Shown piece after piece: positions 1 to 38,172 of a stretch of DNA of 38,172 nt. Under the pieces are notes generated by a model. The model was not told the DNA's origin, made no database searches, and saw only the letters and a program-made list of their open reading frames with translations. A program made the position numbers and the translations under genes. The stretch lies in NCBI GenBank assembly GCA_014874455.1, contig JADBJL010000034.1:1-38172 (forward strand), given 5' to 3'. The first letter of the stretch is position 1; each line of letters begins with the position of its first letter. The DNA is from Thermomicrobiaceae bacterium. Its GTDB lineage: Bacteria > Chloroflexota > Chloroflexia > Thermomicrobiales > Thermomicrobiaceae.

Positions 1-1
1 C

Positions 2-1318
2 TTCATGTCTAACTGGGGCTTTAGCTGGTCGCAGGTGCTGGGCATCGGGATCTACACACAGTGGACAGTCAACTATGCCCTGGCTGTGTCGGCTGCGACC
101 ATCGGCTACGCGACGGGCAGCGATGCTCTCGTCGACTTCGGCAGCTTCATCTCCCGCCCCTGGCCGAGCTTTCTCCTCGGCACCCTTGTGCTGGTCTCGG
201 TCGTCGTCGTCCTGCTCGCGGGGATGCGTTTCCTCAAGCGGTTCCTCAATACCTTCTTCGTGCTCGCAGTGGCTGGTTCTCTGGCGACACTGCTTGTCTT
301 CCTCGCCAACTCGCGCGAGACCTTCGTCGAGAAGTTCAACCGGTTCATGCAGAACACCCAGGGCCTGAGCGATGCCTATGCCAGCGTCATCGCTACCGCG
401 CAGGCTAACGGCTTCTCGCTCCCGCCCGAGTCGCTCGGCGCGGCCATCCTGGCGCTGCCGCTGGGCTACTGGGTCTTCATCGGCTTTACCTATTCCGCGT
501 ATATCGGCGGCGAGATCAAGGAACCGCAGCGGACGCAGACGCGTGCCATCCTGGCGGCGCTGGCGTTCGGCTATCTGTTCTATATGGCCGCGTTGTGGGC
601 GTATTTCAACGTGGTCGGGCGAGAATTCAACCACGCTGCCGCCTACCTCGAGTACAACACCGACCAGAGCCCGCTCCCGGTCGCCGGGGTGCTGAACTTC
701 TTCGCTGGCGTGCTCACCGACAACGTCCTGCTCAACGTCTTGATCGGCGTGAGCTTCTTCCTCTGGCACTATCTCTTGCTGTTCGTGATGGTGACCATCG
801 TCGTCCGCAACATCTTCGCCTGGGCCTTCGACCACATCATGCCGATACGGCTTACCGAGGTGACCGAGAAGACGCATGCCCCATGGGTCGCGACGATCGT
901 TGTGGCAGTGCTCGCCTGGGTACTCCTCTGGGCCTCGATCTTCACTCCGCTGTTCGACTACGTGTTCAACTACATTGCCATCTTCTCGGTCGCGTTCTGG
1001 ATCACCAGCTTCGCGGCGATCCTGCTGCCGTATCGCCGGCGCGACCTCTTCGAGGCTGCGCCACCGAACGTCCGGCGCAAGGTCTTCGGGATGCCTCTGC
1101 TGAGCATCGCTGGGGCGGTGAACTTCGTGCTGTTCTCGGTCATCCTCTACTCGTCGTTCACCTTGCCGGCGTTCAGCGGGCCGGTCGGACCGATCGCCAT
1201 CGCGTTCTTGCTCGGTATCTACGTGAGCGGCCTGTTGCTCTACTTCGTGGCGGCCGCGCTGCGGCGGCGCGAGGGGATCGACCTGAACCTGCTCTACGGG
1301 CAGATCCCGCCAGAGTAG
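2..1318 (+). CDS. APC-superfamily amino-acid permease, 5' truncated by window edge
   Basis: This is an integral inner-membrane protein of about 437 visible residues, rich in hydrophobic helices, and it reads as an APC-type amino acid/polyamine permease. The segment around residues 155-200 (glycine/aromatic helix, then 'GGEIKEPQR' and a following helix) matches the family loop in which a helix is followed by GE-x-K-x-P-x-R. The frame is open to the window edge, and the first visible methionine (position 5) falls inside what looks like a mid-protein helix. The real start and probably the first two or three helices therefore lie upstream. About ten membrane segments remain, ending in a short polar tail. 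Substrate cannot be read from sequence. The phosphoesterase follows 93 nt later on the same strand, with a peptidase-family gene after it, so uptake of amino acids or peptide products is possible but unproven. Confidence 0.85.
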   Translation, partial: FMSNWGFSWSQVLGIGIYTQWTVNYALAVSAATIGYATGSDALVDFGSFISRPWPSFLLGTLVLVSVVVVLLAGMRFLKRFLNTFFVLAVAGSLATLLVFLANSRETFVEKFNRFMQNTQGLSDAYASVIATAQANGFSLPPESLGAAILALPLGYWVFIGFTYSAYIGGEIKEPQRTQTRAILAALAFGYLFYMAALWAYFNVVGREFNHAAAYLEYNTDQSPLPVAGVLNFFAGVLTDNVLLNVLIGVSFFLWHYLLLFVMVTIVVRNIFAWAFDHIMPIRLTEVTEKTHAPWVATIVVAVLAWVLLWASIFTPLFDYVFNYIAIFSVAFWITSFAAILLPYRRRDLFEAAPPNVRRKVFGMPLLSIAGAVNFVLFSVILYSSFTLPAFSGPVGPIAIAFLLGIYVSGLLLYFVAAALRRREGIDLNLLYGQIPPE

Positions 1319-1417
1319 GGATCGTGGCCTCGAGCGGCTGACCGGCACCGGCGGGACGGGAGGCCGTGCCGTTAGTCGAGCTTCCCATCGAGACCTGCCT
1401 GACGTGGGAGGATGCAG

Positions 1418-2410
1418 TTGATCTGGTTCCGTAAGAAGACGAGATCCGACGGCCTCGGTATCTTCTTCTGCTCCGACGTCCACGGGTCGACGACGTGCTT
1501 CAAGAAGTTCGTCAACGCTGCGACGTACTACCGCCAGCGCGGTCAGCCAGTGCACTGCCTGATCCTGGGAGGTGACCTCACTGGCAAGCTGATCGTACCG
1601 GTCATCCGGGAGGATGGCCGGTATCGCTCCTACCTGCTCGGGCGAGAGGTGGAGCTAGCGACCGCCGCGGAACTCCGCGAGTTCGTCAAGCAGTGTGAGA
1701 CGCTGGGCGTCTACCCGAACGTCTTCTCAGCCGAGGAGTACGAGGCCTTTCGCTCTGACCCGGCGCTGCAGGATGCACTGTTCAAACGACTGATGCTGCA
1801 ACGGTTGGAGGAGTGGCTGGCGTTCGCTGCCGACCGGCTGCGCGGGCTCGATGTGAGCTGTTACATCCTGCCCGGCAACGACGATATCCCAGAGGTGGAC
1901 GACCTACTGGCGCAGGCCTCCGGGATCGTGAATCCTGACCGCAAGGTCGTCCGCCTCGACGATTCCTACGAGATGGTAAGCCTCGGTCTGTCCAACCCTA
2001 CGCCGTTCGAGTGCCCGCGCGATGTGCCGGAAGAGGAGCTGGCACGGCTGCTCGACGAGCTAGCTTCCCAGGTCGAGCATTTGCAGACGTGCATCTTCAC
2101 GATCCACGTGCCCCCGTTCAACTCGGGGCTCGACCTGGCGCCAGCGCTCGACAACGAGCTCCGCCCGCGCATCGGCCCGCAGGGTGTCGAGATGGTACCA
2201 GTGGGCTCGACCGCCGTGCGCGAGGCGATCCTGAAGTACCAGCCGCTCCTCAGCCTGCACGGGCACATTCACGAGTCGAAGGGGGTAGCGCGGTTAGGCC
2301 GCACGCTTTGCATCAATGCCGGGAGCGAGTATTCGGAAGGCATCTTGCGAGGTGCGCTGATCACGCTCAGAGAGGGCGAGGTCGCGTCGCACCTGCTCGT
2401 CTCCGGATGA
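1418..2410 (+). CDS. Calcineurin-like metallophosphoesterase
   Basis: A soluble protein of about 330 aa with the metallophosphoesterase signature blocks in order: SDVHG near the N-terminus (first metal site), GGDL about 45 residues later, GNDD in the middle (family GNH/GND block), a histidine in HVPP, and GHIHES near the C-terminus. These residues hold a di-metal centre that hydrolyses phosphomonoesters or phosphodiesters; the substrate is not predictable. About 100 residues are inserted between the GGDL and GNDD blocks. Start choice: an SD core GGGAGG at 1406-1411 directly abuts ATG 1412, leaving no spacing. TTG 1418, in the same frame, has an ideal 6-nt gap, so I prefer it; ATG 1412 would add two residues. 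The stop is 22 nt before the next gene, so co-transcription with the peptidase is likely. Confidence 0.85.
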   Translation: MIWFRKKTRSDGLGIFFCSDVHGSTTCFKKFVNAATYYRQRGQPVHCLILGGDLTGKLIVPVIREDGRYRSYLLGREVELATAAELREFVKQCETLGVYPNVFSAEEYEAFRSDPALQDALFKRLMLQRLEEWLAFAADRLRGLDVSCYILPGNDDIPEVDDLLAQASGIVNPDRKVVRLDDSYEMVSLGLSNPTPFECPRDVPEEELARLLDELASQVEHLQTCIFTIHVPPFNSGLDLAPALDNELRPRIGPQGVEMVPVGSTAVREAILKYQPLLSLHGHIHESKGVARLGRTLCINAGSEYSEGILRGALITLREGEVASHLLVSG

Positions 2411-2432
2411 GCGCAACCGAGGAGCTGGCACG

Positions 2433-3548
2433 ATGAGCGAGGAACGGCGGATGCGGTGTCGTGAAGCAGGCATCGTGATCGGCACGCTGCCCACGGGCCC
2501 GACCAACAGCCTGACCGACGTGCCTGACGTGCGAGTCGGCCACACCACGGTGAGCTTCACCGACGAGCGTGGCGTTGCCCGCACTGGAGTGACGGCGATC
2601 TGGCCCGCGTCGGGCGACCTGGTGCGCTGGCCGGTGCCGGCGGGAAGCTTCGTGCTGGCTGGCTTCGGGGAGATCACCGGGCGCGCTGCAGTGGCAGAGT
2701 GGGGCGTCGTGTCCACGCCGATCCTGCTGACGGCCACGATGCACGTCGGAATCGTCTACCATGCTGCCCTCCAGTACCTGTGCGCGCGCGACCCAGCGCT
2801 GGGTCGCGGCGAGCTGGTCATCCCCGTCGTCGGCGAGTGCGACGACAGCTTCCTCAATGACGCGCGGGCCTTTCACCTGCAGCCGGAGCACGTCTTCGCG
2901 GCCCTGGATGGAGCGCACAGTGGGCCGGTCGAGGAAGGGTGCGTCGGTGCAGGCACGGGCATGCAGTGCTTTGAGTTCAAGGGCGGCATCGGCTCCGCCT
3001 CGCGGCTCGTGACCATCGGCGACCGGCAGTACACCGTGGGCGTGCTGGTCGAAACGAACTTGGGCGCGCGCGAGCTACTCACCATCGATGGCGTGCCGGT
3101 CGGGCGAAATCTTACCGACCTGATGCCGGAGGGACGGCTCCCCGATTACTGGGGAGCACAGCGAAACGGCGGCTCCTGCATCGTCATCGTCGGCACCGAC
3201 GCGCCGCTCAGCAGCGCTCAGCTCGCCAAGGTGGCCAAGCGCGCCGCCCTCGGGCTCGGGCGTGTCGGCTCGATCGGCGCCAACAGCAGCGGCGAGCTGT
3301 TGCTGGCGTTCTCCAATGCCAACCGGGTCAACGTCGCAACGGCTCGCCCGTACAGCGTCGAGGCGATCCACGAGCGGTCGCTGGACGCGGTCTACCAGGC
3401 GACCGTGGAAGCGACCGAAGAGGCAGTCATCAACGCGCTCTTCATGGCGACGACGATGATCGGGCGAGATGGCAACACTCTCTACGCCTTGCCCATTGAC
3501 CGGGCGTTGGAACTGATGCGGCGCCACCGCCGACTGGCAGAGGGTTGA
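2433..3548 (+). CDS. P1/DmpA-family (S58) aminopeptidase, self-processing
   Basis: A 371-aa protein matching the DmpA/BapA (P1, MEROPS S58) family of N-terminal-nucleophile aminopeptidases, which release N-terminal amino acids (L-, D- or beta-amino acids depending on member). Support: an early block '[13 protein letters not shown]', the '[16 protein letters not shown]' region typical of the alpha chain, and '[13 protein letters not shown]' where the precursor is normally cut. I read Asn284/Ser285 as the likely autocleavage pair, with the freed serine as nucleophile; the exact bond is inferred from family knowledge. No signal peptide, so it is probably cytoplasmic. ATG 2433 has an AGGAG SD 8 nt upstream. 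It follows the phosphoesterase by 22 nt and sits downstream of the permease, which would suit a peptide-salvage role. Confidence 0.88.
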
Positions 3549-3612
3549 GGCCGACTGGCACCGCCCCGCCGCCCCTGCCTACACTTGCCGTGGACATGAC
3601 GGATGGCGGCAG

Positions 3613-4794
3613 GTGGGCATCGTGAGCCAGCTTCAGGTGGTGTTGACCGATATCGCCTTCCAGGGAGCGGCCATCGGCCGGACTGACGGTCGCGTCGTCT
3701 TCGCCGACTACGGCATCCCCGGTGAGCAGGTCGTAATCGAGGTCGAGCGGGAACGCCGCGACTACGTCCAGGGACGTGTCGTCGAGGTGCAGGCGCCCGC
3801 GCCGAGCCGCGTCGAGCCGCCTTGTCCCTACTTCGGCGAGTGCGGGGGCTGCCAGTGGCAGCACATCGCCTACGAGCAGCAGCTCGAGTTCAAGCGGCAC
3901 ATCGTGCGCGAGCAGCTCCGGCGGATCGGCAAGTTCGATGAGCCGCCCGTCTCGCCGACCGTTCCCGCGCCCGAGCCGTACGGCTACCGTAACCAGGCGC
4001 GTTTCACCGTCGGCCCGGAGGGGAACCTCGGTTTCGTCTCCCGCCCGGGTCAAGGCCGTCACTTCCTTCGTATCGACCGCTGCCTGATCATGCACCCGGC
4101 TATCAACGAGGTGCTGGCGGCGATCCAGGGTAGAGCGCGGGTCAAGCACCAGGTGGTGATCCGCTATGGGGTGTACACGGGCCAGCTTCTGGTGCAGCCT
4201 GAGCTGTCGCGTCTGGTGCCGGAGATTCCGTCGGGGCAACCATTCTACGAGGAGGAGCTGCTGGGGCGCCGGTTCCGCATCTCGGCCTCGTCCTTTTTCC
4301 AGACCAACACGAGGCAAGCGGAGCGATTGGCCGAGCTGGTGCGGGAGCGGATCCAGCCGGGCGGCGACGAGGTTCTGGTCGATGCCTACGCTGGCGTAGG
4401 GACATTTGCGGTGTTGCTGGCCCCCGCTGTCCGCCGCGTGGTGGCGATCGAAGAGTCGCCCTCGGCAGCGGAGGACGCCCGGCACAATATCCAGGGGTTC
4501 GCGAACATCGAATACGTGTGCGCCAAGGTCGAGGACGTGCTGGGCGAACTCGATGTGGCTCCCGACGTGGTGATCCTGGATCCGCCTCGTGTCGGCTGTC
4601 ATCCCCGGGCGCTCGCGGCGGTCTTGACGTTGAAGCCGCCGCGGCTGGTCTATGTCTCCTGTGACCCCTCGACTCTGGCGCGTGACTTGCGCCACCTGTG
4701 CGACGGGGGGTATCGCCTGCGCGACGTCACGCCGCTCGACATGTTCCCCCAGACATACCACATTGAGTCCGTAGCGACGCTGGAGCTGGCGTGA
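3613..4794 (+). CDS. TrmA/RumA-family RNA (uracil-C5)-methyltransferase
   Basis: A 393-aa SAM-dependent methyltransferase that makes 5-methyluridine in rRNA or tRNA. Domain order is clear: an N-terminal TRAM-like beta domain (residues 5-60), an Fe-S cysteine cluster C71-x5-C77-x2-C80 with a later cysteine in 'DRCLIMHP', then the Rossmann methyltransferase domain with 'FQTNTRQAE', '[14 protein letters not shown]', '[11 protein letters not shown]' and the catalytic cysteine in '[11 protein letters not shown]'. The Fe-S cysteines favour an RlmC/RlmD (RumA/RumB)-like enzyme over classical TrmA, but the modified uridine cannot be fixed from sequence. Start: GTG 3613 is the outermost; GTG 3622 in the same frame has AGGTGG at 3611-3616 and is an equally good candidate. 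The stop overlaps the maf start (GTGA, 4791-4794), which implies translational coupling. Confidence 0.93.
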
Positions 4795-5459
4795 GCGGCA
4801 CGCAGCGGATCATCCTCGCTTCCGCTTCTCCACGCCGGCATGAACTGCTGGCAAGGCTCGGGTTGCCGTTCACCGTCGATCCGGCCGAGGTTCCTGAGGA
4901 ACTACCGGCCAAGGCGCTGAGAGCCGAGCGGGTGGCCCACCGGCTCGCTCACCTGAAGGCAGCCGCTGTCGAGGCTCGTCACCCGGGAATTCCGGTACTC
5001 GCCGCCGATACGCTGGTCGTCTTCCGCGGCCGAGTGCTGGGTAAGCCGGTCGACGAGGCGGAAGCGTGGTCGATGCTGCGGACGTTGCGCGGCCGCTGGC
5101 ATCGGGTCATCACGGCGGTCGCACTGGCCCGAGAGCGACGCGTTCTCCTCGACCATGCGGTGACCTGGGTCAAGATGCGCGACTACTCCGACGAGGAGAT
5201 CGCCGCCTCTATCGAGCGGGGAGACCTATTCGATAAGGCAGGCGCCTATGCCATCCAGGACGAGCGCTTCCGGCCAGTGGCTGAGTACCGCGGCTGCTAC
5301 TGCAACGTCGTCGGCCTGCCGCTAGCACTGGTGGTTACGCTACTCGATCGTGCCGGGATTACCGGAAATCTGTCGCTGGAACGTTTGCCGCCCGAGTGCG
5401 GGCGCTGTCCGCTGTTCGCGGGCTCACGCGCCTGTCGCGTGCCGGAAACCGGGTCGTAA
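4791..5459 (+). CDS. maf: Maf nucleoside-triphosphate pyrophosphatase with Cys-rich C-terminal extension
   Basis: A 222-aa Maf/YhdE-family house-cleaning pyrophosphatase that hydrolyses non-canonical or methylated (d)NTPs to monophosphates. Seen: the N-terminal '[13 protein letters not shown]' block (residues 8-20), the catalytic 'AADTLVV' with Asp73, '[13 protein letters not shown]', and '[13 protein letters not shown]' near residue 170. The family usually ends shortly after that last block, at about 190-200 residues. Here about 25 more residues carry Cys203, Cys206 and Cys215, and the NVVGLPL block has two additional cysteines (169, 171), so a bound metal is possible. The GTG start shares the sequence GTGA with the stop of the preceding methyltransferase gene (4-nt overlap), so the pair is translationally coupled. 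Confidence 0.92.
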
Positions 5460-5522
5460 GGACAGCGCAGGGCTCGGCACGTCGGGCAGGCTGGCTGCCT
5501 CGCGCGTAGCCACGTCGTGGCG

Positions 5523-5876
5523 TCAGAGAACCCTCAAGCGCCAGAGGATGAAGAGGATCGCCACCCAGACGACGGCCATGCCGGTCAGACCGGCGATGCC
5601 CCCAGCAATAGCCGTCAGGGGGATAGCCAGGCCGAGCGTAATCGCTAGGGCGCCGACCTGGCGCTGGTCGAGCTTGCCCGTACCCCCTCTCCGTGCCAGC
5701 CGCTCATCGATCTTGGCTTCGATGAGCGGCTCGAGCCGCTCCATCAAGGACGCGGCGACCGCATCGCTGTAGCCCGGCCCCAGCTCACGCAAGGCGTCCA
5801 CGTGCAGACTGATCTCTTGTTGAATGCCGGGTATCGCGGGCTGCGCCTTCGGCTGTGCCGGTTGTTCTGTCACCAT
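5523..5876 (-). CDS. Small membrane protein, two C-terminal helices, unknown function
   Basis: A 117-aa protein not recognised by family. Residues 1-20 are polar and rich in Gln and Pro. Residues 20-65 look helical and charged (possible coiled-coil or amphipathic segment). Residues 70-112 form two hydrophobic stretches separated by Gly-Met, likely a membrane hairpin, ending in Arg-Leu-Arg-Val-Leu. ATG at 5876 has GAGAGG 6 nt upstream on the minus strand, so translation is well supported. It is convergent with maf (63-nt gap) and divergent from the pyrC operon. The shape resembles small phage-shock-like or cytoskeleton-anchoring membrane proteins only loosely, so no function is assigned. Confidence 0.7.
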   Translation of the reverse strand: MVTEQPAQPKAQPAIPGIQQEISLHVDALRELGPGYSDAVAASLMERLEPLIEAKIDERLARRGGTGKLDQRQVGALAITLGLAIPLTAIAGGIAGLTGMAVVWVAILFILWRLRVL

Positions 5877-6090
5877 TGCGAACCTCTCAGCCGATCGCGA
5901 CGACTTGTCCGCCAGGGGCGATCACCGCTCCCAGTATTGCCTCCTGCGCCCGGGCAGGGCAAGGAGCCGGGCGCCTCGCTCGTACACTTGCCCACTCGCC
6001 CCGGGGCGACCCGGTACCGAGACGAAGGGCACCCGCCGGTTGGAGCGACCAGAGCGCCATCCACCACGACCCCACGACTCGGAGAGCGAC

Positions 6091-6119
6091 TTGACGACGC
6101 CTCACGACGTACGTATACT
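6091..6119 (+). promoter_or_regulatory. Sigma-70-type promoter of the pyr operon
   Basis: TTGACG (6091-6096) and TATACT (6114-6119) are separated by exactly 17 nt; each hexamer matches consensus at five of six positions. The expected transcription start is about 6126. It is the best promoter-like match I noticed in the window. It lies about 90 nt upstream of an intrinsic terminator and drives toward pyrC. Confidence 0.8.
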
Positions 6120-6125
6120 GAGTGG

Positions 6126-6263
6126 AAATGCAACCTGGGCACGTGTGTACGGACACGCAGGACGGTAGCGTGCAGGGAACCGGAAACCCTGGAATTGTCA
6201 TGGCGGGCGGCGCAAGGCCTCTGGGTTCAGGCCGAACCCAGAGGCTTTTTTCATGGGCCCAGC
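6126..6263 (+). promoter_or_regulatory. Candidate transcription-attenuator leader of the pyr operon
   Basis: The transcript predicted from the promoter at 6091-6119 runs through about 90 nt of leader and then meets a strong intrinsic terminator (6217-6251) before the conserved part of PyrC. The leader also contains a CAGGG...CCCTG hairpin (about 6172-6190). Its AACCC can alternatively pair with GGGTT of the terminator's 5' arm, giving a plausible antiterminator choice. Nothing on the plus strand upstream could need this terminator, because the neighbouring upstream gene is on the minus strand. The regulator is not identified: I see no convincing PyrR binding loop. Confidence 0.6.
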
Positions 6264-7612
6264 ATGGGGCGTGGCTCATCCGAGGTGGGCGTGTAGTCGA
6301 CCCATCTCAGCATCTCGACCACGTTGCCGATCTGCTCGTGGTGGCTGGGCGAGTCGCCGGGATCGGCCCCGGTCTTGCAGCCCCTGACGGAACCGCCGTC
6401 TTCGACGCCCAGGGCCTCGTCGTTGCCCCAGGGTTAATCGATGTCCACGTCCACCTGCGGGATCCGGGCTTCCCGGAAAAGGAGACGCTAGAGACGGGTG
6501 CGGCCGCTGCGGCCGCGGGCGGCTTCACGGCGATCTGCTGCATGCCGAACACGGAGCCGCCGCTCGACGCGCCGGAGCGGATCGCCGACGTCGTCACCCG
6601 ATCCCGCCACCTTCCGGTTCGGGTCTACCCGATCGGCACGATCTCTCGTGGTCGCCAGGGGCTGGAGCTGGCCGACCTTGAGGGGATGGCCGAAGCCGGA
6701 GCCATCGGCTTCTCCGACGACGGCGACAGCACGCGCGACAGCCAGGTGATGCGGGCGGCGCTTGCGTGGTCGGCCCGCTCCGGCCGGCCGATCATGGCGC
6801 ACTGCGAGGATCGCGCGCTGGCGGCAGGCGGCGTGATGCACGAGGGGGAGGTCTCGCGCGAGCTGGGGTTGCCGGGGATCCCGGCGGCCGCCGAGGAAAT
6901 CATCCTGATGCGCGATCTGGAGCTGGCTCGCCTCACTGGTGGCTGGCTCCATGTGCTGCACCTCACCACGGCCCGCGGTCGCCGGCTCGTGCGCGCTGCG
7001 AAGGTCGAGGGGATTCGGGTCACAGCCGAAGTCACGCCTCACCACCTCCTGCTGAGCCACGAGTGGGTGGCCGGACGGCGCCGCTTCGCCGGTGAAGCGG
7101 AGGTCATCATCGGCCCCTGCCCCGATCCGAATGCCAAGGTCAACCCGCCGCTCCGTACCGAACTCGACGCGGTCGACCTGCTCGCTGGCCTGCGTGACGG
7201 GAGCATCGACGTGGTTGCCACCGACCACGCGCCACACAGCGAGCGCGACAAGCCGGCCGATCTGGCCCGTGCCGCGTTCGGCATGGTCGGCCTCGAGCTC
7301 GCGCTGCCGCTCATGTTACGACTGGTGGCTCGCGGCGAACTGACACTGCTCGAGGCGATCGATTTCCTGTCGACCCGACCGTCTGTCCTCTTCGGCCTGC
7401 CGGGAGGGACGCTCAGGCCGGGCTCCCCGGCCGATGTCGTGGTGTTCGATCCTGAGGCACCCTGGCAGGTCGAGCGAGCAACGCTGGTCTCGCGGAGCTG
7501 CAACACCCCGCTGCTGGGGATGCGGCTCCAGGGCCGGGCGGTGCTCACGATGGTGGATGGGAAGGTAGTGTATGTCGACACGGACGCGGTTGCCCGGCGC
7601 GCTGGTCCTTGA
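6200..7612 (+). CDS. pyrC: Dihydroorotase (class I type); start uncertain
   Basis: Dihydroorotase, the third step of UMP synthesis, closes carbamoyl-aspartate to dihydroorotate. Metal-site motifs are all present in order: 'DVHVHLRDPG', 'SDDGDS', 'MAHCED', 'VTPHHL' and 'ATDHAPHSERDK'. The C-terminal beta-sandwich ends in a 'GKVVYV' block. Conserved sequence begins at about 6272 (WLIRGGRVVDP), yet no ATG, GTG or TTG exists in frame between the terminator and that point. The nearest in-frame starts are ATG 6200, with only a weak GGA-type SD, and CTG 6221; both would put coding sequence through the terminator. One extra G in the run at 6266-6269 would instead create a normal N-terminus from ATG 6264. 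The 3' end overlaps carA by 41 nt. Confidence 0.9.
   Translation: MAGGARPLGSGRTQRLFSWAQHGAWLIRGGRVVDPSQHLDHVADLLVVAGRVAGIGPGLAAPDGTAVFDAQGLVVAPGLIDVHVHLRDPGFPEKETLETGAAAAAAGGFTAICCMPNTEPPLDAPERIADVVTRSRHLPVRVYPIGTISRGRQGLELADLEGMAEAGAIGFSDDGDSTRDSQVMRAALAWSARSGRPIMAHCEDRALAAGGVMHEGEVSRELGLPGIPAAAEEIILMRDLELARLTGGWLHVLHLTTARGRRLVRAAKVEGIRVTAEVTPHHLLLSHEWVAGRRRFAGEAEVIIGPCPDPNAKVNPPLRTELDAVDLLAGLRDGSIDVVATDHAPHSERDKPADLARAAFGMVGLELALPLMLRLVARGELTLLEAIDFLSTRPSVLFGLPGGTLRPGSPADVVVFDPEAPWQVERATLVSRSCNTPLLGMRLQGRAVLTMVDGKVVYVDTDAVARRAGP
6217..6251 (+). terminator. Intrinsic terminator in the pyr leader
   Basis: A perfect 12-bp stem, GCCTCTGGGTTC (6217-6228) with GAACCCAGAGGC (6234-6245), has a 5-nt loop (6229-6233) and is followed at once by six T residues (6246-6251). 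It is the only stem plus T-run of this quality that I noticed in the window. Its place between promoter and pyrC argues for regulation rather than simple gene-end termination. Confidence 0.85.
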
Positions 7613-8738
7613 AGATGGCCGGATCTTCCCCGGCATGCCCTTCGGCGCCGAGACCGATGCCGAGGGCGAAGCGGTCTTCACCACCGTGATGACAGGCTAT
7701 CAGGAAGTCGCCACCGATCCCTCCTTCTACGGGCAGATCGTCTGCATGACCTACCCGCTGATCGGGAACTACGGCGTCTGCCCCGCGGACGATCAGTCGC
7801 GCCGGCCCTGGATCGCTGGCATGGTCGTGCGCGAGTACTGCGAGGAACCGAGTCACTGGCGCTCCAGCGGTTCGTTCGGCGATTACCTCGCGCGTCATGG
7901 TATCCCGGCGCTGCACTCGGTCGACACGCGCGCTCTGACGCGTCATCTCCGTACGCGCGGGGTGATGCGGGCGGTGCTGGTGTCCAACCGCGCCGGCCGC
8001 AGCGACGAGGAGCTGCGCGAGCTCGCCCGGCAAGCCTGGACGCCGAACACGACCGACGTCGTGCCAGCGGTGACCGGCCAGCCGCGAACCCTCGGGCCGG
8101 AGGACGCCCCGCACGTGGTGCTCATCGATTGCGGCGTCAAGGAGCACATTGTCGAGTCGCTGCTCCGGCGCGGCGTGCGGGTCACGGTCGTGCCGTACGG
8201 CACCACGGCGAAGGCAATCCTCTCGCTGGCCCCCGATGGCGTGCTGACCTCGCCTGGCCCGGGCGATCCGGCTAACGCAGCAGCCGCGGTGTTCACCGTG
8301 CGCGAGCTCGCGCGCAGCGGCCTGCCCTTCTTCGGCATCTGCCTGGGCCACCAGCTCCTGGCGCTGGCAGCCGGGGCGCGAACCAGCAAGCTCAAGTTCG
8401 GCCACCGCGGTGGGAACCACCCGGTCAAGGACTTGCTCAGCGGCGCGGTGCACATGACCTCGCAAAATCATGGCTACCAGGTGGACGCGGACAGCCTTCC
8501 GGCTGACCAGGGCTGGCAGGTCTGGATGGTCAACGTCAACGACGGCACGGTCGAGGGGCTGCGCCACCGAAGCCTGCCGGTGATGTCGGTGCAGTACCAC
8601 CCGGAAGGTTCGCCGGGGCCACAGGACAACCAGTACCTGTTCGACGAGTTTCTCGGCCTCGTCAGGGAACACCGGGAGCGACGACGCGCGACGAACCCGA
8701 GCCTGGCAGCCCAGGCGATCGCCGGGGGGAGTGAGTAG
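7572..8738 (+). CDS. carA: Carbamoyl-phosphate synthase small (glutaminase) subunit
   Basis: A 388-aa small subunit that hydrolyses glutamine and feeds ammonia to CarB. The N-terminal half is the CarA-specific domain ('[19 protein letters not shown]', '[15 protein letters not shown]', '[18 protein letters not shown]'). The C-terminal half is a class I glutamine amidotransferase with nucleophile Cys257 in 'FFGICLGHQ' and His343/Glu345 in 'QYHPEG'. ATG 7572 lies inside the end of pyrC and has GGGAAGG 6 nt upstream, so this start is well supported despite the 41-nt overlap. The stop is 2 nt before carB. Length is typical for the family. Confidence 0.97.
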
Positions 8739-8740
8739 CC

Positions 8741-11700
8741 GTGGGCTCCCGAACGAGCGTCTCGAACGTCCTGGTCATCGGCTCCGGGCCGATCGTCATC
8801 GGCCAGGCGGCCGAGTTCGACTACTCCGGCTCCCAGGCCCTGCGCGCGCTGCGCGAGGAGGGCGTCCGCTCCATCCTCGTCAACTCCAACCCGGCTACCA
8901 TCATGACCGACGAGGACGTGGCGGATGTGGTCTACATCGAGCCGCTCACCGTCGACGTGCTGCACCGCATCATCGCCCGTGAGCGGCCGGACGGGCTCCT
9001 GCCAACGCTGGGAGGACAGACCGGCCTCAACCTGGCCGTGCAGCTCGCCGAAGCGGGCATCCTCGACCACTATGGCGTGCGCGTGCTGGGCACCCCGTTG
9101 GACGCGATCCGCAAGGCCGAGGATCGCCAGCTCTTCAAGGAACTCCTGATCGAGATCGGCGAGCCCGTGGTCGAGAGCGTGATCGCCTACTCGGTCGAGG
9201 AGGCGCGCCGCTTCGCCAGCGAGGTTCCGCTGCCGCTCATCGTCCGCCCGGCCTATACGCTCGGCGGCACCGGCGGCGGGGTGGCGACCACTTCAGAAGA
9301 GCTCGAGGCCCTCGTCCGCAGCGGCATCAACGCCAGCCCGATCGGTCAGGTGCTGGTCGAGCGCTCGCTGCTGGGCTGGAAGGAGATCGAGTACGAGGTG
9401 ATGCGGGATCGCAACGACACCTGCATCACTGTCTGCAACATGGAGAACCTCGACCCGATGGGTGTCCACACCGGCGACAGCATCGTGGTCGCACCCAGCC
9501 AGACGTTGAGCGACCGCGACTACCAGATGCTGCGCTCGGCGTCGCTCAAGATCATCCGCGCGCTCGGCATCGAGGGCGGCTGTAACATCCAGTTCGCGCT
9601 CGACCCGCGGTCGTCCCAGTACTACGTGATCGAGGTCAACCCGCGCGTCAGCCGCAGCTCGGCCCTCGCCTCCAAGGCCACTGGCTACCCGATTGCCCGC
9701 GTCGCGGCCAAGATCGCGGTGGGCCGCACGCTCGACGAGCTGACCAACTCGGTCACCGGCCAGACGTCGGCCGCCTTCGAGCCAGCGCTCGACTACTGCG
9801 TGGTCAAAATCCCGCGCTGGCCCTTCGACAAGTTCCGCCAGGCCGACCGCACGCTGGGCAGCCAGATGAAGGCCACCGGCGAGGTGATGGCGATCGACCG
9901 CTCGTTCGAGGCCGCCCTGCTGAAGGCGGTGCGGTCGCTCGAGACCGACCAGCGTGACCTGCTCTGGGAAGATTCAGCCTGGAACGATCCCGAGCGGCTG
10001 CTCGACTCCGTGCGGCGGCCCAACGACCTCCGGCTCTGGGCGCTGGTAGCCGCACTCCGACGGGGCTACACACCTGAGGAACTTAGCGAGCTGAGCGGGA
10101 TCGACCCCTGGTTCACCCGCAAGCTGCGCCGGATCGTCTGCCTGGAGCGGCGGATCGCCCAGGAGCCGCTGAGCGACGAGTTGCTCTGGGAGGCTAAGCG
10201 GGCCGGCTTCGCCGACCGCACGCTGAGCGCGCTCAGCGGCATCCCGGCCGAGGAGATTGGTCGTCGGCGACGGCAGGCAGGCATTGTACCGGTGTATAAG
10301 ATGGTGGACACCTGCGCAGCCGAGTTCGAAGCTGCGACGCCGTACTTCTACAGCACCTACGAGGACGAGGACGAGGCGACGCCGCTGCCAGGCCCCAAGG
10401 CGGTGGTGATCGGCTCCGGGCCGATCCGGATCGGGCAAGGGATCGAGTTCGACTACTGCAGCGTCAAGGCCGCTCAGGCGCTGCACGAGGCGGGCGTGGC
10501 TGCCATCATGCTCAACAACAACCCGGAGACGGTCTCGACCGACTTCGACGCGTCAGACCGGCTCTACGTCGAGCCGCTGGACGAGGAGAGCGTCTACGAG
10601 GTGCTCCTCCACGAGGCCGGAGGCGAGGACCCCGCCGCATTGCCGCCGGTAATCCTCCAGTTCGGCGGGCAGACGGCCATTAACCTGGCACAGCCGCTGG
10701 CCCGGCTGGGCGTACCGATCCTGGGTACCTCGGACGAGGTGATCGATATCGCCGAAGATCGACGCCGGTTTGAGCGCTTTCTCGCCGAAATCGGCATCCC
10801 CCAGCCACCGGGCACCGGCGTGACCACCCTGGCGGAGGCGATGGAGGCAGCGGAGCGAATCGGCTACCCGGTGCTGGTGCGACCGTCTTACGTGCTCGGC
10901 GGCCGTGCCATGGAGGTGGTGCACGGGCCCGAGGAGCTGGAGCGCTACCTGCTGACCTCGGGCGCCTTCGCCAACGGCCGGCCGGTCTTGATCGACAAGT
11001 ACCTCGAGGGCAAGGAAGTCGAGGTCGACGCCGTCTGCGACGGACACGACGTTTTGATCCCCGGCGTGATGGAGCACATCGAGCGCGCAGGCGTGCACTC
11101 CGGCGATAGCTTCGCCGTCTACCCCGGCGTCCACCTCGACCCGTCCGAGGTGGACACGCTGGTCGAGTACACCACTCGGATCGCGCTCGCTATGGGGGCG
11201 ATCGGGCTGATCAACATCCAGTTCGTGATCCACCGTGGACAGATCTACGTGCTCGAGGTCAATCCCCGTGCCAGCCGGACAGTGCCGTTCCTCAGCAAGG
11301 TGACGGGGGTGCCGATGGTCGCGGTCGCGACCCGCGTGCTGCTCGGCCAGTCACTACGGGCACAGGGGTACAGAGGCGGCCTGTGGCCGCGCCTGCCGCT
11401 GGTCGCGGTCAAAGCGCCGGTCTTCTCGATGTCCAAGCTCCGCGGCGCCGAGGTCTATCTCGGCCCGGAGATGAAGTCCACCGGCGAGGCGATGGGGATC
11501 GATCGCTGCTTCGCGCCAGCGCTCTACAAGGCACTGCTCGCGGCCGGGCTGGCCCTGCCCGCCGGCTGCGGCGTGCTGGTCAGTCTTGCAGACCAGGACA
11601 AGGCAGCCGCGAGAGACATTGTCGAGGGGCTCGTGCAGATGGGCCACCGCATCTACGCCACCGAGGGTACGGCCGCAGCGATCGAACGACACGGATTGCC

Positions 11701-11986
11701 GGTGCAGATGGTGCCCAAGCGCATCGGCCAGGGCTCCCCCAACGTGCTGGACGTGATCCTCGACGGAACCGTACGGGCGGTCATCAATACCCCTGGGCGT
11801 GACGACCACACGGTGCAGGACGGCTTCAAGATCCGGCGAGCGGCGGTGGAGCGCGGTATCCCTTGCATTACCTCGCTGGATACCGCAAGGGCCGTCGTCC
11901 GGGCGGCGAGCGCGGGAGGCGACACGTTCACCGTCCAGCCATTGCCGCTGTACCGCCAGCCCGTGACGGCCGACGTGGTCGGCTGA
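8741..11986 (+). CDS. carB: Carbamoyl-phosphate synthase large subunit
   Basis: The 1081-aa synthetase subunit makes carbamoyl phosphate from bicarbonate, ammonia and two ATP. Both homologous halves are seen: '[17 protein letters not shown]' near residue 10 and '[17 protein letters not shown]' near residue 560, each followed by an ATP-grasp domain ('[12 protein letters not shown]', '[14 protein letters not shown]', '[20 protein letters not shown]', '[20 protein letters not shown]'). An oligomerisation region lies between the halves. The final 145 residues form an MGS-like allosteric domain, where pyrimidine or purine nucleotides usually act. GTG start with a GGGGGAG SD about 9 nt upstream. 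Full family length, no defect seen. It follows carA by 2 nt and precedes cax by 10 nt. Confidence 0.98.
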
Positions 11987-11996
11987 GGTTCAGTCT

Positions 11997-13043
11997 ATGC
12001 GCTGGATGCTCCCCCTCCTGGCGCTCGTTCCGCTGGCGATCGTGCTCGACCTGCTCCACGCGAGCCCGATCCTGGTGCTGCTCAGCTCGGCCGTGGCACT
12101 GATCCCCCTCGCTGCGTTGCTCGGGCGAGCGACGGAGGCGCTCGCGGCACATGCTGGGGCATGGGTCGGCGCGCTGTTGAATTCGACGCTCGGCAACGCG
12201 GCTGAGCTGATCATCGCCTTCGCTGGCATCCGGGCCGGCTTGCCGGAGCTCGTCAAAGCCAGCGTCTCCGGCTCGATCCTGGGCAACCTGTTGCTGGTCC
12301 TGGGTGCCAGCCTGCTCGTCGGCGGCTGGCGACACGGGCGCCAGCGGTTCGATGCGCACGTCGCCGGTGTTTCTGCCACGATGATGACGCTCGCGGTCGT
12401 CGTTCTGGTCGTTCCAGGGCTGTTCACCCTCGGCCCTCGACCGATCCACGGGGCATCGGTCGAGTTCCTGAGCCTAGCCGTCTCGGCCGTGCTGATCGTC
12501 GTCTACGGGCTCTACCTGCTGTACAGCGCGCAGTACCAGCGGGGTCGCCTCCATGTGGTTTCTGCCACGGAGACCGAAACCCACTGGCGCCCGCGCACTG
12601 CGTTCGCGATCCTTGTGGCATCAACGCTCGGCGTCGTGGTGATGAGCGAGGTACTGGTGGCCGCTATCGAGCCGGTCATCGCGGAGACCGGCGTGTCCGA
12701 ATTCTTCCTGGGTGTGATCCTGATCCCACTGGTCGGCAACGTCGCCGAGCACTTCGTCGCGGTGCAGGTGGCGGGCGAGAACAAGATGGATCTCAGCCTG
12801 GGCATCGCCTACGGCTCGAGCCTGCAGATCGCGCTCCTGGTGGCTCCGCTGCTGGTGTTCGGGAGCCTGGCGCTCGGGCAGCCGATGACGCTCGTCTTCA
12901 ACATGTACGAACTGATCGCCCTGGTCGGCGCGGCGCTCATCTCCTCGCTCATCGCGGCGGATGGGGAATCGAACTGGCTAGAAGGGGCGCAGCTTCTTGT
13001 CGTCTACAGCGCTCTCGGATTAGGCTTCCTGTTTCTCCCCTGA
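11997..13043 (+). CDS. Ca2+/H+ antiporter, CaCA (Cax) family
   Basis: A 348-aa, very hydrophobic inner-membrane protein with about eleven helices. Two alpha-repeats define the cation/proton exchanger family: 'LGNAAELIIAFAGIRAG' followed by 'SGSILGNLLLVLG' (about residues 62-100), and 'LVGNVAEHFVAVQVAGENKMD' with 'GIAYGSSLQIALLV' (about 240-285). The paired acidic residues in the GNAAE and GNVAEH blocks are the ion-binding glutamates of the family. ATG 11997 is 10 nt after carB, and its SD (GAGG, 11985-11988) overlaps the carB stop, so it is read as part of the pyr operon. Function in calcium or other cation export is a family-level call; the link to pyrimidine synthesis is unexplained. Confidence 0.92.
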   Translation: MRWMLPLLALVPLAIVLDLLHASPILVLLSSAVALIPLAALLGRATEALAAHAGAWVGALLNSTLGNAAELIIAFAGIRAGLPELVKASVSGSILGNLLLVLGASLLVGGWRHGRQRFDAHVAGVSATMMTLAVVVLVVPGLFTLGPRPIHGASVEFLSLAVSAVLIVVYGLYLLYSAQYQRGRLHVVSATETETHWRPRTAFAILVASTLGVVVMSEVLVAAIEPVIAETGVSEFFLGVILIPLVGNVAEHFVAVQVAGENKMDLSLGIAYGSSLQIALLVAPLLVFGSLALGQPMTLVFNMYELIALVGAALISSLIAADGESNWLEGAQLLVVYSALGLGFLFLP

Positions 13044-13091
13044 TTGCCAGGCGGCTGTCCGGCCGCGTGACCAGCGCCTCGGGAGGTTCGT

Positions 13092-13709
13092 GTGGTGAGC
13101 GAGTTCGTGCTGGAACGAGTGCTAGAAGAGATCGGCGCGCTTCAGACCGGACATTTCCTGCTCGCGTCCGGGCGGCACAGCGACCGCTACGTGGAGAAGT
13201 TCGAGCTGCTGCGCCGACCGAGGCTGGTCGAAGCCGCCTGCGCCGAATTGATCCGCCGGCTACCCTGGCGGGACATCGACGTCGTCGCCGGCCCGACCAC
13301 CGGTGGCATCCTGCTAGCCTACGAGGTCGCCCGGCAACTCGGCGTGCTGGCAGCCTACGCCGAGCGCGCGGAGACCGGCGCAGCCCGGCGCGTCTTCCGT
13401 CGTGGCGCGACATTTCCAGAAGGGGCGCGGGTGCTGGCGGTGGACGACATCCTGACGACCGGCGGTTCGGTGCGCGAGACGATCGCGGCGCTGCAGGCGT
13501 ATCCGGTGGTGGTCGCCGGCGCGGCGGTGCTGGTCGATCGGAGTACCGCCCCGGTCGAACTCGGCGTGCCGCTCGTTGCCCTGGCCCGGATCGAGATCGC
13601 GAGCTGGGACGCCGCCGAGTGTCCTCTCTGCCGGGCGGGGTTGCCGCTCATCAAGCCGGGAACGTCCGCTCCTGAACGCGCAGCCAACGAGCAGCAGGGC
13701 ATAGCGTGA
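13092..13709 (+). CDS. pyrE: Orotate phosphoribosyltransferase
   Basis: A 205-aa enzyme that joins orotate to PRPP to form OMP. It shows 'GHFLLASGRHSDRYVEKF' near the N-terminus, 'VVAGPTTGGILLAYEVA' and the PRPP-binding loop 'VLAVDDILTTGGSVRETI'. The tail carries a CPLC pair (residues 178-181) as in the longer, thermophile-type OPRTs, then a loosely structured polar end. The start is GTG 13092 or GTG 13095; GGGAGG at 13081-13086 gives 5 or 8 nt spacing. It lies 48 nt after cax and completes the operon in this window. pyrB, pyrD and pyrF are not here, so the pathway must be finished from other loci. Confidence 0.95.
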   Translation: MVSEFVLERVLEEIGALQTGHFLLASGRHSDRYVEKFELLRRPRLVEAACAELIRRLPWRDIDVVAGPTTGGILLAYEVARQLGVLAAYAERAETGAARRVFRRGATFPEGARVLAVDDILTTGGSVRETIAALQAYPVVVAGAAVLVDRSTAPVELGVPLVALARIEIASWDAAECPLCRAGLPLIKPGTSAPERAANEQQGIA

Positions 13710-14223
13710 GCGGCACCGGAGCCACCGGTCGACCTGCTGTTGCACCCCGCACTGGACACCGGCGAGCGCTCGTTGCTGCTTGAGCGATCGCGGCCGGCTC
13801 TCCTCTACCATGCCGCGCTGTTATGGAGAGCGGCGCCAGGGGTGGGGATAAGACCCGACAGGAAGCGATGAAGCTGCCACCGGGAACCTTTCGCGAGACC
13901 TCGGCGTATCCCATAACGGATCGCACGTGTACGGTCGAGCTTGATCAGGCAGAGAGGCATGGAACCCGGTGTTCAGACGTCGGTACTCGGCAGCCTATAC
14001 TGCTGCTTGACAGCCCGCCCGAGCCGGGCGAAGATGGTCGCGCTCGAACCCAATCATCGAGAGGGGAATGCGCGGTAGCGAGAACCGGATACGGTGCCCA
14101 TGCGAGCGTCATCCGATCCGTGTTCTACCGATGATTCGGCTCTCTTGAGCGATCGAGCACGCTGTCGCACATCGTGGCGCGTTCCCCGCACCGGGGCTCG
14201 AGCGATGCTGGACAGGAGGCGTC
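13710..14223 (+). other. 514-nt non-coding stretch with candidate promoters
   Basis: No convincing gene on either strand. Two overlapping promoter-like arrangements point toward the L,D-transpeptidase: TTCAGA (13972-13977) with TATACT (13996-14001), 18-nt spacer, and a perfect TTGACA (14007-14012) with a weak GAAGAT (14030-14035), 17-nt spacer. Within the second spacer lies an inverted repeat CGCCCG-AGC-CGGGCG (14016-14030). No intrinsic terminator with a T-run is visible after pyrE. The rest holds nothing I can name. Confidence 0.45.
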
Positions 14224-15312
14224 ATGCGATATCGGGCGGTGCTAGCGATGCTCGCGCTGGTTGCGCTGGCGCTCGGCACACCTGATCTCGCTCGGGCCCA
14301 GCACGACAGCGGGCCGAACCGCGTCTACTTTCCCGAGACCGGTCACTACCTCAGCTACGGCTTCCTCGACTTCTGGCGGCACAACGGCGACCTGGCGATC
14401 TTCGGCTACCCGATCACCGAGGAATTGACCGAGAACGGGCTCACTGTCCAATACTTCGAGCGCGCCGTGTTCGAGTGGCACGGCGACGCGGCCGACGGCT
14501 GGAAGGTGCAGCTCCGGCGTCTCGGGGCCGAACTCACCGCCGGCCGCTCCGGTACCCCGCCTTTCCGGCGGGTCCAGGCGGCGAACGATGCCACCTGCAC
14601 GTTCTTCCCCGAGACGGGACACCGGCTGTGCCACGGCTTTCGTGCCTTCTGGGAGCAGCGCGGCGGCCTACGCATCTTCGGGTTCCCGATCAGCGAGGAG
14701 TTCACCGAGGGCGGGCTCACGGTGCAGTACTTCGAGCGGGCGCGCTTCGAGTACCATCCGGAGCACGCCGGCACCCCCTACGAAGTCCAGCTCGGCCGTC
14801 TGGGCGCGCTCGCCGCGGAGCGCGCTCGCGTCGACCGCGCACCACGGCCGCCGTCTCCCGACGTACCGAACTACGACCCGGGCCTCTGGCAAGCCCTCGG
14901 CCCGGCTGCCATCCGGTCGCCGCTGCCCGGCTCACCCATCCAGGAGCCGAAGTGGATCGAGGTGGATCTCTCGGATCAGTACCTGCGCGCCTGGGAATAC
15001 GATCGATTGGTCTTCGGCACCTACGTCTCGACCGGCCTGCCGCAGTACCCCACTCCACCCGGCACCTACCGCATCTACGCCAAGCTCCGGTACGAGCACA
15101 TGCGCGGCGGAACACCAGGCGTCGACTATTACGATCTTCCCAACGTGCCACACACCATGTATTTCTACCGAGGCTACGCCATCCACGGTGCCTACTGGCA
15201 CAACAACTTCGGCCGGGTGATGAGTCACGGCTGCGTGAACCTCCCGCTGAGCGCGGCCGAGTGGCTCTACAACTGGGCACCGATCGGCACGCTGGTCTGG
15301 ATTCACCCGTGA
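14224..15312 (+). CDS. Exported L,D-transpeptidase (YkuD) with two LGFP-like repeats
   Basis: A 362-aa exported protein. A signal peptide spans residues 1-26 (charged start, hydrophobic core, ARA before the predicted cut). Two tandem repeats follow, about residues 33-101 and 125-194, each with 'YFPETGH/FFPETGH', an FW pair, 'IFG(Y/F)PI(T/S)EE', 'GLTVQYFER' and 'GRLG' or a variant. These match LGFP-type repeats, thought to bind cell-wall polymers. The C-terminal YkuD domain (about 244-361) has His321 in 'HGAYWH' and catalytic Cys337 in 'SHGCVNLP'. Such enzymes form 3-3 peptidoglycan cross-links or attach proteins to the wall. ATG has AGGAGG 4 nt upstream. It stands alone, likely with its own promoter. 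Confidence 0.93.
14320..14805 (+). repeat. Tandem LGFP-like protein repeats within the L,D-transpeptidase
   Basis: Two copies of a roughly 70-residue unit (about residues 33-101 and 125-194) are separated by about 23 residues. Shared positions include FPETGH, GF-x2-FW, IFG-[YF]-PI-x-[11 protein letters not shown] and a closing G-x-LG or similar. They differ clearly at nucleotide level, so the duplication is old. Confidence 0.75.
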
Positions 15313-15535
15313 TCCAGCTCGATTGTCCGGCTCTCATCCCCAGGCCACGACCAGACCCGCGTGAGGCGCTGGCGTTCGGTTCCGCGTGCTGGCTCGGGCA
15401 CCGGCTTCGCGAAGCGTGCCGTTGTGCCGGCTCTCTCGTGGTTCCCGCCGGAGGGTCGCTCTGAGCGGCGGGAGAAAAGGTGTATAGTACGCGGTTGCCA
15501 GGCGGGTTACTCGCGAACGGGGCCCGAGGGAAAGC

Positions 15536-17065
15536 GTGGCCGGCCGAGTTGCAAGACTCCTCACGATGGTCGTGCTGGGCGCGATCCTCGCTGCCTGTCC
15601 GCTGCGGCAAGCGCCAGGGACAGGCTCGCCGGGTGCTACCCCCTCGCCGACTGCCTCGCGCTTCACGGCTGCCACAACGACCCCCGCGGTGTCGCCCACC
15701 CCTCCTGGAAACCCGATGCCCACCCCGTCTCTCACGCCACCGAGCTTGCCCGCTGGCTGCTCGGTTGAGGAGGTGCGCCAGCGCCTTGACGAGTATCTCG
15801 CAGCGTTCAACGCCGGAGACCTGCAAGCCCTTCGCCGGTTCTTCCCCAGATCGCCCGAGCCCGCAGCTTCGTCCTGGTACGCCGTGGCGGCGCGGGACTC
15901 GGCGGGGGTGGCCACCGGCACTTTCACGGCAGACCCAGAACAGTTCCTCAGCTACACTGCCGAGCGCCACCAGCGGGGAGAACGCCTAGAGCCGCTGGAG
16001 TTCGTCGCTATCCACTCTCTCGACAACCCAGACGGCCAGGCCGAGCGCGTCTCGGTGACCGCCGCGCTCCTCCGGCAGGCGGATGACTTGCTGGCTCGCC
16101 CGGTACTGGCTCAACTCCAACTGACGTGTCCGGATCGCACAATCCTCGTGCTGAGCTTAGGCGACTCGGCCTCGAACGTCTTGCCGGATAAGCCCGAGGC
16201 GGTGCTCTTCGAGGCGCTTCGCCAGCGCCCGCTCGTCCTTCCGGAGCCCTTGGCAGGGGGCGAGTGCCCGCGGTCTCCGTGGGCCTTCGGACTCGCGATC
16301 GGTGAAGGGCCCTCCTACCTGGCGCTCGGCCCTGATGCTGTCATCAACCTGGGTGGCCCCTTGGCGGCCGCTCGAGAGGACGGCTCGTACCGCTTCGCCA
16401 CCTCCTGGTTCGTGAGCCCGGATATAGCTGGCCCGCTCCTGATCCGCGGCCGCCAGATCGACGGCGCAGCCACAGCTCTTCTCGCCACTCGGGGATCGAG
16501 CACGCTCGGCGAGGAGCTTCTACTTCCGGTCGACATCGAGGAACCGTCCAGCCGCGACGAGGCGGGCTGGACGTCGTGGCCGGTGACCGTCTCGCTGGCC
16601 GGCCCCGGCTGCTACGCGTTTCAGATCGATGGGGTGAATTTTCAGCAGGTGATCACCTTCCAGGCCGTCACCGGTACGCCGGACGAGGTACTCCCGCTGC
16701 CACCTCCAGAGAGCCTGCCGCGCGGGCTCGTCGCCCTCTCGGCGTTCCGCGCGGGCCCGGATCAGGTTCGCCTCGTGCTCTGGCATGAATCGCTCGTTAT
16801 CCGGCTCAGCGTCGGACTCTCTGGCCCCGGACCGCTGGAGCTGGCTGGAGCGACGGAGTGCGTCGAGGAATTCCAGGGCATCGGGCCGGTCTGCTGGCAA
16901 GCAGATGCCGAGCACGGCTGGCCGCAGGCGGCGGTCTGGGACGACGGTCGGCGGCGCTACCACCTGGTCATCCTGGAGGCTAAACCGGGGAGCTGGTCAC
17001 AGGAGGATCTGCTGGCACTGATCCGGGCCTTCAGCCAGGCGGGCGGGGTACCAGGTGGCAGTTGA
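15536..17065 (+). CDS. Lipoprotein of unknown function with Pro/Thr linker
   Basis: A 509-aa protein with a lipoprotein signal: hydrophobic residues 8-20 and a lipobox ending AAC, lipidated cysteine at 21. A Pro/Thr/Ser-rich linker runs to about residue 75. Residues 76-200 start with 'RLDEYLAAFNAGDLQALRRFF', which has the look of an NTF2/SnoaL-like fold. The remaining 300 residues form no domain I recognise; they hold several cysteine-bearing beta-rich segments. GTG 15536 has GAGGGA at 15526-15531, about 4-5 nt spacing. A TATAGT (15483-15488) may be its -10 box, but no good -35 is visible. It is probably anchored on the outer face of the cytoplasmic membrane. No function assigned. Confidence 0.8.
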   Translation: MAGRVARLLTMVVLGAILAACPLRQAPGTGSPGATPSPTASRFTAATTTPAVSPTPPGNPMPTPSLTPPSLPAGCSVEEVRQRLDEYLAAFNAGDLQALRRFFPRSPEPAASSWYAVAARDSAGVATGTFTADPEQFLSYTAERHQRGERLEPLEFVAIHSLDNPDGQAERVSVTAALLRQADDLLARPVLAQLQLTCPDRTILVLSLGDSASNVLPDKPEAVLFEALRQRPLVLPEPLAGGECPRSPWAFGLAIGEGPSYLALGPDAVINLGGPLAAAREDGSYRFATSWFVSPDIAGPLLIRGRQIDGAATALLATRGSSTLGEELLLPVDIEEPSSRDEAGWTSWPVTVSLAGPGCYAFQIDGVNFQQVITFQAVTGTPDEVLPLPPPESLPRGLVALSAFRAGPDQVRLVLWHESLVIRLSVGLSGPGPLELAGATECVEEFQGIGPVCWQADAEHGWPQAAVWDDGRRRYHLVILEAKPGSWSQEDLLALIRAFSQAGGVPGGS

Positions 17066-17331
17066 GGGTCTCGGTGGCGCAGGCCAGCAAAGTCGAGACA
17101 ACGTATGGTGAGCTGCCCGGCCCCTCACAGGCTGCCGGTTCTGGTAAGCGCTTTCGGGCAGAGGGTCACTGTTCCCTCTGGATATCGGACAGGCCAGGCT
17201 TCAGCGTCGACCTCGACAGGGTGGCTGCCGAGACGTACCTTTCGGAGAGAGACCGAGCCTCTGCCGTTCGAGGGGGTGGAGGCTATCCAGGCGAGTTTTG
17301 CGGTGTCCGGTGGTGTCCAGGAGGAGAAACG
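17066..17331 (+). other. 266-nt gap upstream of the RraA-like gene
   Basis: Open reading in one frame but without family similarity. It contains one hairpin, CAGAGGG (17159-17165) with CCCTCTG (17174-17180) and an 8-nt loop, not followed by a T-run. No clear promoter was found. Confidence 0.3.
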
Positions 17332-18096
17332 ATGTTCAATATCCCCGATATCCAGCGGCCTGATAGAGAGCTGATCGCTGCGCTCGGGCAGGTCAGCAGC
17401 GCCACGGCAACCGGCGTGCTGAATCGCCTGGGCATCCGTGACTCGCACCTGCGCGGCCTCACCTGCTGGACGCCTGGCATGAAGGTGGTCGGGCCCGCGC
17501 TCACGTTGCAATTCATGCCGAAGCGCGAGGACATGTACGGCCTCGAGGAATACGCTGATCCGGAGCGGCAGCTCCATCGCCACGTCCTCTACCGCGCCCA
17601 GCCGGGCGACGTGGTCGTGGTCGACGCGCGGGGCCACATGGGTAGCGGCGTCTTCGGCGAGATGATGCTGACCTACTTCAAGGCCAGGGGCGGCATCGGT
17701 GTCGTTATCGACGGCTGCATCCGCGACTACCCGAAGGTCAAGGGCCTCGGTCTCGGCCTCTGGCTACGCGGGGTGACGCCCAACTTTCATACCCAGACCG
17801 ATATCGTCCCGTTCGCGGTCAACGTGCCGATTGCCTGCGGCGAGCGGCTGGTGATGCCAGGCGACATTATCATCGCCGACGACGACGGTGCAGTCGTGAT
17901 TCCCGCCGCGCTGGCCCCGAAGGTAGTCGAGGAGGCGACGGCACACGCCGAGTGGGAGGAGTTCTCCCGCGAGATGCTGGCTGCTGGCGGCGACCTCCGG
18001 AAGTACTATCCACTGACCGAAGAGGCGCGCCGAGAGTACGAGGCCTGGCGTCAACAGCGGATGACATCGCCGCGCGGAGAGTCACCGTCGGGCTGA
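17332..18096 (+). CDS. RraA / HMG-CHA aldolase-like protein
   Basis: A 254-aa RraA-fold protein (formerly annotated 'dimethylmenaquinone methyltransferase'). The family contains class II HMG/CHA aldolases, oxaloacetate decarboxylases and RNase E inhibitors. The active-site block 'GVVIDGCIRDYPKVK' carries the Arg-Asp pair that holds the metal and pyruvyl group in the aldolases, and 'GDIIIADDDGAVVIP' is the second family signature. A 45-residue helical tail follows. RNase E inhibition is less likely than a lyase role because of the catabolic neighbours, but substrate is unknown. ATG 17332 has GGAGGAG at 17320-17326. The same frame is open upstream to about 17062, but that stretch shows no conserved sequence and I exclude it. 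Confidence 0.85.
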   Translation: MFNIPDIQRPDRELIAALGQVSSATATGVLNRLGIRDSHLRGLTCWTPGMKVVGPALTLQFMPKREDMYGLEEYADPERQLHRHVLYRAQPGDVVVVDARGHMGSGVFGEMMLTYFKARGGIGVVIDGCIRDYPKVKGLGLGLWLRGVTPNFHTQTDIVPFAVNVPIACGERLVMPGDIIIADDDGAVVIPAALAPKVVEEATAHAEWEEFSREMLAAGGDLRKYYPLTEEARREYEAWRQQRMTSPRGESPSG

Positions 18097-18204
18097 GCCG
18101 CAACGTGACCGCCACTGCGACGGCTACCAGGGGCGGAGCGCATGACATTGAAACCCGGAGGCGAACACCGATCTCGAATCCGGCCTGAGGCAGGGTGGCA
18201 CCAG

Positions 18205-19020
18205 CTAGAAGCCATGCCGCTGCAAGAAACCCCGCACAGCCCGGTTCCAGCCGACCGGGTTCTCGATCGCGGCGGCATGGTGGGTCTCCGGCAGGATGAT
18301 GAACTCGCTGTTCCTGTACTGCTGGTGCCACTCGTAGGCGAGCTCGATCGTCTTCTGCGGCTCGTTCGCGCCCACGATCACGAGCGTCGGCTGGGAGAGC
18401 CGCTGCAGCTCCGGGTAGCGCGGTCGCAGATCCCAGTTGGCCAGCACCTGCAGCGACTTCACCCGCCCCTCGGGGGTTCGGCCCAGCGCGCGGTCGAGGG
18501 TCGCCCAGTAGCGTCCCTCGGCCGTCTCGGCGAACCCTGGCCGGATCGTCGGCGGGCCCTGCTCTTCCCAGGCGAACGAGCGGGGCTGGTACACCACCGC
18601 AGGCTCGCCGCGCAGCGCGAGCTCGATCTGCTCCTCCAGCCACTCCCGCGCCAGCGGCCAGAGGTACGGCACGGTATGTCCGATGACCAGCGCCAGAGCC
18701 CGCTCCGGGTAGTCGAGCCCGAACTGCGCCGTCACTACCCCGCCGAGCGAGTTGCCACCCACGATCGCGCGCTCGATCCCCAGCCCGTCCATCAGCCGCC
18801 GGATATCGGCTGCAAGATCAGCCGCTGTCCACGGCCCGGGCGGATCGTCTGAGCGGCCAGTGCCCCGCCGGTCGAAGACGATGACCTCGTAGAACTGCGA
18901 GAAGTAGGGTACCTGGTAGACCATCCAGGCAGTGTGATGGTGCGCGTGGAGGATCAGCGGGGTTCCCTCTCCGGTCCGCTCGTAGAAGAGCCGGATACCG
19001 TCGAACTCGACGTAGGGCAC
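18205..19020 (-). CDS. Alpha/beta-hydrolase
   Basis: A 271-aa alpha/beta-hydrolase with an oxyanion-hole region 'LILHAHHHTAW', the strand 'VIVFDRRGTGRSDDP', nucleophile elbow 'GGNSLGG', and C-terminal 'LPETHHAA' supplying the catalytic histidine. At the usual acid position after strand 6/7 the sequence reads 'VGANEPQK', so Glu may replace the common Asp. Candidate roles include ester, lactone or enol-ester hydrolysis; the substrate is unknown. Start: GTG at 19020 has GAGGAG 6 nt upstream on the minus strand and begins right at the conserved 'PYVEFDGIRLFYE'. An ATG 39 nt further out (19059) would add unconserved residues and lacks an SD. It is divergent from the amidohydrolase gene and convergent with the RraA-like gene. 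Confidence 0.88.
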   Translation of the reverse strand: MPYVEFDGIRLFYERTGEGTPLILHAHHHTAWMVYQVPYFSQFYEVIVFDRRGTGRSDDPPGPWTAADLAADIRRLMDGLGIERAIVGGNSLGGVVTAQFGLDYPERALALVIGHTVPYLWPLAREWLEEQIELALRGEPAVVYQPRSFAWEEQGPPTIRPGFAETAEGRYWATLDRALGRTPEGRVKSLQVLANWDLRPRYPELQRLSQPTLVIVGANEPQKTIELAYEWHQQYRNSEFIILPETHHAAAIENPVGWNRAVRGFLQRHGF

Positions 19021-19224
19021 GGTACGCTCCTCTCTGCCGCCTGCCGCACCGCCAGACAAGCACGCGGGGCGCGTCGCTGGGGGTCTATGGTACCTCGGGA
19101 GTCATCGACCCTGGATCGTTCCAGGACAAGACGAGGCCATCGCAGGTGGAGTACCAGGAGCTGACGGTGCACAGGGGGCAGCCAGAGAGGAAGCCGCAGG
19201 CTCCCGCAAACGACCTCGACAGAA

Positions 19225-19256
19225 TTGCCTGGTCAGCGGCCGGATTCCGGTATGAT
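19225..19256 (+). promoter_or_regulatory. Weak promoter candidate with operator-like palindrome
   Basis: TATGAT (19251-19256) is preceded directly by an 11-bp palindrome CCGGATTCCGG (19240-19250). A TTGCCT (19225-19230) lies 20 nt upstream of the -10, a long spacer. It could drive the amidohydrolase gene at 19308 under control of a repressor or activator. Based on sequence resemblance only. Confidence 0.3.
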
Positions 19257-19307
19257 GCGAGCAGTTGAGCGGCTGGACGCGTCGCACGAGTCGGAAGGGA
19301 GTGGGAC

Positions 19308-20936
19308 ATGGCGGTCGATGTGCTGATCCGAGGCGGCCGGATCGTCGACGGAACCGGCAATCCCTGGTTCTACGGCGATGTGGCGATCGAAGGCGACCGG
19401 ATCGTCGCTGTGACCCCGCCGGGGCGGATTCCGGCAGAGTACGCCGGCACGATCGTCGACGCGAGCGAGCGCGTCGTCAGCCCCGGCTTCATCGACATCC
19501 AGAGCCACTCCATCATCCCCCTGATGCTCGATGGCACGTGCCTCTCCAAGATCACCCAGGGCGTCACGACCGAGATCATGGGTGAGGGCTGGACGCCAGC
19601 GCCGTTCGGCGGCCTGATCGATTCGCCGATGGCGGGCGCCTTCTTCGCGAACCGGATGCCCGAGTGGGAGGAGCGGGCGCGCGGCTGGCGGCGCTTCCGT
19701 GACTGGCTCGAGGCGATGGTCGAGCGTGGCGTCTCGCCCAACATCGGCTCCTTCCTGGCCGGTGGGACGCTCCGGCAGTACGCCAAGGGCATGGCGATGG
19801 GCCCGGCGACGCCGGCAGAGCTGGACACGATGCGCCGGGTGATGGCCGAGGCTATGGAGGACGGAGCCTTCGGGGTCAGCTACGCGCTGATCTACCCACC
19901 CGACACGTTCGCTTCGACCGAAGAGATCATCGAGGTCTGCCGGGTCGTCGCGCGCTACGGAGGTCTCTACATCACGCACATGCGCTCCGAAGCCGACCGC
20001 CTCTTCGAGGCGCTGGACGAGACCTTCCGCATCGGCCGAGAAGCTGGGCTCCCGGTCGAGATCTACCATCTCAAGGCTGCCGGAGTGAGCAACTGGGGAA
20101 AGATGCCCGAGACCATCGAGCGCATCGACAAAGCTCGCGACAGCGGCCTGGACGTCACCGCCGACATGTACCCGTACACCGCAGCCGGCACCGGGCTGGC
20201 CTCGGTGTTGCCACCGTGGGTCGCGGCCGAAGGCAAATTCTTCGATAACCTGCGCGACCCCGCCATGCGCGAGCGCATCCGCCAGGAAGTCTTGAACCCT
20301 TCGGGGGACTGGGAGGCGCTGGCCTCAGAGGCCGGCCCCGAAGGCGTCATGCCGGTCGGCATGGAGCACCCCGAGCTGAAGCAGTACGTCGGCAAACGGC
20401 TATCCGAGATCGCCGAGCTGCGCGGCCAGCACTGGCTCGACACCGTCTTCGACCTGTTGCTGACCGAGGGGCGGAACATCTTCACCATCTACTTCGTGAT
20501 GAACGAGGACAACCTGCGCCTGCAACTCAGGCAGCCGTGGATCAAGATCTCGACCGACGCTGGCGGGCTCGACCCTGCCTGGGCCGTCGAGCGCGGGCCG
20601 GTTCACCCGCGGGCCTACGGGACGTACACCCGCGTGCTCGGCAAGTACGTGCGGGAAGAGCGCGTGCTGAGGCTCGAAGACGCCGTCCGGAAGATGAGCT
20701 CAGCGGTGGCCGACCGGCTGGGCCTGCGCGACCGCGGCTTGCTCCGGCCCGGCTACTTCGCCGACGTCGTCGTCTTCGATCCGGCAACGGTGGCCGACCG
20801 GGCCACGTTCACTGACCCGCACCAGCTCTCCGTCGGGGTCGAGCACGTGTGGGTCAACGGGGTGCAGGTGATCGCAAACGGCCACCACACCGGAGCGATG
20901 CCCGGCCGGATCGTCGACGGCCCCGGGCGGCGCTAG
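19308..20936 (+). CDS. D-aminoacylase-like amidohydrolase with altered metal site
   Basis: A 542-aa amidohydrolase-superfamily protein resembling N-acyl-D-amino-acid deacylases. N-terminal 'DVLIRGGRIVDGTGNPW' and C-terminal 'GLLRPGYFADVVVFDP' form the shared beta-sandwich. The barrel carries 'ITHMRSEAD', 'EIYHLKAAG' and 'ISTDAGG' blocks that normally supply His, His and Asp. The usual HxH of strand 1 (DxHxH) reads 'DIQSHS', so Gln65 replaces the first His. Where D-aminoacylases carry 'GNCG', with a metal-bridging Cys, it reads 'GEGW' (Glu93, Gly94). It may therefore bind one metal or use a different ligand set. It could act on D-amino-acid derivatives, dihydropyrimidine-like amides or another N-acyl compound. 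The start has GGAAGGGAG upstream. The dehydrogenase follows by 84 nt. Confidence 0.85.
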   Translation: MAVDVLIRGGRIVDGTGNPWFYGDVAIEGDRIVAVTPPGRIPAEYAGTIVDASERVVSPGFIDIQSHSIIPLMLDGTCLSKITQGVTTEIMGEGWTPAPFGGLIDSPMAGAFFANRMPEWEERARGWRRFRDWLEAMVERGVSPNIGSFLAGGTLRQYAKGMAMGPATPAELDTMRRVMAEAMEDGAFGVSYALIYPPDTFASTEEIIEVCRVVARYGGLYITHMRSEADRLFEALDETFRIGREAGLPVEIYHLKAAGVSNWGKMPETIERIDKARDSGLDVTADMYPYTAAGTGLASVLPPWVAAEGKFFDNLRDPAMRERIRQEVLNPSGDWEALASEAGPEGVMPVGMEHPELKQYVGKRLSEIAELRGQHWLDTVFDLLLTEGRNIFTIYFVMNEDNLRLQLRQPWIKISTDAGGLDPAWAVERGPVHPRAYGTYTRVLGKYVREERVLRLEDAVRKMSSAVADRLGLRDRGLLRPGYFADVVVFDPATVADRATFTDPHQLSVGVEHVWVNGVQVIANGHHTGAMPGRIVDGPGRR

Positions 20937-21005
20937 CTGTCGGTTCTGCGTGCTAGGCCGGTTCCTCATCGCCACTGGCAGCCCACACGGCTAGGGAGCC
21001 GACAG
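20937..21005 (+). other. Intercistronic long-range hairpin before the dehydrogenase
   Basis: CTGTCGGTTC (20937-20946) can pair with GAGCCGACAG (20996-21005) over 10 bp with one G-U pair, around a 49-nt loop. The 3' arm runs into the SD (AGGAAGGA, 21004-21011) of the dehydrogenase gene, so it could affect its translation. Confidence 0.35.
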
Positions 21006-21020
21006 GAAGGAGCACGGGCG

Positions 21021-22274
21021 GTGCAGGCACTGCAGTTCATCCAGAGCGTACCGCGCTATGGGTTGACCAAGGCGCTCGGACGGGTCGCTCGATCGGTCTA
21101 CTGGAGCGATCTCGCCTGCCTCCAGCTCCGCGAGGTGCCCGAGCCGCGCCTGCCGACCCCCGAGTGGGTACGCGTGGCCACCCGCTACGGGGGTATCTGC
21201 GGCAGCGACCTGGGGGTGATTCAGCTCCACGCCAGCACCACGACGTCCGCGATCACCTCGTTCCCCTTCACCCTCGGGCACGAGAACATGGGCCTGATCG
21301 CCGAGGTGGGCAGCGCGGCCGACGGCTTCCAACTCGGCCAGCGCGTGGTCGTCAACCCGCTGCTCGGCTGTGTGGCCCGCGGCTTCCGCGACCTCTGCCC
21401 GAACTGCGCGCGCGGCGAGCCGAACCTCTGCCTGCGCTTCCACCAGGGCACGGTCTCGGCCGGCACCATGATCGGCTTCTGCCGGGACACCGGTGGGAGC
21501 TGGAGCCCCAGCTTCGTCGCGCACCGCTCTCAGGTGATCCCGGTGCCGGACTCGCTCTCCGATGAAGAAGCGGTGCTGGCCGAGCCTTTCGCGGTCGCCC
21601 TGCACGCCGTCCTACGCAACCGGCCGGGCGACGATCAGACGGTACTGGTCTTAGGAGCAGGGATCATCGGCTTGCTGACCGTGGCGGCGATCCGGGCCGT
21701 CGGCTCCAGGGCGCGGGTGATCGTCACCGCGCGCTACCCGTTCCAGGCCGAGGCCGCGGCTCGGCTCGGGGCCGACGTGGTGCTGCGCGCCCGGCGCGGC
21801 GCCGACCTCTACCGGCAGATGGCGCAGCTCACCGGCGCCGAGGTGCTCAAGCCGGTCATCGGCCGGCCGCTGGTTCAGGGCGGCACGGACATCGTGTTCG
21901 ACTGCGTCGGCACCGGGCGCACGATCGACGACGCGCTGCGGCTAGCGCGGGCCGGCGGCCGGGTCGTGCTGGTCGGGCTGGCCAGCACACCGAGCGGGGT
22001 GGACTGGACACCGGTCTGGCTGCACGAGGTCGAGATCCGCGGCGCCGTCGCCTACGCGGTCGAGGAGTTCCGCGGTGAGCGGGTCGATACGGTGCGGCTG
22101 GCCGTGCGCCTGATGGCGGAGAAGGCGGTCGACCTCAAGCCGCTGGTCACCCATACCTTCGCGCTGGCCGACTACCGGCGGGCGCTGGAGACCGTGACCA
22201 GCAAGGGCTCCTCGGGGGTGATCAAGGCCGTCTTCGCCTTCGAGCCGTCGGATGTCGTGAAGACATCGTCCTGA
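21021..22274 (+). CDS. Zinc-dependent medium-chain dehydrogenase
   Basis: A 417-aa medium-chain dehydrogenase/reductase. The catalytic zinc ligands are visible: Cys60 in 'GGICGSDL' and His87-Glu88 in 'GHENMG'. A structural-zinc loop has Cys117, Cys126, Cys129 and Cys137 ('LCPNCARGEPNLC'). The nucleotide-binding fold shows 'VLVLGAGIIGLLTVAAI'. About 20 residues before the core and an insertion near 280-300 make it longer than the usual 340-370. It oxidises an alcohol or polyol with NAD(P)+; substrate unknown. GTG start with AGGAAGGA about 9 nt upstream. It probably shares a transcript with the amidohydrolase, which suggests a joint catabolic route, though no intermediate can be named. Confidence 0.9.
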   Translation: MQALQFIQSVPRYGLTKALGRVARSVYWSDLACLQLREVPEPRLPTPEWVRVATRYGGICGSDLGVIQLHASTTTSAITSFPFTLGHENMGLIAEVGSAADGFQLGQRVVVNPLLGCVARGFRDLCPNCARGEPNLCLRFHQGTVSAGTMIGFCRDTGGSWSPSFVAHRSQVIPVPDSLSDEEAVLAEPFAVALHAVLRNRPGDDQTVLVLGAGIIGLLTVAAIRAVGSRARVIVTARYPFQAEAAARLGADVVLRARRGADLYRQMAQLTGAEVLKPVIGRPLVQGGTDIVFDCVGTGRTIDDALRLARAGGRVVLVGLASTPSGVDWTPVWLHEVEIRGAVAYAVEEFRGERVDTVRLAVRLMAEKAVDLKPLVTHTFALADYRRALETVTSKGSSGVIKAVFAFEPSDVVKTSS

Positions 22275-22379
22275 GAAGGTGTGCCGGGTACAACCACGAC
22301 CGGATAGCCCCTTGCCAGGCAGGCGTAACATGCCGGAGTGCGCCGGGAGTCTTGCCTGAGATAGATGGAGGGCGGCGTC

Positions 22380-22838
22380 ATGGAAAATCTCCGTGTGGGA
22401 GCACTAGCGCGCCAAGCCGGCGTCTCGCCGAGGACGGTGCGCTACTACGAATCCCTCGGCCTCCTGCCACCGGCTTCCCGATCTCCTAACGGCTACCGAT
22501 GCTTCCGATCGGAAGATCTCGACCGGCTCCGCTTCATCCAGCGAGCGAAAGCGCTCGGCCTTACCCTCGCTGAGATCAAGCATCTCCTCGTCGTTGCGGA
22601 AGAGGGCCGCTGCCTGCTCACACAGGCTGAGCTGCGGGACATCCTCGAGCGGAAGATCGCAGCCTGTAGCGAGCGTATCCAGGCTCTCACCACCTTCAGA
22701 GCCATGCTCGAGGCCGCGATCCAGCGCTTAGCCACGGCAAGCGATGCACACCCGGGAAGCCTCCAGAGCTGTGACTGCTGTGCCTCCTTCTCATCAGAAT
22801 GCCCGTGCATCCCGGAGGCACCAGCGCGCGCCGCTTGA
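22380..22838 (+). CDS. MerR-family regulator, likely divalent-metal responsive
   Basis: A 152-aa MerR-family activator. Residues 5-70 form the winged helix ('VGALARQAGVSPRTVRYYE', 'LLPPASRSPNGYRCF', 'LGLTLAEIKHLL'). A long dimerisation helix spans about 80-118. Cys78 falls where ZntR/MerR-type sensors of divalent metals keep a cysteine (copper sensors have serine). The tail holds Cys131, 133, 134, 141 and 143 ('SCDCCASFSSECPC'), a dense metal-binding knot. Start: ATG 22380 has GGAGGG 7 nt upstream; an ATG 15 nt earlier lacks an SD. A MerR-type operator overlaps its stop codon and faces the next gene, so that gene is the likely target. The metal cannot be named; Zn, Cd, Hg or Pb would all fit. 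Confidence 0.9.
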   Translation: MENLRVGALARQAGVSPRTVRYYESLGLLPPASRSPNGYRCFRSEDLDRLRFIQRAKALGLTLAEIKHLLVVAEEGRCLLTQAELRDILERKIAACSERIQALTTFRAMLEAAIQRLATASDAHPGSLQSCDCCASFSSECPCIPEAPARAA

Positions 22839-22866
22839 CCTTGACCTGCACGTCAAGCTGTACGCT
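22835..22866 (+). promoter_or_regulatory. MerR-type promoter/operator with 20-bp spacer
   Basis: TTGACC (22835-22840) and TACGCT (22861-22866) lie 20 bp apart, the overlong spacer that MerR activators correct. The spacer contains the dyad CTTGAC-CTGCAC-GTCAAG (22840-22857). This layout is diagnostic of MerR-family control. It overlaps the end of the merR-like gene and points to the PIG-L deacetylase gene. Confidence 0.65.
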
Positions 22867-23012
22867 GATGCCAGATCGCACGCTGACCACGCGGTCGGGC
22901 AGTGATACATCGTGCCGCAAAGAGCACCGTGATCTGCCCACACGCTCGTCGGAGATTCTTGGCGCTTCGTCAGGACAGAGGTCTATCCGCCGAGGGTGGA
23001 AGAGGGCCAGGC

Positions 23013-23729
23013 ATGTCGCTCGAGCAATTCCCAGACCCGGTTCTCGTGATCGTTGCTCACCCCGACGATATCGAGGCGCACTGCGCTGGCACCGTTGCCC
23101 GGCTCGTCGCCCAGGGGAAGCAGGTGGCGTATGTCCTGGCGACCAGCGGCAATCGAGGCACGGCGGATCCAGCCATGACTGCCGAGCGCCTCGCTGAGCC
23201 CCGAGAAGCAGAACAGCGAGCTGCGGCTGCGATCGTCGGCGTCACAGACATCACGTTCTTGCGCTACGACGACGGCGACCTCGCCTTCCACGTTCCCCAG
23301 CTTCGCGCCGATGTAACGTGGCTCATCCGGCAGTATCGACCGAGCACGATCATCACGCACGACCCCTATCCGGGAAATGGCTCGCGAGATGCGTGTGCGA
23401 TCTATCCTGATCACACGACGCTCGGGCTCACCGTCTTCCAGGCTGCCTACCTGTGTGCCCCGAGCCCACTGTGCGAGCCAGAGCAGGTGCGTCAGGGATT
23501 ACCGCTGCACCGCCCGGAGGTGCTGATGCTCATCATGAGCCAGGAGCCTGATGTCTTTGTGGATGTAGAGCCAGTATTCACGCTCCGAATGCAAGCCCTG
23601 CGGCAACACGTCACGCAAGGGCGGGATCGGCCTGAGCAGGAAGCGCTCTTCCAGCGCATCGCCAGCGAACTCGGGCGACGAGGCGGTTACCGGCTGGCCG
23701 AGGGGTTCCGGCGGCTCGCGCCGTCGTGA
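23013..23729 (+). CDS. PIG-L / LmbE-family deacetylase
   Basis: A 238-aa zinc-dependent N-deacetylase of the PIG-L superfamily, the group of MshB and BshB that deacetylate GlcNAc-inositol or GlcNAc-malate in low-molecular-weight thiol synthesis, plus glycan and antibiotic enzymes. Metal ligands: His16 and Asp19 in 'VAHPDDIEAHCAGT', and His134 in 'YPDHTTLG'. Other family marks: 'LATSGNRGTADP' and 'THDPYPGNGSRDACAIYPDH'. An ATG at 23013 starts two residues before the conserved region's lead-in; the frame stays open back to GTG 22902, but that part is Arg-rich and unconserved. It lies about 140 nt after a MerR-type promoter. A role in metal-binding thiol chemistry is attractive but only inferred. 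Confidence 0.88.
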   Translation: MSLEQFPDPVLVIVAHPDDIEAHCAGTVARLVAQGKQVAYVLATSGNRGTADPAMTAERLAEPREAEQRAAAAIVGVTDITFLRYDDGDLAFHVPQLRADVTWLIRQYRPSTIITHDPYPGNGSRDACAIYPDHTTLGLTVFQAAYLCAPSPLCEPEQVRQGLPLHRPEVLMLIMSQEPDVFVDVEPVFTLRMQALRQHVTQGRDRPEQEALFQRIASELGRRGGYRLAEGFRRLAPS

Positions 23730-23836
23730 TAGCCTGGAGCGCGAGGAGCCACGGTTGTCTCCCCGCTCCAGGGTTGACCTGACTGCCCCGCGGTGGTTAT
23801 CGCCACGGAGTTCGACCATGGTGCTGCAGCTCGTCG

Positions 23837-26455
23837 CTAGGCCATGCGCTTGACCCAGGCCTCTTCGGGCATGAGCGCCTCGTGACCAGCCGGCCGGATC
23901 TTGCGGTACACCTGCTCCGGCGGCAGCCGGCGCCCGTCGACGCTGAGGAGGTAGTCCACCGGGATGCCGAAGAGCCGCTCGTTCTCCTCGAGGTAAGGCC
24001 GGATCAGTGCCCAATCCTCCACCGTCAGCGGAGCGAACTCGCCGCCGTTGAGCTGGCTCTCGTCGAGCAGCCCCCGCGGGTCACGGACGTAGATCGCTCC
24101 ACCAGAGGCCAGGGAGAAGAGGTTGCCGCCCGGATAGGGCGTGTCAAGCTCGTACAGCCGCCCGTCCTCGTCGAAGGCCACCCCGTTGAGGATCGCGAAG
24201 CCGCCCCCGTCCAGCGGGTCGCCGGCCATGAACGACTCGGCCAGGTAGTCGAGGCAGGTGCCGTTGATCACCACGCGTGGCCGGCCGACCGCATTGATCA
24301 GCGGCCGCCCGGCGGCATTGCCCAGGACGAAAGCCCTACCTCCCTTGGCAGCGTAGCCGAACGTCTGGCCAACGTCGCCGTAGACGATCAAGGTGCCGTC
24401 CTTCATGATCTGGGCGAGCTGGTCCTGGGCACTGCCGTGCACCACCAGCTCGGCACCATCCAGCCCCGAGGCGAGGTAGTCGCCGGAGGAGCCATACACG
24501 TCGATCCGCAGGCCGTGGGAGTTCGGCCCCAGGCCACAGCCGAGGAAGCGCTGGCCCCGGACGTTCGCCACGAGGATCCGGCGGAAGCCGCAGCGGTAGG
24601 AGTGGACGACTGCGCGGGCCAGCGAGTGTTCTCCCTCCGACGGAAAGCCGCGGGCGTCGATCACCAGAGCCGCGCGCGGATCGGCCGGCGACGGCACCGG
24701 GCTCTCCCAGCCCATCCAGGCATACCCCGGCGTCGGCCGGCGCCGGATCTGATCGACCACGCCAGCCAGGCTCCGATCGGCCAGCGCCAGCACGCAGCTC
24801 CGCTTCATGACGCCGGTGGGGTAGCGGCGATCGATGAGCAGTGTCAGCACCGCGATCACCCGCGCCCGATCCTCGTCGCCCCCGGTAGCCAGGCGCTCCA
24901 GCGCCGCCAGGAGCGCGGCGACCTCGCCGTAGTCCCAGGCGGGCAGCCGCTCCCGCACTTGGGCGAAGAGCTCCTCGGGGGGCACATCCAGGTCGATACC
25001 GGGCGGAGCGCCCCTGTGGACGACAGCCGGCCCGCTCGCCGCGCGGGTGAGCGGGCGCTTGCGCGGATCCGGGGCGATGCGGCGCCCGAACTTGTCGGTG
25101 CAGGTGAGCGTTGCGCTGGCGCTCCCGTCGAGCTGCACCGTGAAGATGAACGCGCCGCCATCCGTGTGGCTGCCGCCGCGGGCGTTCCAATACAGGTCGG
25201 CCCGCGGCCAGACTCGAGGCTCGTCCTGCGCGATGCTCTCCAGCGCGGCATCGATCGCTTGCTTCTCCGAGGCGGCCAAGCCGATCGAGAGCTCACCCTG
25301 CTGGAGGGCGAAGACCTGCGGCCGCAGCATCGAGGTGTCGGTGATCCCGATCAGCCGGCAGGCCCGGCTGGCGGGAAGCGACTGGGCGATCAGGAAGAAC
25401 CAGGGGCCGTCAGGCGAGCCGTGGATATGCACGGCCTGGAGCATCTCGTAGATGCGCTGCTTCTCCGGCGGCAGCAGGGTGAAGTCGCGCTCGGTGGTGG
25501 GGGCCATCGCCTCGACCACGTACTCCAGCGGATACCCGTAGACCCGGTGGAGGAGGTCGAAGACCAGCACGGCCACTTCGGTGTCGGTCAGGAAGAGCGG
25601 GTAGATGTTGCGCTGGGCCAGGTAGGCGCAGATCGATGCGTAGTTCGCGAAGTCCCCGTTGTGGACGAGCGCGTCGTGCATCCCGAGGAAGGGGTGCGCG
25701 CCGCCCGGATGCCAGACCTTTCCCTTGGTCGGGTAGCGGTGGTGCCCGATCCAGACGTGGGCATGGAGATCCTCCAGCCGGTAGTAGCGCACCACGTCGT
25801 CGCCGTAGCCGACCAGCTTGAGGATCAGCAGGTTCTTCCCGTGCGAGAGGACGAAAGCACGCTTCTCCCCGCTCGCGGCATACCAGGCACGGTTGAGCCG
25901 GTAGGTGTTCTGGTAGACGATCTCATCCTCCGCCGCCTCGGCGTGCCGCTCCGAGATGCCGTGCTCGCACATGAAGGCCACGCGAACCTCGGGCCGGACG
26001 CGGGCGAAGTAGCAGACCACCTCCGGCGGGGGAACCTCCAGGCTGGGCAAGGTGCGGTAGTCCGGCAGCGTGCGCAGCCGGTGGACGTAGTCGACGAGGA
26101 AGACCGGCTCGATAAATCCAGCTTCGACCTCAGGCCGAACCGACCGGTCGAGGTAGGCGACTGCCAGCAAATAGTCGGTCTGGAGGATGGCTGGCGAGAC
26201 CCCGAAGAAGGTCGGATCCAGGCCGGCGGCCGCGATCCCGCCGCCTTTGCCGTTGCCGCGGTTGCGCATCTGAATCAGGGCCTGGAGGAGGTGCTTCCCG
26301 GCCAGCGGCTGGCTCGAGGCGATGCCGATGACGCCGCAGCCACCCTCGGCTTCAGCCTTGCGCAGTGGCACTCCCTGCCCGGCGACGAGCGGCCACCGTG
26401 AGGCGATGAGCCGCTTAGCGAGCCTGACCTGATCCGATACGGTTTCCCCGCTCAT
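23837..26455 (-). CDS. Glutamate-synthase-like class II amidotransferase fused to GXGXG domain
   Basis: An 872-aa fusion of two glutamate-synthase parts without the FMN barrel. N-terminal class II amidotransferase: Cys40 after Gly-Gly ('GGCGVIGIA'), implying removal of a 39-residue propeptide; 'MRNRGNGKGGGIAAAG'; 'GHHRYPTKG'; and 'LVHNGDFANY', which binds glutamine. This domain runs to about residue 470. A linker region leads to a GXGXG beta-helix (about 630-800: 'RIDVYGSSGDYLASGL', 'IVYGDVGQTFGYAAKGG', 'AVGRPRVVINGTCLDYLAESFM'). It should produce ammonia from glutamine and pass it to the FMN subunit from the adjacent gene, which it overlaps by 41 nt. SD GGGAGA precedes ATG 26455. The role could be glutamate synthase or N-methylglutamate synthase (MgsA+MgsB-like). 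Confidence 0.88.
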   Translation of the reverse strand: MSGETVSDQVRLAKRLIASRWPLVAGQGVPLRKAEAEGGCGVIGIASSQPLAGKHLLQALIQMRNRGNGKGGGIAAAGLDPTFFGVSPAILQTDYLLAVAYLDRSVRPEVEAGFIEPVFLVDYVHRLRTLPDYRTLPSLEVPPPEVVCYFARVRPEVRVAFMCEHGISERHAEAAEDEIVYQNTYRLNRAWYAASGEKRAFVLSHGKNLLILKLVGYGDDVVRYYRLEDLHAHVWIGHHRYPTKGKVWHPGGAHPFLGMHDALVHNGDFANYASICAYLAQRNIYPLFLTDTEVAVLVFDLLHRVYGYPLEYVVEAMAPTTERDFTLLPPEKQRIYEMLQAVHIHGSPDGPWFFLIAQSLPASRACRLIGITDTSMLRPQVFALQQGELSIGLAASEKQAIDAALESIAQDEPRVWPRADLYWNARGGSHTDGGAFIFTVQLDGSASATLTCTDKFGRRIAPDPRKRPLTRAASGPAVVHRGAPPGIDLDVPPEELFAQVRERLPAWDYGEVAALLAALERLATGGDEDRARVIAVLTLLIDRRYPTGVMKRSCVLALADRSLAGVVDQIRRRPTPGYAWMGWESPVPSPADPRAALVIDARGFPSEGEHSLARAVVHSYRCGFRRILVANVRGQRFLGCGLGPNSHGLRIDVYGSSGDYLASGLDGAELVVHGSAQDQLAQIMKDGTLIVYGDVGQTFGYAAKGGRAFVLGNAAGRPLINAVGRPRVVINGTCLDYLAESFMAGDPLDGGGFAILNGVAFDEDGRLYELDTPYPGGNLFSLASGGAIYVRDPRGLLDESQLNGGEFAPLTVEDWALIRPYLEENERLFGIPVDYLLSVDGRRLPPEQVYRKIRPAGHEALMPEEAWVKRMA

Positions 26456-27764
26456 CGGAGTCTCCCGGCTTGCGATAGACCAGCAGATCGACGCGGCCGC
26501 GCAGCTCGCGCACGCTGCGCAGCCCGAGACGCCGCAGGATGTCGCGGAGCTGCGCCTGGAAGGAGGCGTAGAGCCGGCTGAGCCGCTCGGCGCCCCAGTC
26601 GGGGTCGACGAGCTGGGACAGCTCCGGGTCGGTCGTAGTCAAGCCGAAGGGGCAGCCGCGCCCGCGCTCGCAGTTCCCGCAGCGCGTGCAGCCGAGCGCC
26701 ACCAGTTCGGTCGTGCCCAGCACACAGCCGTCGGCGCCCAGCGCGATGGCCTTGGCGATATCGTAGGCCGTGCGGACGCCGCCGCTGGCCATGATCACCA
26801 CCTCGTCGCGGATCCCCTCTTGTTCGAGGAAACGATGCACCCGCGGCAGCGCGAGCTCGATCGGCATGGCGATGTTCTTCTTGGCGATCTCCGGCGCCGC
26901 TCCGGTGCCGCCGTAGCCGCCGTCGATGTGGATGATGTGAGCCCCGGCGTAGTAGCTGCCGACGGCCACCATGTCGATATCGGTGGGCGTCGAGACCTTG
27001 ACCGAAACCAGCGCCTCGGGGTTGACCGTCCGCACCCAGTCGATGTGCTTCTTGTGGTCTTCGACCGAGTAGACGCTGTGGAACGGGAAGGGCGAGAAGA
27101 GGCTGACCCAGGGCACGCTCTCCCGCATCCTGGCGACCGCCACGGTGGCCTTGTCGCCAAGCAGATGGCCGCCCAGGCCTGGCTTCGCTCCCTGCGCGTA
27201 CTTGAACTCGATGATCGGCGCCCACTGGATCGTCTCCTCGCGCACGCCGAACATCCCGGTCGCGATCTGGGTGATCACGTGGTCGCGGTAGGGAACGAGC
27301 GACTCCGGGTAGCCGCCCTCGCCGGTCGAGGTAAAGGTGCGCCACTCCTTCGCCGCCTTGGCTCGAGCGAGCATGATCTGCTCGCTGACCGACCCGAAGG
27401 ACATCCCACCGCCGTACCAGGGGATCGGGATCTCGACCGGTCGCTCGCCTGGCCGGCGGTTCAGCGGGATCGAGGTGTCTACCGGCACGCTCTCCGAGAG
27501 CTGCTGCTCGGGCGGCAGGAAGCGGAAGTCGAGCGCGTCGAACCCGCCCCCCGACCGGCCGACCCGGTACTCCAGCCCGTTCACCGGCGGGCGACCGGTC
27601 TCGGCCTGCAGCCAGGTGGCCAGGATCAGCTCCGCGGGCCAGCGCTCGTCGCCCATCGCTGGCGGCAACCCGAAGTCGAGCGTGGGCCAGCGGTGGTAAC
27701 CCTGATGCAGGGCCTCCTCGTGCTTCCGGATAATCGACTGCTCAGACCCCCTACGCGTCAGCAC
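26415..27764 (-). CDS. Glutamate synthase domain-2 (FMN, Fe-S) protein
   Basis: A 449-aa FMN-binding barrel equivalent to the central domain of GltB (COG0069 type). Marks: 'IPWYGGGMSFGSVSEQIM', 'STGEGGYPES', 'IEFKYAQGAKPGLGGHLLG', 'IIHIDGGYGGTGAAP', 'IMASGGVRTAYDIAKAIALGAD', and the Fe-S loop with Cys359, Cys362, Cys365 and Cys371 ('GCTRCGNCERGRGCPFGL'). Four cysteines instead of the three of bacterial GltB resemble the archaeal-type stand-alone proteins. It should carry out the reductive transfer of ammonia to 2-oxoglutarate, or methylamine if MgsC-like. GTG start with GGAGG 7 nt upstream on the minus strand; overlaps the preceding gene by 14 nt and the next by 41 nt. No GltD-type flavoprotein lies nearby, so ferredoxin or the partner protein may give electrons. 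Confidence 0.92.
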   Translation of the reverse strand: MLTRRGSEQSIIRKHEEALHQGYHRWPTLDFGLPPAMGDERWPAELILATWLQAETGRPPVNGLEYRVGRSGGGFDALDFRFLPPEQQLSESVPVDTSIPLNRRPGERPVEIPIPWYGGGMSFGSVSEQIMLARAKAAKEWRTFTSTGEGGYPESLVPYRDHVITQIATGMFGVREETIQWAPIIEFKYAQGAKPGLGGHLLGDKATVAVARMRESVPWVSLFSPFPFHSVYSVEDHKKHIDWVRTVNPEALVSVKVSTPTDIDMVAVGSYYAGAHIIHIDGGYGGTGAAPEIAKKNIAMPIELALPRVHRFLEQEGIRDEVVIMASGGVRTAYDIAKAIALGADGCVLGTTELVALGCTRCGNCERGRGCPFGLTTTDPELSQLVDPDWGAERLSRLYASFQAQLRDILRRLGLRSVRELRGRVDLLVYRKPGDSDERGNRIGSGQAR

Positions 27765-29154
27765 CGTAGCCAGCCACCTCCGCGAAGGCTTCCCGCTCCA
27801 GCTCGGCCTGGAACATGCAGCGCCCCAGCTCGCCGCGCAGGCGCCGTACCTCGCGCAGCCCCATCGCGCCCAGCACTTCGAGCAACTGGTCGCGCCAGGA
27901 AGCGGCCAGGTTCTTCAGGCGCTGGACGCCCCAGGCCGGCTCGAGCCGCGGGAACGAGACGGGCGCGGTCTCCGGATCCCGGCACTCGCCGGCGAAGCGG
28001 GCCTGCAGCGCCACCCAGAGCGCCGTGTCGAGCGCGACGGCATCGAGCCCGCAGATGATCGCCTTGGGCACATGCTCAGCCATCACGATGCCCCCGCTCC
28101 CGATCAGCGTGACCTCCTCGCGCAGGCCGGCCTCCACCAGCCGCTGGTGCGCCCGCCGGATCAGGTCCATGACGAAGGAGCCACCCTGCATCCCGTGGTA
28201 ATCGGCCGTCAGGTGCAGGACCCTGGCACCCTGCCGCACCAGGTCCAGGACATCGCTGTCCATCGGCACGCGGGCGCAGGGGATGCTCTCGGGGAAGCGA
28301 CGCTCCAGCTCGGCGACGCGCTCTCGATTCCAGCCCGCGAGCGCGATCATGCGAGGCGACCAGCTCAGCCGCGGGAGCCAGCGCCAGGTCTCCTTCTCCA
28401 CGACCGGGACGACGTGTGATCCAGCCAGGTCGAATCGGACGACCAGATCCACCGGCACCATCACCAGGGTCTCGATCTCCTGCGCCGCCCGCGCCAGGAT
28501 CTCCAGCAGCAGGCGCGGCCGGGCGCTCCGCGGCGGGTAGTCGAACAGGAACGGCACCTGGATCGTGATGACCTTCGGCGGCGTCCCGACCGGCTCCCCC
28601 CGCTCGTCGAACACGAGCTGAGGCGGCTTCTCGCCGATGTCGACTGCCGTCGAGATGAACTCCCGGCCATGGATGCCGTCCCGGGTCGGCCGGACGATCT
28701 CCGACATGTCGGTCCACATGCCATCCCAGCCGGCTCCGCCGAAGGGGCCGCGATAGCCTGCCCCGCGAACCGGCACGTGGCCGGTGCGAGCCTCGTAGAG
28801 CAGGGTGTCGACGTACGCGGGCTTCAGGTAGGAGTCGCCGAGGCGCTCCCGCTCCGGGTTCGGGTAAATCTGGACGACTTCGGGGTGCTGCACGGTGCAG
28901 CGCAGGCAACCGACGCAGAGTTCTTCCTTCGGGGCCAGCCCGCCGACCGGCCGGGAGAACACGCCGTAGACGCACGGTCGGCTCAATATCACCGGCAGGT
29001 CGCCCCGGTAGCGGACGAGTTCCTTGAGGACGAGCCCGATCAGTCGATGCTTCTCGACCTTGACTCGGAAGCGGGGAGGGAGGCGAACGAGATCCGGCGC
29101 AGGGCGGATCGCGATACGGTAGCGGCGATAGGTAGGTCTGACGGCGGTGACCAC
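27751..29154 (-). CDS. Degenerate FMN-barrel paralogue with N-terminal ferredoxin-like cysteines
   Basis: A protein of about 467 aa, first gene of the minus-strand operon. Its C-terminal 200 residues align by eye with the end of the neighbouring FMN-domain protein ('GMQGGSF', 'VTLIGSGGIVMAEHVPKAIICGLDAVAL', then 'RLKNLAASWRDQLLEVLGAMGLREVRRLRGELG'). The Fe-S cysteine loop of that domain is missing. Instead an N-terminal region carries four cysteines ('RPCVYG' then 'LCVGCLRCTVQHPEV'), like a 4Fe-4S ferredoxin site. It may be an electron-transfer or structural subunit. Start: GTG 29154 has GGGAG 5 nt upstream; ATG 29256 in the same frame lacks an SD and would add 34 residues. The stop overlaps the next gene by 14 nt. 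Confidence 0.78.
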   Translation of the reverse strand: MVTAVRPTYRRYRIAIRPAPDLVRLPPRFRVKVEKHRLIGLVLKELVRYRGDLPVILSRPCVYGVFSRPVGGLAPKEELCVGCLRCTVQHPEVVQIYPNPERERLGDSYLKPAYVDTLLYEARTGHVPVRGAGYRGPFGGAGWDGMWTDMSEIVRPTRDGIHGREFISTAVDIGEKPPQLVFDERGEPVGTPPKVITIQVPFLFDYPPRSARPRLLLEILARAAQEIETLVMVPVDLVVRFDLAGSHVVPVVEKETWRWLPRLSWSPRMIALAGWNRERVAELERRFPESIPCARVPMDSDVLDLVRQGARVLHLTADYHGMQGGSFVMDLIRRAHQRLVEAGLREEVTLIGSGGIVMAEHVPKAIICGLDAVALDTALWVALQARFAGECRDPETAPVSFPRLEPAWGVQRLKNLAASWRDQLLEVLGAMGLREVRRLRGELGRCMFQAELEREAFAEVAGYGADA

Positions 29155-29368
29155 TGCTGCTCCCGGAAAGCCGACGATCGATGTGTGCGAGTACGAAACC
29201 AGGTGGCTATCCTCAGTCGCCCGCTCTGCCAGCCAGAACGGGCAGGCCGTGGTCATGGCGCTCTACCGGCAGGCATCGCCCTCTCTGGCTCCAGCGCTGG
29301 CCGCTCGCCGCACCGTCGCGTCTCGCCGCGCGTCCTCGCGCCTTCGTTCCTGATTACCCGATAGAGCA

Positions 29369-29398
29369 AGGATACAAATCCGTCTGCCCCCGAGTCAA
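29369..29398 (-). promoter_or_regulatory. Promoter candidate for the glutamate-synthase-like operon
   Basis: On the minus strand TTGACT (complement of 29393-29398) and TATCCT (complement of 29369-29374) are 18 nt apart. The predicted start is near 29362, leaving about 105 or 208 nt of leader depending on the start codon. Confidence 0.5.
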
Positions 29399-29595
29399 TG
29401 CGCGACACTAGCAGATCTCGAGGGCGATCGCCAATGCCTGGCGTCAGTCGCTTTGTCGATTCGGCTGGAGACACCGCGCTGTTCCCGGCAGGGAAACGAC
29501 CCTTGGCCGCAGGCGGACTCGCGCTCACCGATGAGCAGCGAACCTGCTGTCGGGCTGGCCAGCCCGAGCGATCCACCGAAGCGAGCGTGCGGATG

Positions 29596-29604
29596 TGATA
29601 CGAT
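29596..29604 (+). promoter_or_regulatory. Extended -10 promoter candidate for mreD
   Basis: TGATACGAT has the TGN plus TACGAT form of an extended -10 element. No good -35 is visible upstream. The predicted start is near 29611, about 37 nt before the mreD start codon. Confidence 0.4.
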
Positions 29605-29647
29605 AGGTGACCGATGAGCAGCGGTTGGTGGGGGACCGTGGCCGCCG

Positions 29648-30145
29648 GTGAAGCGACTTCTCTTCGCTCTCCTGCTGGTGGGAACGGCCACCGTGCAGGT
29701 CACGCTCTTGCCTCGATTGAATCCCCTTCAGATCGGCCCCGATCTCGTGCTCGGGCTGGTCTTGGTTTCCAGTAGCTTCAGTGGTATTCCCGCGGGCATG
29801 GTCTGGGCAGCGCTGGCCGGTCTCACGCTGGACGTTCTGACACTGGAGCCGCTCGGATCGCACGGGCTGGCACTGCTGCTGGTAGCGGTCATCGGCGGGC
29901 TGGCGCGCCGCCGGCTCTTTCGAAGCGACCTGGTCATTCCGATGGGGCTGGTGGTTCTGGCGACCCTCGCCAGCCACCTGGTGGTGGCGGGGTTACAGTG
30001 GGCACTGGGCCAGAGACCGCCTGCCGAGGCAGTGCTGCGTGTGGCTGTTTTGACGGCCTTGTTGAACGTCGCGGCGGTGCCACTTGTCTATATGGTCATC
30101 GCCGCGCTGGAGAGACTCGGGATGCGCCGTGCGCCGTCGCGGTAA
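29648..30145 (+). CDS. mreD: Rod-shape protein MreD
   Basis: A 165-aa membrane protein with five or so helices, matching MreD in size and hydropathy. Family-like features are 'PRLNPLQIGPDLVLGLVLVSS' and 'GMVWAALAGLTLDVLTLEPLGSHGLALLLVA', where the G-x3-D-x6-PLG-x2 pattern after the third helix is typical. MreD sits in the inner membrane with MreC, PBP2 and RodA and supports lateral wall growth. GTG 29648 has only a distant GGGGG run (about 29630-29634), so translation start is less certain than elsewhere. It is 4 nt before the PBP2 gene. mreB and mreC do not precede it as they often do. Confidence 0.85.
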   Translation: MKRLLFALLLVGTATVQVTLLPRLNPLQIGPDLVLGLVLVSSSFSGIPAGMVWAALAGLTLDVLTLEPLGSHGLALLLVAVIGGLARRRLFRSDLVIPMGLVVLATLASHLVVAGLQWALGQRPPAEAVLRVAVLTALLNVAAVPLVYMVIAALERLGMRRAPSR

Positions 30146-30149
30146 GCGG

Positions 30150-32381
30150 ATGGAGCTGGTTCCGCCAGTCGATCGCCGGCGGGGCCGCATCGAAAACCTC
30201 GAGGACAGCGGTGAACCCCGGATGACCCGCCGGGCGTTCATTCTGCGGGGACTCATCGTCGGGGGGTTCGGCGCGATCGTCGGCAAATTGTGGCAAATGC
30301 AGGTGCGCGACGCCGGCCAGTACCAAGTCCAGGCGCAGGGGAACATTGTCCGGTTCGAGCCGCTTCGCGCGCCGCGCGGGCTGATCGTCGACCGCAACGG
30401 TACTGTCCTCGCACAGAACCGGCGGAGCTGGTCAGTAGCGCTGATCCCCGAACAACTCCCCGACGATGAGGAACGCCGGCAGGCGATCAGAGACCAGCTC
30501 GTCAAGGCCCTGGAGCTAGACGACGTGCTCGTCGTACGTCGCCAAGCGCTCCCGCAGGGGGCGGAACGCGAGGTGCTCGCCGAACTTGCGGGGGCGCTGG
30601 GTGTCGAGCCGGCCGACTTGATCGCTCGAGTGCTCGACCCTGCGGCCAAGCCGCTCGTCCTCGTTCGCGAGCGCCTGACGCCTGAGGAAGCGACTGGCCT
30701 GCGCGAACTGGCGAAGCGGCTGCCAGGGGTACACGTGCTCAACCGTTACGACTACCTGCTGCAACTGTACAGTGATTCGGCCGAACCGATCGTGCTGAAG
30801 CGGGACGTGCCGCGCGAGCTCGCGCTGACGCTCGCCGCCAACGAGCTGTACTTCCAGGGGGTGCGGGTCAGTGACGACACGCTGGTGCGGCACTATCCGG
30901 CGGGGCCCGACTTCGCCCACATCCTCGGCTATGTCGGGCCGATATCGGAGGAGGAGTTCGCGGCTGCGGGTGGCTACGACCTCCGCAACCCCTACTTGCC
31001 CGACGACCAGGTCGGCCGCGGCGGAGTCGAACAAGCCATGGAGGAGGCGCTCCGCGGCCGGCGTGGTGGGCGCTGGATCCAGACCGACGCGCGCGGCGTC
31101 GAGGTCGTGGAGCTCCGGCATCGCCGCCGGGAGCCACAACCGGGCTACACGGTCGAGCTGACGATCGATGCCGGGCTCCAGGGCGCGGTGGCCCGGGCGC
31201 TACGGGAGGGGATCGAAGCAGCCAACCGCGCCGCCCTCCAGGAAGGGCGCGAGTCGGTCGGCTCCGGTGTCGCCATCGTCCTCGACCCGCGCAACGGCGA
31301 GCTGCTCGCCCTGGTCAGCCTGCCGACCTACGACAACCAGCGCTTCGCTGAGGGGATCACGCAGGCCGAGTACGACGCGTACCTGAACGACCGGTTCACC
31401 CCGCTGGTGAACTTCGCCGTCAGTGGCGAGTTCCCGCCCGGCTCGACGATCAAGCCGATTCTGGCCTGCGCCGGCCTGCAAGAGGGCGTCATCGATACTG
31501 GGACGATCTATGTGTGCCGCGGGCAGATCCGCGTGCCGACCGTCTTCGACGAGCAGGGCGGCAACATTTACCGCTGCTGGCTGGCCAGCGGGCACGGGCC
31601 GGTCAACGTCGACGACGCGATCACCCACTCCTGCAACGTCTTCTTCTACAATGTGGGCGCGCCGGGTCAGATCCCGGAGGGCGATGACGAGCCGCTCCAC
31701 TACTATCTGCCCGGTGACCCCACGCCGCACTATTTCAGCGGGCTGGGCATCGAGCGGATCGAGCGCTATCTGCGCCAGGAGTTCGGGTTCGGGCAGCCCA
31801 CCGGGATCGAGCTCGCGGGCGAGGCAGGCGGCGTGGTGCCGAACCCGCTCTGGCTCTTCCAGACGTTGCGGGAGTACTGGTCGGTCGGCGATACTATTAA
31901 CGTCTCGATCGGCCAGGGGCATCTGGCGTGCACGCCGTTGCAGCTCGCCTGCGCGTTGGCCGCAATCGCGAACAGCGGGACATACTACCGGCCGCGGCTG
32001 GTGCGTGCCCTGCGGGACTCGTCGGGAAAGGTCGTGCGCGAGTTCGGCCCACAGGCTGTCCGCCAGCTCCGCATCGAGCCGCAGCACCTCGAGCTGGTGC
32101 GCCGGGCCATGCGCCGGGTCGTGACCGAAGGGACGGCGAAGGGAAAGTTCATCCGCACGGGGGACGCTATCCCGATCGCCGGCAAGACCGGAACAGCAGA
32201 GTACGGGCAGGCCGTCGATGGACGGTACGAGAAGAAGCACGCGTGGTTCGCGGCTTTCGCGCCGTTCGATGCGCCTGAAGTACTGGTTCTGGTGTTGATC
32301 CGTGATGGAGGCGAGGGAGCGACCTTTGCCGTACCGGTCGCTGACGCGATTCTGGCGACCTACTTTGGTCGCTCGGGCTAG
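30150..32381 (+). CDS. mrdA: Penicillin-binding protein 2 (elongation transpeptidase)
   Basis: A 743-aa class B PBP that cross-links peptidoglycan during elongation. A single anchor helix spans about residues 29-47 after a basic stretch. The pedestal domain begins at 'LRAPRGLIVDRNGTVLAQN'. The transpeptidase domain has Ser432-x-x-Lys435 ('PPGSTIKP'), Ser494-Cys-Asn496 and Lys679-Thr-Gly ('AGKTGTAEYG'), all three catalytic motifs intact. It is longer than the common 600-650 residues, with extra sequence in the pedestal region (about 80-230). Start: ATG 30150 is 4 nt after mreD but has a weak SD; ATG 30222 (at MTRRAF) is an alternative that keeps the anchor. The mreD adjacency supports PBP2 over the division homologue FtsI. 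Confidence 0.93.
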   Translation: MELVPPVDRRRGRIENLEDSGEPRMTRRAFILRGLIVGGFGAIVGKLWQMQVRDAGQYQVQAQGNIVRFEPLRAPRGLIVDRNGTVLAQNRRSWSVALIPEQLPDDEERRQAIRDQLVKALELDDVLVVRRQALPQGAEREVLAELAGALGVEPADLIARVLDPAAKPLVLVRERLTPEEATGLRELAKRLPGVHVLNRYDYLLQLYSDSAEPIVLKRDVPRELALTLAANELYFQGVRVSDDTLVRHYPAGPDFAHILGYVGPISEEEFAAAGGYDLRNPYLPDDQVGRGGVEQAMEEALRGRRGGRWIQTDARGVEVVELRHRRREPQPGYTVELTIDAGLQGAVARALREGIEAANRAALQEGRESVGSGVAIVLDPRNGELLALVSLPTYDNQRFAEGITQAEYDAYLNDRFTPLVNFAVSGEFPPGSTIKPILACAGLQEGVIDTGTIYVCRGQIRVPTVFDEQGGNIYRCWLASGHGPVNVDDAITHSCNVFFYNVGAPGQIPEGDDEPLHYYLPGDPTPHYFSGLGIERIERYLRQEFGFGQPTGIELAGEAGGVVPNPLWLFQTLREYWSVGDTINVSIGQGHLACTPLQLACALAAIANSGTYYRPRLVRALRDSSGKVVREFGPQAVRQLRIEPQHLELVRRAMRRVVTEGTAKGKFIRTGDAIPIAGKTGTAEYGQAVDGRYEKKHAWFAAFAPFDAPEVLVLVLIRDGGEGATFAVPVADAILATYFGRSG

Positions 32382-32444
32382 GCGAACCGACACCGGCTCC
32401 CGGCCAACTCGCACGCCAGTCGACGGGGTGAGGGGGTAGATTCC

Positions 32445-33173
32445 ATGGTCGAGAAGCGCCACGAAGTCGGTCAGGTTCGCGTGCGCGGAACCCAGGACGG
32501 GCTGGTGCTCCAGCTCCCGCCCGGTGTGTCGCTGCCAGCGCTCCTCAGCCAGATCCGCAGCAGTCTCGACGACCACCGCAATTTCTTTCGCGATGGGGAA
32601 CTCGTCATCGACTACGGAGAGCGAGAACCGAATCTCGAGGAGATCGTAGCCCTGCAGCGCCTGCTCAGCGACCGCGGACTCCGGCTACGGGCCGTCACCT
32701 CGAGCCGAGCCGAGCACCGGGAGCGACTGAGGTCCTGGGGGTTCCATCCGCTCCGCCTCGTCGACCGTGAAGCTGGCCCGCCTCCAGTGCGCCCGTTGCC
32801 GGTGCCGAGCAACCTGCCGACTGAGGGCGAACACTACGCGCAGTATGTCCGCCGGACGCTTCGCTCCGGCATGTCGGTCACCAGCGACGGCGACCTCGTG
32901 ATCGTCGGCGACGTGAACCCCGGAGCTGAGGTCTACGCCGCTGGCGACGTCCTGGTCTGGGGCGTGCTGCGCGGAACGGTGCACGCCGGCATGCACGGGA
33001 ACCACGACGCGATGATCGCTGCCCTCCGGCTAGTACCGACCCAGCTTCGCATCGGCTCGCTGGTCGCACGGGCGCCGGATTCAGGGCGTGCTCTGCTCGA
33101 TCAACCCGCCGTGGCACGGGTGCTCGAGGGGGCTATCGTGGTCGAGCCGTGGCGGGTGGATCGAAAACTCTGA
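32445..33173 (+). CDS. minC: Septum-site inhibitor MinC
   Basis: A 242-aa MinC. The N-terminal domain (about 1-105) carries 'GTQDGLVLQLPPGVSLPALL' and the C-terminal beta-helix (about 125-235) has the family signature 'RRTLRSGMSVTSDGDLVIVG' and 'DVNPGAEVYAAGDVLVWGVL', then 'RGTVHAGMHG', which binds MinD and FtsZ. MinC blocks FtsZ assembly away from mid-cell. ATG with GAGGGGG about 9 nt upstream. It lies 63 nt after mrdA and 52 nt before minD. Length and domain order are normal. Confidence 0.96.
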   Translation: MVEKRHEVGQVRVRGTQDGLVLQLPPGVSLPALLSQIRSSLDDHRNFFRDGELVIDYGEREPNLEEIVALQRLLSDRGLRLRAVTSSRAEHRERLRSWGFHPLRLVDREAGPPPVRPLPVPSNLPTEGEHYAQYVRRTLRSGMSVTSDGDLVIVGDVNPGAEVYAAGDVLVWGVLRGTVHAGMHGNHDAMIAALRLVPTQLRIGSLVARAPDSGRALLDQPAVARVLEGAIVVEPWRVDRKL

Positions 33174-33225
33174 CCGAGCGCGCACGCGAGCAAGTGAAGA
33201 AGGCGCTGACCGAGGGAGGGACGCG

Positions 33226-34083
33226 GTGGAGCCACAGCAGGAGGTCAACGGACGAGTTATCACCATCACCTCCGGCAAGGGAGGAGTCGGCAAGACGACG
33301 ACGACGGCCAACCTGGGCACGGCTCTGGCTGCCCGCGGGCGCTCGGTCGTCCTCCTCGACGCCGACATCGGCCTGCGCAACCTCGACATCGTGCTCGGGC
33401 TGGAAAACCGGATCGTCTACGATATCGTCGACGTGGTCGAGGGACGGTGTCGCCTGCGCCAGGCGATGATCCGGGACAAGCGCCTGACGAACCTGTACTT
33501 GATCCCGGCCGCGCAGACGCGCGATAAGGAGGCGGTCTCGCCCCAGCAGATGCGCGCCCTCTGCGAGGAGCTGCGCCGGCAGTTCGACTTCATCCTGATC
33601 GACTCGCCGGCTGGGATCGAGCAGGGGTTCCGCAACGCCATCGCCGGTGCCGACGAGGTGATCGTGGTCACCAACCCGGAGGTCTCCTCGGTGCGCGACG
33701 CTGACCGGATCGTCGGGCTGGTGGAGGCGGCCGAGTTGCCCGTGCCCAGGCTGATCGTCAACCGGATCGACCCCGAACTCGTCCGGCGGGGTGACATGAT
33801 GTCGGTCGAGGACGTCACGGAGATCCTCTCGATCCCATTGCTCGGCCTCGTGCCGGACGACGAGACCATCGTCACGGCGACCAACCGCGGCGAGCCGGTC
33901 GCCCTCGACCCGGTTTCGCGCGCTGGCCAAGCGTTCCGCAACATCGCGGCCCGGCTGCTGGGAGAGGATGTCCCATTTATGGTGTTGGAGGCACCGGACG
34001 GCGCGTGGCGGCGGCTGCTGCGTGCGCTCGGCTTCGGGGGGAGCCGGCAGGGCCAGGCCATGCGTGGGGGAGGAGCAGGATAA
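33226..34083 (+). CDS. minD: Septum-site ATPase MinD
   Basis: A 285-aa MinD. A deviant Walker A, 'GKGGVGKTT' with Lys18 and Lys23, begins nine residues after the start region. Other marks are 'VVLLDADIGLRNLDIVLGLE', 'FILIDSPAGIEQGF' and 'VTNPEVSSVRDADRIVGL'. The C-terminus ends in an amphipathic stretch ('GAWRRLLRALGFGG') that should act as the membrane-targeting helix, followed by a short Gly-rich tail. MinD-ATP dimers recruit MinC, and MinE releases them. Start: GTG 33226 has GAGGGAGGG 5 nt upstream; the frame is open further up into minC but without conservation. The stop TAA is directly followed by the minE ATG. Confidence 0.97.
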   Translation: MEPQQEVNGRVITITSGKGGVGKTTTTANLGTALAARGRSVVLLDADIGLRNLDIVLGLENRIVYDIVDVVEGRCRLRQAMIRDKRLTNLYLIPAAQTRDKEAVSPQQMRALCEELRRQFDFILIDSPAGIEQGFRNAIAGADEVIVVTNPEVSSVRDADRIVGLVEAAELPVPRLIVNRIDPELVRRGDMMSVEDVTEILSIPLLGLVPDDETIVTATNRGEPVALDPVSRAGQAFRNIAARLLGEDVPFMVLEAPDGAWRRLLRALGFGGSRQGQAMRGGGAG

Positions 34084-34371
34084 ATGGGACTTTTCGATAG
34101 TCTGTTCGGTCGACGGCATGCCTACCGGCCACAAGGGAGTGCACAGGTCGCGAAGCAGCGCCTGGTCGAAGTCCTGGTCTATGATCACGTGAAGTTGACA
34201 CCTGATGTGATGCAAGCGCTCCGAGACGACATCTGCCGGATCCTCTCACGCCACCTCGACGTGGAGGTCGACCAGCTCGAGATCAACATCGTGCGCACCG
34301 AGCGGGGTGACCGGTTCGTCGCCAACGTACCGGTGCGACGCGGCGGCACGAGCGCTCGGGTACGGAGATAG
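34084..34371 (+). CDS. minE: Cell division topological factor MinE
   Basis: A 95-aa MinE. The N-terminal amphipathic 'MGLFDSLFGRR' is the membrane-binding helix. 'AKQRLVEVLVYDHVKLTPDV' covers the MinD-contact beta strand/helix, and 'LRDDICRILSRHLDVEVDQL' then 'EINI' the dimer domain. Its presence indicates an oscillating E. coli-type Min system rather than MinCD with DivIVA/MinJ. ATG immediately follows the minD stop, with GGAGCAGGA as SD. The Arg-rich end (RRGGTSARVRR) is slightly longer than usual. The epimerase gene begins at the next base after the stop. Confidence 0.95.
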   Translation: MGLFDSLFGRRHAYRPQGSAQVAKQRLVEVLVYDHVKLTPDVMQALRDDICRILSRHLDVEVDQLEINIVRTERGDRFVANVPVRRGGTSARVRR

Positions 34372-34372
34372 C

Positions 34373-34804
34373 GTGAATCTCGCTCCACTGATCACCGTGC
34401 TGGGCATTCACCACGTCGGGATCGTGGTGTCCGATCTCGCGGCGGCGACCGAGCGGTACCAGAGTATGGGCTTCCGCCTGCTCGAGGTACTCGACCTGCC
34501 GGAGCAGGGTGTCCGGATCGCCTCCTTCGCCATCGGGCACAACTATGTGGAACTCCTGACCCCCCTCGACAGTGAGAGTGGCGTGGCTCGCTTTCTGGCA
34601 GCCCGCGGTGACGGCGTCCATCACGTCGCCTATGCGGTGCCTGACCTCAGCGCCGCCCTGCAGTTCCTCGCTGCAGCAGGCTTTGAACTAATCGACCGCG
34701 AGCCGAGAGTTGGCCTGCACGGCTGGCGCGTCGCGTTCATCCATCCCCGTTCCTGCCACGGAGTCTTGACCGAACTGGTCGAGGTCGCCCCCGCCCCGGA
34801 GTAG
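34373..34804 (+). CDS. mce: Methylmalonyl-CoA epimerase
   Basis: A 143-aa glyoxalase/VOC-fold protein that interconverts (R)- and (S)-methylmalonyl-CoA. Seen: '[23 protein letters not shown]' (metal His), '[21 protein letters not shown]', '[20 protein letters not shown]' (second His) and a C-terminal 'GVLTELVEV' with the metal Glu. These match the epimerase pattern well. Start: GTG 34373 has GGAG 5 nt upstream and directly follows the minE stop; an upstream in-frame ATG at 34307 would run through minE and is unlikely. The mutase gene follows 37 nt later, which supports the epimerase call over other VOC proteins. Confidence 0.92.
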
Positions 34805-34841
34805 CATTGGAGTGGTACCGCGACACCCAAGGAGCGTGGGT

Positions 34842-36416
34842 ATGAGCCAGACTGAACTCGACCGTGTCGTGACCGACTCCGGGATCGAGATCGAGCCGGT
34901 CTACCGGGACACCGGCCGCGCCGCCGAGCCCGACCCTGGACAGTACCCTTATACCCGCGGCATCCACCCCACCATGTACCGGGGAAAGAAGTGGACGATC
35001 CGCCAGTATGCCGGTTATGCCTCGGCCGAGGAGACCAACCGGCGGTTCAAGCTGCTCCTCGAGCGCGGCCAGATGGGGCTCAGCGTTGCCTTCGACCTCC
35101 CGACCCAGCTCGGCTACGACTCCGACCACCCGCTGGCCCGGCCGGAGGTCGGCCGGGTGGGGGTCGCGATCAGCACGCTCGACGATATGCGCCGGCTGTT
35201 CGACGGCATCGAGCTCGCTAAGGTGACGACCTCGATGACCATCAACGCTCCGGCGGCACTGCTCCTGCTGATGTACCAGATCGTGGCCGAAGAGCAGGGT
35301 GCCGATCCCCGGGAGCTCCGGGGCACGATCCAGAACGACATCCTGAAAGAGTACGCGGCACGGGGGACGTACATCTTCCCGCCAGCCCCCTCGATGCGCC
35401 TGGTCACCGACACGTTCGCCTATTGCCGCCAGCATCTGCCTAAGTGGAACACGATCAGCATTAGCGGCTACCACATGCGCGAAGCTGGCGCGACCGCGGT
35501 ACAGGAGATCGCCTTCACGCTCGCCAACGCGATCGCTTACGTGCGTGCCGCGATCGAGGCCGGCTTACAGGTCGACGAATTCGCCCCGCGGCTGAGCTTC
35601 TTCTTCGGCGCCCACAGCAACTTCTTCGAAGAGATCGCCAAGTTCCGCGCCGCCCGGCGCATGTGGGCCAAAATCGTTCGCGAGCGGTTCGGCGCGCAGA
35701 ATCCGCGCTCGATGATGCTCCGCTTCCACACCCAGACCTGCGGCTGCACGCTGACGGCCCAACAGCCGCTCAACAACGTGGTGCGAGTGGCCTACCAGGC
35801 CTTGAGCGCGGTGCTCGGCGGCACCCAAAGCCTGCATACCAACGCCTACGATGAGGCGCTGGGCCTGCCGACCGAGGAGTCAGCGACACTGGCACTGCGC
35901 ACGCAGCAGATCCTGGCCGAGGAGACCGGGATAGCCGACACGGCCGACCCGCTCGGGGGCTCCTACTTCGTCGAGGCGCTGACCGACCAGATCGAAGCGC
36001 GCGCCTGGGAGCTCATCGACGAGATCGAGTCGCTGGGTGGGGCCGTCGCGGCGATCGAGCGGGGCTGGATCCAGGAGCAGATCGCCGAGAGCGCCTACGT
36101 GTGGGAGCTGCGCGTGGCCTCGGGCGAACGGGCAGTGGTCGGCGTCAACGCGTACCAGGACGACCATGAGGTCGAAGTACCGGTTCACCGGCTGGACGAG
36201 GCGGCGGTGGAGCGGCAGGTCGCGCGCGTGCGGGAGTACCGGGCCAGGCAGGACGCGGCGAGGGTGGCCGCGGCGCTGGAGGCGGTCGAGCGCGCTGCCC
36301 GCGGCACCGAGAACATGCTCCCGGTGATGAAGGAGGCTCTGCTGGCCGGCGCGACCCTGGGGCAGATCTGCGGGCGGCTCCGCCAGGTCTGGGGCGAGTA
36401 CCGACCTGGTTACTGA
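34842..36416 (+). CDS. Methylmalonyl-CoA mutase, catalytic (large) subunit
   Basis: A 524-aa catalytic barrel of methylmalonyl-CoA mutase ('[23 protein letters not shown]' split over the N-terminus, '[19 protein letters not shown]', '[19 protein letters not shown]', '[20 protein letters not shown]', '[20 protein letters not shown]'). It ends without the C-terminal B12-binding domain, so the cobalamin subunit must come from another gene not in the window. It interconverts succinyl-CoA and methylmalonyl-CoA by a radical route, and with the epimerase serves propionyl-CoA use or synthesis. ATG 34842 has AAGGAG 7 nt upstream; a GTG 30 nt earlier lacks an SD. It could be a related acyl-CoA mutase, but the adjacent epimerase favours methylmalonyl-CoA. 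Confidence 0.93.
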
Positions 36417-36538
36417 GGGGGTTGAATTCCTCCGCTGGCGAGCGAGTCGTCACTTCGGGCTCGCTGGCGAAAGGCTCCGAGAAGCGGCGTGAGCGGCTCG
36501 ATACGACGCTCGCTCGTTGCCGGTTTCGTTTCCACTTC

Positions 36539-37462
36539 TCACCCCAGCGCTAACATCGCTTCGAGCGCTCGCCGGGCCGGTGCCGCGATCTCCTCTGGCA
36601 CGGTGATAACGTGCTTGAGGTCGCGCAGCGACTCGTACACCTTCTCCAGCGTGACGCGTTTCATGTACTGGCAGACCGCATCATCGCGAACCGGGATGAA
36701 GCGCTTCCCTGGCGCCTTCTTGCGCAGGCGATGCAGGATCCCCACCTCGGTCGCGACGACGAACTCCTGTGCGGGCGACTGCGCAGCATAGCGCACCATC
36801 CCCTCGGTCGAGAGGAGCTTCGCGTCCGGACGCAGGTAGATGCAGGTCGAGCTGCAGCCACACTCCGGGTGGATGAGGAACTCGGCATTCGGATGTGCCG
36901 CGAGCTGCGCCTCGAGATCCTCGCTGCGGATACCCGCATGGACGTGGCATTCGCCGAGCCAGAGATCCAGTTTCCGTCCGGTCAGTCGCTCGACGTGCGC
37001 CCCGAGGAACATGTCGGGCACGAAGAAGAGCGGCCGATCCGGCGGCAGGCTCGCGACGACCTCAACCGCATTCGCGCTCGTGCAGCAGATATCGGCCAGT
37101 GCCTTGACCGCCGCGCTCGTGTTCACATACGCCACCACGATCCCGTCAGGGTGTGTCTCGCGCCAGGCCCGCACATCGTCCGGCGTGATCGTCTCGGCGA
37201 GAGAGCATCCGGCCTCGAGATCCGGGAGCAGCACCGTCTTGTCCGGGTTGAGGATCGCGGCCGTCTCGGCCATGAAATGCACGCCGCAGAAGACGATGAC
37301 GCGCGCATCCGTGCGCGCGGCCTCGCGCGAAAGCCCCAGCGAGTCGCCGACGAAGTCGGCAATGTCCTGCACTTCGGGTCGCTGGTAGCTGTGGGCGAGG
37401 ATGACCGCGTGCCGTTGCTCTTTGAGCCGCAAGATAGCCTGAACCAGCTCATGCTGTTCCAT
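36539..37462 (-). CDS. nadA: Quinolinate synthase A
   Basis: A 307-aa NadA that condenses iminoaspartate with dihydroxyacetone phosphate to quinolinate. The three 4Fe-4S cysteines fit the family spacing: Cys86 ('AGCSLAE'), Cys172 ('GECHVHAGI') and Cys264 ('DDAVCQYMK'). Substrate-site blocks 'ILAHSYQRPEVQDIADFVGD', 'YVNTSAAVKA' and 'HPECGC' are present. It reads on the minus strand 16 nt after nadC, so the two are co-transcribed; nadB is not visible in the window. The ATG at 37462 begins one block before the conserved start. Convergent with the mutase gene; no clear terminator in the 122-nt gap. Confidence 0.96.
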   Translation of the reverse strand: MEQHELVQAILRLKEQRHAVILAHSYQRPEVQDIADFVGDSLGLSREAARTDARVIVFCGVHFMAETAAILNPDKTVLLPDLEAGCSLAETITPDDVRAWRETHPDGIVVAYVNTSAAVKALADICCTSANAVEVVASLPPDRPLFFVPDMFLGAHVERLTGRKLDLWLGECHVHAGIRSEDLEAQLAAHPNAEFLIHPECGCSSTCIYLRPDAKLLSTEGMVRYAAQSPAQEFVVATEVGILHRLRKKAPGKRFIPVRDDAVCQYMKRVTLEKVYESLRDLKHVITVPEEIAAPARRALEAMLALG

Positions 37463-37478
37463 TGACGCCGAACCTCTG

Positions 37479-38172
37479 TCAATCCTGTTCTATCCGGACG
37501 ATTTCCAGACTCAGATCCAAGGCGCGGGCCGAGTGCGTCAACGCACCGACCGAAACCGCATCCACGCCTGTCTCGGCGATAGCTCGGACGCGTTCGAGCG
37601 TCACGCCGCCTGACGCCTCGAGCTTGGCCCGGCCAGCCGTCCGCCGTACCGCCTCACGCAGCGTGTCGAGATCCATGTTGTCCAGCAGGATCCAGTCGGC
37701 ACCTGCGGCGAGCGCCTCCTCGAGCTCCTCGAGCGTGGTGACTTCCACCTCGATCGCCAGCGGATGGGGCACCCGTGCTCGCGCTCGACGCACCGCCTCG
37801 GCGACCCCGCCGGCAGCTCGGATATGGTTGTCCTTGATCAAGATGCCGTCGAAGAGCCCAAAACGGTGGTTCCTGCCACCACCGACGCGCACCGCGTACT
37901 TTTCGAGCGCCCGCAACCCCGGCGTCGTCTTCCGCGTATCCAGGATCGCCACACCAGTTCCCGCGACCGCCTCGACGAACGCGCGCGTCGCTGTGGCGAT
38001 ACCCGAGAGGCGCTGCAGCAGGTTCAGCGCCAGCCGCTCGCCGCTCAGGATACTCCCGAGGCGCCCCGCGAGCCGTGCGACCGTCTGGCCAGGCTCGATC
38101 GTCGCCCCCTCGGCCACGCACGGCTCCAGGTGGAGCGCTGGATCGAGTTCCTCGAAGACGATCCGGACGACG
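37479..38172 (-). CDS. nadC: Nicotinate-nucleotide pyrophosphorylase, 5' end outside window
   Basis: The visible 231 codons cover most of NadC (quinolinate phosphoribosyltransferase), which converts quinolinate and PRPP to nicotinate mononucleotide. Marks: 'LALNLLQRLSGIAT', 'ILDTRKTTPGLRALEKYAVR', 'GGGRNHRFGLFDGILIKDNH', 'IEVEVTTLEELEEAL', 'LLDNMDLD' and 'LEASGGVTLERVRAIAETGV', the usual quinolinate- and phosphate-binding residues. The frame is open to the window's right edge, with a fitting N-terminal stretch (VVRIVFEELDPALHLEPC), so the true start lies beyond position 38172. It precedes nadA on the same transcript. Confidence 0.95.
   Translation of the reverse strand, partial: VVRIVFEELDPALHLEPCVAEGATIEPGQTVARLAGRLGSILSGERLALNLLQRLSGIATATRAFVEAVAGTGVAILDTRKTTPGLRALEKYAVRVGGGRNHRFGLFDGILIKDNHIRAAGGVAEAVRRARARVPHPLAIEVEVTTLEELEEALAAGADWILLDNMDLDTLREAVRRTAGRAKLEASGGVTLERVRAIAETGVDAVSVGALTHSARALDLSLEIVRIEQD

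Follow-up and report, generated by a model that had tools for sequence, protein, structure and literature searches.

A three-gene relative of glutamate synthase with an extra barrel that appears to stand in the place of the GltB central domain

Three overlapping genes of a Thermomicrobiaceae bacterium, found in a window of 38,172 nucleotides (the whole of the analyzed stretch, contig JADBJL010000034.1 of assembly GCA_014874455.1), very probably encode a glutamate-making enzyme. Their products, here termed P1, P2 and P3, include one barrel more than might be expected, and structural modeling suggests that this extra barrel, P1, corresponds to the central domain of GltB. Glutamate synthase is a main gate through which nitrogen enters biology, and the trio seems to represent a third architecture besides GltB and the archaeal split type; in many uncultivated archaea and bacteria it seems to be the sole enzyme of the GltB kind. 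A full-text literature search found no description of it.

All three genes lie on the minus strand, with overlaps of 14 nt (27751-27764) and 41 nt (26415-26455) between neighbors (Table 1). An earlier note on this DNA had taken these overlaps to mean that the proteins are made together, and the open reading frames, their order and both overlaps were confirmed. Instead of the one-chain glutaminase-central-FMN-GXGXG layout of GltB there are three separate ORFs and, as the note had also held, the set lacks a GltD, none being encoded next to the trio; the host genome has no more than an incomplete Fer4_20 hit, within a frame of 653 aa, and a congener (G001) has none. Values of dN/dS relative to congeners are 0.21-0.27 for P1 and 0.08-0.09 for P2 (two congeners), and 0.15 for P3 (one congener). 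Because of these values, and because the P1-P2-P3 trio is kept across phyla, the arrangement is not a product of chance.

Table 1. Positions of the three genes and their main features in the window (P1 cysteines are numbered from ATG 29256).
Feature	Position	Strand	Description
P1	27751..29154	-	Ferredoxin-like stub (one cluster) and full but degenerate GltB2-type barrel
P1 Cys95, Cys114, Cys117, Cys120	28897..28974	-	Four ligands of one [4Fe-4S] cubane, 2[4Fe-4S] ferredoxin type
P1 signature TDMSEIVRPTRDGIHGRE	28660..28713	-	Counterpart of QVTNPxIDPxRE in GltB central domain and archaeal-type GltB2
P2	26415..27764	-	Glutamate synthase barrel of GltB2 type (FMN, Fe-S); PF01645 match
P2 Glu235 (YSVED)	27060..27062	-	Aligned to loop-4 Glu of GltB; invariant
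P2 Fe-S motif CTRCGNCERGRGC, Cys359, 362, 365, 371	26652..26690	-	Aligned to 1ea0 and 1llw
P3	23837..26455	-	Class II (PurF-type) glutaminase, 39-residue propeptide, linker, GXGXG beta-helix; single chain
P3 Cys40	26336..26338	-	Predicted N-terminal nucleophile once propeptide removed (EGGC/GV)
P3 GXGXG domain (PF01493)	24062..24520	-	Residues 646-798, E 1.9e-10

The domain matches and motifs of P3 bear out the earlier claim that amidotransferase and GXGXG domains share one protein. Its GATase_6 match falls under the Pfam cut-off, yet all of the catalytic motifs are there, and Cys40, NRGN65, RYPT240, HNGD265 and TDTE290 are invariant; a PurF-type glutaminase with an N-terminal Cys behind a propeptide is a mark of the GOGAT class. 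The FMN/Fe-S barrel is indeed a second protein, P2, which matches Glu_synthase with an E value of 2.7e-89 and also matches the synthase domains of GltB. Cys359, Cys365 and Cys371 are the equivalents of the three [3Fe-4S] ligands of GltB, and together with the loop-4 Glu they give P2 the features of a GOGAT-class FMN barrel. In GltB, this Glu couples the glutaminase and synthase sites. The CTRCGNCERGRGC motif is conserved among P2 proteins, with Cys362 absent in two P1-P2 fusions, while the N-terminal ferredoxin domain retained in anaerobe relatives is missing from P2.

The third gene had been described as encoding a degenerate barrel, and the barrel Fe-S cysteines have in fact been lost in the window clade; P1 is, however, intact and strongly constrained, and in no sense debris. 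Its match to Glu_synthase (PF01645) is weak (E 5e-7 over 60 residues). All four cubane cysteines are invariant in an alignment of 52 P1 proteins, 31 of which also possess the second-cubane cysteines that are missing in the window P1. The TDMSEIVRPTRDGIHGRE element, nearly invariant among the same 52, aligns to the GltB central domain and to the single-chain barrel and is missing from P2 and the GltB FMN domain. P1 is an ancient paralogue of P2. A GTG start at 29154 fits the 467-468 aa ORFs of relatives better than the upstream ATG at 29256, which is a possible alternative start. No P1 match occurred among 72,556 plasmid records.

The placement of P1 is suggested by a natural P1-P2 fusion that was modeled template-free. 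It can be superposed on GltB over some 600 residues, P1 falling on the central domain (423-780) and P2 on the synthase domain (781-1202), and P1 is predicted to pack on the synthase barrel as the central domain does. Matches to 7mfm_G (Z 33.4, 612 residues, 3.3 A) and 1ea0_A (Z 32.8, 597 residues, chain range 451-1182) are not fully independent of GltB, since AlphaFold may have learnt its domain arrangement; single-barrel enzymes align over only some 290 residues. In Foldseek, too, GltB chains ranked first, with E values from 1e-25 to 1e-27 against 1e-12 for the next best. The earlier note had not anticipated this correspondence.

It is conceivable that P1 is a mere electron-transfer or regulatory subunit, and that its likeness to the central domain is an artifact of AlphaFold memory and general barrel homology. 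Modeled alone (pLDDT 82.8, pTM 0.83), P1 finds its best structural match in the GltB synthase barrel, and the central domain is not among its best matches, a result insufficient by itself to exclude a relation. Moreover, HHalign relates the central domain to P1 weakly (probability 82%). A rigid superposition that spans both domains, a constant P1-P2 order with naturally occurring fusions, and a QVTNPxIDPxRE-like element retained in both P1 and the central domain nevertheless argue against this explanation, which we regard as improbable. P1 is proposed to be both the central-domain counterpart and the electron entry point.

Since P1-P2 superposes on the central and synthase domains, the set can be read as GltB with its middle excised as P1-P2, whether separate or fused, and its two ends, glutaminase and beta-helix, linked to form P3. 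Like GltB and Fd-GltS (PDB 1ea0, 7mfm, 1ofd), it would comprise four functional blocks, sharing the PurF-type glutaminase, the FMN barrel with three [3Fe-4S] cysteines and loop-4 Glu, and the superposable central and synthase pair. Unlike those single-chain enzymes, it is divided among three genes, its glutaminase is joined straight to GXGXG, a complete barrel carrying its own Fe-S stub forms the central block, and it has no GltD.

The trio is thus likely to be a heterotrimeric, GltD-less glutamine:2-oxoglutarate glutamate synthase run on low-potential electrons, with P1 at the central-domain place, and to serve the host thermophile as a second glutamate synthase alongside its ordinary GltB. 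Both synthase and glutaminase active-site residues agree with those of GltB. As the conserved motifs suggest, P3 Cys40 would hydrolyze glutamine and release ammonia, which, by analogy with GltB, could reach the P2 barrel along a tunnel at the P1/P2 interface. There, 2-oxoglutarate would give 2-iminoglutarate, and FMN would reduce this to glutamate. P1, filling the structural place of the central domain in the predicted model, may use its [4Fe-4S] stub to relay low-potential electrons to the Fe-S cluster and FMN of P2, their source being ferredoxin or another donor at a comparable potential. An electron donor other than the usual one is plausible.

One scan recovered more than 500 related P3 loci from bacteria and archaea. 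Of 55 testable loci, 54 keep the order P1-P2-P3; ten fusions of P1 with P2 occur, and the window trio shares with this family the gene order, the P1 and P2 clades and the fused P3. Full-length GltB is missing in 48 of 53 carriers, and in 14 of these no clear glutamate dehydrogenase is present either; these absences are soft because many carriers are incomplete MAGs. Frequent neighbors are genes for GlnA (11 of 80 loci), AmtB (8), PII (5) and Hdr/MvhD, and MetV and MetF occur nearby as well. Gene neighborhoods of the relatives point to ammonia assimilation.

Domain trees, a check that the earlier note had proposed, set all three proteins apart from GltB, archaeal-type GltB and MgsABC/GlxBCD; the glutaminase and GXGXG trees contain very long branches, and nothing beyond the separate standing of the P3 group was read from them. 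In the archaeal-type split GltS, GltB1, GltB2 (with N-terminal ferredoxin) and GltB3 are separate, as seen in Dehalococcoidia-like relatives (G067, G213). Its domains are homologous to those of the trio, and its barrel with 2[4Fe-4S] ferredoxin is the closest sequence to P2 and resembles P1 in layout. There, however, a single Fer4 and barrel protein replaces the pair of paralogues, no fusion like that in P3 links GltB1 to GltB3, and the clade is a separate one. FGltS, a putative F420-dependent glutamate synthase (PMC9012536, PMC3087415), likewise joins GltS subunits of anaerobic archaea to an alternative electron donor, but it is defined by an FrhB-like F420 subunit, and none is encoded beside the window trio.

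A product other than glutamate, made by an enzyme like N-methylglutamate synthase or by one specific for some other amine or acceptor, was raised earlier, and the noted resemblance to MgsABC without a matching layout is real. MgsABC/GlxBCD also spreads glutaminase, GXGXG and FMN barrel over more than one chain, its domain set is related, P2 shares about 30% identity with GlxD/MgsC in the barrel, and GltB and GDH are already present in the host. Yet MgsA, MgsB and MgsC are three single-domain subunits, encoded separately beside gmaS and mgd genes, with no second barrel and a clade of their own, to which the trio does not belong. Five GS-like proteins of the host fall short of GmaS (the best scores 357 bits with TIGR03105, whose cut-off is 469.6 and which gives Aminobacter GmaS 665), and no SoxD-type mgd subunit was found in the host by a search that was also silent in control genomes and whose model was shown to work on the Aminobacter protein alone. 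On layout, trees and the lack of GmaS and SoxD, membership in MgsABC/GlxBCD was rejected. With GltB-like active sites, and with many carriers having no other GltB and having glnA, amtB or PII close by, a non-glutamate product is quite unlikely, and the idea of another amine or acceptor found no support.

The trio is dispensable in the host genus, since an ordinary GltB is present and the cluster has decayed in one species (G003), where about 1.8 kb is lost across P1/P2 and P3 is frameshifted. That decay, along with the lack of the trio in the other relatives searched within the family and order, could suggest a non-functional or dying remnant in the host genome too, but the window copy is intact, is under purifying selection relative to G001 and G002 and retains every active-site motif, which makes this very unlikely.

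Whether the GltB central domain arose from a duplicated, truncated synthase barrel or independently has been posed as an open question (PMC8097209), and a whole duplicated barrel in the same place bears on it, as does the HHalign alignment of the central domain itself to archaeal-type GltB2 over 270 columns (98.5%). It is tempting, though decidedly tentative, to view the trio as an un-fused, pre-GltB state in which the barrel was duplicated into P1 and P2 and P1-P2 then entered P3 between glutaminase and beta-helix to give the one-chain GltB, the truncated central domain descending from P1. A quick tree that included central domains overlooked better topologies; a more careful one favors P1 with P2 (support 94/84), implying two separate recruitments of a second barrel to this position. 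A single clade of P1 and the central domain was not rejected (p-AU 0.87).

In a domain search, the three overlapping genes of the glutamate-synthase-like set returned a GXGXG domain plus a weak match to GATase for P3, a full-length Glu_synthase barrel for P2, and a Glu_synthase match spanning just 60 residues for P1. The reading frames overlap by 14 and 41 nt, values given in the earlier note and reproduced in an ORF check, and the GTG start it had assigned to P1 agrees with the 467–468-aa ORFs of relatives. Elsewhere in the window (6122-11986), 12 kb from the trio, genes for a dihydroorotase-like amidohydrolase, CarA and CarB lie consecutively; in several relatives (L089, L096, L106, L118), CarA/CarB directly follow P3.

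Coordinates of the tripartite gene set in the window
Feature	Position	Strand	Basis
P1 (degenerate barrel, ferredoxin-like stub)	27751-29154, alternatively from ATG 29256	-	ORF
P2 (FMN/Fe-S synthase barrel)	26415-27764	-	ORF
P3 (glutaminase and GXGXG)	23837-26455	-	ORF

On predicted structures, P1 is the counterpart of the central domain of the one-chain glutamate synthase GltB and sits at the same position, with the caveat that GltB is already familiar to AlphaFold. This enzyme is laid out as glutaminase (1-422), central (423-780), synthase (781-1202) and beta-helix (1203-1472) domains, of which the central one has the form of a truncated barrel whose origin is debated; it and the synthase domain together form the wall of the ammonia tunnel (PMC8097209). 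Modelled alone, P1 forms a whole barrel (pLDDT 82.8, pTM 0.83) whose best likeness is the GltB synthase domain (Z 23.7). Its placement follows from a natural P1-P2 fusion (L066), since the template-free model of this protein (pTM 0.80) superposes rigidly on GltB over ~600 residues at 3.3-3.6 Å, and the range matched (GltB residues ~450-1180) covers the central and synthase domains. Only ~290 residues align with single-barrel enzymes, and the Foldseek ranking of matches is consistent with the superposition. A sequence sign in line with this match is the element QVTNPPIDPxRE of GltB central domains and also of GltB2, the archaeal-type single-chain barrel; it reads IVRPTRDGIHGRE at that position in P1 and is lost in P2 and the GltB synthase domain. 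The central-synthase order of GltB matches that of P1 and P2, and GltB minus this middle corresponds to P3. Moreover, ten genomes encode a P1-P2 fusion, which argues that the two proteins function as a pair.

A barrel phylogeny, proposed in the earlier note, sets both proteins apart from known families. Among 88 barrels, P1 and P2 form separate clades (100% each) that are mutual sisters (95%), outside GltB2, GltB, GlxD/MgsC of the N-methylglutamate synthase group and other FMN barrels. By HHalign, the GltB central domain matches GltB2 at 98.5% over 270 columns, QVTNPxIDPxRE element included (L185, L190 and other loci versus L056), versus 82% for P1 and 44% for P2; being nearer to GltB2, it would be a copy of a GltB2-type barrel, supporting its origin by barrel duplication. 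It may or may not be the same barrel copy as P1: a careful tree grouped P1 with P2 (94/84), and a tree test did not reject P1 and the central domain as one clade.

An N-terminal two-cluster ferredoxin domain occurs in the P1 of anaerobes, and also in many of their P2 proteins. Cys95, Cys114, Cys117 and Cys120 of P1 (numbered from ATG 29256) are invariant in 52/52 P1 proteins; from their pattern, we take these four cysteines to correspond to those that ligate one of the two cubanes in a 2[4Fe-4S] ferredoxin. Ligands of the second cubane are present in 31 of the 52 and gone in the window's clade, as are the barrel Fe-S cysteines of P1 and P2's own ferredoxin domain, leaving that clade with only a single predicted cluster in each of P1 and P2.

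The trio is most likely a glutamate synthase with a ferredoxin-level electron supply, the donor of which we infer, given its kept residues, the enzymes missing from its carriers and its neighbours taken together. P3 has kept its glutaminase residues, and P2 its three [3Fe-4S] cysteines, loop-4 Glu, and QGAKPG-GG, GGTGA and SGG motifs. No full-length GltB was found in 48 of 53 carriers, and no clear ELFV dehydrogenase in 14 of these 48, with MAG gaps softening single absences. Neighbours in the best 80 of at least 505 loci (MvhD-like 16, MetV 15, MetF 13, GlnA 11, AmtB 8, HdrB 7, FAD-linked oxidase 6, CarA 6, CarB 5, PII 5) form a setting of ammonia assimilation and Hdr/MvhD electron delivery. 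In five deltaproteobacterial loci (L094, L098, L100, L117, L121), mvhD, metV and metF lie immediately upstream of the trio (not every gene per locus) and hdrC/hdrB immediately downstream, with hdrA in some. This arrangement suggests that Hdr/MvhD may be an electron source common to methylene-THF reductase and glutamate synthase there. In six other loci (L082, L093, L102, L106, L119, L140), a fused FAD_binding_4/FAD-oxidase_C/Fer4 oxidoreductase adjoins P1 upstream, frequently overlapping it, and is a possible dedicated electron donor.

P1, P2 and P3 follow one another in this order on a single strand in 54 of the 55 loci with sufficient upstream DNA. One scan of genome contigs yielded at least 505 P3 relatives, the best 80 of which include Chloroflexota, Calidithermus, Acidobacteriota, Gemmatimonadota, Bipolaricaulota, many delta-proteobacterial lineages, Nitrospirota and Armatimonadota, as well as the archaeal Bathyarchaeota, Thermoplasmatota and ANME-1. 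In Nitrospiraceae UBA6902 (L130 11691-16834), a second, very divergent set lies immediately downstream of the tripartite one, encoding a 369-aa amidotransferase-like, a 553-aa GltB2-like and a 777-aa GXGXG-like protein. No description of the trio was found in the open-access literature searched, where papers on ANME FGltS, GltS structure and GOGAT evolution treat GltB, separate archaeal domains and F420-linked forms; single subunits are surely labelled glutamate synthase-related in databases, so "undescribed" holds just for that literature.

Nearer the host, the trio occurs in four searched members of the genus, one copy being decayed; it is absent from 57 other family- or order-level genomes searched, where a few weak matches were to other barrels, and turns up again elsewhere in Chloroflexota. 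Thermalbibacter longus is the nearest named relative among the matches listed (P3 identity 90%). The host also encodes an ordinary GltB, GDH and two type I GlnA, making the trio a second system there. The ordinary GltB adjoins AmtB and PII genes in one congener (G001, L185 4132-10517) and in the host (L053, L054); no GltD is adjacent at these loci, so this enzyme, too, may be ferredoxin-dependent. The host trio is under purifying selection. In another congener (G003, L047 7770-11635), a ~1.8 kb deletion across P1/P2 has left the front of P1 continuous with the tail of P2, and P3 carries a frameshift, indicating that the trio can be lost.
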